From Candidatus Gallimonas merdigallinarum (GTDB lineage Bacteria > Bacillota > Clostridia > Christensenellales > Borkfalkiaceae): a DNA stretch of 46,823 bases. This document shows, piece by piece, positions 1-46,823 of this stretch. A program made the translations under genes and the position numbers. The first letter of the stretch is position 1; the number at the start of each line of letters is the position of its first letter. Location: the NCBI GenBank assembly GCA_904373325.1, contig CAJFFP010000022.1, forward strand, positions 1 through 46,823, given 5' to 3'. The notes beneath the pieces are model-generated. The model was not told where the DNA came from. It made no database searches and was given only the letters and a program-made list of their open reading frames with translations.

Positions 1-454
1 GCGCGGTGCGCTGTGCGCGCATGGCGAACTAAGGAATTGCCTTTATCAGCGGCAATTCCGTGCCCGCAGGCGGCACACCACCTTGGTGCCGCCAAGAGGA
101 GCCCCGCAGGGGCGGTGGGAGTAACTCCCTCAGTCTGTGCAGCTTTGCTGCCCAGCCAGCTCCCTCATAGAGGGCGCCAAGGTTAGACAAGGAGCTTTAC
201 CTGTAAACGTTCCCTGAATGAGCTATAAATTACAGATACAAGGAAGGTTTCCTTCCGCCGTATGCCCCTGATTGTTGCGCAAGCAACTTTTAGGAAGGAG
301 TGAATTTGCGCGAACTATAATTGTAAGCCCCTAGGGTTCGCGCAAAGAGAGGAAGGCGCGGTCAGGCGTATGCCGTGCCCGCAGCCGTCCTCTCAGATCA
401 CGGAATTTTGTCGCACCTTTGTGCGAGAAAATTCGTGAATATAGAGGAGTTTAT
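1..454. repeat. Hairpin-rich intergenic region upstream of clpX, containing part of a dispersed repeat
   Basis: No gene seen here. Bases 1-95 match the repeat copy at 22500-22616 (shared cgaactaag core, then two hairpins). Hairpins seen: 33-41/51-59, 69-76/86-93, 101-105/109-113, 117-121/125-129, 162-166/170-174, 242-247/251-256, 274-278/283-287, a perfect 11-bp stem 305-315/336-346, 347-357/384-394 and 399-416/421-437. The stretch 100-175, read on the minus strand, resembles the GAGGGAGCTG...ACTGAGGGAGT type of intergenic repeat I recall from gut Clostridia. A TATAAT at 316-321 has no convincing -35 box, so the clpX promoter is not assigned. Confidence 0.6.
399..437 (+). promoter_or_regulatory. 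Long hairpin directly upstream of the clpX ribosome binding site
   Basis: Arms 399-416 and 421-437 pair over 16 bp with one bulged G (403) and one G-G mismatch, closing a CTTT loop. It ends 8 bases before the clpX Shine-Dalgarno (about 444-449). It has no T-tract of a terminator. A hairpin with a similar CACG...CGTG base and AATT body lies after argS (22167-22205), so it may be part of the dispersed repeat rather than clpX-specific. Confidence 0.55.
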
Positions 455-1690
455 ATGGCAAAATACGAACAATACTGTTCCTTCTGCGGGAAGGAAAAAT
501 CCAAGGCAAAGAAGCTGATTGCAGGTCCCGACGGCGTGTTCATCTGCGATGAATGCGTCGAGCTGTGCCGCGACATGATGTCGAAAATGCCTTCCAACTC
601 TCCCGCCGAGACGGTGGAGCTGAAAAAGCCCGCCGAGATCAAGGAGGAACTCGATAAGTACATCATCGGGCAGGATAAGGCGAAACGCGTCCTTTCCGTG
701 GCGGTGTACAATCACTACAAGCGCATCAATTCCATGCTCTCGGGCAAGAAAGATGACGACGACGTGGAGATCGAAAAGAGCAACATTCTATTGCTCGGAC
801 CCACGGGGAGCGGCAAAACGCTGCTTGCCCGCACCCTCGCGCGCATCCTCAACGTTCCGTTTGCGACCAGCGACGCGACCACGCTCACCGAGGCGGGGTA
901 CGTCGGCGAGGACGTGGAGAATATCCTTTTAAAACTCATTCAGAACGCCGATTACGACATCGAGCGCGCCCAGCGCGGCATCATCTATATCGACGAGATC
1001 GATAAGATCGCGCGGAAGGGGGAGAACGTCTCCATCACGCGCGACGTCTCGGGCGAGGGCGTGCAGCAGGCGCTTTTGAAAATCATCGAGAGCACGGTCG
1101 CAAACGTTCCTCCGCAGGGCGGCAGAAAGCACCCCCAGCAGGACTGTATGCGCATCGATACGACGAACATTCTCTTTATCTGCGGCGGCGCGTTCGTCGG
1201 ATTGGATAAGATCGTCGGCGCGCGGAAGGACGATTCGGGGCTGGGCTTCGGCGGCAAAGTGCGCATGGGCGAGAACGAGGTGGACTACTCCCTGCTCGAC
1301 GACGTCAAACCGCAGGATCTCACCAAATTCGGGCTGATCCCCGAGTTCGTGGGGCGTATTCCCATCGTCGTCTCCTTGCAGCCGCTCGACGAAAACGCGC
1401 TCGTCAGCATTCTCACCGAGCCGAAGAACGCGATCATCAAGCAGTATCAGAAGCTCGTCGGGCTGGACGGCGTAAAACTCACGGTGGAGGACGGCGCGGT
1501 GCGCGAGATCGCCAACACCGCCATTCGCTTAAAGACGGGCGCGCGCGGACTGCGCACCATCATCGAAGGACTGATGACGGACGTCATGTACGATATTCCT
1601 TCGCAGAAGAACGTGGAAGAGGTCATCATCACGCGCGACTGCGTGACGAAAGGGGATAAACCCCGCCTCGTGTTCAAACAGTCCGCATAA
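455..1690 (+). CDS. clpX: ATP-dependent Clp protease ATP-binding subunit ClpX
   Basis: AAA+ unfoldase that recognises, unfolds and feeds substrates to ClpP in the cytoplasm. The 411-residue length is normal for ClpX. The N-terminal zinc-binding domain has Cys8, Cys11, Cys31 and Cys34. Walker A GPTGSGKT, the pore loop GYVGED and Walker [11 protein letters not shown] follow, then the sensor and small domain with GARGLRTI near the C terminus. An upstream in-frame ATG at 419 exists, but ATG 455 follows GAGGAG at good spacing and gives the family's usual N terminus [13 protein letters not shown]. clpP is not adjacent. A terminator follows at 1703-1729. Family assignment is certain. Confidence 0.98.
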
Positions 1691-1702
1691 ATTTTCAGGC
1701 AG

Positions 1703-1729
1703 AAAAAGGACGGCGCGCCGCCCTTTTTT
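1703..1729 (+). terminator. Intrinsic terminator after clpX
   Basis: Arms AAAAAGG-A-CGGC and GCCG-C-CCTTTTT pair with one A/C mismatch around a GC-rich tip and end in six T residues, 13 bases after the clpX stop. Confidence 0.85.
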
Positions 1730-1891
1730 CGTATCGTAAACCGGTTTTTCTTCTGTATGAGAAACAAAGGCGGAAATTTCTGAATCGTGTTTTTGCCGCG
1801 GCAGATTATCCGCGGCAGGGGATCAATGTTCAGATTTAAAACTTTGGGCAGTTTTTACAATATCGCGCGGCGATTTTGTGGGGTTTGCCTA

Positions 1892-1920
1892 TTGCGGATT
1901 TTCCGGAAATATAGTAAAAT
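1892..1920 (+). promoter_or_regulatory. Candidate sigma-A promoter for the sugar ABC ATPase
   Basis: TTGCGG (1892-1897), 17-base spacer, TAAAAT (1915-1920), about 38 bases before the start codon at 1959. An 8-bp hairpin (1794-1801/1810-1817) lies further upstream; nothing else is recognised in 1730-1890. Confidence 0.45.
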
Positions 1921-1958
1921 AACCGTATAAAATCTGTTTTCTTTTAAGGGAGGAAAAT

Positions 1959-3368
1959 ATGTCCGGTCTTTTGCTCAAAGGCATCAACAAGATCTATCCG
2001 GGTGGCAACCAGGCGGTGTTCAACTTCTGCCTCGACATCCGCGATAAGGAATTCATCGTCTTCGTCGGACCTTCCGGCTGCGGTAAGTCCACGACGCTGC
2101 GTATGATCGCAGGTCTCGAAGAAATTTCTTCGGGCGAACTGTACATCGACGGCAAGCTCGTCAACGACGTCGTTCCCAAGGACAGAGATATCGCGATGGT
2201 CTTCCAGAACTACGCGCTTTATCCTCATATGTCCGTGTATGATAACATGGCGTTCGGTCTCAAACTGCGCAAAGTGCCCAAAGACGTCATCGACGAAAAG
2301 GTCAAGGCGGCGGCGGAGATCCTCGGCATCACCGATTACCTTTCCCGTAAGCCCAAGGCGCTTTCCGGCGGTCAGCGTCAGCGTGTCGCGCTCGGCAGAA
2401 CCATCGTCCGCGAACCCAAGGTCTTCCTTCTGGACGAGCCTCTTTCCAACCTCGACGCAAAGCTCCGCGCTCAGATGAGAACGGAGATCTCCAAACTTCA
2501 CGTCCGTCTCGCGACCACGTTCATCTACGTCACCCACGACCAGATCGAGGCTATGACGATGGGTACGCGTATCGTCGTTATGAAAGACGGCTTCATGCAG
2601 CAGGTGGATACGCCTCAGAACCTGTACGATTATCCCATCAACCTCTTCGTCGCAGGTTTCATCGGCACCCCTCAGATGAACTTCTTCAAGAATTCCACCA
2701 TCACCGAAGAGGGCGGCAAGGTGTACGTCAACTTCATCGGCGGCAACAAGATTCTGCTTCCGAAGTCGATGGTCTCCAAGATCAAGAACCTCGACGCGTA
2801 TAAGAACACGGGCAAGGCGGTCACGCTCGGCGTCCGTCCCGAAGATATTCACGAGGACGACCTGTTCATCTCCAACTCGCCCGACACCATCGTCAAGGCT
2901 CGTATCGACGTCATCGAAAAGCTCGGCGCCGAGACGCAGATCTACTGCGACCTTGACTACGAGAGCGACAAGAACACCATCGTCGACAACGCGGCGCAGA
3001 TGATCGCGAAGATTTCCTCCCGTGCGTCGGTCGAGCTGGGCGAGATCGTCGAGCTTGCGTTCGACGCGAAGCACATCCACCTGTTCGACGGTTACACCGA
3101 AGCGACGATGCTCGAACGCGACGAGCACTACGACGTCATTCCCGAGAACGCGGAGGGCGCGGCGTTCGTGCCTCCTACACCTCAGGAGATGCAGGAGATG
3201 ATCGACAAGGCGCGTGTCGTCACCAAGGAAATGAAGAAGCAGGCGAAGCACGACGCCAAGATGGAGGCGCGCCGCAAGGCGGCTGCTGCCGCTGCGGAAG
3301 CTGCGGGCAAGGCGGAGGAGACCCCTGCCGAGGAAGCAGCCGAAGAAGAGAAGAAGGACGAAGAATAA
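1959..3368 (+). CDS. ugpC: Sugar ABC transporter ATP-binding protein, UgpC/MsmX/MalK type, with long charged C-terminal tail
   Basis: Nucleotide-binding subunit that energises carbohydrate importers at the inner face of the membrane. Walker A GPSGCGKST (residues 37-45), Q-loop FQNYALYPHM, signature LSGGQRQRVALGR and Walker B FLLDEPLSNLD are all present, followed by the MalK-type regulatory TOBE domain. No permease or binding-protein genes are adjacent, as is common for the shared MsmX-type ATPases that serve several importers. At 469 residues it is roughly 90-100 longer than typical MsmX. The extra C terminus is Ala/Glu/Lys-rich, probably helical, with no recognised domain. RBS GGGAGG precedes ATG 1959. 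The gene name is by family; the substrate is not decided by sequence. Confidence 0.93.
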   Translation: MSGLLLKGINKIYPGGNQAVFNFCLDIRDKEFIVFVGPSGCGKSTTLRMIAGLEEISSGELYIDGKLVNDVVPKDRDIAMVFQNYALYPHMSVYDNMAFGLKLRKVPKDVIDEKVKAAAEILGITDYLSRKPKALSGGQRQRVALGRTIVREPKVFLLDEPLSNLDAKLRAQMRTEISKLHVRLATTFIYVTHDQIEAMTMGTRIVVMKDGFMQQVDTPQNLYDYPINLFVAGFIGTPQMNFFKNSTITEEGGKVYVNFIGGNKILLPKSMVSKIKNLDAYKNTGKAVTLGVRPEDIHEDDLFISNSPDTIVKARIDVIEKLGAETQIYCDLDYESDKNTIVDNAAQMIAKISSRASVELGEIVELAFDAKHIHLFDGYTEATMLERDEHYDVIPENAEGAAFVPPTPQEMQEMIDKARVVTKEMKKQAKHDAKMEARRKAAAAAAEAAGKAEETPAEEAAEEEKKDEE

Positions 3369-3380
3369 TCCGTTCGATAC

Positions 3381-3414
3381 AAAAGATCCCGAGCCGCGGC
3401 TCGGGATCTTTTTT
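3381..3414 (+). terminator. Intrinsic terminator after the sugar ABC ATPase
   Basis: A 16-bp perfect inverted repeat (3381-3396/3397-3412) with GATCCCGAGCC arms, ending in a run of T residues. The A-rich 5' side would also let it work on the minus strand. Confidence 0.92.
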
Positions 3415-3477
3415 CGCTCCGGAATGCGCAAAATCTCTGTTCTGCGGCACGATTTTTCGGTCGGACTTCCGAAATCG

Positions 3478-3506
3478 TTGACAAACCGCAAAAAAAAGGG
3501 TATGAT
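3478..3506 (+). promoter_or_regulatory. Sigma-A promoter for the metal-exporter-like permease
   Basis: TTGACA (3478-3483), 17-base A-rich spacer, TATGAT (3501-3506), about 41 bases before ATG 3548. AAAGGAGG is the ribosome binding site. Confidence 0.85.
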
Positions 3507-3547
3507 GATACAACTTTGAAGATAAGCTGAAAAGGAGGAGACTGCGT

Positions 3548-4504
3548 ATGCAGTGGTGGGAAATCATATCGGACGCGCTGTTGGATACGCTCAAACTCTT
3601 TCCCTTTTTGTTTTTGCTCTATATCCTCATCGAGCTGATGGAGCACAACACCCGCGTGGGGCGTGCGAACCGCGCGCTTACGGGGAAGTGGGCGCCGCTC
3701 GTCGGCGGCGCGACGGGGCTGATCCCCATGTGCGGATTTTCCGTGATGGCGGCAAAGCTGTACGAACACCGTCACGTCACGCTGGGAACGCTGCTCGCCG
3801 TGTTCATCACCACGAGCGACGAGGCGTTTCTCGTCATGCTCGTCTCCGATATGTCGTGGCTGAATAAGCTCGTCTCCATCGTCGCCATGTGCGGCATCAA
3901 ACTCGTGATCGGCGTCGGGATCGGGTATCTGGCGGACGCGCTCTCCAAACGGCGTGCCGCCGTTCAGCCGCTCCCCGAATACGACGTACACGGGCATCAT
4001 CACGACCACGCGGAGCATCATCACGGAGAGGCTGCGCCTGCGGACGGCGCATATACCGCCTGCGAGCACGCGCACGCGGAAAAGTGGTATATGCTCTATC
4101 TCGTTTCGCCGCTCCTTCATGCGCTCAAAGTTGCGGCGTTCGTGCTCGCCGTCAACCTGCTGTTCGGGGTTTTGTTCGGACTCATCGGCGAAGAAAACGT
4201 CATCGGATTCTTGCAGGGGAGCGGATATTGGTATCAGCCGCTCATCTGTTCCGTGCTCGGGCTGGTGCCGAACTGCGCGTCCTCCGTCATTCTTGCCGAA
4301 GTGTACGCCATGGGCGGGATCTCGTTCGGGAGCTGCCTTGCAGGACTGATCGTCAACACGGGGCTTGGGATCCTCGTCCTTTTGCGCAACGTGAAGGATT
4401 GGAAGCGGAACGCGCTCATCATTTTCGGGCTGTTCCTGCTCGGCATGGCGGTCGGATACGCCGTCAACGGCGTGGAACTTGCGCTTCCTCCGCTGAATAT
4501 TTGA
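3548..4504 (+). CDS. Putative 10-TM heavy-metal/manganese exporter-like permease (ArsP_2-like)
   Basis: Integral membrane protein of 318 residues with two similar halves of hydrophobic segments, matching from memory the family annotated as putative 10TM heavy-metal exporter or putative manganese transporter. The repeats carry GLIPMCGFSV and GLVPNCASSV, likely pore motifs related by internal duplication. Between the halves (about residues 140-178) is a His-rich cytosolic loop with HGHHHDHAEHHH, a plausible metal-binding sensor. The gene is monocistronic by its own promoter, and its stop codon overlaps the next promoter. The substrate (Mn, Zn, arsenical) is not determined by sequence. Confidence 0.8.
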   Translation: MQWWEIISDALLDTLKLFPFLFLLYILIELMEHNTRVGRANRALTGKWAPLVGGATGLIPMCGFSVMAAKLYEHRHVTLGTLLAVFITTSDEAFLVMLVSDMSWLNKLVSIVAMCGIKLVIGVGIGYLADALSKRRAAVQPLPEYDVHGHHHDHAEHHHGEAAPADGAYTACEHAHAEKWYMLYLVSPLLHALKVAAFVLAVNLLFGVLFGLIGEENVIGFLQGSGYWYQPLICSVLGLVPNCASSVILAEVYAMGGISFGSCLAGLIVNTGLGILVLLRNVKDWKRNALIIFGLFLLGMAVGYAVNGVELALPPLNI

Positions 4505-4529
4505 CAAACGGCGCGCCGCGGGGTATAAT
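4501..4529 (+). promoter_or_regulatory. Consensus sigma-A promoter for hisC
   Basis: TTGACA (4501-4506), 17-base spacer, TATAAT (4524-4529): a perfect consensus whose -35 box overlaps the stop codon of the upstream permease gene (4502-4504). Confidence 0.93.
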
Positions 4530-4573
4530 AGGGATAATAATTATATTCCTATGTTCCTATGCGGAGGGACGCC

Positions 4574-5635
4574 ATGGACTTTCTCAGCAAAAAGGCGCGC
4601 GGTATCACGCCCTATACGGCGGGCGAACAGCTGCGCGGCAAAACGTACGTCAAACTCAATACAAACGAAAATCCCTATCCGCCTTCTCCGCGCGTCATGG
4701 AAACGCTCGCGCGGATGAATCCCGATGATCTCCGCCGCTATCCGCGCCCCGACGCGGGGCGGCTGCGCGAAGCCCTCGCCGCGCGCGAAGGCGTTTCGCC
4801 CGAGAATATCTTCTGCGGAAACGGGTCGGACGAAGTGCTCGCGCTGAGCTTTCCCGCCTTTTTCGACGGGGACGGCGCGGGCGCTTGTTTTGCAGATATT
4901 ACCTATTCCTTTTACGAGGTTTTCGCGGCGTTTTTCGGCGTTCCCGTCAAAATCGTGCCGCTTATGCCCGATTTTACGCTCGCGCTCGACGCGATGCTCG
5001 CGGCGGACTGCCAAGGGTATTATATCGCCAACCCCAACGCGCCGACGGGGATCGGCATCGCGCGCGCAGAAATGGAGCGGTTCGTTGCGTCCGTACCCGA
5101 TAGAATCGTGATCGCGGACGAGGCGTACATGGACTTTTTCGGCGAGAGCCTTGCGCCGCTCACGAAAAAATACGCGAATCTGCTCGTTATTAAGACCTTT
5201 TCCAAGAGCTACTCGCTCGCGGGAATGCGCTGCGGCTACGCGGTGGGCGACAGCGCGCTGATCGCGGGACTTATGCGCATGAAGGACTGTTTCAATTCCT
5301 ATCCCGTGGACGCCGTTGCGGAGGCGGCGTGCGTCGCGGCGGTGCAGGACGAGGACTATCACGCCCGCACGGTGAAGAGTATCGTGTCCGAACGCAGCCG
5401 CGTCCGCGCGGAACTGCTAAACATGGGCTTTACCGTGCCCGAAAGCAAGGCGAATTTCCTCTTCGCGGGGCGCGCGAGCAGGAGCGGAGAGGAGATCTAT
5501 CAGAGGCTCAAAGACGCGGGCGTGCTCGTCCGCTTCTGGGATAAACCCGTGTTGCGCGATTTCGTGCGCATCACGGTGGGTACGCCCGCAGAGAACGACG
5601 CTCTGCTCGCACAACTTCATCAAATACTTTCATAG
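4574..5635 (+). CDS. hisC: Histidinol-phosphate aminotransferase
   Basis: PLP enzyme of fold type I that transaminates imidazole-acetol phosphate in histidine biosynthesis. The 353 residues show the N-terminal LNTNENPYPPSP substrate motif, GNGSDEVL, the NPNAPTG motif, DEAYMDF and the PLP-lysine motif KTFSKSYSLAGMRCGY. An in-frame ATG at 4559 is disfavoured because the GGAGGG ribosome site (about 4562-4567) lies inside that longer version and positions ATG 4574. No other his genes are nearby, so a broader aromatic aminotransferase role is possible. The stop runs directly into the RBS of the next gene (5647), suggesting co-transcription. Confidence 0.93.
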   Translation: MDFLSKKARGITPYTAGEQLRGKTYVKLNTNENPYPPSPRVMETLARMNPDDLRRYPRPDAGRLREALAAREGVSPENIFCGNGSDEVLALSFPAFFDGDGAGACFADITYSFYEVFAAFFGVPVKIVPLMPDFTLALDAMLAADCQGYYIANPNAPTGIGIARAEMERFVASVPDRIVIADEAYMDFFGESLAPLTKKYANLLVIKTFSKSYSLAGMRCGYAVGDSALIAGLMRMKDCFNSYPVDAVAEAACVAAVQDEDYHARTVKSIVSERSRVRAELLNMGFTVPESKANFLFAGRASRSGEEIYQRLKDAGVLVRFWDKPVLRDFVRITVGTPAENDALLAQLHQILS

Positions 5636-5646
5636 GGAGGAGACCC

Positions 5647-6714
5647 ATGCGGCTCGACTCATCCGTACCGAAGATAAATCCCGCAGATGGCGGACGGTGC
5701 GGAGGGGGCGGGCTTTCCTTCTGTTCCGTACAGGAGGGCGCGGCGCGGTTTTTGCAGGGGCGCGCAGGAAAGGCGCTCATTGTCGCCGAGAGCGGCGCGT
5801 TTTCGGCGATGCTGCCCGCAGTGCGCGCGCCGCACACGCTCTCCGCCATGTGGGAGGGCGACGCGCTCCCGCTGTTCGCGCTGCCCGAGGCGGGCTGCGT
5901 TCTGGCGGCGGGCGGGGCGGAAGTCTTGAAGGCGGCGCGCTTTTTCGCCGCGGTGCGCGGCATTCCCTGCGCGCTCTTCCCCGCGGAAGCCGCGTTTGAC
6001 GGCGTGCTGTCGGCGCGCGGCGAGGTGACGGTGGGCGGAAACCGCATCCGCGTTCCGCTCGCGGCGGGCGAAGTGTTCTGCGATCCTGCTTTTCTCCGTC
6101 CGTCTCTCTCCGAGGGCTATGCGCGGCTCATGCTTGCCCGCCTTGCGCGCTTCGAGGAGAAAGCCGTCGGGCTGATCTGCCGCCGCGCGTGGGGCGGAGA
6201 GGGGTACGAGGAAGCGTTCTCCCTTTCGGAAATGCGCGGCGAACTGTCGCCCGAAGAGATCGTGCGGCGGAACGCGCGCCTGCGGATGCTCGAAGAAGAG
6301 GGCGTGCCGCAGGGCGAGGGAATGCGGCTGGAAGGCTCGGCATATACGCGGTGGCAGGCGCTCTGCGCGCTCTACCTCGCATTTTTTGCCAAGGGGAGAC
6401 CGCGGCGGTACGCCGTTCCCGACTACGCCGCGCGCGCCGAACGCGCGCACGTGCCGTACGCCTCTCTGCAAATTCCCTCGCGGGAGGAGTACGCCGCGCG
6501 GGCGCTGCGGCTGGAACGGGCGCGCGGAGAGCTGCTGGCGGAGCTTCGCGCCGTGACCGCGCGCAAGAGCGCGTACGAACGGGCGTTGCGCGCCTATGCT
6601 CCCGTGCCGACGGGAAAACCCGACCTTACGATACTGAAAATACTGCCCGAGCGGGCGGGGGACGGACTTTGCGCCGTTATCCGCGATTTCGGGCTGATGG
6701 ATTGGGAAATATGA
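5647..6714 (+). CDS. Degenerate glycerol-1-phosphate dehydrogenase (AraM)-like protein
   Basis: Unassigned 355-residue Ala/Arg-rich protein. Residues about 83-160 align by eye with the sn-glycerol-1-phosphate dehydrogenase/AraM branch of iron-containing alcohol dehydrogenases: AAGGAEVLKAARFFA stands for the GGGS nucleotide loop, IPCALFPAEAAFDG for the conserved IPxxxxPTxxSxDG, then VFCDPAFL. The usual metal-ligand Asp/His pattern is not recognisable, so it may be catalytically dead or altered. It overlaps the next gene, a NagD/AraL-type phosphatase, by ATGA; in Bacillus araL and araM are also neighbours, which supports the reading. RBS GGGAGGAG precedes ATG 5647. Homology is inference; the gene itself is well supported by coding bias and coupling. 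Confidence 0.6.
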   Translation: MRLDSSVPKINPADGGRCGGGGLSFCSVQEGAARFLQGRAGKALIVAESGAFSAMLPAVRAPHTLSAMWEGDALPLFALPEAGCVLAAGGAEVLKAARFFAAVRGIPCALFPAEAAFDGVLSARGEVTVGGNRIRVPLAAGEVFCDPAFLRPSLSEGYARLMLARLARFEEKAVGLICRRAWGGEGYEEAFSLSEMRGELSPEEIVRRNARLRMLEEEGVPQGEGMRLEGSAYTRWQALCALYLAFFAKGRPRRYAVPDYAARAERAHVPYASLQIPSREEYAARALRLERARGELLAELRAVTARKSAYERALRAYAPVPTGKPDLTILKILPERAGDGLCAVIRDFGLMDWEI

Positions 6715-7496
6715 CCAAAGAAGAATTGCTGCAAACGACCGATTTATTTTTGCTCGACCTCGACGGGACCGTCTATCTGGACGAAACGCCCATCGGGGAA
6801 ATGCGCGAAACGCTCGCTCGGCTCCGCGCCTGCGGAAAAAAGCTGGTGTACCTCACAAACAACTCGTCCAAAACGCCCGACGAATACGAGAAAAAGCTCG
6901 GGCGCATCGGACTTTGGGGGGAGGGAGACGCCGTTTACACCTCCGCCATGGCGGCGATCGAATATCTTTCGGAGCATCATGCGGGGGCGCGGGTGCACGT
7001 TCTGGCGACGGACGCGGTGCGCGCGCAGTTCGCCCGCGCGGGCATCGCGCTCGACGATGAAACGCCCGAAGTCTGCGTACTGGCGTACGACGTGACGCTC
7101 GATTTCGCCAAGATGAAGCGGTTCAACGAGTTTCTGGCGGGCGGCGCGGTATATATTGCCACCCATCCCGACGACGTATGCCCCACGGCGGGCGTGCCGA
7201 TGCCTGACGTCGGGTCTTTTCTGGCGCTCTTCGAGCGTTCGTCGGGCAGAACGCCTTCCGTCATCTGCGGCAAGCCGTACACCGTCATGGGCGCGTGCGT
7301 CGCGCGGGCGTTCGGCGTGCCGTCCGGGCGCACCTGCATGGTCGGCGACAGAATGCACACCGATATCCGCTTCGGGAACGCCAACGGCATGAAGAGCCTT
7401 CTGGTGCTTTCGGGCGAAACGACGCGGGAAAATATGAAAAATTTCCCCGATCAGCCCGATCTCGTGCTGGAAAGTCTGAATGAAATTTTCAAATAG
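6711..7496 (+). CDS. HAD-IIA family phosphatase (NagD/AraL type)
   Basis: Haloacid-dehalogenase phosphatase of 261 residues. Motif I is FLLDLDGTVYLDETPIG with the nucleophile and acid Asp pair, motif II VYLTNNSSKTP, a C2-type cap follows, then GKPYTVMG and motif IV MVGDRMHTDIRFGNANGM. NagD/AraL enzymes hydrolyse small sugar or polyol phosphates; the exact substrate is open. The ATG at 6711 overlaps the preceding stop (ATGA), showing translational coupling to the AraM-like gene and suggesting a joint role in glycerol/sugar-phosphate clearance. Confidence 0.9.
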   Translation: MTKEELLQTTDLFLLDLDGTVYLDETPIGEMRETLARLRACGKKLVYLTNNSSKTPDEYEKKLGRIGLWGEGDAVYTSAMAAIEYLSEHHAGARVHVLATDAVRAQFARAGIALDDETPEVCVLAYDVTLDFAKMKRFNEFLAGGAVYIATHPDDVCPTAGVPMPDVGSFLALFERSSGRTPSVICGKPYTVMGACVARAFGVPSGRTCMVGDRMHTDIRFGNANGMKSLLVLSGETTRENMKNFPDQPDLVLESLNEIFK

Positions 7497-7497
7497 C

Positions 7498-7528
7498 GTT
7501 TGAAGCCGCCGCAAAAGGTGGTAAAATT
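7498..7528 (+). promoter_or_regulatory. Candidate promoter of the partner-switching sigma operon
   Basis: GTTTGA (7498-7503), 15 bases, then TGGTAA inside GGTAAAATT (7520-7528). This resembles SigB/SigF-family elements (GTTTAA and GGGTAA) more than sigma-A, though TTGAAG (7500-7505)-N16-TAAAAT (7522-7527) can also be read. Autoregulation by the encoded sigma factor is inference. Confidence 0.35.
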
Positions 7529-7568
7529 ATAGTAAGGGCCGCGTTACCTGCACGCGGCGGAGGAAATC

Positions 7569-7871
7569 ATGAAAGAAGTTACGTTACTCACCAATTCTCC
7601 CTTCACGCTCGCGCTCAGCGGCGTGATCGATTCGGGAAACGCCGAAGAGTTTTACGCGGCGGTCAGGGCGTTTTACGGGCAGTCCGATTCCGACATCGTA
7701 TTTTCGTGCGAGAAACTTGAATTTCTCGATTCCACGGCGCTCGGCACGTTCGTAAAAATTCTCAAATTCGTCAAGATGAACGGTCACGGCTTGAAGCTCA
7801 CGGGGCTGAATCCCCGCCTGAAAAAGCTGTTCGTCATCTGCGCGCTCGATAAGATCATGGAGATAGAATGA
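7569..7871 (+). CDS. STAS-domain anti-sigma factor antagonist (SpoIIAA/RsbV-like)
   Basis: Single STAS domain of 100 residues. The regulatory phosphorylation site is preserved as EFLDSTALG with Ser55, the residue that the partner kinase modifies in SpoIIAA/RsbV; unphosphorylated antagonist frees the sigma factor. It is the first gene of a four-gene operon and overlaps the next gene by ATGA. RBS CGGAGG lies upstream of ATG 7569. Whether this operon is SigB-like (stress) or SpoIIA-like (forespore) cannot be settled from this gene. Confidence 0.92.
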   Translation: MKEVTLLTNSPFTLALSGVIDSGNAEEFYAAVRAFYGQSDSDIVFSCEKLEFLDSTALGTFVKILKFVKMNGHGLKLTGLNPRLKKLFVICALDKIMEIE

Positions 7872-8239
7872 TGGACGAATTACTCAGTTTACGCGTTGCG
7901 CTCAGTCCCGACGTGATGACGACGGTGCGGCTTGCAACGGGCGGCTTATGTTCGCTCGTCTCTTTGAGCTATGACGACGGCGAGGACTGCAAGGTCTGCG
8001 TGACCGAGAGCCTTCTGCTCCTTCTGCGCGGCGGGTATGCGTCCGCCCGCGTCGCCTTTGCCGACGGCGACGAACTTTCCGTCTCCGTGGAGGGCGACGG
8101 AGAACGCGGACAGGGTGCAGGCTGCGAGGAGGACGAGATCGCCCTCGCGCTCATCAACGCGCTCGCGCGCGGCGTCGTGATGGAGAGACGGGACGGCGCG
8201 ATCGCAAAGATTACGTTTACCTTCGGAAAGCAGGCATGA
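7868..8239 (+). CDS. Degenerate anti-sigma factor kinase-like protein (RsbW/SpoIIAB position)
   Basis: A 123-residue protein in the position where SpoIIAB/RsbW is expected, between antagonist and sigma factor. By-eye alignment to the GHKL kinase fold finds the N-box helix as CKVCVTESLLLLLRGGY: the Glu is kept, but the Mg-coordinating Asn is Leu. The Gly-rich G1 and G2 ATP-lid motifs are absent (EDEIALALINALARGV). It therefore looks unable to bind ATP, although the beta-sheet edges remain. It overlaps both neighbours by ATGA. The start is ATGATG, so one Met earlier or later is possible. Assignment rests mainly on context. Confidence 0.65.
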   Translation: MMDELLSLRVALSPDVMTTVRLATGGLCSLVSLSYDDGEDCKVCVTESLLLLLRGGYASARVAFADGDELSVSVEGDGERGQGAGCEEDEIALALINALARGVVMERRDGAIAKITFTFGKQA

Positions 8240-8964
8240 ACGACGAAGAACTTTTCCAAAAATACCGCGAAACGGGCGACATTGCCATCCGCAATCAGAT
8301 CGTGGAAAAATATCTCTACATAGCCTCCGTGCTCGCCAAAAAATTCGTCGGGCGCGGCGTGGAGTATGACGATCTGTATCAGGTCGCCTCGCTCGCGCTC
8401 ATCAAGGGCGTGGAGCGCTTCGACGAACGGAAGGGGCTGAAATTCTCTACGTTCATCACGCCCACCATCACGGGCGAGATCAAGAACTATTTCCGCGACC
8501 GCTCCCGCCTCGTACACCTGCCGCGCAAAGTGAGCGAGCTGAGGGTGAGCATCAAGCGCGAAGCGGAAAAATACCTTGCGGAGACGGGGAAAAACGCCAC
8601 CGCGAAGGAGCTTGCCGCGCGCCTCGGGGTGAGCGAAGAAGAGGTGCTGCGCTGTTCGGAGGCTGGCGGGGTCGTCTCGCTCGACAGCACCGTGGATCAC
8701 GAAGGCGACAGCATGAGCCTGCACGACGTGCTCCCTGCCGAGGAGAACATTTTCGAGGACGTGGAGAACAGAGACGCGGTCCGCGCCGCGCTTTCGACGC
8801 TCTCCGATCAGGAGCGCGCGCTCGTCAAATACCGTTTCGGGCATGAGCTTTCGCAGATGGAGACGGCAAAGAGAATGGGCGTTTCGCAGATGAACGTCTC
8901 GCGCATGGAGCGCAAGATCCTGCAAAAACTAAGGGAAAACCTCAAAAAGTCGATGGTGGAATGA
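8236..8964 (+). CDS. RNA polymerase sigma factor, SigB/SigF/SigG family
   Basis: Sigma-70 family group 3 factor of 242 residues. Region 2 is seen in VEYDDLYQVASLALIKGVERFDE with the core-binding and -10 recognition helices (FSTFITPTITGEIKNYFRD), region 3 in LPRKVSEL... to ELAARLGVSEEEV, and region 4 in LSDQERALVKYRFG followed by the helix-turn-helix SQMETAKRMGVSQMNVSRMER. This is the SigB/SigF/SigG architecture. It is flanked on both sides by HATPase-like genes with 4-base overlaps. Forespore or general-stress role is undecided. Confidence 0.92.
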   Translation: MNDEELFQKYRETGDIAIRNQIVEKYLYIASVLAKKFVGRGVEYDDLYQVASLALIKGVERFDERKGLKFSTFITPTITGEIKNYFRDRSRLVHLPRKVSELRVSIKREAEKYLAETGKNATAKELAARLGVSEEEVLRCSEAGGVVSLDSTVDHEGDSMSLHDVLPAEENIFEDVENRDAVRAALSTLSDQERALVKYRFGHELSQMETAKRMGVSQMNVSRMERKILQKLRENLKKSMVE

Positions 8965-9323
8965 TGGATTTCAAAGTGGACGATTACGATGCGCTGCGGC
9001 GCGCGCTTGCCGCAATGTGCGACGCGCTCGAACAGGACGCCGTTTCCGACGACGCCGTATTTAATTGCAGGCTCGTCGCCAACGAGCTGCTCGTGAACGC
9101 GCTGCAATACGGCGGCGGTTGCGCGGCGTTCAGCGTTCGCCGCGACGGGAATACGCTGCGCATCAGCGTGCGGAGCGAGATCGCGTTCTGCCCGCCCGTA
9201 ACGTCCACCTGCTCGGGCGCAGACGACGAACGCGGCAGGGGATTATACCTCGTTGACGCGCTCAGCGAAGCCCGCGGGTACAGCGACGAAGAGGGCATTT
9301 GCGTTGTGATCCGTCTCATCTGA
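8961..9323 (+). CDS. HATPase-domain protein, probable anti-sigma serine kinase (RsbW-like)
   Basis: A 120-residue GHKL ATPase domain. The N-box is intact (CRLVANELLVNALQYGGG, with Glu and Asn), and the ATP-lid G2 motif is present (DERGRGLYLVDAL). The G1 motif DxGxG is hard to find (RSEIAFCPPV instead). This is the better candidate for the active anti-sigma kinase of the operon, although it follows the sigma gene rather than preceding it. It overlaps the sigma gene at ATGATGG. A GC-rich hairpin follows at 9349-9376. Confidence 0.75.
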   Translation: MMDFKVDDYDALRRALAAMCDALEQDAVSDDAVFNCRLVANELLVNALQYGGGCAAFSVRRDGNTLRISVRSEIAFCPPVTSTCSGADDERGRGLYLVDALSEARGYSDEEGICVVIRLI

Positions 9324-9348
9324 TTGTAATTTGTTTTTTATAGCAACC

Positions 9349-9376
9349 GCGCGCCCCGCATTTTTGCGGGGCGCGC
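9349..9376 (+). terminator. Hairpin terminating the sigma operon
   Basis: Perfect 12-bp stem GCGCGCCCCGCA/TGCGGGGCGCGC with TTTT loop. The downstream T-tract is weak (TCTTTTC), so termination may be incomplete or Rho-aided. Confidence 0.7.
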
Positions 9377-9449
9377 GCAGTCTTTTCTCAAAGAGGGGGA
9401 GGTGACACAAACTTATGCACCTGACGGGCGATGACGTTCGCTTTGATAC

Positions 9450-9480
9450 AAAAAAAGCTCCGCGCAGTCAGCGCGGAGCT
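9450..9480 (-). terminator. Intrinsic terminator of the minus-strand membrane protein gene
   Basis: Read on the minus strand: AGCTCCGCGC, loop TGACT, GCGCGGAGCT, then seven T residues. It lies 13 bases beyond the stop codon of the gene at 9493-11295. Nothing is recognised in 9381-9449. Confidence 0.92.
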
Positions 9481-9492
9481 TTCGGTTATTTT

Positions 9493-11295
9493 TTAGTTGC
9501 GGCTGACGTAGACGTACAGCTTATCGAGCAGCGCGGAGGAGATGTGGCTGCGGAATCTGCCGAAGTAAATGAATACCTTCGAGAAGAATTCGCGGTTGTC
9601 TCCGCCGATCACGTACGCGGGCAGATATGCGAGATCGCCGTACTTGTTCGCGATGAACAGATCGCCGAACTCGTTCTTTTCCTGCGGCGTAAGGCTGTTG
9701 ATGAAGGAATCGTAAGTGTACTGCGTTGCGTCGTATGCAGGCGCGGGAACGGGCTGGGGCACGGGCGCAGGCTGTGCAAAGACGGGCGCGGGGGTCGGCT
9801 GATATGCCGCCGCGGCAGTGTTTGCCGTCTCCGGTTCGATGCCCTTGGCGAGCGCAGCCATACTGCGTTCAAATTCGCTCATCGCCTCTTCCTTGACGGG
9901 CTCGGGCGCGGGCTCGGGCTGGGGCGCGGGCGCGGGAACGGGCTGTTCCGCCGCCGGCTGTACCGCAGGCTGGGGCGCAGCGTAGTAAGGCATGGGGTAG
10001 AAGGGCATGACGGGCTGCTGACCGTACATTGCGGGCGTCACGTTCACCGTCACGTTCTGCGGCGGCTGCTGTTCCGCCGTCTGCGGCGCGACGTTGACCG
10101 TCACGTTCTTGGCGACTTCCTGCGAGCCTTCCGTCACGGAGAGGGCTGCGGGCGTCTGCTCCTTCTGCGCATAAGCCGAAGCGGATGCGGGCTGCGCGGC
10201 GGGCGCGACCTGGGCGGCGGGCGCAACGGCTGCCGCCGCGGGGGAAGCCGTAGGTTGATCGAGCGATTTGCTCGTCTCTTCCGCTTCGTTTCTGCGCGCT
10301 TTCGTCGCCTGCACGATGGCGATCACGAGCGAGAGCAGGAGCGCCGCCAGAGGCGCGGCAAGCATGAGAATGACGGAGAGCATCTGCGTATCGAACAGCG
10401 CCCATTCGTTGCCCAGCCCGTTCGCGACGAAGGCGAGAACCGCCGCCGCGAGCAGAAGCCCGAAACGGACCGCGTCAAATACGTACGCCTTTTTCGCGCT
10501 CAGGCGGACGGAGGACGCGACGAAGTTGAACGCAATCAGCGCAGCGAGCGCAAGCGCGGAGATCCCGAAGAAGAGATTTTCGCGGAGCGCCGCCGTGCCG
10601 CCGAGAAGGGTGAGCTGCGCGAACAGCGACTGCGTATTGCAGAGCGCGTAGATCGTGAGCGCCGTCAGCAGGAAGAGCACAAAGTTGAGAAGCCCGAGTC
10701 CCTTGCGGCGGGCAAGCGCGGCGATCACAAGGCAGATCAGCATCACGCCGCCGATGATCGCGGTGGGAATATCGAACATAACGCGCGCGAAGCCGTCCGC
10801 CATGAGGCGCGCCGCGTAGAAGTTGGTCGCGAACAGACCGGCGTAGCCGAGGAACACGAACACCGCGCTCGTCATGGCGCAGCCCTTCGCGGCTTTGCGC
10901 GAAACAAACGAGATAACGCCCAGCACGAGCGAGAGGACGATTGCAAGCGCCGTCATTGCGGAAGAGAGCAAGAGCGACGCGTCCACGATATTGAGCGGGT
11001 GATAGATGTAGTCTTTCAGATAGCTCAGAATGCCGACGTCGTTGAAGACCGTTCTCGCATAAAAGATGAAGAACCCGATGAGCGATCCGTCAAGCACGCC
11101 GCCCTGCGCGCTGAAAACATCGCTGTGGGCGAGGAATCCCACCCATTTGGAGAGCAGCCCGATAAAGAGCCCTCCGACGGCGGCAATGAATGCGATGACT
11201 GCAAGCGTACGGTATCCGCCTGCGGAATACGTCTGTTCGGGAGTTTCTGTGGCGACCATGCCCGCAGTTACCTGTTCAGTCTGGTTTTGGCTCAT
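9493..11295 (-). CDS. Multi-pass membrane protein with Pro/Ala-rich linker and conserved C-terminal domain, function unknown
   Basis: Not recognised. About 600 residues in three parts: an N-terminal block of roughly eight hydrophobic segments (residues 30-340), a low-complexity Pro/Ala/Gln linker (about 350-520) including two NVTVNV repeats, and a folded-looking C-terminal part of about 80 residues (YTYDSFINSLTPQEKNEFGDLFIANKYG to the end) that is probably cytosolic. The C-terminal module resembles a small helical domain repeated in other Clostridial envelope proteins, but I cannot name it. ATG at 11295 is chosen over GTG 11304 because CGGAG (11306-11310) is one base from the GTG but ten from the ATG. 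It has its own minus-strand promoter. Confidence 0.85.
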   Translation of the reverse strand: MSQNQTEQVTAGMVATETPEQTYSAGGYRTLAVIAFIAAVGGLFIGLLSKWVGFLAHSDVFSAQGGVLDGSLIGFFIFYARTVFNDVGILSYLKDYIYHPLNIVDASLLLSSAMTALAIVLSLVLGVISFVSRKAAKGCAMTSAVFVFLGYAGLFATNFYAARLMADGFARVMFDIPTAIIGGVMLICLVIAALARRKGLGLLNFVLFLLTALTIYALCNTQSLFAQLTLLGGTAALRENLFFGISALALAALIAFNFVASSVRLSAKKAYVFDAVRFGLLLAAAVLAFVANGLGNEWALFDTQMLSVILMLAAPLAALLLSLVIAIVQATKARRNEAEETSKSLDQPTASPAAAAVAPAAQVAPAAQPASASAYAQKEQTPAALSVTEGSQEVAKNVTVNVAPQTAEQQPPQNVTVNVTPAMYGQQPVMPFYPMPYYAAPQPAVQPAAEQPVPAPAPQPEPAPEPVKEEAMSEFERSMAALAKGIEPETANTAAAAYQPTPAPVFAQPAPVPQPVPAPAYDATQYTYDSFINSLTPQEKNEFGDLFIANKYGDLAYLPAYVIGGDNREFFSKVFIYFGRFRSHISSALLDKLYVYVSRN

Positions 11296-11362
11296 GCTGT
11301 TCACACTCCGAAATTAGTTTGCTCGATTGCGGGAATTTAAAAGATTCCCCATGTTTCAATTC

Positions 11363-11392
11363 ATTATAGCACGGGTGTGCGGGGTATGTCAA
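11363..11392 (-). promoter_or_regulatory. Sigma-A promoter for the minus-strand membrane protein
   Basis: On the minus strand TTGACA (11392-11387), 18-base spacer, TATAAT (11368-11363). It gives a leader of about 60 bases before ATG 11295. Confidence 0.85.
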
Positions 11393-11496
11393 TAAACTTC
11401 TCCGAAAAAAGATATTTTTGTGCACTTTTTCATGCACCATGTCCGCGGCGGGAATGTGAAATCGCAGACATGGGTGGGGTATTTTGGAGAAAATTC

Positions 11497-11525
11497 TTGC
11501 TATTTGCGCGCGGAGATGGTATAAT
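11497..11525 (+). promoter_or_regulatory. Sigma-A promoter for the PucR-type regulator
   Basis: TTGCTA (11497-11502), 17-base spacer, TATAAT (11520-11525). The leader would be about 105 bases and begins with the 11534-11559 inverted repeat, a possible operator or RNA hairpin. Confidence 0.8.
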
Positions 11526-11637
11526 AGGACCGACGTATGGGTAAAAATACCCAAATACGGGGCGAAAGTCAGGAAACGCGCCTGCGCGCGGAGCGCGAAA
11601 AGCGGCGTTCGGGGCGGCGCGAAGGGGGATTTTACGG

Positions 11638-12597
11638 ATGAAGGCTGCGCTTGCGGAACTTGAAAAGATTCTTGCGGATATCTGCGAAAAGACGGGGGCT
11701 GAGGCGACCCTTTCCCCCCGCGGCGGCGGGGAGACGCGCTTTGCGCTCGCCTACCGCGGCGAGGAAGTGCCCGCGTACCTGCGCGGAACGGGGGAATATG
11801 CCGAGCGCGAGGCGCGGCTGATCGCTTATCTCGTGGAAAACGTCGATTCCCACACGCTCATTCCCGCCAAAGAGGAGGCGCTCAGGACCATTCTCCTCGG
11901 CGAGGGCGGCGGGTGGTACGCCTTCCGCTTCATGACGAAGTTCAACCTTGCGGACGGGACGTGCGTGGCGGTGGACGCGGTGCCCGATAAACGCCTTGCG
12001 GAATCGTACGCGCAGCTCGAACGCACGCTCTCCGAATCGCAGGATATGGTCGTCCGCATGGACGACAACCGCGTCGCCGTCGTCCACTTTGCCGACGGGG
12101 AGCAGAGCGCCTACGAATTCGGCGAATTTCTGCGCAATTCCCTGTACGAGGAGCTGGGCGTGAAGGCGAGCGTCGGCATCGGGTGCGAGGTGCGCTCCTT
12201 CTCCGAGATCGCGCGCTCCTATTTGCAGGCGGTCACTGCCGTCCGCGTGAGCGCCATTTTCCACAACGTGGGCGAGGTGCATTCCTACCGCGAATATCTG
12301 CTCGTCAAACTGCTGGAAGATCTTCCCAAGAGCCGTATGCAGGAATATCTCGAACAGTTCCGCGCCGAGAGCGCGGAGGAGATCTTCGAGGACGAGGAGA
12401 TGACGGAGACGGCGGAGGCGTTTTTGGAGAGCAGTCTCAACGTCTCGGAGACGAGCCGCAACCTCTTTATGCACCGCAATACGCTCATGTACCGCCTCGA
12501 TAAGATCGAACGCGTCACGGGGCTGAATATCCGAAAGTTCTCGGACGCGGTCACCTTCCGCATTCTCTCCGTGCTCTATAAATTATTGCAATCGTAG
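11638..12597 (+). CDS. PucR/CdaR-type transcriptional regulator
   Basis: A 319-residue regulator with a C-terminal PucR-type helix-turn-helix: LNVSETSRNLFMHRNTLMYRLDKIERVTGLN, the family hallmark. The middle part (about 120-215, ending VSAIFHNVGEVHSYREY) matches the degenerate GGDEF-like CdaR domain, including SVGIGCEVRSFSEIARSYLQA. The N-terminal third is a possible sensor without recognised ligand. Such regulators control uptake or catabolic genes. The S41 peptidase follows after 11 bases and is likely co-transcribed. The RBS is GGGGGA before ATG 11638. Confidence 0.88.
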   Translation: MKAALAELEKILADICEKTGAEATLSPRGGGETRFALAYRGEEVPAYLRGTGEYAEREARLIAYLVENVDSHTLIPAKEEALRTILLGEGGGWYAFRFMTKFNLADGTCVAVDAVPDKRLAESYAQLERTLSESQDMVVRMDDNRVAVVHFADGEQSAYEFGEFLRNSLYEELGVKASVGIGCEVRSFSEIARSYLQAVTAVRVSAIFHNVGEVHSYREYLLVKLLEDLPKSRMQEYLEQFRAESAEEIFEDEEMTETAEAFLESSLNVSETSRNLFMHRNTLMYRLDKIERVTGLNIRKFSDAVTFRILSVLYKLLQS

Positions 12598-12608
12598 GAG
12601 TTTTTTGC

Positions 12609-13946
12609 ATGGAACAGGATCGTCAGCAAAGCAAGGCGCCCGCCTCGCCCAAGAGAAGGGGCAGGCGGGCGCTTGTTATTCTTCTCGCCGTTCTCATCGT
12701 CGCCGCCGCCTTTCTCGCGGGGTGGCTGGGAAGCGCCTATTCGCGGGACGCGCGCCTGAGAAAACTCGAATGGATGATCGGTACGCTCGATGAGGAGTAT
12801 TACAAGGACGTCGATCTCGACGCGCTCTACGACGCGCTGTACGGGGTCGTCGTGCCCGACCGCTTCTCCTATTTTTATACCGCGGACGAATACGCGCAGC
12901 TCATTGCCGAGAGCGAGGGGCGCAACGAGGGCGTCGGCGTCACGCTCCTGACGGAGTCGGACGGCGTGCGCTTCTATGCCGTCGTGGAAAATTCCTCCGC
13001 CTGCCTTGCGGGCATCGAAAAGGGAATGTATCTGCTCGGCTGGTCGGAGGTCGGCGGCGCGGTCCAGACGGGCAGCGCGAGCGAACTCATCTCCTTTATC
13101 GATACGCAGGCGGGCGAATTTATCCTGTATGCGGGCTTTACGGCGGGGGAAACGCCCTCCGAATCCAACGCCTACACGGTGGACGCAACGGAATACCGCG
13201 CGGCGTACTGTCTGTATCGGGACAGCGAAAGCGCCTACGCGTTCCGCGGCGACGAGCAGACCGTACTCACCGACGTGACGGAGGAGAGGGGCGCGCTTGC
13301 AGGGCTTGACGCGGATACGGCGTATATCCGCCTCGATTCCTTCGACGGGAACTGCGCGGAGGAGTTCGCCGCCTGCCTTTCCCTGATGAAATCGCGCGGG
13401 CGGAGCAACCTCGTGCTCGATCTGCGCGGCAACGGCGGCGGATATATGAGCGATCTGCAAGCCATTTCCGCCCATCTGCTGAAAAATGCGGAGGGAAACA
13501 GCCCCGTCGTGGCGCGCGCCGTCTTCCGCGACGGCTCCGAAACGCTGTACCGCGCGGACGGCAACGATTATTCCGCGTATTTTACGGACGAAAGCCGCAT
13601 CACCGTTCTGGCGGACGAAAATACCGCCTCCGCCTCCGAGTGCCTGATCGGCGCGCTCATCGACTACGGAACGATCGGATACGAGGATATTTATCTCCGC
13701 CATGACGCGGAGACGGGCGTCTGCCGCACCTACGGAAAGGGCGTCATGCAGTCCACGTTTACGACGATCAGCGGAGACGCGTTCCGCCTCACCGTCGCCG
13801 AAATCTTCTGGCCGAACGGGAACAGCATTCACGAAAAGGGCGTTACGCCCTCCTATCCGCAGGCGGGCGCGCAAGCAATCACCGCGCCCATGCTCCCCGA
13901 CGGGACGGACGCGTTCTTGACGCAGGTCCTTGCCGCGCTCGCCTAA
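12609..13946 (+). CDS. S41-family C-terminal processing peptidase, membrane-anchored
   Basis: Carboxyl-terminal processing protease of 445 residues. Residues 21-40 form one N-terminal membrane anchor after a basic stretch (KRRGRRA), placing the catalytic domain outside. A degenerate PDZ-like region spans about 105-180. The S41 core shows DLRGNGGGYM (271-280), the nucleophile motif NTASASE (Ser341-Ser343) and the general-base Lys377 in YGKGVMQS. Its role is processing of an envelope or signalling protein; CtpB-type members act in sporulation, but this is not shown here. RBS TAGGAG precedes ATG 12609. Its stop overlaps convergently with the small minus-strand ORF. Confidence 0.93.
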   Translation: MEQDRQQSKAPASPKRRGRRALVILLAVLIVAAAFLAGWLGSAYSRDARLRKLEWMIGTLDEEYYKDVDLDALYDALYGVVVPDRFSYFYTADEYAQLIAESEGRNEGVGVTLLTESDGVRFYAVVENSSACLAGIEKGMYLLGWSEVGGAVQTGSASELISFIDTQAGEFILYAGFTAGETPSESNAYTVDATEYRAAYCLYRDSESAYAFRGDEQTVLTDVTEERGALAGLDADTAYIRLDSFDGNCAEEFAACLSLMKSRGRSNLVLDLRGNGGGYMSDLQAISAHLLKNAEGNSPVVARAVFRDGSETLYRADGNDYSAYFTDESRITVLADENTASASECLIGALIDYGTIGYEDIYLRHDAETGVCRTYGKGVMQSTFTTISGDAFRLTVAEIFWPNGNSIHEKGVTPSYPQAGAQAITAPMLPDGTDAFLTQVLAALA

Positions 13947-14182
13947 TGCACGGCCGCGTTTTTTAGGTACGTTTGGAGAATATCCGCATGAGTGCCGCCC
14001 TCTTCGGGGCGGCTTTTTTCCTGCGCGGTCGGCTGCGGCGGCGGGGCTGCGCCGATTTCACCCGCAAGCGCGGCGAGCAGTTCGCGGTTCTCGCGGTAGA
14101 ACGCGAGGAATTTCTGCAAAGACGCGCCGAAGTCGGGCTGCTGCGCAAACATGAGCAATACGAGAAGGATGACCGGTTGCAT
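13943..14182 (-). CDS. Small putative membrane-associated protein (79 aa)
   Basis: Not firmly recognised. The 79-residue product has a hydrophobic N terminus (MQPVILLVLLMF) followed by an amphipathic helix (LQKFLAFYRENRELLAALAG) and a Pro/Glu-rich tail. I recall short Clostridial proteins of this shape near small sporulation-type genes. There is no Shine-Dalgarno; a TACAAT lies 6 bases before the ATG on the minus strand, so a leaderless transcript is possible. An upstream ATG at 14224 would add 14 residues. It overlaps the S41 gene stop by 4 bases. Confidence 0.5.
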   Translation of the reverse strand: MQPVILLVLLMFAQQPDFGASLQKFLAFYRENRELLAALAGEIGAAPPPQPTAQEKSRPEEGGTHADILQTYLKNAAVH

Positions 14183-14248
14183 ACTTTTATTGTATGCAGT
14201 GCGCAAAACGGGCGTGCGCGTCATAGGATGAAGAAGGAGGAGACGTTC

Positions 14249-14512
14249 ATGAAAGATTTTGCGAACTTCACGGGAGACGGCGGCGCGCAGGACGCGTTTT
14301 TGGAGGAGGCGAAAAAGGTCGCCGCCTCGTACGACGGCAAAAGCGAGAACGATCTGTTGAAGTCCATCTACGCGCGCGCCGTCGAGGGAAAGCGCAGCGG
14401 CACGCTCACGAACGAACAGATCGACGCCTTTTACGCGCAGTTTTCGCCCATGCTGGACGGCGCGAAGCGCAAAAAACTGCAAAAAATCGTCGCCGAACTC
14501 AAAAAGATGTAG
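14249..14512 (+). CDS. Small hypothetical protein (87 aa), lysine-rich
   Basis: Unrecognised 87-residue soluble helical protein (DAFLEEAKKVAASYDGKSENDLLKSIYARA, then FSPMLDGAKRKKLQKIVAELKKM). A strong ribosome site AAGGAGG lies 8 bases before ATG 14249, which decides the start. It is divergent from the 79-aa minus-strand ORF across a short region containing the inverted repeat 14179-14184/14192-14197. Its last 14 bases overlap the convergent cysteine-desulfurase-like gene. I recall similar short proteins, often paired with a QPVILLVLL-type membrane peptide, in Clostridia; function unknown. Confidence 0.72.
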   Translation: MKDFANFTGDGGAQDAFLEEAKKVAASYDGKSENDLLKSIYARAVEGKRSGTLTNEQIDAFYAQFSPMLDGAKRKKLQKIVAELKKM

Positions 14513-15632
14513 CGTTTTCCGCAATGCGGCGGAGCGCGTCAAGAAGGGCGTGCGCTTCCCGCATTCCCTGAAAGGGGGAGAACGACGCGCGCACAAGTCC
14601 CGCGGGGAAGGTCCCGAGCGCCCTGTGCGCAAGGGGCGCGCAGTGCAGTCCGCCGCGCACGGCGATGCCGAACCGTTCGGAGAGAATGCCCGCAAGCTCC
14701 TCCGAAGGGATCTTCTCGTGCGCGAAGGCGGAGATCCCGCAGGCGTTTGCCGCGGAATAGGAAGTAAAGCCGTCCATCGAGGAGACCGCCTCCGCAACCG
14801 CGCCCGTGACCGAAATGAGCTTGCGCGCGCCCTCGCTGCGGCGCGCCTGCACGATGAGCGCGCCCTCGAAGAGGGAACTGATCGCGGGATAGGAGAGCGT
14901 TCCGCTCTCCAAACGGTCGGGGTAGAATGCGGGCATATCGAGGTTGAAACTCTCGCTGCCCGTGCCGCCGAACAGAACGGGGTCGGGGGAGACGCGCTCG
15001 GAAAAGAGCAGCGCGCCCGCCCCTTGGATCGCGTGCAGTCCCTTATGCCCCGCAAGGGCGAGAAAATCGATGCCCGCCGCGCGCATTTTCAGCGGGAGAT
15101 GCCCCGCGCCCTGCGCGCCGTCCACCAGAAAGAGGACGCGCTCGGGCAGCCGCATACGGACGGCGAACAGGTCGGGCGTTTCCCCCGTCACGTTGGAGGC
15201 GGAGGTCACGCAGCAGAGCTTGGTTTCGGGGCGGACGAGCGAGGCGATCGTCTCGGGCAGGAGTTTTCCGTCCACGAGCGGCGCGACGGAGTACGTCACG
15301 CCCCGCGTCTTTTTCAGGTATTCGAGGGGGCGGAGCACGGAGTTGTGTTCGAGGCAGGTCGTTACGGCGTGGTCGCCTTTGCGCAGCGTGCCGAGAATGG
15401 CGAGGTTGAGCGCCTCGGTGCAGTTCTTGGTAAAGACGACGCGCTCGAATCCGAAGCCGTCGAAGAGGTCGGAGAGCAGTCTGCGGCAGGCGAGCACGCG
15501 TTCGGCGACGGCAATGGAGCGGCTGTGTCCGCTCCGCCCGGGATTTGCGCACGCCTGCAAGGCGGCGAGCACGGCGTTTTGTACGGCGGCGGGTTTTTCG
15601 CCTCCCGTCGCGGCGTTGTCGAGATAGATCAT
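14499..15632 (-). CDS. Cysteine desulfurase family protein (class V aminotransferase)
   Basis: PLP-dependent class V enzyme of 377 residues. MIYLDNAATG starts the fold, FTKNCTEALNL and LEHNSVLRPL follow, then the cofactor lysine in ALAGHKGLHA and the C-terminal active-site cysteine in RGGLHCAPLAHRALGT. This matches the subfamily of IscS/SufS-like proteins of unknown specificity (L-cysteine or L-selenocysteine as substrate). It is divergent from a DUF3343 gene, whose family is annotated as a putative Se/S carrier, so a sulfur or selenium relay is plausible. No Shine-Dalgarno precedes the ATG; TATAAT sits 3 bases before it. Confidence 0.9.
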   Translation of the reverse strand: MIYLDNAATGGEKPAAVQNAVLAALQACANPGRSGHSRSIAVAERVLACRRLLSDLFDGFGFERVVFTKNCTEALNLAILGTLRKGDHAVTTCLEHNSVLRPLEYLKKTRGVTYSVAPLVDGKLLPETIASLVRPETKLCCVTSASNVTGETPDLFAVRMRLPERVLFLVDGAQGAGHLPLKMRAAGIDFLALAGHKGLHAIQGAGALLFSERVSPDPVLFGGTGSESFNLDMPAFYPDRLESGTLSYPAISSLFEGALIVQARRSEGARKLISVTGAVAEAVSSMDGFTSYSAANACGISAFAHEKIPSEELAGILSERFGIAVRGGLHCAPLAHRALGTFPAGLVRASFSPFQGMREAHALLDALRRIAENATSF

Positions 15633-15664
15633 ATCATTATATATACGAGGTCGAGGAAGAGAAC

Positions 15665-15907
15665 ATGACGATGTTGGCGGTATTCAGATCGCGGGCGCAG
15701 GCGCTCGACGCGCTTTCGCTGCTCAAAGGCGCGGGCGTGCCGTCGCAGGCGGTCTCCACGCCCAAAGAGGCGGGGATCGGGTGCGGCGTTTCGGTGAAAT
15801 TCGATTGCAATTTTTTCCCGCGCGTCCGTCCGCTGCTCGCCGGACGCCGCTATTCGGCGTTCTGGGGGTATCTGCGGATATGCGGCGGCGCGTTTGTGCG
15901 CGTCTGA
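15665..15907 (+). CDS. DUF3343 domain protein, putative Se/S carrier-like
   Basis: An 80-residue single-domain protein. MLAVFRSRAQALDALSLLKGAGVPSQAVSTPKEAGIGCGVSVKFD fits DUF3343 (Pfam Putative Se/S carrier protein-like), with a conserved single cysteine in GIGCGVSV. Partner of the divergent cysteine-desulfurase-like gene, with 32 bases between start codons. GAGGAAGAG precedes ATG 15665, which fixes the start within a longer open frame. The carrier role is the family's provisional label, not demonstrated here. Confidence 0.85.
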   Translation: MTMLAVFRSRAQALDALSLLKGAGVPSQAVSTPKEAGIGCGVSVKFDCNFFPRVRPLLAGRRYSAFWGYLRICGGAFVRV

Positions 15908-15909
15908 GC

Positions 15910-15938
15910 TTGCTTTTTTGCGCGCGCCGTTGTATAAT
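15910..15938 (+). promoter_or_regulatory. Sigma-A promoter of nth, positioned for a leaderless or near-leaderless mRNA
   Basis: TTGCTT (15910-15915), 17-base spacer, TATAAT (15933-15938). The nth ATG is at 15947, only 8 bases beyond the -10 box, so the expected transcription start is at or within two bases of the start codon. Confidence 0.8.
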
Positions 15939-15946
15939 AGGTGCAT

Positions 15947-16570
15947 ATGTGCACATCTGACGAAATCTTAACGCAACTCGAAGCGCTGTATCCGGACGCC
16001 GTTCCCGCGCTGAAATTCCGCTCGCCCTACGAGCTGCTCGTCGCGGTCATTCTCTCCGCGCAGTGTACGGACGAGCGCGTCAATCAGGTGACGGAAAAGC
16101 TCTTCCAAGAGCACAACACGCCGCAGAAAATGCTGCTCCTTTCGCAGGAGGAGCTGGAAAAATACATTTACTCGTGCGGGTTCTACCATAATAAGGCGGC
16201 GCATATCCTCTCCGCCTCGCGCGATATTCTGGAAAAATTCGGCGGGGAAGTGCCTTCCACGCTGGAAGAGCTGCGCACGCTCGCGGGCGTGGGCAGAAAA
16301 ACGGCGAACGTCGTCTATGCCGTCGCGTTCGGCGGCGACGCGATCGCTGTGGATACGCACGTGTTCCGCGTCTCCAACCGTCTGGGGCTTGCCGAGGGCA
16401 GCACGCCCGAAAAGGTGGAAGAGGGGCTGTGCAGGGTCATTCCCAAAGAAAAGTGGTCGCGCGCGCATCATTGGCTCATCTACCACGGGCGGCGGGTGTG
16501 CCATTCCCAGCGCCCCGACTGCGAACACTGCACGCTCGCGCATCTGTGCAAATATTTTCATCAGGCATAA
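15947..16570 (+). CDS. nth: Endonuclease III (DNA glycosylase/AP lyase)
   Basis: Base-excision repair glycosylase for oxidised pyrimidines. About 207 residues, the normal family length. The helix-hairpin-helix LAGVGRKTANVV supplies the catalytic Lys, VDTHVFRVSNRLGL the catalytic Asp, and the C terminus carries the [4Fe-4S] motif C-x6-C-x2-C-x5-C (CHSQRPDCEHCTLAHLC). ATG 15947 is preferred to GTG 15941, since the promoter leaves no room for a leader and the GTG would lie upstream of the likely transcript start. The gene has no clear Shine-Dalgarno. Confidence 0.97.
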   Translation: MCTSDEILTQLEALYPDAVPALKFRSPYELLVAVILSAQCTDERVNQVTEKLFQEHNTPQKMLLLSQEELEKYIYSCGFYHNKAAHILSASRDILEKFGGEVPSTLEELRTLAGVGRKTANVVYAVAFGGDAIAVDTHVFRVSNRLGLAEGSTPEKVEEGLCRVIPKEKWSRAHHWLIYHGRRVCHSQRPDCEHCTLAHLCKYFHQA

Positions 16571-16591
16571 TTTTTTTTCATGCGAATAGAT

Positions 16592-16629
16592 CTCCTTTCT
16601 CCGCACAAAATGCAGAAAGGAGGTTTTTT
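16592..16629 (+). terminator. Terminator-like hairpin that includes the Shine-Dalgarno of the next gene
   Basis: CTCCTTTCT (16592-16600) pairs perfectly with AGAAAGGAG (16614-16622), loop of 13, followed by six T residues (16624-16629). The 3' arm AGAAAGGAGG is also the ribosome binding site for ATG 16633. It could terminate nth transcripts and hide the RBS in read-through transcripts. Confidence 0.7.
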
Positions 16630-16632
16630 GTT

Positions 16633-16827
16633 ATGACCAATCTGACGGCAAAGGACGTGGAGGTGCTCACGCACCTGCTCACGGGGGAAGAGATGGCGTG
16701 CAAGAAGGCGCGGATCTACGCCAACACGCTCATGGATACGGCGCTCGCCGAGGAGATGGAAAACATCTCCCGTATGCACGCGGAACGCTTTTCGGCGCTC
16801 TACGCAATGTTGGGAGGGAAGGCATGA
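16633..16827 (+). CDS. Small CotF/ferritin-like helical protein (64 aa)
   Basis: A 64-residue protein (MTNLTAKDVEVLTHLLTGEEMACKKARIYANTLMDTALAEEMENISRMH...), a two-helix stretch similar to the first half of CotF/spore-coat ferritin-like proteins. It overlaps the CotF-domain gene downstream by ATGA, so the two are probably made together and may form a complex. The RBS AGGAGG is embedded in the 16592-16629 hairpin. Spore-coat role is inference from the partner. Confidence 0.8.
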   Translation: MTNLTAKDVEVLTHLLTGEEMACKKARIYANTLMDTALAEEMENISRMHAERFSALYAMLGGKA

Positions 16828-17114
16828 AACAGACGAAACGCGACACGACGCTCAACGAAAAAGACGCCTTGCAGGACCTGCTCGACGCGGAAAAACTGCT
16901 CATGAACTACTACGCCGCCGCGCTTGCGGAGGGGAGTTCCGCGGGATTCCGCAAAAAGATCTTAAAGCTCTACGGCGAACACGCCGATACGCAGTTCTGC
17001 GTGTTCGAGCAGATGCTTTCGCGCGGGTATTACGAAGTTCAGCCCGCCGAAAAGATGATGATCGACCAAAAGACGGAGATGTTCTCCAAAGTAAAAAAAC
17101 AGATCGCCGAATAA
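16824..17114 (+). CDS. Spore coat protein CotF-like
   Basis: A 96-residue CotF-domain protein. LNEKDALQDLLDAEKLLMNYYAAALAEGSSAGFRKKILKLY, then a second helix pair ending GYYEVQPAEKMMIDQKTEMFSKVKKQ, is the classic CotF helical bundle (YYxV motif). CotF-type proteins are coat components in spore formers and also occur in non-spore contexts. Its start is set by the ATGA overlap and GGGAGG upstream. Followed directly by a consensus promoter at 17124. Confidence 0.88.
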   Translation: MKQTKRDTTLNEKDALQDLLDAEKLLMNYYAAALAEGSSAGFRKKILKLYGEHADTQFCVFEQMLSRGYYEVQPAEKMMIDQKTEMFSKVKKQIAE

Positions 17115-17123
17115 AAAGCGGTC

Positions 17124-17152
17124 TTGACAGCCCCGTTCCGCCGTGTTATAAT
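17124..17152 (+). promoter_or_regulatory. Consensus sigma-A promoter for the small ORF cluster
   Basis: TTGACA (17124-17129), 17-base spacer, TATAAT (17147-17152): perfect consensus, with the start codon of the 48-aa ORF 23 bases downstream. Confidence 0.93.
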
Positions 17153-17175
17153 GATGGCAAAAGGGGGAACTGCAC

Positions 17176-17322
17176 ATGAAAAAGGAACAGGGGAACGCAG
17201 ACCGCGTCGATCAGGACGCGTACGAACGCGAACAGGAACGTATCCGCCGCGAACGCGAGGCGATCGCCGAAATGTCGGGCGAATGCGGGAAAGAAGAGGA
17301 CAAAGACAAGAAGGAAACCTGA
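17176..17322 (+). CDS. Small highly charged protein (48 aa)
   Basis: Unrecognised. ATG 17176 follows AAGGGGG and a perfect promoter. The product is Glu/Lys/Arg-rich (ADRVDQDAYEREQERIRRE, then MSGECGKEEDKDKKET), likely one long charged helix with a single cysteine. Its stop abuts a 12-bp GC hairpin. Too short for a homology guess; existence rests on promoter, RBS and codon use. Confidence 0.7.
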   Translation: MKKEQGNADRVDQDAYEREQERIRREREAIAEMSGECGKEEDKDKKET

Positions 17323-17323
17323 C

Positions 17324-17355
17324 GCGGTCCGCGCGCCGATTGCCGCGCGGACCGC
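17324..17355 (+). other. GC-rich hairpin between two small ORFs
   Basis: Perfect 12-bp stem GCGGTCCGCGCG (17324-17335) with 17344-17355, loop of 8, no T-tract. It starts 2 bases after the stop codon of the 48-aa ORF and could protect or stop the transcript. Confidence 0.75.
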
Positions 17356-17368
17356 AAACGGACGGACG

Positions 17369-17399
17369 CGCCGCGGCAGTGCATGGCACTGCCGCGGCG
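17369..17399 (+). other. Very strong GC-rich hairpin between two small ORFs
   Basis: Perfect 14-bp stem CGCCGCGGCAGTGC (17369-17382) with 17386-17399, loop ATG. No T-tract. Possible processing or stability element separating the two short coding units. Confidence 0.75.
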
Positions 17400-17449
17400 T
17401 TCGCGTATCGGACGGGCGCGCGGTGCGCATACTCCTTGCGGAGGTGTGC

Positions 17450-17563
17450 ATGAAAGAGAAGAAAAAAACGGAGCAGTACGCGCACAACCCGCATTACTGC
17501 ATGATCCGCCCCGGGAACGGGGAAGATGAGGACGAGGAGATCGTCTCCACAGGGCAGAGCTGA
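17450..17563 (+). CDS. Small protein with basic N terminus and acidic tail (37 aa)
   Basis: Unrecognised. ATG 17450 follows GCGGAGG at ideal spacing. The 37 residues run from a basic head (MKEKKKTEQYAHNPHYC) to an acidic tail (GNGEDEDEEIVSTGQS), with one Cys and two His that could bind metal. Its stop codon lies inside the terminator stem at 17556-17585. Probably co-transcribed with the 48-aa ORF. Confidence 0.6.
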   Translation: MKEKKKTEQYAHNPHYCMIRPGNGEDEDEEIVSTGQS

Positions 17564-17585
17564 AATTTCTTTCAGCTCTTTTCTC
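17556..17585 (+). terminator. Intrinsic terminator closing the small ORF cluster
   Basis: Perfect 10-bp stem AGAGCTGAAA/TTTCAGCTCT with TTTC loop, then TTTTC. The stop codon of the 37-aa ORF lies within its 5' arm. Confidence 0.85.
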
Positions 17586-17670
17586 ATCTGAAAAAAGGGG
17601 ACGGGCGGCGGGTCGGGAAGGCGTCTGTTAATCTTGTTTGCAAGTCGCGGACAGAATTTTCGCAAAATGT

Positions 17671-17699
17671 TTGACACAGGCGGAAAAATCAAGTATAAT
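17671..17699 (+). promoter_or_regulatory. Consensus sigma-A promoter for the Wzz-like gene
   Basis: TTGACA (17671-17676), 17-base spacer, TATAAT (17694-17699). AAGGAGG precedes ATG 17757. Confidence 0.93.
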
Positions 17700-17756
17700 A
17701 AATTTGTCATACCAACGAATTGAGGGGAAACGCACGTTTCCGGCAAGGAGGAAACT

Positions 17757-19121
17757 ATGGAAGAAGAAAGCGGAATCACCTTTGGCGAGATCTGCCATCT
17801 TGTCAAAAAACGCATCTGGTGGATCCTCGGCATTTCCGTGATCGTCGCGCTCGTCGCGTCGCTTTTGTTCGGGTTCGTCATCAACCGCGGAAAGAACGAT
17901 TATTCCGTCACCTTTATGGTGGAATTTCCCGGTGTGAGCGACCGTCAGTATCCCGACGGGACGACGTTCAACCATGCGTCCATGGTCTATGCCGCGCAAT
18001 TGGAAGCGGCGAAGGCGTCCAACGAATCGTTTGCGAATATCGATATCGACGGGATGTCGTCCAACGGCGGCATTTCCATCTCCGCCGAGACGACGGCGGG
18101 CGCGAACAACACGACGGTGTACACGGGCGTTTATACCATCACCGTTTCGAGCGCGTATTTCGAGAGCGCCGATCAGGCGTCCGACTTCCTGCGCGCCGTG
18201 CTCGATCAGACGATCGCCACGGTGAACGCGAAGATCTCCGGCATGGACTTCACCGCGAGACTTTCGGGATACGATTCTCTGAACGGCTATACAGCGTATG
18301 GCGACAGGCTTGCCATTCTTCGCAGACAACAGGATTATATTCTGGAACGCTATGCAGCAGTGACGGGGGATGCGCAGAGCGATTCCGATACAACGACGCA
18401 GACGCAGACTACGGCGACGTACGGTTCTTTCGTTTATGAGGGCAAGTCGATCAGCGCGCTCTATGCCGAAGCGCAGACGATCGGCAATCTTCTTTCCGAT
18501 CTTGAAAAGAATTATGCAATGAACCGCTTCGTCTATCTTCCCGAGGGTTCCAAGGCGGAAGATTATAAAGAGGCGGCGGAGAGCTGGGCAAAGCAGATCA
18601 AAAATAACGAAGAGGAAATGCTCTTTTACAAGGAGCAGTTTGCAAATTCCGTCATTACGGCAGGCTATTACGAGCAGAGAGTTTTGGAGCTTGAACAGGA
18701 GAACCGAGGCTTGGAAGCGCAGATCGAAGCGATCGGCTACACGTACGAGCAGACGGGCGGAACGGTGAGCGAGTCTCCCAATGCGGATACGATCCGCGCG
18801 GCGAATACGGCGTTCGGAGAGCAGGTCGATAATATGTTCGAGACCATCAAGACGAACAGCGAGACGGCAAAGAGCGCGCTCGTGGCGCTGTTTGCGGCTG
18901 AGTCGCAGATCGTCTATCAGCAGAGCGGCGTTACGACCATCGTCAACACAACGAATATTATTCTCGTAGCGGTTGCAGCCCTCGTGGTAGCGTTCCTGAT
19001 CGCCTGCATCGTCTTCTGCGCGGCGGATTATCCCGCCTACAAGCGCGAGCGCGACGCAAAGAGAACGGCGGCGGTCGCTGCGCCCGAAGAGGCGGCGGAA
19101 CCCGAAAACAAAGAAGAGTAA
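17757..19121 (+). CDS. Wzz/chain-length-determinant-like membrane protein
   Basis: A 454-residue protein with the polysaccharide co-polymerase layout: N-terminal cytosolic tail (ITFGEICHLVKKRIWW), first membrane helix about 22-44, a large extracellular domain with coiled-coil segments (about 200-350), and a second membrane helix about 397-420 ending in a short charged tail (YPAYKRERDAKR then Ala/Glu-rich). No tyrosine-kinase domain is fused and no glycosyltransferase or polymerase genes lie nearby, so it is an orphan. Family assignment is from topology and the N-terminal Wzz-like segment; it might instead organise another surface polymer. Confidence 0.78.
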   Translation: MEEESGITFGEICHLVKKRIWWILGISVIVALVASLLFGFVINRGKNDYSVTFMVEFPGVSDRQYPDGTTFNHASMVYAAQLEAAKASNESFANIDIDGMSSNGGISISAETTAGANNTTVYTGVYTITVSSAYFESADQASDFLRAVLDQTIATVNAKISGMDFTARLSGYDSLNGYTAYGDRLAILRRQQDYILERYAAVTGDAQSDSDTTTQTQTTATYGSFVYEGKSISALYAEAQTIGNLLSDLEKNYAMNRFVYLPEGSKAEDYKEAAESWAKQIKNNEEEMLFYKEQFANSVITAGYYEQRVLELEQENRGLEAQIEAIGYTYEQTGGTVSESPNADTIRAANTAFGEQVDNMFETIKTNSETAKSALVALFAAESQIVYQQSGVTTIVNTTNIILVAVAALVVAFLIACIVFCAADYPAYKRERDAKRTAAVAAPEEAAEPENKEE

Positions 19122-19134
19122 AAACAGAATACGG

Positions 19135-19169
19135 AGCGCGCCCGCGGCAACAGCCGCGGGCGCGCTTTT
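19135..19169 (+). terminator. Intrinsic terminator after the Wzz-like gene
   Basis: Perfect 14-bp stem AGCGCGCCCGCGGC (19135-19148) with 19153-19166, loop AACA, then TTTT. Confidence 0.9.
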
Positions 19170-19177
19170 ATAAAGTG

Positions 19178-19205
19178 CCGCCGCCGCGCATTTGCGCGGC
19201 GGCGG
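19178..19205 (-). terminator. GC hairpin downstream of ychF, probable minus-strand terminator
   Basis: 13-bp inverted repeat CCGCCGCCGCGCA/TGCGCGGCGGCGG. The minus-strand T-tract is weak (CACTTTAT), so it is called on position 30 bases after the ychF stop. Confidence 0.6.
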
Positions 19206-19234
19206 TTGGCTTGAATATCCGCATTTTTTCGGCG

Positions 19235-20335
19235 TTATACGTTGAAGCGGAAGAGCACCACGTCGCCGTCTTTCATCACGTAGTCCTTGCCTTCGGAGCG
19301 AACTTTTCCCTTTTCGCGCGCGCCTGCAAGTCCGCCGCATTCTAAAAGCGTCTGCCATTCCACGACTTCGGCGCGGATAAATCCCTTTTCAAAATCGGTG
19401 TGGATCTTTCCCGCCGCCTGCGGCGCTTTCGTGCCGTTCACGATCGTCCACGCGCGCGTCTCTTTTTCGCCCGCCGTCAGGTAGGAAATCAGCCCCAGCA
19501 GTTTATACGACGCCTTGATGAGCTTGGAAAGCCCGCTCTCGGTCAGCCCGAAATCCTCCAAAAACATTGCCTGTTCTTCGGGACTGAGCTGGGAAAGCTC
19601 CTCCTCCGTCTTGGCGCATACGACAATGACCTCCGCGCCGTGTTTTGCGGCGTATTCTTTGACCTTCATCACGAGGGGGATTTCCTCTTCGCCCGCCCCC
19701 ATGTCCTTTTCGGAGATATTCGCGCAGTAGATGACGGGTTTGGAGGAGAGGAGGAAGAGATTATCGAGCATCGCCTTTTCGTCGTCGGTGACGGGAAGGG
19801 AATTGGCGGGCTGTTCCGATTCGAGGTGCGCGAGCAGTTTTTGCAGGAAGGCGTATTCCTGCGCGGCGTTCTTGTCCGACCCGCCGCGCGCCGCGTTTTT
19901 GATGCGGTCCGTGCGCTTCTGCACCGCCTCGATGTCCGAAAGGATGAGTTCGAGGTTGATGGTTTCAATGTCGCGCACGGGGTCGACCGTACTCTCGACG
20001 TGCGTCACGTTTTCGTCCTCGAAACAGCGCACCACGTGAACGATCGCGTCCACTTCGCGGATATGCGAAAGAAACTTGTTGCCGAGCCCCTCGCCGCGGC
20101 TCGCGCCCTTCACGAGACCTGCAATGTCCACAAATTCGATGACGGCGGGGGTGACTTTTTTGCTCTGATAGAGCGCGGCGAGCTTGTCCAGCCGCTCGTC
20201 GGGAACTGCCACGACGCCGACGTTCGGCTCGATGGTACAGAACGGATAGTTCGCGGCGTCCGCGCCCGCGTGCGTGATTGCGTTGAAAAGGGTGGATTTT
20301 CCGACGTTCGGAAGTCCTACGACGCCTAATTTCAT
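19235..20335 (-). CDS. ychF: Redox-regulated ATPase YchF (Obg-related)
   Basis: Ribosome-associated P-loop ATPase of 366 residues. G1 is [15 protein letters not shown], the Asp-containing G3 is [20 protein letters not shown] and the YchF-type G4 region is NISEKD, followed by the coiled coil and the C-terminal TGS domain ([39 protein letters not shown]). ATG 20335 is used because TTGGAG forms the RBS; a TTG start at 20350 would overlap it. Divergent from argS, with the two -35 boxes nine bases apart. Confidence 0.97.
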
Positions 20336-20367
20336 GCGTTTTTTCTCCAATGTTTGTTTTCTGCTCC

Positions 20368-20396
20368 ATTATACTTGATTTCTTTCAAACACGCAA
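20368..20396 (-). promoter_or_regulatory. Sigma-A promoter for ychF
   Basis: Minus strand TTGCGT (20396-20391), 17-base spacer, TATAAT (20373-20368), giving a leader of about 25 bases. Confidence 0.82.
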
Positions 20397-20405
20397 ACCT
20401 TTCGA

Positions 20406-20434
20406 TTGCCATTTACATATTTTTATGGTAAAAT
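20406..20434 (+). promoter_or_regulatory. Candidate sigma-A promoter for argS
   Basis: TTGCCA (20406-20411), 17-base spacer, TAAAAT (20429-20434), back-to-back with the ychF promoter. Confidence 0.65.
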
Positions 20435-20470
20435 AATCGGCGAAAATATCTCAAAGAGATGGGAACCGCT

Positions 20471-22159
20471 ATGGATTATAAACAGTATATCGCACAGAAA
20501 ATCAATGTGGAGGGCGTGGCGCAGGAGGAAATTGCTTCCCTGCTCGCCGTTCCGCCCGATTCCGCGATGGGGGATTTCGCGCTGCCCTGCTTTCGCTTTG
20601 CAAAAGCTCTTCGGAAAAGCCCCGTGATCATCGCGCAGGAGCTTGCGAAAACGATCGCGCCCGACGAGGTCGTCGCCGAAGTCTCCGCAGTCAACGGCTA
20701 TCTCAATTTTAAAGTGAACAAGGCGGGGCTTGCCGCCGACGTGCTCGCCCGTATCGCGCGCGAGGGCGCAAAATACGGCTCATCCGACGAGGGCAGCGGA
20801 AAAACGGTCTGTATCGACTACTCCTCCGTCAATATCGCAAAGCCCTTCCATATCGGGCATCTGTCTACCACGGTGCTGGGCGGCGCGCTCTACCGCATTT
20901 TCAACTTCCTCGGCTACCGCGCGGTGGGGATCAATCACCTCGGCGACTACGGAACGCAGTTCGGCAAGCTCATTTCCGCGTACAAACGCTGGGGCAACAG
21001 GGAAGAGGTCGAGCGGGGCGGCATTCACGCCGTCAACGCGCTCTATGTGCGCTTCAACGAGGAAGCGGACGAGGCGATGGAGGCGGAGGCGCGCGAATAC
21101 TTCCGTCTCATCGAAAGCGGCGACAAGGAGGCGAACGACCTCTTCGAGTGGTTCAAGTCGCTCACGCTCGCCTATGTGGAGAAGATTTACGACCGCCTGC
21201 ATATTCGTTTCGACAGCTACGCGGGCGAGCGTTTCTACACCGATAAAATGGCGCCTGTCGTCGCCGAACTGAAAGAAAAGGGACTTCTGAAAGAGAGCAA
21301 CGGCGCGCAGATCGTCGATCTGGAAGCGTACGGCATGCCGCCCTGCCTCATTCTCCGTTCGGACGGCGCGTCGCTGTACGCCACGCGCGATCTCGCTGCG
21401 GCGATCTACCGCAAAAAGACGTACGATTTTTACAAGTGCCTGTACGTCGTCGCCTATCAGCAGAACCTGCATTTCAAACAGGTGTTCAAGGTCTTGGAGC
21501 TGATGGGTTACGATTGGGCGAAGGACCTCGTGCACGTCGCGTACGGCATGGTCTCGTTGGAGGACGGCGCAATGTCCACCCGAAAGGGGAAGGTCGTCTG
21601 GCTGGAAGACGTCATCTCCCGCTGTGTGGAGAAGGCGCGCGTCATTCTCGAAGAGAAGAATCCCGCGCTGGAAAATAAGGACGCCGTTGCCGAGACGGTC
21701 GGCGTGGGCGCGGTCGTGTTCGGCGCGCTCTATAACAGCAAGATCAAAGATATTACCTTCTCGTACGATAAAGCGCTCAATTTCGACGGCGAAACGAGCG
21801 TCTACGTGCAATACACCTGTGCGCGCGCCGCTTCCGTGCTTTCCAAAGCGGCGGCGGACGGGATCGCGTTCGACGAGGCGGCGTCCGGTACGCCCAACGC
21901 GCAGGAAGCCGAGCTTTTGAAAGCGCTCGGCGACTTCCCCGCGACCGTCCGCGAGGCGGCGGAGAAGTACGAGCCTTCCTTCGTTGCGCGCTGGTGCGTG
22001 GATACGGCGAAGCTCTTCAACAAGTTCTATTTCGACTGCAAGATTTTGCAGGCGGAAGAGGACGTCCGCGCGTTCCGTCTCGCGCTGACCAAGGCGACGC
22101 TCACCGCGCTGACGAACGGGCTGGGGTTGTTGGGGATCGGCGTTCCGGAGAAGATGTAA
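20471..22159 (+). CDS. argS: Arginyl-tRNA synthetase
   Basis: Class I synthetase of 562 residues that charges tRNA-Arg. The N-terminal Add-1 domain is followed by the HIGH motif SVNIAKPFHIGHLSTTVLG, the GDYGTQFGKL region, the YATRDLAAAIYR motif, and MSTRKGKVVWLEDV in place of KMSKS; the C-terminal DALR anticodon-binding domain includes YVQYTCARAASVL. ATG 20471 (MDYKQYIAQKI) fits the family start; an ATG at 20459 would add four residues and has AAAGAG only one base ahead. Neither start has an ideal ribosome site. Confidence 0.97.
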   Translation: MDYKQYIAQKINVEGVAQEEIASLLAVPPDSAMGDFALPCFRFAKALRKSPVIIAQELAKTIAPDEVVAEVSAVNGYLNFKVNKAGLAADVLARIAREGAKYGSSDEGSGKTVCIDYSSVNIAKPFHIGHLSTTVLGGALYRIFNFLGYRAVGINHLGDYGTQFGKLISAYKRWGNREEVERGGIHAVNALYVRFNEEADEAMEAEAREYFRLIESGDKEANDLFEWFKSLTLAYVEKIYDRLHIRFDSYAGERFYTDKMAPVVAELKEKGLLKESNGAQIVDLEAYGMPPCLILRSDGASLYATRDLAAAIYRKKTYDFYKCLYVVAYQQNLHFKQVFKVLELMGYDWAKDLVHVAYGMVSLEDGAMSTRKGKVVWLEDVISRCVEKARVILEEKNPALENKDAVAETVGVGAVVFGALYNSKIKDITFSYDKALNFDGETSVYVQYTCARAASVLSKAAADGIAFDEAASGTPNAQEAELLKALGDFPATVREAAEKYEPSFVARWCVDTAKLFNKFYFDCKILQAEEDVRAFRLALTKATLTALTNGLGLLGIGVPEKM

Positions 22160-22675
22160 AAAAGTTCACGAAATTCTTTTCGAACTGACGAAAAGAATTT
22201 CCGTGATTTTGAGAGACAACCCATTGCGCGGCGCACGCGCCTGACAATGTGTTTTCTCTCGCCGCCGCTGTTTTCGCAACAGTATAGCACGCGGCGGCTC
22301 ACACTTTCCCCATAAGCGCAGGTATGCGCAAATGTGGGGCGCGGGCGGAAGGTTGAGCGGCGCGTTATGCGCATCACCGCAGTGCGGTGTGCGCGCGTCG
22401 CGAAATGAGTTTTTTGCCATTGTCGGCAAAAAACTTGCCCGAACGCAAGGTCTACTTGCGTGAGACCCCTGCTTTGCCGCGTGAGCGACAAATTGAGGTG
22501 AGCGGCGCATTATGCGCATCACCGCAGTGCGGTGTGCGCGCGTCGCGAACTAAGAAATTGCCATTTCAGCGGCAATTTCGTGACCGAGGCGGCACACTAC
22601 CTTGGTGCCGCCGAGAGCAAAAGGTATAACAAGTGACGCCTTTTGCATCGAATTTTCAATATTTCATTTCCGCAT
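22160..22675. repeat. 516-bp intergenic region with two tandem copies of a structured repeat
   Basis: No gene seen. The first 50 bases of each copy (22355-22404 and 22500-22549) differ at one position and lie 145 bp apart. Each continues into a variable hairpin: GTTTTTTGCC/GGCAAAAAAC (22409-22434) in one, GAAATTGCC/GGCAATTTC (22554-22579) in the other, then ACGCAAG/CTTGCGT (22443-22461) or GGCGGCAC/GTGCCGCC (22588-22612). A third copy starts the window (1-95). The repeat heads also contain small palindromes GCGCATTATGCGC and ACCGCAGTGCGGT. Confidence 0.8.
22167..22205 (+). terminator. Hairpin after argS, possible terminator or repeat component
   Basis: 16-bp stem (22167-22182 with 22189-22205, one bulged C) around an AACTGA loop, beginning 7 bases after the argS stop. 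The downstream tract is GATTTTGAG, a weak T-run. Its CACG/CGTG base and A/T body recall the hairpin before clpX. Confidence 0.6.
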
Positions 22676-23323
22676 ATGATAAAAGCAGTTTTATTTGATT
22701 TGGACGGGACGCTGCTGGATACCGTTCCCGATATTCAGGCAAGCGTCAACGATATGCTCCGACGCCACGGGTATCCCGAAATCGACTATGCGCAGACGTG
22801 CGCCTATGTGGGCGACGGGGCGAAAATGCTCATCGAGCGCGCGCTTCCCGAAGGCGCGCCCGACCTCGATGCGTGCTACGAAGATTTCCGCGTGCATTTT
22901 GCGGCGAGCAAAAACGAGCTGACGCGGCTCTATCCCGATGAAATGGAGACGCTCTCTGTGCTCCGTGCGCGCGGGCTGAAAATCGGCGTCGTGACCAACA
23001 AGCCGCAGGACGCCGCCGAGAACGTTTTGGGGCAGTTTTTCCCCGAGGGATTTTTCGACTTCATCGGGGGCGACAGCGGACTGTTCCCCTGCAAGCCCGA
23101 TCCCTCGCTGGCGCGCTATGCGGCGCTCTCGCTCCGCCTCGCTCCGATGGAGTGCGCCTTTGTGGGCGACGGCGAGCCTGACGCAAAGGTCGCGCTGAAC
23201 GCGGGAATGTACGGCGTCTCCGCGCTGTGGGGGTATCGCACGCGCGAACAGCTCGAAAAGGCGGGCGCAACCCGCTTTGCCACCGATTACAAAGATCTCC
23301 AAAAAATTCTTGAAAAAATTTGA
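22676..23323 (+). CDS. HAD-superfamily phosphatase, phosphoglycolate phosphatase-like
   Basis: A 215-residue HAD hydrolase of the Gph/PGPase group: motif I AVLFDLDGTLLDT, helical cap with YVGDGAKMLIERAL, motif II VVTNKPQDAA, motif III lysine in PCKPDPSLA, and motif IV FVGDGEPDAKVALNAGM. Likely substrates are small phosphate esters such as 2-phosphoglycolate. ATG 22676 (MIKAVLFDLDG) is chosen over a TTG at 22643 because of the family N terminus, though no Shine-Dalgarno is visible before either. It directly follows the structured repeats. Confidence 0.88.
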   Translation: MIKAVLFDLDGTLLDTVPDIQASVNDMLRRHGYPEIDYAQTCAYVGDGAKMLIERALPEGAPDLDACYEDFRVHFAASKNELTRLYPDEMETLSVLRARGLKIGVVTNKPQDAAENVLGQFFPEGFFDFIGGDSGLFPCKPDPSLARYAALSLRLAPMECAFVGDGEPDAKVALNAGMYGVSALWGYRTREQLEKAGATRFATDYKDLQKILEKI

Positions 23324-23333
23324 TCAAAAACTA

Positions 23334-23362
23334 TTGATATTCAGTCTCATTTATGCTATAAT
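23334..23362 (+). promoter_or_regulatory. Sigma-A promoter of the rubrerythrin gene
   Basis: TTGATA (23334-23339), 17-base spacer, TATAAT (23357-23362), 54 bases before the ATG. I saw no convincing PerR or Fur box. Confidence 0.88.
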
Positions 23363-23416
23363 ACAATCACAAAGGTCCTGCAAGGGACAATCAGAAAAAA
23401 TAAGGAGATAAGATTT

Positions 23417-23941
23417 ATGAAGAGATGTGCTGTTTGCGGCGAGATCGTCGCGGATGATGTGATGGAATGCCCCGTTTGCCATGCGAAGAAGTTCGTTCCC
23501 GTTGAGGAGGCGAAGTTCGCGTGCGAGCACCACGTCGGCGACGGGATCGTCGAAGACAAGGAAGTGATGGAAGGGCTTCGCGCCAACTTCGCGGGCGAGT
23601 GCACCGAGGTCGGCATGTACCTTGCAATGGCGCGCGTCGCGGAGCGCGAGGGCTATCCCGAGATCGCCGAGGCTTACAAGCGTTACGCGTATGAGGAGGC
23701 GGAGCACGCTTCCAAGTTTGCGGAACTTCTGGGCGAAGTCGTGACCGATTCCACCAAGAAGAACCTCGAAATGCGCGCGGCGGCGGAAGCGGGCGCGTGC
23801 GAGGGCAAGCTCATGCTTGCAAAGCGCGCGAAGGAGCTCGGCTACGACGCGATCCACGACACCGTGCACGAAATGGCAAAGGACGAGGCGCGCCATGGCG
23901 CAGGCTTCAAGGGTCTCTTGAAGAGATATTTCGGTAAATAA
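23417..23941 (+). CDS. rbr: Reverse rubrerythrin (NADH peroxidase-type)
   Basis: Oxidative-stress protein reducing hydrogen peroxide in anaerobes. The rubredoxin-like centre is N-terminal (Cys4, Cys7, Cys18, Cys21 in CAVCG and CPVC), followed by the diiron four-helix bundle with two EXXH motifs ([10 protein letters not shown] and [10 protein letters not shown]). This domain order is the reverse of classical rubrerythrin. RBS AAGGAG precedes ATG 23417. The final 69 bases are duplicated 901 bp downstream beyond a foreign AT-rich gene (see 24765-24833). Confidence 0.95.
23864..23932 (+). repeat. 69-bp direct repeat, upstream copy (3' end of rubrerythrin gene)
   Basis: Matches 24765-24833 at 68 of 69 positions (T at 23896, C at 24797), spacing exactly 901 bp. 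This copy is inside the intact rubrerythrin reading frame. Confidence 0.95.
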
Positions 23942-23957
23942 TTGAAAGTCCAAAATG

Positions 23958-23990
23958 AAAAGAGAGAGCAGGAGATGCTCTCTCTTTTTT
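23958..23990 (+). terminator. Intrinsic terminator after rubrerythrin
   Basis: AAAAGAGAGAGCA (23958-23970), GGAGA loop, TGCTCTCTCTTTT (23976-23988) and two further T residues. A 13-bp perfect stem. Confidence 0.9.
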
Positions 23991-24006
23991 AAATAGCGAT
24001 GAAATG

Positions 24007-24029
24007 ATAGATTATTTTAAATAATCTAT
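24007..24029. promoter_or_regulatory. Perfect 23-bp palindrome at the promoter of the AT-rich gene, candidate operator
   Basis: ATAGATTATTT, central T, AAATAATCTAT. Its last base is the first T of the -35 box TTGACG. Position and symmetry suggest a dimeric regulator site; a transcript hairpin is the alternative, but it lies upstream of the presumed start. Confidence 0.6.
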
Positions 24030-24056
24030 TGACGTTCATTTAAAATGTGATAAAAT
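24029..24056 (+). promoter_or_regulatory. Promoter of the AT-rich accessory gene
   Basis: TTGACG (24029-24034), 16-base spacer, TAAAAT (24051-24056), about 32 bases before ATG 24089; ribosome site TAGGAG at about 24075-24080. Confidence 0.7.
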
Positions 24057-24088
24057 ATTTATAGCTGTAGAAAATAGGAGAATTATAT

Positions 24089-24748
24089 ATGAAAATTGCT
24101 GAACTGAAAGATCGTTATCCACACATTAAGTTTTATGAGTTAGATAAGGTATTAGGAAGCGAAAGAATTTGGGTCAAGAAACTTGATGATTTTTTAGAGC
24201 TTACAAAAATGGTCGGTTATGTAGAAACAGTGGTTAGTAGTGAGGAAGCGAGTGAACGTGTTTTAGATTGTGCAATGGACGCATATATTAATATGAACGA
24301 TGAAATATATAAATTTGATAACATAATAAATTATATTAAGGCAAATATGAGGAGTTACATTACAAAAGAAATAAAAGAGTTAACAAAATGTGACGCTTAT
24401 ACAATAACAACATTATATGGGATAGGTTTGCCTATAGTATATGAAGAAGAAGTACCTTTTATTAGCGAAGAAAATTTTAATAAAGCTGTAAAAAAGATTG
24501 ACGCAGTATATAGAGACTATAAAAATGGATTAGAACAGAAAAAAGAGATGCACGATCAAGATATTCATAACTGCATCATGGATTATAAAGAGAAATATGA
24601 AAAAGCCAACACGAAGGCTGAAAAAACGCTGATTATCCAAAAGGTGCAACGTAAGTTATATAATAAGTATGGAATAAATTATAGAGGTGATTTCCGCGCT
24701 CGTCGAGAGTATATTATGCAACTATTTGAAACAACGGAAAAAGAATAA
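24089..24748 (+). CDS. AT-rich accessory protein of unknown function (219 aa)
   Basis: Not recognised. The base and codon use (AAA, ATA, TTA, TAT) are unlike every other gene here and mark recent acquisition. The 219 residues are predicted helical, without membrane segments or signal peptide; residues 150-200 (EQKKEMHDQDIHNCIMDYKE and KAEKTLIIQKVQRKLYNKYG) look like a coiled coil, and the C terminus is basic (RGDFRARREYIM). No nuclease, HTH, transferase or toxin motif is visible. It has its own promoter with a palindrome at the -35, and is bracketed by the 69-bp repeats of the rubrerythrin 3' end. Could be a cargo gene, an orphan regulator or phage/defence remnant; no function is proposed. 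Confidence 0.85.
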   Translation: MKIAELKDRYPHIKFYELDKVLGSERIWVKKLDDFLELTKMVGYVETVVSSEEASERVLDCAMDAYINMNDEIYKFDNIINYIKANMRSYITKEIKELTKCDAYTITTLYGIGLPIVYEEEVPFISEENFNKAVKKIDAVYRDYKNGLEQKKEMHDQDIHNCIMDYKEKYEKANTKAEKTLIIQKVQRKLYNKYGINYRGDFRARREYIMQLFETTEKE

Positions 24749-24764
24749 TATTTTTTGAAAGATT

Positions 24765-24833
24765 GTGCACGAAATGGCAAAGGACGAGGCGCGCCACGGC
24801 GCAGGCTTCAAGGGTCTCTTGAAGAGATATTTC
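24765..24833 (+). pseudogene. Duplicated 3' fragment of the rubrerythrin gene (69-bp direct repeat, downstream copy)
   Basis: 68/69 identical to 23864-23932 and still in frame ([23 protein letters not shown], then Asn-stop). It has no start codon or upstream portion. It is either an integration scar copying the attachment end or the remnant of a deleted tandem rubrerythrin. The terminator at 24847-24876 follows it. Confidence 0.9.
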
Positions 24834-24846
24834 AACTGAACCGTAT

Positions 24847-24876
24847 AAAAAACGCCCGAATCATCGGGCGTTTTTT
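24847..24876 (+). terminator. Bidirectional intrinsic terminator
   Basis: AAAAAACGCCCGA (24847-24859), ATCA loop, TCGGGCGTTTTTT (24864-24876). Perfect 13-bp symmetric arms with A and T tracts; may be the original terminator of the rubrerythrin locus. Confidence 0.95.
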
Positions 24877-24945
24877 GCGCCCGTCCGCCTGCGCGGACGG
24901 GCGCATTCTTTTGCGGTATTTCTTCATGAAATTAGAATCGCGGTA

Positions 24946-24974
24946 TTGACAGTCTCCCCATGAAATGATATACT
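24946..24974 (+). promoter_or_regulatory. Sigma-A promoter of the GH42 gene
   Basis: TTGACA (24946-24951), 17-base spacer, TATACT (24969-24974), 53 bases before ATG 25028. Confidence 0.88.
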
Positions 24975-25027
24975 ATGAAAAGCCGAAAACGGCGGCAATC
25001 ATTTCAGGCAGAAAAGGAGAAGCATTC

Positions 25028-26971
25028 ATGAAGAAAATTTACGTCGGCGCGGCGTATTATCCCGAAATGTGGGAAGAGAGCGAAGTCGACCGCGACATCG
25101 TCCGCATGAAGGAGGCGGGCGTGAACGTCGTCCGCGTGGCGGAGTTCGCATGGGGAAAAATGGAACCGGAAGAGGGGAAGTTTGACCTCGGCTGGCTGGA
25201 ACGCGCGGTGGACAAACTCCATAAGGCGGGCATTGACGTCATCATGTGTACGCCGACCTGCACGCCGCCGCGGTGGCTGCTCGATAAATATCCCGAAACG
25301 CGCACCGTCTATGCGGACGGCACGCGCACGGAAGTGTTTTCCCGCTGTCACCCGTGCAAGTCCTCGCCCGTCATGCGCGAGAAAAACCGCATTATCGTCA
25401 CGGAGCTTGCCAAGGCGTTCGGCAAACACCCCGGGGTCATCGGCTGGCAGATCGATAACGAGATCTTCCCCTATAACGAGGGCTGTTATTGTCCGCTGTG
25501 CAGGAGCGGGTTCCGCGCCTACCTCAAAGAGAAGTACGGCACGCCCGAAAACCTCAACGCAAAGTGGGGAATGCAGCGCTGGTCGCTCGAATACAAGTCC
25601 TTCGACGACGTGCTTCCGCCCGTCCGCGGCAGATGGGAGCATCCTTCCCTGCAAACGGAGTGGACGCGTTTTCATTGCAAAAATATCGTCTCCTACGTCA
25701 ACGAACAGGCGGAGATCCTGCACAAATACACGTCCGTTCCCGTCGGAACGGATATGATGGCGACCAATCTTCTCAGCTACGCCGATATCAACGAGCAGCT
25801 CGACGTGGCGCAGTTCAACCACTACGAGCCTGCCGCGGAACTTGCGCGCATTACCTTCTGTTACGATTTCCTGCGCACGATCAAAGATAAGCCCTTCTGG
25901 GTGACGGAGACGCAGGTCGGCTGGAACGGCAGCACGTTTGCGGAATTCGGTTACCGCCCCGAGGGCGCGTGCTATATCAACACGTGGCTTCCCGTTGCGC
26001 GCGGCGGCGAGATGGTCGAATATTGGCTCTTCCGCGCGCACCCCAACGGGCACGAGCTGGCGCACGGGTCGCTCTTCAATACGGCGGGCAGGGCGTATCG
26101 CGTCACGGAAGAGGTCGCGCGCGCGGCGGCGGAGTTTGAAAAGTGCCGCAGCCTGCTCACGGGCAGCGAGGTGCGCTCCAAGATCGCCATTCGTTATTCC
26201 TCGACGGCGGTCATCAACTCCGTCAACGCGCCCCTGCTGAAAAATTACGACTATCGCAGCACGCTCATCGACCGCGTGCACGCGGCGTTCCGCCACTATA
26301 ACGTGGACGTGATCGAGACCAATCACGCGCTGGACGGATACGACGTCCTGTTCTCGCCCTTCCTCTCCACCGTGGACGAAAAGGGGCTGAAAGAGCGGGT
26401 CATCGAATGGGTCAAGGCGGGCGGCACGTGGGTCGTCGGACCGATGTCCGATATTATGACGGAGTATTCGAGCAAGTACGCGAACGCGCCCTATTCCTTC
26501 CTCGAAGAGCTTGCGGGCGTATATACGAAGTACGTGCTTCCCGTTGCGAACGACGTTTACCGCGCCAAGTGGGCGGGCGGCGAAGGTACGTTCGCGCTCT
26601 CGACCTGTTACAGCGCGTACGAGTTGAAGGGCGCGGAGGCGCTTGCCGTGTACGAAAACGGTGAGTTCGCGGGGCTGCCCGTCATCACGCAGCACCGCGT
26701 CGGAAAGGGGAAGGTCATTCTGCTCGGAACCCTGCCCGAGGCGGACGTTCTGAGGAGCTTTTCGGGGAGCGCGCCCATTCTGCCCGCGAGCGACAATCTC
26801 GTGCTCACCGCGCGCAGCGGGAGCGGGAACGCGATCATTGCCGTCGAGACGGAGAACAAATCGGGCGTCCTCGTGCTGGACGGCGCGTACAAGGAGATGC
26901 TGAGCGGAAGAACGCTCGAAGGGAGCGTCTCCGTTGCGCCCTACGAAGTGCTCGTCCTCGTAAAAGAATAA
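25028..26971 (+). CDS. Beta-galactosidase, glycoside hydrolase family 42
   Basis: Cytosolic retaining GH42 enzyme of 647 residues. The TIM barrel starts with VGAAYYPEMW; the acid/base is Glu145 in GWQIDNEI, and the nucleophile is Glu294 in FWVTETQVGW. The structural zinc site is intact: Cys107 in SRCHPC and Cys153, Cys155, Cys158 in GCYCPLC. The trimerisation/Rossmann-like domain and a small C-terminal beta domain follow. AAAGGAGAA precedes ATG 25028; a TTG-type extension upstream is not supported. No transporter is adjacent. Substrates of this family range over beta-galactosides from milk or plant glycans; which one is unclear. Confidence 0.95.
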   Translation: MKKIYVGAAYYPEMWEESEVDRDIVRMKEAGVNVVRVAEFAWGKMEPEEGKFDLGWLERAVDKLHKAGIDVIMCTPTCTPPRWLLDKYPETRTVYADGTRTEVFSRCHPCKSSPVMREKNRIIVTELAKAFGKHPGVIGWQIDNEIFPYNEGCYCPLCRSGFRAYLKEKYGTPENLNAKWGMQRWSLEYKSFDDVLPPVRGRWEHPSLQTEWTRFHCKNIVSYVNEQAEILHKYTSVPVGTDMMATNLLSYADINEQLDVAQFNHYEPAAELARITFCYDFLRTIKDKPFWVTETQVGWNGSTFAEFGYRPEGACYINTWLPVARGGEMVEYWLFRAHPNGHELAHGSLFNTAGRAYRVTEEVARAAAEFEKCRSLLTGSEVRSKIAIRYSSTAVINSVNAPLLKNYDYRSTLIDRVHAAFRHYNVDVIETNHALDGYDVLFSPFLSTVDEKGLKERVIEWVKAGGTWVVGPMSDIMTEYSSKYANAPYSFLEELAGVYTKYVLPVANDVYRAKWAGGEGTFALSTCYSAYELKGAEALAVYENGEFAGLPVITQHRVGKGKVILLGTLPEADVLRSFSGSAPILPASDNLVLTARSGSGNAIIAVETENKSGVLVLDGAYKEMLSGRTLEGSVSVAPYEVLVLVKE

Positions 26972-26980
26972 AAAGACACG

Positions 26981-27015
26981 GTAAAAGCCCGCGGCATTCC
27001 GCCGCGGGCCTTTAC
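26981..27015 (+). terminator. Intrinsic terminator after the GH42 gene
   Basis: GTAAAAGCCCGCGGC (26981-26995), ATTCC loop, GCCGCGGGCCTTTAC (27001-27015). Terminates plus transcripts weakly at CTTTAC and could also act on the minus strand. Confidence 0.8.
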
Positions 27016-27031
27016 AAAAATATTGGAGAGT

Positions 27032-27126
27032 AAAAAGCGCGGCGGCTGGGACCGCTCCCGCTTTTCGGCGAAGTTTGTGACGGCTTTGGCGCGTATCGCG
27101 CGCTCGCTTCCGTCGCCTTTATTGTA
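27032..27126 (-). ncRNA. Candidate minus-strand small RNA between the GH42 and XRE genes
   Basis: Minus-strand TTGCAT (27150-27145), N18, TACAAT (27126-27121) could start a transcript near 27113 that ends at a hairpin with AAAAGCG/CGCTTTT arms (27033-27065) followed by five T residues on the minus strand. No coding frame is convincing. Purely a pattern-based suggestion. Confidence 0.25.
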
Positions 27127-27192
27127 CGCCATGATGCCCGAAAAATGCAACCTACTCTTTCAAAAACGCGCTCTACCCGTGCCCTTCGCGCG

Positions 27193-27241
27193 AGTAGAGT
27201 GAAAAATTCACACTCTACTCACAGTAGAGTGCCTTTTTTTT
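27193..27241 (+). promoter_or_regulatory. Motif array forming alternative hairpins and a terminator upstream of the XRE promoter
   Basis: AGTAGAGTG (27193-27201) can pair with CACTCTACT (27211-27219), or the latter can pair with AGTAGAGTG (27223-27231), which is followed by CC and eight T residues. The geometry is terminator/antiterminator-like, but as DNA the sites also form two palindromes, 22 bp upstream of the -35 box (27253), suiting a regulator operator. Confidence 0.6.
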
Positions 27242-27252
27242 GGGGCGAATCA

Positions 27253-27281
27253 TTGACAAGGCGTTCAAAAACGGGTATAAT
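27253..27281 (+). promoter_or_regulatory. Consensus sigma-A promoter of the XRE gene, leaderless geometry
   Basis: TTGACA (27253-27258), 17-base spacer, TATAAT (27276-27281). The start codon ATG is at 27288, six bases after the -10 box, where transcription itself should begin. Confidence 0.88.
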
Positions 27282-27287
27282 GAGGGC

Positions 27288-27905
27288 ATGGAAGATCAGG
27301 ATTTTCTCGCAATCACCATCGGAGAAAACATAGCGCGCTTGCGCCGTCTCTCCAACATGACGCAGAGCGAACTCGCGGAAAAGATCAATTATTCGGATAA
27401 ATCCGTCTCCAAGTGGGAACAGGGGAACGGCATTCCCGACGTGCGCATTTTATTGCAGCTCGCCGAACTGTTCAACGTTTCGGTGGACGATCTTGTGCGC
27501 GAGCACAAGGAAGCGCCCGTCATGCCCAAGAAAACGCGGCTGAGAAGGCGGATCATCATCTCCCTGCTCTCGGTGGGGCTGTGCTGGCTGGTCGCCGTCG
27601 TCGCATTCGTCTTTATCGGCATCATCTGGCCCGACGTGCCGAACACGTGGCTCGCGTTCGTGTACGCCGTACCCGCGTCCGCCATCGTCGTTCTGGTGTT
27701 TTCCTGCATCTGGCGCTACCGCTGGGTGCGCATTGCGGCGATCACCGTGCTGATCTGGCTGACGCTGACCTGCATTTACCTCACCGCGCACGTCTGCGGC
27801 GCGGAGATCGGACTGATCTATTTTATCGGCGTGCCGCTGCAAATCCTCGCGCTCATTTTCTTCGTGCCGTGGAAGAGCCTGCACCCCAACGTTCCAAGAG
27901 AATAA
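27288..27905 (+). CDS. XRE-family transcriptional regulator with C-terminal membrane domain
   Basis: A 205-residue protein. Residues about 8-65 are an XRE helix-turn-helix (IGENIARLRRLSNMTQSELAEKINYSDKSVSKWEQGNGIPDVR). After a basic linker (KKTRLRRR) come about four membrane helices (IIISLLSVGLCWLVAVVAFVF, FVYAVPASAIVVLVFSCIW, IAAITVLIWLTLTCIYL, LIYFIGVPLQILALIFFV), so the DNA-binding domain would sit at the membrane. ATG 27288 gives the standard XRE start; a frame opening at 27240 would run through the promoter. It may sense envelope or bilayer state and bind the AGTAGAGTG array upstream (inference). Confidence 0.88.
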   Translation: MEDQDFLAITIGENIARLRRLSNMTQSELAEKINYSDKSVSKWEQGNGIPDVRILLQLAELFNVSVDDLVREHKEAPVMPKKTRLRRRIIISLLSVGLCWLVAVVAFVFIGIIWPDVPNTWLAFVYAVPASAIVVLVFSCIWRYRWVRIAAITVLIWLTLTCIYLTAHVCGAEIGLIYFIGVPLQILALIFFVPWKSLHPNVPRE

Positions 27906-27911
27906 CCGCGC

Positions 27912-27935
27912 GCGTGCTCCTTGTCGGGAGCACGT
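27912..27935 (+). other. Short hairpin between the XRE gene and the next membrane protein
   Basis: GTGCTCC (27914-27920) pairs with GGAGCAC (27927-27933). No T-tract, so read-through into 27967 is likely and the genes may be co-transcribed. Confidence 0.5.
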
Positions 27936-27966
27936 CTGCGCATATCCAAGTTTACGGAGCAATCGT

Positions 27967-29061
27967 ATGAGAGAAATTCCCGTTCCTGCGGACGCGCACG
28001 CGCGCGCCCGCAAAAAAAACGCGCTCGTCCGCGCGCGGAAAACGTATAACGCGCTCACGCTCGTGCTTTCCGTCGTCGCCGTGCTGTGCCTGATCGGTCT
28101 GCTCGTCGCCGTCATTGTGCTGGAAATGCGCGACAATTCCGCTTCGGCGCAGCGGATTTTGTATATTCTGACGGGGTCGTTCGCCGCGGGCGCGACCGTG
28201 CTCGCGTTCGCCGCGTTCTTCTTCGGGAAGTGCGCGCAGGAGGCGAACCGCACCGAGCTGGACTACCGCGAACGGTGCGACGGCGAGGAGAGTTTCTTCG
28301 TGGGAGACGGAACGCTCGCCACGTTTGAACAGGACGGCGTCCGTCTGCACGCCGAAGAGGGGGGCAAAAAGCCCATTTTCATTCCCTACCGCGATCTGAC
28401 GTTCTACTCCGTCTGCACGCGCAGAAAACCGCGCGAAAAGGGGGAGTGGAGCATCGTGCTCGCCATGCCCTCCCGCTACGTCGTGAAGGAGGGGAAGGGG
28501 AAAGACGCCCCGCCGCGCGCGCTCATTCAGACGGACGGCAAGGAACGGCTGTACCGCACGCTCGAAGCGCGCGGGCTGACCGTGCGGGGCGAGAGCGCGC
28601 CGCGCGGAGAAAAACGCGAAAACAAAAAGTTTACCGCCCGCACGAAATTTCTGCTGCCCGATCAGGCGCGCCGCAGAAAGTCGGCGATCTTCGTGGGGGT
28701 TGCCGCCGCCGTCACGATTGCGGGCGTGCTGATCGCCGTATTCTGGCAGGATATGCTCACCGTGGGCGCGATCCTCTCCGTGTTCGGACTGTTCTTTGCG
28801 GGCAGATCGGCGTTCTCCTTCGTGCAGGCGAAGGGCATGATCGCTTTCTACGACGAGGGACTGTTCTGGAAGGAGGGCGGACGCGCTTCCGACGAGCGCA
28901 TCTTCCTCAAATGGGAAGAGATCGAACGCGTCTCCTTTGAAGAGGCGCAGGGCAAGCGGTATATGCGGCTTTCCTGCGCGTACGGAAATTATCACCTGCC
29001 CGACGTTGCGGGCGCATATGAATATATCGCGCAGGCGCAGCCTGAAAAATGCGCGGACTGA
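27967..29061 (+). CDS. Membrane protein with PH-like soluble parts, function unknown
   Basis: Unrecognised 364-residue protein. Two membrane hairpins: helices about 28-50 and 60-82, then about 238-260 and 262-282, each followed by a beta-rich soluble segment. The segments ([31 protein letters not shown] and [14 protein letters not shown]...[14 protein letters not shown]) resemble each other and the bacterial PH/YcxB-like pattern of a short-strand domain with a conserved YxDI/W-type core, suggesting an internal duplication. GGAGC precedes ATG 27967. The stop is one base before ATG 29063 of the next gene, so it probably heads or joins the mcsA-mcsB-clpC cluster. Confidence 0.78.
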
Positions 29062-29062
29062 T

Positions 29063-29287
29063 ATGAGAGAACTGACTTTGCACGGCGTGTACCGCCATTT
29101 CAAGGGAAATTACTATTACGTGGAGGACGTCGCGACGGACAGCGAGACGGGCGAAGAACTCGTGCTGTACCGCGCGCTGTACGGCGGGCGGAAACTGTAC
29201 GTCCGCCCGAAGGCGATGTTCCTCTCCGAAGTGGACCGCGAAAAGTACCCCTCCGCGGGGCAGAAATATCGATTCGAGGAGGTATAG
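29063..29287 (+). CDS. DUF1653 domain protein
   Basis: A 74-residue single-domain protein. [58 protein letters not shown] is the DUF1653 signature (VYRHFKGxxY, VxYxxLYG, WxRPxxMFxE). Function is unknown in the family. It sits tightly between an unknown membrane protein and mcsA, in the place where ctsR is found in many Firmicutes. Confidence 0.9.
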
Positions 29288-29296
29288 CGCGCGCGT

Positions 29297-29794
29297 ATGC
29301 TCTGCGAAAACTGCGGGAAGAACCCCGCGCAGAAATTCATACGCAAGGTCGGCGGGAGAGAGATCGAGGTGGAGCTCTGCCCCGCGTGTTACCGCGCGCT
29401 CTATCCCGAAAAGGAGAACGACTTTTTCACGGCGTTTCTCGGGAGCGGCACGCCCGCGGGCAAGGCGTGCCCCGCGTGCGGCACCACCATGGCGGAATTC
29501 CGCCGCACGGGACTTTTGGGCTGCGCGTACTGTTATTCCGCCTTCCGCGAGGAACTCATTCAGACGGTGCGCAATATGCATAATATGCAGGGCGAGGTGC
29601 GCCACACGGGCAAGCGGCCCGAGGCGTCCGCCGAGGAGAACTACGACCGCGCGCGCGATTTCGCCGCGCGCAAAGAGGCGCTCATCGAACGGCTCGAACA
29701 GGCGATGCGCAGGGGCGATTACGCCGAGGCGCGGCGGCTGCAAGGCGAGCTCAAAGCGCTGAACGCGGAACTTGCGCGGGAGGGGAAGCAATGA
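29297..29794 (+). CDS. mcsA: Protein-arginine kinase activator McsA
   Basis: Zinc-finger activator of the McsB arginine kinase, 165 residues. Two CxxC pairs are seen (CENCGKNPAQ with CPACYRALY, and CPACGTTM with CAYCYSAF), followed by a C-terminal UVR-type coiled coil (EALIERLEQAMRRGDYAEARRLQGELKAL). GGAGG at 29278-29282 is rather far (14 bases) from ATG 29297. It overlaps mcsB by ATGA, giving coupled synthesis of the pair. Confidence 0.94.
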   Translation: MLCENCGKNPAQKFIRKVGGREIEVELCPACYRALYPEKENDFFTAFLGSGTPAGKACPACGTTMAEFRRTGLLGCAYCYSAFREELIQTVRNMHNMQGEVRHTGKRPEASAEENYDRARDFAARKEALIERLEQAMRRGDYAEARRLQGELKALNAELAREGKQ

Positions 29795-30837
29795 CGCAGC
29801 TCAATACCTTCGAGAGCGTCGCCGTATCCACCCGCATACGGCTTGCGCGCAACTTCAAGGACTATCCCTTTCCCGCCCGCCTGCTCAAAGATAAGCACGC
29901 GGAGGAGCAGGCGCACGAGATCGTGCGGCTCATCGCCGCCGAGCTTGCGGAGATCGAGGATTTCTCGCTGTACGAAATGCGTTCCGTCTCCGACGAGCGC
30001 GCGGCGTTTCTGACGGAGCGGTATCTCATATCGCGCGATCTGATCCGCAACCGCGCCATATCGGCGGCGCTCGTCTCGCGCGACGAGACCATCTCCGTCA
30101 TGCTCAACGAGGAGGACCATGTCCGCGAACAGTACTTCACGCAGGGGTTCGATCTGAAAAAAGCGTACGAGCGCATCGCGGGCATCGACGACGTCATCTC
30201 CGAGTCCATTCCCTTCGCGTTTGACGATACGTTCGGCTATCTCACCGCCTGCCCGACCAACCTCGGCACGGGACTGCGCGCCTCCGTCATGCTCTTTCTG
30301 CCCGCGATCACGCGGCGGGGCGTGATGCGCACCATCATGCCGCAGCTCACGCGGCTCGGGCTTACCGTGCGCGGATCGTTCGGCGAGGGGAGCGGCTCTC
30401 AGGGCGATCTCGTTCAGGTGAGCAACGAGGTGACGCTCGGCGTCAGCGAGGAGGATATTCTCTCCGTCGTGGAGCAGTCCGTAGGCTCTGTGGTGGAGCT
30501 GGAACTGATGGAGCGCGCCCGCATGAAGGCGGAAGAGGGCATCGTCCTCAAAGATAAGCTGTGCCGTTCCCTCGGCGCGCTCGAAAACTGCTGTATTCTG
30601 GAAGAGCGGGAGTTCATGCGCCGCGTGGCGGACGTCAAACTCGGTATCGCGCTCGGCTATTTTTCCGTCGGGCGGGAGGGCGAGGAGCGTATGCGCGAGC
30701 TGGACGATCTCGCCATGTCCATGCGCCCCGCGAACATCAACCGCATGAACGGCGCGCCGCTCGACGCGCGCGCGCAGGATATTTACCGCGCGGAGTACGC
30801 GGGCAACGTCGTCCGCGGGATGCAGCTGCATCTGTAA
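29791..30837 (+). CDS. mcsB: Protein arginine kinase McsB
   Basis: ATP:guanido phosphotransferase-fold kinase that phosphorylates arginine residues, tagging proteins for ClpC-ClpP degradation. 348 residues. VSTRIRLARNFKDYPFP starts the kinase domain, the substrate/catalytic segment is MLNEEDHVREQY, and the conserved cysteine loop is CPTNLGTGLRASVM, with later GEGSGSQGDLVQVSNEVTLG. Coupled to mcsA and followed by clpC after 24 bases, the standard stress-module order but without a ctsR repressor gene. Confidence 0.96.
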   Translation: MTQLNTFESVAVSTRIRLARNFKDYPFPARLLKDKHAEEQAHEIVRLIAAELAEIEDFSLYEMRSVSDERAAFLTERYLISRDLIRNRAISAALVSRDETISVMLNEEDHVREQYFTQGFDLKKAYERIAGIDDVISESIPFAFDDTFGYLTACPTNLGTGLRASVMLFLPAITRRGVMRTIMPQLTRLGLTVRGSFGEGSGSQGDLVQVSNEVTLGVSEEDILSVVEQSVGSVVELELMERARMKAEEGIVLKDKLCRSLGALENCCILEEREFMRRVADVKLGIALGYFSVGREGEERMRELDDLAMSMRPANINRMNGAPLDARAQDIYRAEYAGNVVRGMQLHL

Positions 30838-30861
30838 CGGCTCTTTTTTTGGGAGGATATT

Positions 30862-33363
30862 GTGGACACTTCGCATTTTTCCGATCATCTCCGGCAGGCG
30901 GTCGCGCTTGCGGAAGAGGCGGCAAAGGGGTACAAGACCAACTATATCGGCAGCGAGCACGTGCTCATGGCGATGCTGTGCGTGACGGACAGCACCGCAA
31001 GCCGCCTGCTCGTCTCCGCGGGGGTGGATATTGAAAAATTCCGCACCCTCTTTAAGCGCAATTTGCAGCACGATTCCCCCGTACACGGATTCACGCCCCG
31101 CTCCAAAAAGATTTTCGATCTTGCGCGGGAATATTCGCTGCAATCGGAGGAGATCAACGCCATCACGGGCACGGAGCACGTTCTGCTCGCCATTCTGACG
31201 ATGGACGACTGCCTCGCCGTATGGATTCTGCGCACGCTCGGGGCGGACGTGAAGGAGATCACGCGGCGCACCGAGCAGTTCATCGCCCCCGAACCGGAAC
31301 GGGAGGAGGACGGCACGGACGACGAAGCGGACGCGCTGGAACGGCGGCGCAGGGAACTCGCGCGCAGGCTCTTTCCCGCCGCGCAGGAAAAACAGACTTC
31401 CTCGGGCGAGCTGGACGAGACGCTGCTGAATTACGGCGTCGACCTCACGCAGCGCGCGCGGGAGGGAAAACTCGACCCCGTGATCGGGCGGCGCAGGGAG
31501 ATCGAAAAGGTCGTGCAGATCTTATCCCGCCGCACCAAGAACAATCCCGTGCTCATCGGCGAGCCGGGCGTGGGCAAGAGCGCGGTGGTCGAGGGGCTGG
31601 CGCAGGCGATCGTAAGCGGGAAAGTTCCCGAACTTCTGCGCGGCAAGATCGTGTTCTCGCTCGATCTGACGGGGCTTGTCGCGGGCGCGCGCTATCGCGG
31701 CGACTTCGAGGAACGCCTCAAATCGGTCGTGGACGCCATCCGTCGGAACAGCAATATCATTCTCTTTATCGACGAAATCCACATGATCGTCGGTGCGGGC
31801 GGCTCGGCGGACAGCAATCTGGACGCTTCCAACATTTTAAAGCCCATGCTGGCGCGCGGTCAGCTCCAAACGGTGGGCGCGACCACGCTCGAAGAGTACC
31901 GCAAATACATTGAAAAGGACGCCGCGCTCGAACGGCGTTTCACGCCCGTCATCGTCGATCAGCCGAGCGTGGAAGATACCATCACCATTCTGCGCGGGGT
32001 CAAGGATAAGTACGAGGCGCACCACAACGTCGTCATCACGGACGAGGCGATCGAGGCGGCGGCGCGCCTTTCCGACCGCTACATTACCGACCGTTTCCTG
32101 CCCGATAAGGCGATCGACCTCATCGACGAAGCGGCTTCCCGCGCGCGGCTCAACTCCTATAACGGACCCGAAGAGGTGCGCGAGATGGAGGAAAAGCTCG
32201 TGCGGCTCAAAGCGGACAGGGAAAAGGCGCACAAATGGCAGGATACCGCGCGCTGTCAGGAACTTTCGCGCGAGATCGACCTGCTGTCCGTTCAGATCGA
32301 GGCGCGGCGGCAGGCGTGGGCGCGCGGGCGGGACGTGACCCATCTCGCCATCGGAAAAGACGACATTGCCGAGATCGTGAGCAGCTGGACGGGCGTTCCC
32401 GTCGTCAAACTCACGGAGGAGGAGAGCGATCGGCTCATGCACCTCGAAGAGGAGCTGCACCGCCGCATCGTGGGGCAGGACGAGGCGGTCACCGCCGTCG
32501 CGAAGGCGATCCGCCGCGCCCGCGCAGGCTTAAAGGACGCGGGTAAACCCATCGGATCGTTCATCTTCGTCGGACCGACGGGCGTGGGCAAGACCGACCT
32601 TTCCAAGGCACTTGCCGAGAGTATGTTCGGCGACGAGCGTCTGCTCGTCCGTCTGGATATGTCGGAATACATGGAGAAGGCGTCCGTTTCCAAGCTCATC
32701 GGCGCGCCTCCCGGGTATGTGGGGTACGAGGAGAGCGGCGGACAGCTCACGGAGCGCATCCGCACAAAGCCCTATTCGGTGGTGCTGTTCGACGAGATCG
32801 AGAAGGCGCATCCCGACGTGTTCAATATTCTCTTGCAGATCCTCGACGACGGACGGCTGACGGACAGCCGCGGCAGGGAGGTCTCGTTCAAAAACACCGT
32901 CATCATTCTCACGAGCAACGTGGGCGCGCACGAGGTGAAGGACGCCGCGCCGCTCGGCTTCCGCACGGCGGACGAAGTGCAGGCGTACGAGGATATGAAG
33001 GGGCACATCGAGGACGCGCTCAAACGGCAGTTCAAACCCGAGTTTTTAAACCGTCTGGACGATATTATCATCTTCCACAAGCTCTCGCGCGAGGACGCGG
33101 CGAAGATCTGCGAAAAGATCGTGGAATCGCTCGCCAAGCGGCTGAAAGGGAAGGATATCACGCTCAAAGTCAGCGCGCGGGCGCTCAGCCTGCTCGTGGA
33201 GGAGGGGTACAGCGAGGAGTTCGGCGCGCGCCCCTTGAAGCGCGCGGTGCGCCGCCGCATCGAGGACCCGCTCTCCGAACAGGTGCTCCTCGGGCGCGTC
33301 TCCGCGGGAAAAACGATCATCGTGGACGAAGAGGACGGAAAATTCACCTTCTCGGAGGAATGA
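30862..33363 (+). CDS. clpC: ATP-dependent Clp protease ATP-binding subunit ClpC
   Basis: AAA+ unfoldase of 833 residues, partner of ClpP. It has the N-terminal repeat domain that reads phosphoarginine marks (SEHVLMAML and [10 protein letters not shown] halves), D1 with Walker [14 protein letters not shown] and Walker [16 protein letters not shown], the UVR/M-domain ([18 protein letters not shown]...), and D2 with [14 protein letters not shown], Walker [14 protein letters not shown], and the conserved [10 protein letters not shown]. The start is GTG 30862 preceded by GGGAGG. I saw no CtsR-type direct repeat (GGTCAAA) upstream of the operon. Ends at a shared terminator 33381-33407. Confidence 0.97.
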
Positions 33364-33377
33364 CCTGAAAATCCGAT

Positions 33378-33407
33378 AAAAAACGGACGGCTTTGCGCCG
33401 TCCGTTT
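33378..33407. terminator. Bidirectional terminator between clpC and the alpha/beta hydrolase
   Basis: AAACGGACGGC (33381-33391), TTTGC loop, GCCGTCCGTTT (33397-33407). On the minus strand the stem is followed by six T residues, so it best serves the hydrolase gene ending at 33411; the plus-strand T-run is shorter. Confidence 0.85.
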
Positions 33408-33410
33408 CGG

Positions 33411-34067
33411 TTATTTGAAAAAAGATATGAGCGCGGGTACGAGTTTTGTGCTGTGTACCACATAGCTGTCGTGCGTTTCGCCCTGTATGATGAGAAGCTC
33501 CGAACGGGGGAGGGCGGCGGCGATCGTCCGGGTGTGGCTGCGGCGCACGATGTCGCGCTCGCCCGCCGTCACGAGCGCGGGGATTTTTATCGTTTTCAAG
33601 TCCCGCGCGGAGATATCCGGCTCTTCGAGTATGAGTTTCAAAAGCGGGCTGCCCGTCTCGCGGTATTCTTTCCGTATGCCGTTCAGAAAGCTGCGCGTCA
33701 GCCCCTGCGGACGGAGGTTTGCCCCGCTCGCCGCAATGCGCGAGACCCGTTCGGGATAGCGGAGCGCGAGAAGGATCGCCGCAATGCCGCCGTCGCTGAA
33801 TCCGTATACGGCGGGCTGTCCGAGTCCGAGCGCGTCGATGAACGCGGCGAGATCGTCCGCCATGTCCGTATAGTGCAACTGCGCGGCGGGCGCGCTGTTT
33901 CCGTGCCCGCGCGTGTCGGGCGCGTACACGGTAAAGTGTTCGGCAAGCAGGGGGATCGCTTCCCGAAAAATTTCGTGCGATTCGCCGTTGCCGTGCAGCA
34001 GGATCAGCGGCGCGCCGCCGCCAGCCTTTTCGTAATAAAGCGTTGTATTGTTGACGGAAATTTCCAT
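33411..34067 (-). CDS. Alpha/beta hydrolase fold protein
   Basis: A 218-residue small alpha/beta hydrolase with the oxyanion segment ILLHGNGES, nucleophile elbow GFSDGG (Ser91), Asp172 in TAGERDIV and His199 in GETHDSYV, a complete triad. Substrate unknown; esterase or thioesterase type. ATG 34067 (MEISVNNTTLYYEK) is used: the frame opens at 34109, but that part lies in the inverted-repeat element. There is no Shine-Dalgarno; TATACT (34080-34075 on the minus strand) sits 7 bases before the ATG, inside the terminal repeat of that element. Confidence 0.88.
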   Translation of the reverse strand: MEISVNNTTLYYEKAGGGAPLILLHGNGESHEIFREAIPLLAEHFTVYAPDTRGHGNSAPAAQLHYTDMADDLAAFIDALGLGQPAVYGFSDGGIAAILLALRYPERVSRIAASGANLRPQGLTRSFLNGIRKEYRETGSPLLKLILEEPDISARDLKTIKIPALVTAGERDIVRRSHTRTIAAALPRSELLIIQGETHDSYVVHSTKLVPALISFFK

Positions 34068-34076
34068 AGTTTGCAG

Positions 34077-34309
34077 TATACTGTAAGGGAGTAATACGAA
34101 CCCGATCAAAAGCGGAAACTATGCGCTCATACATTGTTGAAGCCCTTGCCCGTGCCACACGGCACGCGCTGCGGGCTTCGCCGCGTCTGAGACGCCCATC
34201 TTGCCGCTTTTGATTGCTACGTATACAAGCGTATTGCAAGGAAGATGAGCAGAAAGATGCCGAAAAGATTCCGCCAAAGGCGTGGTTCGTATTTTTCCCT
34301 TACAGTATA
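34077..34309. mobile_element. MITE-like element with 26-bp terminal inverted repeats
   Basis: 34077-34102 and 34284-34309 are inverted repeats matching at 24 of 26 positions (outer part TATACTGTAAGGGA, inner part AATACGAACC). A second nested inverted repeat ATCAAAAGCGG (34105-34115)/CCGCTTTTGAT (34204-34214) and a central hairpin GAAGCCC/GGGCTTC (34139-34145/34173-34179) lie inside. No reading frame for a transposase. About 233 bp in total. Non-autonomous element is the best fit; a structured RNA locus is the alternative. Confidence 0.6.
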
Positions 34310-34412
34310 TCATTTCAGCAGAGAAAAGTCAACCGCAAACGGTCGGCGCGCCGCGCGCGGGGAGCGGAAAAACCGCCGCATACAGTTTTTTTCGCAAAGC
34401 CGTTCGTTTCGT

Positions 34413-34441
34413 TTGATAAACGGGCATAAATATGGTATAAT
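34413..34441 (+). promoter_or_regulatory. Sigma-A promoter of the ABC-F gene
   Basis: TTGATA (34413-34418), 17-base spacer, TATAAT (34436-34441), 33 bases before ATG 34475. Confidence 0.88.
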
Positions 34442-34474
34442 CTCCAACGGAAAAGAAAGAAAACGGAGAACGCC

Positions 34475-36052
34475 ATGTTACAGGTCACGGGAGTCAGCCT
34501 CCAATACGGCAGCAAAAAACTGTTTGAGGACGTCAACTTAAAATTTACCAAGGGCAACTGCTACGGCATCATCGGCGCGAACGGCGCGGGCAAGTCCACC
34601 TTCTTGAAGGTGCTCTCGGGCGAGATCGAACCCAATAAGGGGGACGTCTCCCTCGATAAGAACGAGCGTATGTCGGTGCTCGCGCAGGATCAGAACAAGT
34701 ACGACGCGGAGTCTGTGCTCCGTACCGTCATGCTCGGGCATAAGCGGCTCGTCGAGATCATGGACGAGAAGGACGCGCTCTACGCGCATACCGACTTCAC
34801 CGAAGAGGACGGCGTACGCGCCTCCGAGCTGGAAGCGGAGTTCGCGGAGCTGGGCGGCTGGGAAGCGGAGAGCGAAGCGGAAACGCTCTTAAACGAGCTG
34901 GACATTCCCTCGGAATTTCATCAGATGCGCATGGGCGATCTCGACGCTAAGCAGAAAGTGCGCGTACTGTTGGCGCAGGCGCTCTTCGGCAATCCCGACG
35001 TGCTCCTTCTCGACGAGCCGACCAACAACCTCGACTTAAAGACGGTGCGCTGGCTGGAAAACTATCTGATGGATTTCGAGAACACCATCATCATCGTCTC
35101 GCACAACCGCCACTTCCTCAACAAGGTCTGCACGCATGTCTGCGACGTGGACTTCGGCAAGATCAATCTCTACCTCGGCAACTACGATTTCTGGTATCAG
35201 ACTTCGCAGCTTCTGGCGCGCCAGCAGCGCGACGCGAACAAGAAGGCGGAACAGCGGGCGGCGGAACTCAAAGAGTTCATCGCGCGCTTTGCTGCGAACG
35301 CGAGCAAGTCCCGTCAGGCGACTTCGCGAAAGAAGGAGCTTGAAAAACTCACCATCTCCGACTTCAAGCCCTCGCTCCGCAAGTACCCGTTCATCGACTT
35401 CAAGTTCGAGCGCGAGATCGGCAACGACATTCTCGCCGTCGAAGGGCTTTCCAAGGAAGGCTATTTTGAAAACGTCTCCTTCACCGTGCAGAAGGGGGAT
35501 AAGATCGGCATCATCTGCGACAAGTCCACCTCCGTCACCATGCTGTACGATATTCTCATGGGCAAGGCGGAACCTGACGCGGGCACCGTCAAGTGGGGCA
35601 AGACGATCTCCGCCTCCTACTTCCCGCAGAACAACGACGAATATTTTGCGGGCTGTTCGCTCACGCTCGTGCAGTGGCTCTCGCAGTTCTCCAAAGACCA
35701 TTACGAGGAATACCTGCGCGGCTGGCTGGGGCGCATGCTCTTCTCGGGCGAGGAGGCGCTCAAAGAGGCGAAGGTGCTCTCGGGCGGGGAGAAGGTGCGC
35801 TGTATGCTCGCCAAAATGATGCTCGAAGGCGGGAACTTCCTCATCTTCGACGAGCCGACCAACCACCTCGATCTGGAATCCATCACCTCCCTCAACAACG
35901 GTCTGACCGCGTTCAAGGGCTGTATGCTCCTTACTTCGCACGATCAGGAGCTGATGAACACCGTCTGCAACCGCATCATCGTTCTGGACGGCACCAAGAC
36001 GTACGATAAGAACGTGACGTTCGACGAGTACGTCGAGACGATGAACGCATAA
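34475..36052 (+). CDS. ABC-F family ATPase (YkpA/YbiT-like) with one degenerate ATP site
   Basis: Soluble twin-ABC protein of 525 residues, ribosome-associated by family. NBD1 has Walker A GANGAGKST (34-42) and Walker B LLLDEPTNNLDL, but its signature is DLDAKQKVR (about 155-163) instead of LSGGQ. NBD2 has a normal signature LSGGEKVRCMLAK and Walker B LIFDEPTNHLDLES, but its Walker A is replaced by GIICDKSTSVTML. Between them lies the P-tOT linker (ARQQRDANKKAEQRAAELKE). In a head-to-tail sandwich the two losses fall in the same composite site, leaving one active site. Partial degeneracy also occurs, from memory, in YkpA/YbiT proteins. Followed by terminator 36071-36106. Confidence 0.92.
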   Translation: MLQVTGVSLQYGSKKLFEDVNLKFTKGNCYGIIGANGAGKSTFLKVLSGEIEPNKGDVSLDKNERMSVLAQDQNKYDAESVLRTVMLGHKRLVEIMDEKDALYAHTDFTEEDGVRASELEAEFAELGGWEAESEAETLLNELDIPSEFHQMRMGDLDAKQKVRVLLAQALFGNPDVLLLDEPTNNLDLKTVRWLENYLMDFENTIIIVSHNRHFLNKVCTHVCDVDFGKINLYLGNYDFWYQTSQLLARQQRDANKKAEQRAAELKEFIARFAANASKSRQATSRKKELEKLTISDFKPSLRKYPFIDFKFEREIGNDILAVEGLSKEGYFENVSFTVQKGDKIGIICDKSTSVTMLYDILMGKAEPDAGTVKWGKTISASYFPQNNDEYFAGCSLTLVQWLSQFSKDHYEEYLRGWLGRMLFSGEEALKEAKVLSGGEKVRCMLAKMMLEGGNFLIFDEPTNHLDLESITSLNNGLTAFKGCMLLTSHDQELMNTVCNRIIVLDGTKTYDKNVTFDEYVETMNA

Positions 36053-36070
36053 CGCAAAAATTCCGATTTT

Positions 36071-36106
36071 CCGCCGCGCGAGCAATGCACGCGGCGGTTG
36101 TTTTTT
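36071..36106 (+). terminator. Intrinsic terminator after the ABC-F gene
   Basis: CCGCCGCG (36071-36078) pairs with CGCGGCGG (36090-36097), then TTG and six T residues. Confidence 0.85.
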
Positions 36107-36122
36107 ATGTTGAAAGAGGTCG

Positions 36123-36189
36123 AAAATTGTCGCCTCGACAATTTTGAACAAAATTCATACAATTTCGTAAATAATTCTTTGAATTTTGT
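36123..36189. promoter_or_regulatory. AT-rich nested inverted repeats upstream of spo0A
   Basis: AAAATTGTCG (36123-36132)/CGACAATTTT (36136-36145) is a perfect 10-bp palindrome with 3-base centre; ACAAAATTCA (36148-36157)/TGAATTTTGT (36180-36189) is a second pair. The first contains TTGTCG in both directions, close to the Spo0A box core TGTCGAA (one mismatch on one strand). Candidate autoregulatory sites; function is inference. Confidence 0.5.
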
Positions 36190-36200
36190 ACAAAAATGAC

Positions 36201-36229
36201 TTTACAAATCTGAATTTGTGTTTTATAAT
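36201..36229 (+). promoter_or_regulatory. Sigma-A promoter of spo0A
   Basis: TTTACA (36201-36206), 17-base spacer, TATAAT (36224-36229), 32 bases before ATG 36262. The surrounding 36120-36240 is markedly AT-rich. Confidence 0.85.
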
Positions 36230-36261
36230 GCGCTTACTAACGGTTTTTGGAGGAAAGGTGG

Positions 36262-37014
36262 ATGAAAAAGATACTCATTCTGGAAAGCAATGAAACGTTT
36301 GCGGAGGAGCTTTCCTCGCACTTTTCGCGGGCGGGATACGAGGTCTGCGGTGTGACGGGCGACGGCGGAGAGGGGCTTGCGCTGCTTGAAAAGTGCGCGC
36401 CCGGCGTGGTGGTGACGAGCCTGCTTCTGACGACGCTCGACGGCTTCACCGTCATGGAGCGGGCGAAGAAGGCGGGGAACAAGGCGGACTTCATCGTGCT
36501 CGGCAACTTCACCGACGATAAGATCATCAACCGCGCCATTGCGCTCGGTGCGCGGTACTATCTCGTCAAACCCGTCTCGGCGGCGATCGTCGAGGAGCGG
36601 GTGGCGGAAGTCTCCGAAGAGACGCCCGAACCCGTGCGCGAAAAGCTCGAACGCAAGCGCGCGGGATCGCTGGACGAGCGCATCAGCAACATTTTCATTT
36701 CCATCGGCATTCCGCCGCATATCAAGGGATACAACTATCTCCGCGAGGGGATCAAGATGGCGGTTGCCGATCCGCACGTCATCAACAACGTCACGAAAGG
36801 GCTGTATCCCGTCATCGGCGAAAAGTACGGCACTTCGGCAAGCAAGGTGGAACGCGCCATCCGTCACGCGATCGAAGTCGCGTGGAACCGCGGGCGCATC
36901 GACGCGGTGAACGCCATTTTCGGGGCGCGCGTCTATATCGGCACGGAGAAGCCGACGAACAGCGAATTTATCGCGCTCGTTGCCGATAAACTCATTCTCG
37001 AAAACATGGTATAA
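36262..37014 (+). CDS. spo0A: Sporulation transcription factor Spo0A with degenerate receiver domain
   Basis: Spo0A-type response regulator of 250 residues. The C-terminal effector domain is canonical (SLDERISNIFISIGIPPHIKGYNYLREGIKMA, YPVIGEKYGTSASKVERAIRHAIEVAWNRG), including the recognition helix. The N-terminal receiver has lost its chemistry: the acidic pair (Asp10-Asp11 in B. subtilis) is Glu8-Ser9, the phospho-acceptor Asp56 aligns with Ser53 in TSLLLTTLDG, and the switch Thr84 is Gly81; only Lys103 (YLVKP) remains. It therefore probably cannot be phosphorylated in the usual way and may act constitutively or by another input. GGAGG precedes ATG 36262; a TTG 15 bases upstream overlaps the RBS. 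Monocistronic, with promoter and terminator; spoIVB, its usual neighbour, is absent here. Confidence 0.9.
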   Translation: MKKILILESNETFAEELSSHFSRAGYEVCGVTGDGGEGLALLEKCAPGVVVTSLLLTTLDGFTVMERAKKAGNKADFIVLGNFTDDKIINRAIALGARYYLVKPVSAAIVEERVAEVSEETPEPVREKLERKRAGSLDERISNIFISIGIPPHIKGYNYLREGIKMAVADPHVINNVTKGLYPVIGEKYGTSASKVERAIRHAIEVAWNRGRIDAVNAIFGARVYIGTEKPTNSEFIALVADKLILENMV

Positions 37015-37027
37015 ACGGCATTTTTCC

Positions 37028-37073
37028 GCCGCCCGCCCCGCCGCACGCTCCGCGGCGGGGCGGGCGGCTTTTT
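37028..37073 (+). terminator. Intrinsic terminator after spo0A
   Basis: Perfect 17-bp GC stem (37028-37044 with 37052-37068), 7-base loop, five T residues (37069-37073). Confidence 0.95.
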
Positions 37074-37244
37074 CGCGCGGCTGCGGGCATGGTGCCGCCC
37101 TTTTTCCGCGTGCGGCGGACATGGGGCGCATATTTCCGCCGCGGGGCAGGCGCGGGCGCGGGGTCTGAAACGGCAGGAGGGGCGCGCCTTCGGGCGGTGC
37201 GGTAAGCGGTTTGCAAAAAATTACGAAAATCCGCGCCAATATCG

Positions 37245-37273
37245 TTGAAAAATCCGCGTGAAAATGTTATACT
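37245..37273 (+). promoter_or_regulatory. Sigma-A promoter of the ftsK-recA gene cluster
   Basis: TTGAAA (37245-37250), 17-base spacer, TATACT (37268-37273). Confidence 0.75.
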
Positions 37274-37335
37274 ATATATTGACGAAATTTTGAATTTGAG
37301 AGCGCTCCCCGTAGGGGAGCGGGACGGAGGCAGTT

Positions 37336-40300
37336 TTGAACGGAGTCGGCCGAGGGGATAATCAGGAAAACAAGGAAAAAAACGTGCTTTTGAGCCGCGA
37401 AACGGTAGGGATGACCCTGCTGTTGTTCAGCGCGATCATCTTTTTCATCGCCGTCACGGGTCCGTATGTGTTCGGCGATATCGGCATAGCCATCACCTCG
37501 TTTTTTGTGGGGCTGTTCGGGTTCTTCGTCTATCCGCTGCTCCTGCTTGCGATCTATTATTCCGTCGTGCTCGTCTCCGGCAGGAAGTACTTCCCCGCGA
37601 AATGGGTGCTTAAAATCATGCTGCTTCTGGCGGCGGTCTTTTTCATCGTGCATACCGCCACGGCGGAACGCTTTTACGGGAACGGTTACGGGAGCTACCT
37701 CGGCGGATGCTGGTCGGCGGCTTCCGAGCGCATCGCCCAAGGCACGGGCGGCGGCGTGATCTTCGGACTTATCGCCTATCCCGTCCGCGCGGTGCTCTCC
37801 GCCGCAGGCTCGTATGTGCTGTATTCCCTGCTGCTTGCGGGAATGCTCTTCTGGATCGCCATGGGAACGCCGCTGAAAAAGTTCGTGTTCCGCTCGGGAG
37901 CGCGCACGCAGGATCGCCCCGCGCGCGAGGAAGCGCAGCCCGTTTCTTACGACGATATTCCCGCGCCAGAGCGCAGCGCAACGCTTCCCGAAACGCCCGC
38001 CCGCCCCGCGCAGGCGGCGCCCGCGGCATACGCGCAGGCGGCGCAGCCCGTCCGCCCCGCGCCCGTCGTCGGCGTTCCCGCGCAGCCAGCATCCTATCCG
38101 CGCCGGACGGCGCAGCCCGCGCCCGCGTCGGCGGAGCTTTCCGCGGACGAGCAGTACCGCCGCAGCCGCGAGATCCTGTTTTCGAGCGATCCCGCGAGCA
38201 GCTATCGCAACAACCTCATCTACGACCGCGATTCGCGGTTCAATACCTATCCGCGCCGTTCGAGCGTGACGCCCGTCTCTTCGCAGGAGCCGGCGTCGTC
38301 GGGATCGGACAAGCCGACCGCCGCGCCCGCGCGCTATTCGGAGGACTACGCCGCCCGCACCGCGGAAGGGCGTCCGTCCATGCCCCGCCGCGTGACGGTG
38401 GAGCGCCCCGCGCCCGCGCCGATGGAGAGCGACCTCAATTATCCGCAGTCGCCTTCCTACCGCGCGCCCGTGCAGCCTGCGGCGGAGGAGCACGACTATT
38501 ACGCCAACGACGTTCCCTATACGGAGACGTTCAGCTCCGAACCCAATATCGACGATTACGACGTACCCGCCGAGCCCGCGCGCCCCGCGCCCGCCGAGCC
38601 TGCCCGCCCGACGTATCAGGCAGAACCCGTCCGTCCCGCATACGAGGCTCCCGCCGAGCCTGCGCGCCCGACCTATGAGGCGGAACCCGTCCGTCCTGCA
38701 TACGAGGCTCCCGTTGAGCCTGCGCGCCCGACGTACGAGCCGCCCGTCGAACCCGCTCGCCCGACGTATCAGGCAGAACCCGTGCGCCCGTCGTACGAGG
38801 CGTCCGCAGAGTCCGCGCAGGCAGAGCCTGCCGACGAAGATACGCCCATGACGCGCGAAGAGTACCGCAGCGTGTTCTCCCGTCCCGTGCCCGAGCGCAT
38901 CCGCATCGAAGATACGCCCGCGCCCGAACCGCCCGCGCGTTCCGATCGCATCGAGCGCACCGATCGTTTTGCCGCGCCCGCGCAGCCCGAGCCGACCGTC
39001 TCGGAGGAGACGGAGGAGCTTTCGCAGGGAAGCCGCGTGTTCGATTCGCCCGTGCGCGGGTCTGCGGCGGACCTGTTCGACGAACCCGAGATCGACGACG
39101 CGAACTATCTGGAATCGGAGACGATTCCCGAAGCTCCCGAGCGCAGCGTGCGCGCGGGGAGGGGCATGGAACGCCCGATCGGCGACCGTTCGGCAGTCTC
39201 CGAACGCGGCGCGCGCGACTCCGCGCCCGACGCAGCGGACGAGAGCGAACCCGCTCCCGCGCCGAAGAAGCACGTCTATAAGGCGTATGTGCATCCCAAC
39301 CTTGAAAATCTCGTCACCTATCAGGAGAAGCCGAGCGTCTCGCAGGAGGAGATCGACCAGAACTCCGCCATCATCGTCGAAACGCTGAGCGCATTCCGCG
39401 TGGACGCGGAGGTCGTCAAAGTGACGGTCGGCTCCGCCGTTACGCGGTATGACATCGATATTCCCCGCAACGTCACGGTAAACACCGTCATCAAGCGCGA
39501 TACGGAAATCGCAATGCGCCTGCACGCCCGCGACGGCGTGAACATTTACTCCAACTCGGAGGCGGGCGCGATCTCCATCGAAGTTCCCAACTCCCGCCGC
39601 GCGACGGTCGGTCTGAAATCGGTCATGCAGTCGGAGGAGTACGTCAACGCCAAGCCCAACGCGCTCGCGTTCGCCATGGGCAAAGACGTGGAGGGGCGCA
39701 ACGTCTGCGGCAATATCGTCAAGATGAAGCACCTGCTCGTTGCAGGTTCTACGGGTTCTGGTAAGTCCGTGTGCCTCAACTCCATGCTCATCAGCCTCAT
39801 CTGCAAATATTCGCCCGAAGATCTCCGCCTCATCCTCATCGACCCCAAGAAGGTGGAGTTCGCCGTGTTCGACGGACTGCCGCACCTCATGATCAACGAG
39901 ATCATTTCCGACGCGCAGAAGGCGATCTCCGCGCTCAATTGGGCGATCAAGGAGCAGGAACGCCGCTATACGCTCTTCCAGAACAAGACGCGCAGCGGCA
40001 TCAACGTGCACAATATCGACGAATACAACGCGTCGCTCACCGAGGACGAGGAAAAACTCGCGAAGATCGTCATCGTCGTGGACGAGCTTGCCGACCTCAT
40101 GTCGGTCGCAAAGAAAGAGATCGAAGAGCGCATCCAGCGGCTCGCGCAGAAGGCGCGCGCGGCGGGGATGCACCTCGTCATCGCAACGCAGCGTCCGTCG
40201 GTGGACGTCATCACGGGCGTCATCAAGGGCAACCTTCCCACGCGGCTTGCCTTCCGCGTCATTCAGGAAGTGGACTCGCGCACCATTCTCGACGAGTCGG

Positions 40301-40752
40301 GCGCGCAAAAGCTCCTCGGCAACGGCGATATGCTCTACCGCACGGAGGGAATGTTCAACTGCCTGCGCGTGCAGGGCGCGTTCGTCGGCTCCGACGAAGT
40401 GCAGAAGATCGTCGAGGACATCAAGGCGCACAACGAGGCGTATTTCGACGAGAACGTCGCCGATTTCATCAACCGCGAAGAGAGCGGCAGCGCGGGCGGC
40501 GGCATGAGCGACGATGCGGACGATTCCGTCGATCCGCAGTATATCAAGGCGCTCGCCATCGTCGTCAAGCTCGGGCAGGCGTCCATCTCGCTCATTCAGC
40601 GCAAATGCTCGGTCGGCTACAACCACGCGGGCAAGATCATCGAGTGGATGGAGCTCATGGGGTACATTTCGGCGTTTGACGGCAAGGCGAAGGCGCGCAC
40701 GGTGCTCCTCTCCAAGGAAGATTTTGAAGCGAAATACGGAGATCTGGACTGA
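37336..40752 (+). CDS. ftsK: DNA translocase FtsK/SpoIIIE
   Basis: Membrane-anchored hexameric DNA pump for chromosome segregation at division or sporulation septa. About four membrane helices lie in residues 20-190, followed by a very long Pro/Ala/Glu-rich linker (about 195-640), then the motor: FtsK alpha domain, Walker A AGSTGSGKSVCLNSML, Walker B IVIVVDELADLM, and the C-terminal gamma winged helix (QASISLIQRKCSVGYNHAGKIIEWMELMGYI) that reads KOPS/SRS sites. 1138 residues, longer than most because of the linker, which includes 20-residue tandem repeats (38599-38811). Start TTG 37336, decided by GGAGG five bases upstream. It overlaps rimO by one base. Confidence 0.96.
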   Translation: MNGVGRGDNQENKEKNVLLSRETVGMTLLLFSAIIFFIAVTGPYVFGDIGIAITSFFVGLFGFFVYPLLLLAIYYSVVLVSGRKYFPAKWVLKIMLLLAAVFFIVHTATAERFYGNGYGSYLGGCWSAASERIAQGTGGGVIFGLIAYPVRAVLSAAGSYVLYSLLLAGMLFWIAMGTPLKKFVFRSGARTQDRPAREEAQPVSYDDIPAPERSATLPETPARPAQAAPAAYAQAAQPVRPAPVVGVPAQPASYPRRTAQPAPASAELSADEQYRRSREILFSSDPASSYRNNLIYDRDSRFNTYPRRSSVTPVSSQEPASSGSDKPTAAPARYSEDYAARTAEGRPSMPRRVTVERPAPAPMESDLNYPQSPSYRAPVQPAAEEHDYYANDVPYTETFSSEPNIDDYDVPAEPARPAPAEPARPTYQAEPVRPAYEAPAEPARPTYEAEPVRPAYEAPVEPARPTYEPPVEPARPTYQAEPVRPSYEASAESAQAEPADEDTPMTREEYRSVFSRPVPERIRIEDTPAPEPPARSDRIERTDRFAAPAQPEPTVSEETEELSQGSRVFDSPVRGSAADLFDEPEIDDANYLESETIPEAPERSVRAGRGMERPIGDRSAVSERGARDSAPDAADESEPAPAPKKHVYKAYVHPNLENLVTYQEKPSVSQEEIDQNSAIIVETLSAFRVDAEVVKVTVGSAVTRYDIDIPRNVTVNTVIKRDTEIAMRLHARDGVNIYSNSEAGAISIEVPNSRRATVGLKSVMQSEEYVNAKPNALAFAMGKDVEGRNVCGNIVKMKHLLVAGSTGSGKSVCLNSMLISLICKYSPEDLRLILIDPKKVEFAVFDGLPHLMINEIISDAQKAISALNWAIKEQERRYTLFQNKTRSGINVHNIDEYNASLTEDEEKLAKIVIVVDELADLMSVAKKEIEERIQRLAQKARAAGMHLVIATQRPSVDVITGVIKGNLPTRLAFRVIQEVDSRTILDESGAQKLLGNGDMLYRTEGMFNCLRVQGAFVGSDEVQKIVEDIKAHNEAYFDENVADFINREESGSAGGGMSDDADDSVDPQYIKALAIVVKLGQASISLIQRKCSVGYNHAGKIIEWMELMGYISAFDGKAKARTVLLSKEDFEAKYGDLD
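38599..38811 (+). repeat. Tandem 60-bp repeats in the ftsK linker
   Basis: Units 38599-38658, 38659-38718, a truncated 33-bp unit 38719-38751 and 38752-38811. Each full unit encodes PARPTYQAEPVRPAYEAPAE or a close variant (20 residues). Differences between units are mostly synonymous or conservative, so the repeat is maintained at protein level. Confidence 0.9.
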
Positions 40753-42065
40753 TGAAAAAGACGTTCGGCATGATCAGCCTCGGATGCGACAAGAACCGCG
40801 TGGACGGCGAACGCATCCTCGGCGAGATCAGACGCCACGGCTGTGAGATCACTGACGACATCCAAAAGGCGCAGGTGCTCGTCGTAAATACCTGCGCCTT
40901 TCTGAACGCGTCGCGCAAAGAGGCGATCGAAGCCGTTCTGGAAGGCAACGCATACCGCAGCGGCGCGTTGGAAAAAATCGTCGTGACGGGGTGTCTCCCC
41001 GAAAAGTATATCGGAGAACTCTTTCCCGCCCTCACGGAGGGGGACGTGTTTTTGGGAGTTTCCGACGCGACCGCGCTCTTTCCCGCGCTCGAACGCGCGT
41101 ATGCGGGGGAGCGCGTCAACGCCGTGCATACGGGGGAAGAGGGGTGCCTGCGCGTCGTCACGACGCCGCCGCACATCAAGTACCTGAAAATCGCGGACGG
41201 CTGTTTCAACCACTGCACCTATTGCCTGATCCCCAAGATCCGCGGCAGATACCGTTCCTATCCCATGGAGCAGCTCGTGGAAGAGGCGCGCTCGCTGGGT
41301 GAGACGCAGGAACTCGTCATCGTCGCGCAGGATACGACCCGCTACGGCGAGGACGGCGGCGAAAATAAATTTGTTGAATTGCTGCAAAAAATTTCCGAAC
41401 TTGACAATATCTGTCATATTCGTCTGCTATACTGTTATCCCGAGGTGGTGACGGACGAACTCATCGCCGAGGTGAAGAACAATCCCAAGATCATAAAATA
41501 CCTCGATATTCCGCTGCAACACAGCGAGGACCGCGTGCTCAAACTCATGGGGCGGCGGGGGAGCCGCGCGGAGTATCTTGCGCTTTTGCAAAAGCTCCGC
41601 GATGAGATCCCCGGAATCGCCGTGCGCACCACGTTCATTGCGGGTTTCCCCACCGAAACGGAGGAGGAGCACGAGGCGCTCAAAGCGTTCCTGCGGGAGG
41701 CGCGCTTTGAAAACTGCGGATTTTTCGCCTATTCGCGCGAACCCGAAACGCCCGCGTACAAGCTCAAAGGGCAGGTGCCTGCGCGCGTCAAGGAAAAGCG
41801 GGTGCGCGCGCTCTACCGCGTGCAGCGGGAAATTTCCGCCGCCTGCCTGCAACAGTTCGTCGGCAGAACGGTCAACGTTGTGTGCGACGGCATCGATTAC
41901 GAAAGATCGTGTTTCGTCGGGAGAGCGTACTTTCAGGCGTACGAGATCGACGGCTGCGTCTGCTTCACCGCTCCGCGCGCGGAGACGGGCAGGACGTACT
42001 CCGTTTTCATCGACCGCGCCGACGCTTACGACCTGTACGGAACAGTCAAGGAGAATACGTTATGA
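40752..42065 (+). CDS. rimO: Ribosomal protein S12 methylthiotransferase RimO
   Basis: Radical-SAM enzyme that methylthiolates a conserved Asp of ribosomal protein S12. 437 residues. The N-terminal UPF0004 domain holds three cluster cysteines (ISLGCDKNRVD, VNTCAF, VTGCLPEKY), the radical-SAM motif is DGCFNHCTYCLIPKIRGRYRS (CxxxCxxC), and a C-terminal TRAM domain follows. DKNRVDGE and the overall order separate RimO from MiaB. ATG 40752 overlaps the ftsK stop by one base; its own stop overlaps pgsA by ATGA. Confidence 0.96.
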   Translation: MKKTFGMISLGCDKNRVDGERILGEIRRHGCEITDDIQKAQVLVVNTCAFLNASRKEAIEAVLEGNAYRSGALEKIVVTGCLPEKYIGELFPALTEGDVFLGVSDATALFPALERAYAGERVNAVHTGEEGCLRVVTTPPHIKYLKIADGCFNHCTYCLIPKIRGRYRSYPMEQLVEEARSLGETQELVIVAQDTTRYGEDGGENKFVELLQKISELDNICHIRLLYCYPEVVTDELIAEVKNNPKIIKYLDIPLQHSEDRVLKLMGRRGSRAEYLALLQKLRDEIPGIAVRTTFIAGFPTETEEEHEALKAFLREARFENCGFFAYSREPETPAYKLKGQVPARVKEKRVRALYRVQREISAACLQQFVGRTVNVVCDGIDYERSCFVGRAYFQAYEIDGCVCFTAPRAETGRTYSVFIDRADAYDLYGTVKENTL

Positions 42066-42667
42066 ATTTACCCAACAAGATCACGCTGACGCGCATTTTC
42101 ATGATCCCCGTGTTCGTCCTCTTCTTTTATCTGGACGTGATGAACGGGTGGAACTACCTCGTCGCCGCGATCGTCTTCGTGCTTGCGGCTTCCACCGACG
42201 CGCTTGACGGGCATATCGCGCGTTCGCGCGGGCTTGTCACCAACCTCGGCAAATTCCTCGACCCCATTGCGGACAAAGTGCTCGTCTCCACCGCGCTCAT
42301 TCTGCTCTTAACGCGCGGCTGGGCGTTTGAGGTGGACTTCTTCGCGGGCTGGGGGCTGATCGTCGCGGGCATCTGCGTTGCGGTCATCCTTGCGCGCGAA
42401 CTCATCGTGAGCGGCTTCCGCATGATCGCCGCGGGGCGCGGCATCGTCCTTGCGGCGGACAAGCTCGGCAAGATCAAGACGGTCTTTCAGGATCTCTCCA
42501 TCGCGCTCATTCTCGCGGGAATGGCGTTTGTCGGCTCGCGCGGGGGTGAGATCGTCGTCATCATCGGCATTTTCTGTTTCTTTATCTGCACGGCGCTCAC
42601 CGTAATTTCGGGCGTCAACTATATCGTGAGAAATAAACAGGTCCTCTCGGAGGAGGCGCAGGCGTGA
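42062..42667 (+). CDS. pgsA: CDP-diacylglycerol-glycerol-3-phosphate 3-phosphatidyltransferase
   Basis: Membrane enzyme making phosphatidylglycerol phosphate. 201 residues with about five membrane helices and the CDP-alcohol phosphatidyltransferase signature DGHIAR...GKFLDPIAD (DGx2AR then Gx3Dx3D). The N terminus MNLPNKITLTRI is typical. Start ATG 42062 is coupled to the rimO stop, and its stop overlaps GTG 42664 of cinA. Confidence 0.95.
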   Translation: MNLPNKITLTRIFMIPVFVLFFYLDVMNGWNYLVAAIVFVLAASTDALDGHIARSRGLVTNLGKFLDPIADKVLVSTALILLLTRGWAFEVDFFAGWGLIVAGICVAVILARELIVSGFRMIAAGRGIVLAADKLGKIKTVFQDLSIALILAGMAFVGSRGGEIVVIIGIFCFFICTALTVISGVNYIVRNKQVLSEEAQA

Positions 42668-43743
42668 AATACGCGGGCATCGTGCTTCGCAACAACAAAA
42701 ACTGCCTCGCTTCCGTGGACTACGCGCCCGTGCTCGACGCGCTTCTGGCGGGCGGCGTCTTTCTCGACGAGATCGCGCTTCTGCCGTACGACAGCCCGAG
42801 CAGGGTCTCGGCGGCGCTGCTGCGCCTCTCCACCGAGTGCGACGGCGTGTTCCTCGTCTGCGCGCGGGTGCTTCTGCCCTCCGCAAAGGACGCGGTCTCC
42901 GTCGCCGCCGAAGCGGCGTTTGAAGAGGAGTATCTGCTCGATACCGAGGACTGTCTCTTCGCCGTGCTGCCCGAGGGGGAGCGCGGGGCGGAGATCGTAA
43001 AAGGGGAGGTCGTTCCGCGCGTCGATAAGCGCCGCCGCCGCACCTATGCGCGGGTGGTGCTGCGCACGGTTTCCGCGCCGCAGGAAAAGCTCCGCGCCGT
43101 CCTCAAAGAGGCGGACGAGGCGGGCGGCGGAAGGCTCTCCGTCCATGCCGCCGAACAGTACGGCTGCGCGCGCATCGAGGTGTTGTACGATCAGGAGACG
43201 CCCAAGATGACCGCCGACGAGGTCGTGCGCATTCTTGCGGAGGGGCTGAAAGAATACGTCTACGCCATGGAGGACGTTTCGCTCGCGGAGCGGTTCGTCG
43301 CCGCGCTCAAACTGCACAAACTGCACGTTTCCACGGCGGAATCGTTCACGGCGGGCGGCGTCGGGCGGGAGATTGTCCGCGTGCCCGGGGCGAGCGCCGT
43401 CTTTTACGAGGGCATCAACGCATACGACAACAAGGCGAAACACGAGCGCCTCGGCGTGAGCGAATTTACGCTCATGGACAAGGGCGCGGTGTCCGACGAG
43501 ACCGCCTACGAGATGGCGGCGGGGCTTCTGAAACAGGGGCACTGCGACGTGGCGATCGCGACCACGGGCATTGCGGGACCTGACGCGGACGGGACGAACA
43601 AACCCGTGGGGCTTTGCTACATTGCCGTCGGCACGCGCGAAAAGGTGCGCGTGTTCCGCTTCCGCCTTTCGGGCGACAGGGAGACGGTGACGAGAACGGC
43701 GATCAATCTCGCGCTGTTTCTGGCTTATAAAGAGATCTCTTAA
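42664..43743 (+). CDS. cinA: CinA-family protein with degenerate N-terminal MoCF domain
   Basis: 359 residues against about 410 in typical CinA. The C-terminal PncC/CinA amidohydrolase domain is well kept (KLHVSTAESFTAGGVGREIVRVPGASAVFYEG, AIATTGIAGPDADGTNKPVGLCYIA), consistent with nicotinamide mononucleotide deamidation. The N-terminal domain has the MoCF outline, but the GGLGPTxDD motif of active CinA is replaced by VCARVLLPSAKDAVS, so pyrophosphatase activity is doubtful. Start is GTG 42664 overlapping the pgsA stop. Located before recA, the classical arrangement. Confidence 0.9.
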   Translation: MKYAGIVLRNNKNCLASVDYAPVLDALLAGGVFLDEIALLPYDSPSRVSAALLRLSTECDGVFLVCARVLLPSAKDAVSVAAEAAFEEEYLLDTEDCLFAVLPEGERGAEIVKGEVVPRVDKRRRRTYARVVLRTVSAPQEKLRAVLKEADEAGGGRLSVHAAEQYGCARIEVLYDQETPKMTADEVVRILAEGLKEYVYAMEDVSLAERFVAALKLHKLHVSTAESFTAGGVGREIVRVPGASAVFYEGINAYDNKAKHERLGVSEFTLMDKGAVSDETAYEMAAGLLKQGHCDVAIATTGIAGPDADGTNKPVGLCYIAVGTREKVRVFRFRLSGDRETVTRTAINLALFLAYKEIS

Positions 43744-43824
43744 CGGCGGAGAGCGCGCCCGCAGCGTTTGCGGAGCGGCTTTCCGATCGGCTGAATGCAG
43801 AAAAAAATGAAGGAGACATCATCC

Positions 43825-44847
43825 ATGAACGAAGAAAAACTCAAAGCGCTCGACGCGGTGCTCGCGCAGATCGAAAAGGCGTACGGCAAGGGCGCGATCA
43901 TGAAGCTCGGGCAGGACGCGGGCAATACCGACATCGAAGTCATTCCCACGGGCTGCCTTTCGCTCGACCTCGCGCTCGGCGTGGGCGGACTTCCCCGCGG
44001 CAGAATGGTCGAGATCTACGGACCCGAATCCTCGGGTAAGACGACGGTCGCCCTGCACGCCGTCGCCGAAGCGCAGAAGATGGGCGGCATTGCGGCGTTC
44101 GTCGACGCGGAACACGCGCTCGACCCCGTCTATGCCAAGAAACTCGGCGTCAATCTCGACGAACTGTACGTCTCCCAGCCCGATACGGGCGAACAGGCGC
44201 TCGACATCGTGGACGCGCTCGTCCGCTCGTCCGCCGTCGATATTATCGTCGTCGACTCCGTCGCCGCGCTCACGCCCAAGGCGGAGATCGAGGGGGACAT
44301 GGGCGACAGCCACGTGGGTCTGCAAGCGCGCCTCATGAGTCAGGCTCTGAGAAAGCTCACCGCCATCGTCAACAAGAGCAAAACGTGCGTCGTCTTTATC
44401 AACCAGCTTCGCGAGAAGGTGGGCGTCATGTTCGGCAATCCCGAAGTCACCCCCGGCGGCAAGGCGCTCAAATTCTATGCGTCCGTCCGCATCGACGTCA
44501 GAAAGACGGATATTCTCAAAGATACCGACGGCGCGGCGGGCAACCGCACGCGCGCGAAAGTCGTCAAGAACAAGCTCGCGCCTCCCTTCCGTCAGGCGGA
44601 ATTTGACATTATGTACGGCGAAGGGGTCTCGCAGGAGGGCTGCATCATCGACCTCGGCGTACAGTATGACGTCATCAAAAAGAGCGGCGCGTGGTACAGC
44701 TATAACGACAACAAGGTGGCGAACGGCCGCGAGCGTATGCGGCAGTTCCTCAAAGACAATCCCGAACTTGCCAAGGAGATGGAGGAGAAGATCCGCGCCG
44801 CGGCAAAGGGAAGCCCCGTCGAGGCGATCGCGGGGAGCGAAGAATAA
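43825..44847 (+). CDS. recA: Recombinase RecA
   Basis: Homologous recombination and SOS coprotease. 340 residues: Walker [14 protein letters not shown], Walker [25 protein letters not shown], loop L2 [26 protein letters not shown] 43825 is preceded by AAGGAG nine bases upstream; in-frame ATGs at 43807 and earlier would overlap that RBS. I did not see a clear LexA box in the 81-base gap after cinA. nadE follows after three bases. Confidence 0.98.
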
Positions 44848-44850
44848 TCT

Positions 44851-46689
44851 ATGAAATACGGATTTTTACGGGTGACGGCGGCAAGCCCCGCGCTCAAAGT
44901 CGCCGATCCCGCCTTCAACGCGGCGCGCATCATCGAAAAGATCAGAGCGGAAGCGGAAAAGGGGACGGAAGTGCTCGTCTTTCCCGAGCTTTCGCTGAGC
45001 GGCTACACCTGCGGCGATCTCTTCTTGCAGGAGCCGCTGCTCGACGGCTGCATGGCTGCGCTGCGGGCGGTCGCCGAGGCGACGGAAGGCAAAAAGATGC
45101 TCGTCTTTGTGGGGCTGCCCGTCCGCTGCGGCGGCAAGCTGTACAACTGCGCGGCGGGCGTTTCGGACGGCATGGTGCTGGGCTTCGTTCCAAAAACGCA
45201 CCTGCCCAACTATAACGAGTTTTACGAGGCGCGCCACTTTGCGCGCGGCTCGCGGGAGACGGCGTTCGCTTCCCTGTGGGAGGGGATGAGCGCGCCGCTC
45301 ACGACGGACATTCTCTTTGCGGCGACGCCCGAGATCGCCGTCGCGTGCGAGATCTGCGAGGACGTGTGGGCGGGCGACGCGCCCTCCGCGCGCCATGCGC
45401 AGGCGGGGGCGGCGGTCGTCGTCAATCTTTCCGCCAGCAACGAGACGGTCGGCAAGCGCGAGTACCGCAAGACCATTCTTTCCGCGCAGTCGGGGAGAAA
45501 CGTCTGCGCCTACGTCTACTGCGACGCGGGCGTGAGAGAATCCACCTCCGATATGGTGTTCGCGGGCAATCATATGATCTTCGAGAACGGGGCGATGCTC
45601 GCGGAAGCCGCGCCCTTCTCGGGCGGGGACTGCACGGCGGAGATCGACGTCGGGTTCCTGCTCGCCGAGCGCAGGCGGCTGAACACCTTCGGGCGCGCCG
45701 ACCGCGACGACCTTAATTATTTCACGGCGGAAGCCGACTTCTTCACCGACGCCGAACCGACGCTGCGCGCCGTTTCGCCCCTGCCCTTCGTTCCCGAAGA
45801 GGAAGGGGAGCGGAAGGAGCGCGCGCAGCTCATTTTAAATATGCAGGCGAACGCGCTGGCGCGCCGCATGGCGCACACGGGCGCAAAGACGGCGGTCATC
45901 GGCATTTCGGGCGGGCTGGATTCCACGCTCGCGCTGCTCGTGACGGCGCGCGCCTTCGACCTGCTCGGGAAGGACAGAAAGAACGTTTTTGCCTATACCA
46001 TGCCCGGGTTCGGCACGACGGGCAAGACGAAAAACAACTCCCTTCTGCTCATGGATGCGATGGGCGTGACTTCCCGCACCGTACCCATTTCCGAGACCGT
46101 CCTCAAACATTTTGCGGACATCGGGCATGATCCCGCCGTCCTCAACGCGACGTACGAGAACGCGCAGGCGCGCTACCGCACGATGATTTTAATGGACGCC
46201 GCCAACGAGGCGGGCGGCATCGTCGTCGGAACGGGCGATCTTTCCGAACTTGCGCTCGGGTGGTGTACCTACAACGGCGATCATATGAGTATGTACGCCG
46301 TCAACTGTTCCGTGCCGAAAACGCTCGTCGAGATCTCGCCCGAACTGCTTCCGCCCGACGCGGCGGGCAATATCGCGCAAAAGACGGAGGACATCGTCGG
46401 ACCGTACGAACTGCACGACTTTTTCCTCTTCCGCTTTGTGCGCCGCGGCGATTCTCCCGCAAAAACGCTCTTTCTTGCGCAGAAGGCGTTCGCGGGCAGA
46501 TACGACCGCGCGACGCTCAAAAAATGGCTCGTGAACTTTTACCGCCGCTTTTTCTCGCAGCAGTTCAAGCGCAACTGCGTGCCGGACGGCGTGAAGGTCG
46601 GTTCGGTATCCCTTTCCCCGCGCGGCGATTGGCGTATGCCGTCGGACGCGTCGGCGGCTCTGTGGCTGGAACAGGCGGAAAACCTTTAA
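44851..46689 (+). CDS. nadE: Glutamine-dependent NAD+ synthetase
   Basis: Two-domain enzyme of 612 residues that amidates nicotinate adenine dinucleotide. The N-terminal nitrilase-type glutaminase has the Glu in VFPELSLSGYTCGD, Lys in PKTHLPNYNEFYE and Cys in ACEICEDVW. The C-terminal synthetase has the PP-loop GISGGLDSTLALL, followed by GTGDLSELALGWCTYNGDHMSMYAVN. ATG 44851 is three bases after the recA stop, so it is presumably co-transcribed; no strong RBS is visible. Confidence 0.97.
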   Translation: MKYGFLRVTAASPALKVADPAFNAARIIEKIRAEAEKGTEVLVFPELSLSGYTCGDLFLQEPLLDGCMAALRAVAEATEGKKMLVFVGLPVRCGGKLYNCAAGVSDGMVLGFVPKTHLPNYNEFYEARHFARGSRETAFASLWEGMSAPLTTDILFAATPEIAVACEICEDVWAGDAPSARHAQAGAAVVVNLSASNETVGKREYRKTILSAQSGRNVCAYVYCDAGVRESTSDMVFAGNHMIFENGAMLAEAAPFSGGDCTAEIDVGFLLAERRRLNTFGRADRDDLNYFTAEADFFTDAEPTLRAVSPLPFVPEEEGERKERAQLILNMQANALARRMAHTGAKTAVIGISGGLDSTLALLVTARAFDLLGKDRKNVFAYTMPGFGTTGKTKNNSLLLMDAMGVTSRTVPISETVLKHFADIGHDPAVLNATYENAQARYRTMILMDAANEAGGIVVGTGDLSELALGWCTYNGDHMSMYAVNCSVPKTLVEISPELLPPDAAGNIAQKTEDIVGPYELHDFFLFRFVRRGDSPAKTLFLAQKAFAGRYDRATLKKWLVNFYRRFFSQQFKRNCVPDGVKVGSVSLSPRGDWRMPSDASAALWLEQAENL

Positions 46690-46726
46690 AACTGTTTAAA
46701 ATGATTGATCTTGGAGGGAATATCCG

Positions 46727-46823
46727 ATGAGTTTTGCAAAAGATTTCGTGTGGGGCGTGGCGACCGCCGCCTATCAGATCGAGGGCGGCGCGTACGAGGG
46801 CGACAAGGGGCTGAACGGCTGGG
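46727..46823 (+). CDS. Glycoside hydrolase family 1 enzyme, 5' part only
   Basis: The window ends after 32 codons. The N terminus [19 protein letters not shown] is the GH1 N-terminal signature ([14 protein letters not shown]). The [12 protein letters not shown] that follows fits a beta-glucosidase more than a phospho-glycosidase, but that is not decisive. RBS GGAGGG at about 46712-46717 precedes ATG 46727. The gene is cut by the window edge, not truncated biologically. Confidence 0.92.

Follow-up and report, generated by a model that had tools for sequence, protein, structure and literature searches.

A Spo0A homologue with a pseudo-receiver domain

The window, meaning the whole stretch of DNA analysed (46,823 nucleotides of contig CAJFFP010000022.1 in assembly GCA_904373325.1 of Candidatus Gallimonas merdigallinarum, family Borkfalkiaceae), contains a spo0A gene preceded by two palindromes, a promoter and a ribosome-binding site and followed by a terminator-like hairpin (Table 1). 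The scan for terminator-like sites returned 2 against 2.2 in shuffled sequence, so as a class these sites are not above chance.

Table 1. Features of the spo0A locus, in window coordinates
Feature	Position	Strand	Basis
Palindrome TTTTGAACAAAA, one mismatch to TTTTGTACAAAA	36142..36153	+	
Palindrome TTTTGTACAAAA, exact, 42 bp past the first	36184..36195	+	conserved upstream alignment
Sigma-70-type promoter TTTACA-17-TATAAT, 11 of 12	36201..36229	+	conserved upstream alignment
Ribosome-binding site GGAGG	36249..36253	+	sequence
spo0A, 250 aa, pseudo-receiver and Spo0A_C	36262..37014	+	
Pseudo-receiver domain, residues 1-115	36262..36606	+	
Glu8-Ser9 where the acidic pair is expected	36283..36288	+	alignment
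Ser53 (AGC) at the phospho-acceptor Asp site	36418..36420	+	alignment
Gly81 at the switch Thr site	36502..36504	+	alignment
Lys103, conserved Lys kept	36568..36570	+	alignment
Spo0A_C DNA-binding domain	36682..36993	+	PF08769
Terminator-like hairpin and T-run behind spo0A, 17 G-C pairs	37028..37068	+	

The gene product matches the curated Spo0A equivalog at 233.9 bits (cut-off 200). Its DNA-binding domain, described as fully conserved in an initial annotation made from the letters of the window, gives a complete match to PF08769 (136.2 bits, profile positions 1-104 of 104), with 1fc3 and 1lq1 as the best solved matches. The same annotation had proposed, by comparison with B. subtilis Spo0A, that the receiver has serine 53 for the acceptor aspartate, Glu8-Ser9 for the acidic pair and Gly81 for the switch threonine, with only Lys103 kept, and alignment confirmed each of these assignments. 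A phosphorylatable receiver combines an acidic pair, Asp, Thr or Ser, and Lys, a set that E8-S9, S53, G81 and K103 do not make up. Although these key catalytic residues are absent, the domain is still recognised as a receiver above threshold (PF00072, 48.7 bits, cut-off 30.2) and the fold is retained in a confident predicted model, which is what defines a pseudo-receiver and bears out the annotation on this point. Neither the sequence alignment nor the topology of the model revealed a functional aspartate in the acidic pocket. Judged by domain content and score, the product is a Spo0A homologue but no canonical phospho-regulated Spo0A.

Distribution of the missing aspartate

Residues in the genus were counted over 121 sequences, comprising the query and the 120 best matches listed out of 7,859 homologues. 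Among these, position 53 is serine in 117 (asparagine in 2, glycine in 1, aspartate in 1), E8, N10, G81 and K103 are present in 121/121, N82 is present in 119/121, and position 9 is serine in 106, glycine in 10 and alanine in 5. On these sequences, the lack of the acceptor aspartate is fixed in the genus. The nearest loci among named genomes belong to a Clostridia MAG (86%) and to Candidatus Gallimonas faecavium (85%).

At the level of the family, 61 genomes were searched and 57 of them gave 59 full-length Spo0A rows; G018, G033 and G044 had no full-length match and G019 had a C-terminal piece only, and partial or weak extra hits (L067-L073) as well as some further matches to Spo0A_C only were left out. 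The aspartate column of the 59 rows reads G 16, D 15, E 12, S 11, N 4 and A 1, and thus the aspartate is absent in 44 rows and kept in 15. By genus, 12 of 18 have Asp-less rows only, five have Asp rows only and one has both. The two acidic residues, the aspartate and the lysine occur all together in a single one of the 59 rows. Rows L050-L066, L100 and L101 include genera in which Asp56 is retained and other pocket residues are gone, as well as an order genome (G180) that carries an Asp-bearing Spo0A and a divergent Glu-type paralogue.

Other families of the order were represented by 40 rows from 36 genomes, mostly the best match of each genome, hand-picked from the 136 of 151 genomes having a Spo0A match. 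Aspartate is found in 35 of these rows and glutamate in five, and one of the five glutamate rows is an additional copy in a genome that also has an Asp-bearing Spo0A. None of the 26 distant named loci, which rank last among the 80 best named loci and include a few MAGs of unknown order, is Asp-less, and of the 54 named loci in between (L114-L167, some on the same contigs as family rows), 34 have the aspartate. A 100-row tree, constructed by a quick method with the trait columns excluded and containing several long branches, requires at least nine changes of the aspartate state, counted in either direction, and four of these are forced by well-supported branches; on a tree of 141 rows the state changes 13 times.

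Selection on the receiver

Pairwise dN/dS was calculated for 12 genus sequences (66 pairs), with synonymous sites near saturation and with 10, 23 and 10 pairs dropped for the receiver, linker and DNA-binding domain, respectively. Median values were 0.163 (receiver), 0.308 (linker) and 0.060 (DNA-binding domain), and the receiver is under purifying selection. The Asp-less family rows, 44 in number, have a pairwise identity of 0.36 in the receiver without its key positions and of 0.76 in the DNA-binding domain. Conservation and dN/dS rule out a sequencing error or a recent pseudogene, and the protein as a whole is not decaying.

The residues have been lost in a recognisable pattern, in which the second acidic residue is non-acidic (Ser), an Asn stands behind the lost Thr and there is no Pro at D+4, while the aromatic at K-3 and the Gly at D+8 are retained. 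This agrees with the pseudo-receiver trends given in the available part of PMC12632262. Loose kinase-docking residues, considered as a further sign of aspartate loss, were rejected as such because the looseness is order-wide, even where the aspartate is kept. With docking positions inferred from the seven letters printed in the accessible portion of PMC6136694, the ratio of their conservation to that of the rest of the receiver was 1.14 in the 26 distant loci and 0.59 in the 35 Asp-bearing order rows, and within the family 0.58 in the 15 Asp-bearing and 0.62 in the 44 Asp-less rows.

A receiver that is constrained in this way, with its former active-site residues conserved in the genus instead of drifting, would also be expected if the domain were gated by a small ligand, a partner protein or another modification (for example phosphorylation of Ser53 by a Ser/Thr kinase) that sets dimerisation, and the text available from PMC12632262 places other pseudo-receivers under partner or redox control. 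As no single substitute for the aspartate is common to the family, where five different residues take its place, we regard gating of this kind as a possible but somewhat unlikely alternative to control through the amount of Spo0A.

The spo0A upstream region and gene neighbourhood

In its 18-bp form, allowing up to three mismatches, the palindrome is matched three times in the window, where 0.01 matches would be expected, and two of the three lie upstream of spo0A. With at most one mismatch, it is present in the 250 bp preceding spo0A in 29/43 Asp-less family loci (0.6 expected), and in 2/15 Asp-bearing family, 6/39 order, 17/51 closer named and 1/26 distant loci. A spacing of 21 bp is seen most often, in 18 cases when duplicates between sets are included. 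The raw link between palindrome and aspartate loss (41/66 versus 11/75) gives a Fisher p of 4e-9 over 141 unique loci and of 6e-4 within the family. We nevertheless do not claim that the palindrome array is a result of aspartate loss, as a test on supported branches, with only three independent pairs and a median sign-test p of 1, did not support a phylogenetically independent link. Sites with at most one mismatch are not clearly above a reversed-pattern control in several of 13 genus genomes (18 vs 5 in the genome of the window, 7 vs 9 in G205 and 14 vs 14 in G209). One further exact site is present in the genome of the window, just before an open reading frame read as tyrS, and no candidate therefore emerged for a regulator gene tagged by this palindrome. 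The reader of the palindrome may be Spo0A itself, since TTTTGT is common to the palindrome and the 0A box. In addition, an inverted repeat (ACAAAT-CTGA-ATTTGT, window positions 36204-36219) begins in the -35 element of spo0A, fills part of the spacer and is partly conserved in the genus.

Of 12 genus loci, 7 carry an exact 0A box in the 200 nt preceding spo0A (0.56 expected), and 23 of 43 Asp-less family loci carry one in the preceding 250 nt (1.8 expected). Exact boxes also occur at 10/15 Asp-bearing family, 15/39 order, 29/51 closer named and 17/26 distant spo0A loci, and as they accompany Asp-bearing spo0A genes too, the boxes alone are no proof of a move to abundance control. The region upstream of spo0A in the window has one-mismatch boxes and no exact box, and no exact box was found in the 300 nt upstream of spoIIGA, spoIIAA and spoIIE in the same genome. 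Among five genus genomes for each gene, exact boxes precede spoIIE in two, spoIIAA in one and spoIIGA in none.

The gene pair upstream of spo0A in the locus L169 was read as SpoIVB and RecN, and among the 26 distant loci a gene of the first type neighbours spo0A in 19 and one of the second type in 18. Neither type was found near spo0A in the 54 closer named loci (flanks of up to 3 kb) or in the 59 family loci (flanks of up to 1.5 kb). About 3 kb upstream of spo0A and on the same strand, the window carries open reading frames read as McsA, McsB and ClpC (29297-33363). This ClpC, considered for a degradation route, was matched in no other locus, the flanks being too short to judge.

Spore-stage genes

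SpoIVA was matched in 59 of the 61 family genomes (54 over cut-off), SpoVAC/AEB in 57 and SpoIIIAE in 53, both over cut-off. SpoIIE was also matched in 59, none over cut-off, with one match reaching only 2e-7 and some being fragments. The SigF model matched all 61 genomes, none over cut-off, and 11 of 14 control genomes as well, and is thus not specific. SASP (PF00269) was found in 0/61 family genomes by a profile for which B. subtilis was the sole positive of the 14 controls and which could miss divergent SASPs.

The genome of the window contains SpoIIAA-SpoIIAB-SigF and SpoIIGA-SigE-SigG-YlmC clusters, in a gene order that we take to be that of known spore-formers. SpoIIAB, SigE, YlmC and SpoIVA score over their cut-offs there, and SpoIIAA, SigF, SigG and SpoIIGA, which are below their equivalog cut-offs, were identified from their best match and from gene order. 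Of the features expected of an endospore-former, SpoIVA, a sigma-F/E/G set, SpoIIIAE and SpoVAC are present and SASP is absent. A spore-type programme is thus encoded, and the SASP count makes usual mature spores less likely. Elsewhere in the window (7569-9323), a sigma factor at 8236-8964, whose best model is SigBFG (223.5 bits, cut-off 234.35), is flanked by small open reading frames read as a STAS antagonist and anti-sigma ATPases, which is perhaps a SigB-like stress module.

The lineage may instead be non-sporulating, with Spo0A left over or kept for other genes and its receiver eroding. Absence of sporulation is the verdict that SpoMAG returned for Borkfalkiaceae MAGs of one host set, as reported in PMC12536801, and decay would fit the missing SASP, the repeated changes of the aspartate state on both trees and the docking positions that are already loose across the order. 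Arguments against decay are that the DNA-binding domain is strongly and the receiver moderately constrained, that SpoIVA, SpoVAC, SpoIIIAE and, below cut-off, SpoIIE are widely retained, and that the genome itself has the sigma-factor clusters, and Borkfalkiaceae MAGs are among those given sporulation potential in PMC11536998. The literature therefore judges the sporulation of this family both ways, and we consider decay unlikely.

Spo0A copy number and histidine kinases

A second canonical spo0A, which would have made this gene a paralogue in the terms of the initial annotation, was searched for in the 92.6%-complete genome (38 contigs) and none was found, the number of Spo0A_C matches being one. 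The genome encodes six receivers including Spo0A, and the five others are canonical. Searching with the PF02518 profile, on which a GHKL-type kinase scores weakly, gave ten HATPase matches. Histidine kinases account for five of them (HisKA or HisKA_3 is present in four, and the fifth is of GHKL type), and the rest are SpoIIAB and open reading frames read as GyrB/ParE (two), MutL and HtpG. Each histidine kinase adjoins one of the five other receivers, and no orphan kinase was detected with this one profile in the 92.6%-complete genome. By comparison, PMC6136694 reports 48 spore-formers of which all except one have at least one orphan kinase, and states that the experimentally verified sporulation kinases are all orphans.

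Four genus-mates that are 98-99% complete have a single Spo0A_C match each, of the Ser53 type, and a further one, G186, has one full-length Spo0A, also of the Ser53 type, and two 130-aa Spo0A_C frames. Extra hits to Spo0A_C only, mostly frames of about 120-180 residues, were also seen in other family genomes (for example G001, G010, G015, G019, G035, G048 and G059). That an incomplete, fragmented assembly searched for kinases with one profile hides a canonical Spo0A or a kinase, leaving the gene described here as a paralogue, is highly improbable given these genus-mates.

Discussion

The initial annotation had read this gene as a master regulator uncoupled from the phosphorelay and controlled by its abundance, another ligand or a partner protein, a reading upheld in part: the pseudo-receiver, the single Spo0A_C match in a 92.6%-complete genome and the lack of an orphan among the histidine kinases detected with one profile stand, and to these are added the fixation of the trait in the genus, its prevalence in the family and a spore-type sigma cascade in the genome. 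Uncoupling from canonical His-to-Asp phosphotransfer is well supported by the residues of the receiver. Activity without phosphate is likely, because the protein is conserved and no other Spo0A was found in the genome, although unphosphorylated Spo0A may bind DNA poorly. That control lies in the amount of the protein is a guess on our part, which the conserved promoter favours and whose main rival is a ligand or partner. Taken as one proposal, a Spo0A that acts without an aspartyl phosphate, with its amount as the main point of control, stands, in our judgement, about an even chance of being correct.

Under this proposal of control by amount, Spo0A would be an atypical response regulator whose folded pseudo-receiver offers a surface that dimerises or docks a partner without phosphate, and whose DNA-binding domain would still read 0A boxes. 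The decision would be set mainly by how much Spo0A is produced, and this amount in turn by the near-consensus sigma-A-type promoter, the 0A boxes or near-boxes and the phased TTTTGTACAAAA palindromes. Spo0A would probably act on its own gene, and its targets may also include spoIIE and further entry genes of the retained sigma-F/E/G programme. As the switch is lost in most members of the family and many spore genes are kept, the sporulation decision would be under other control. More tentatively, and with less confidence than in the proposal for this one protein, most of the family may run an endospore-type programme under phosphate-free Spo0A, kinase input having been dropped in several separate lineages and the decision now being made at the spo0A promoter, through a palindrome array read by some regulator or by Spo0A.

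The protein shares with canonical Spo0A (TIGR02875; B. subtilis, Clostridium) the architecture of receiver and Spo0A_C, a DNA-binding domain 55-58% identical to the solved ones and, in many relatives, 0A boxes upstream of the gene. It differs from canonical Spo0A in that the phospho-acceptor aspartate, the full acidic pair and the switch threonine are all missing, and in that the SpoIVB and RecN neighbours of many distant spo0A loci were not found in the flanks, of up to 1.5 kb, of the family loci. Like the pseudo- or aspartate-less receivers CmrT, RitR, JadR1 and ChxR, as far as the available sources describe them, it keeps the receiver and has lost key residues; it differs from them in having Spo0A_C as its effector and in being the sole Spo0A detected in its genome. 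Non-spore-formers that bear Spo0A are described in the accessible portions of PMC6136694 (15 of 68 genomes) and PMC3533761 (30 genomes), and one organism there also has no SASP genes, but in these portions loss of the acceptor aspartate is not described for them. Pseudo-receivers and Spo0A-bearing non-spore-formers are thus already known. A search of the open-access literature by title and start of abstract found no paper on a Spo0A without its aspartate, and for a sole Spo0A lacking it across a family, beside spore-stage genes, we found no precedent in that literature.

The phosphorylation of Spo0A is the key switch launching sporulation in bacilli and clostridia according to the available text of PMC3533761, and spo0A presence serves as the first criterion of sporulation potential in the corresponding text of PMC11536998. 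With the aspartate lost in most members of a family that keeps the gene, the presence of spo0A would be a weaker marker of sporulation potential in uncultured genomes. The switching of bacterial pseudo-receivers is called a mystery in the available part of PMC12632262, and the Asp-less Spo0A brings together an effector domain and a DNA motif that are both known and a natural series of relatives in which the aspartate is either present or missing. As Spo0A and spore-stage genes are kept and the acceptor aspartate is lost in most of its members, this family of small-genome gut bacteria would provide a natural experiment on the purpose of Spo0A phosphorylation.
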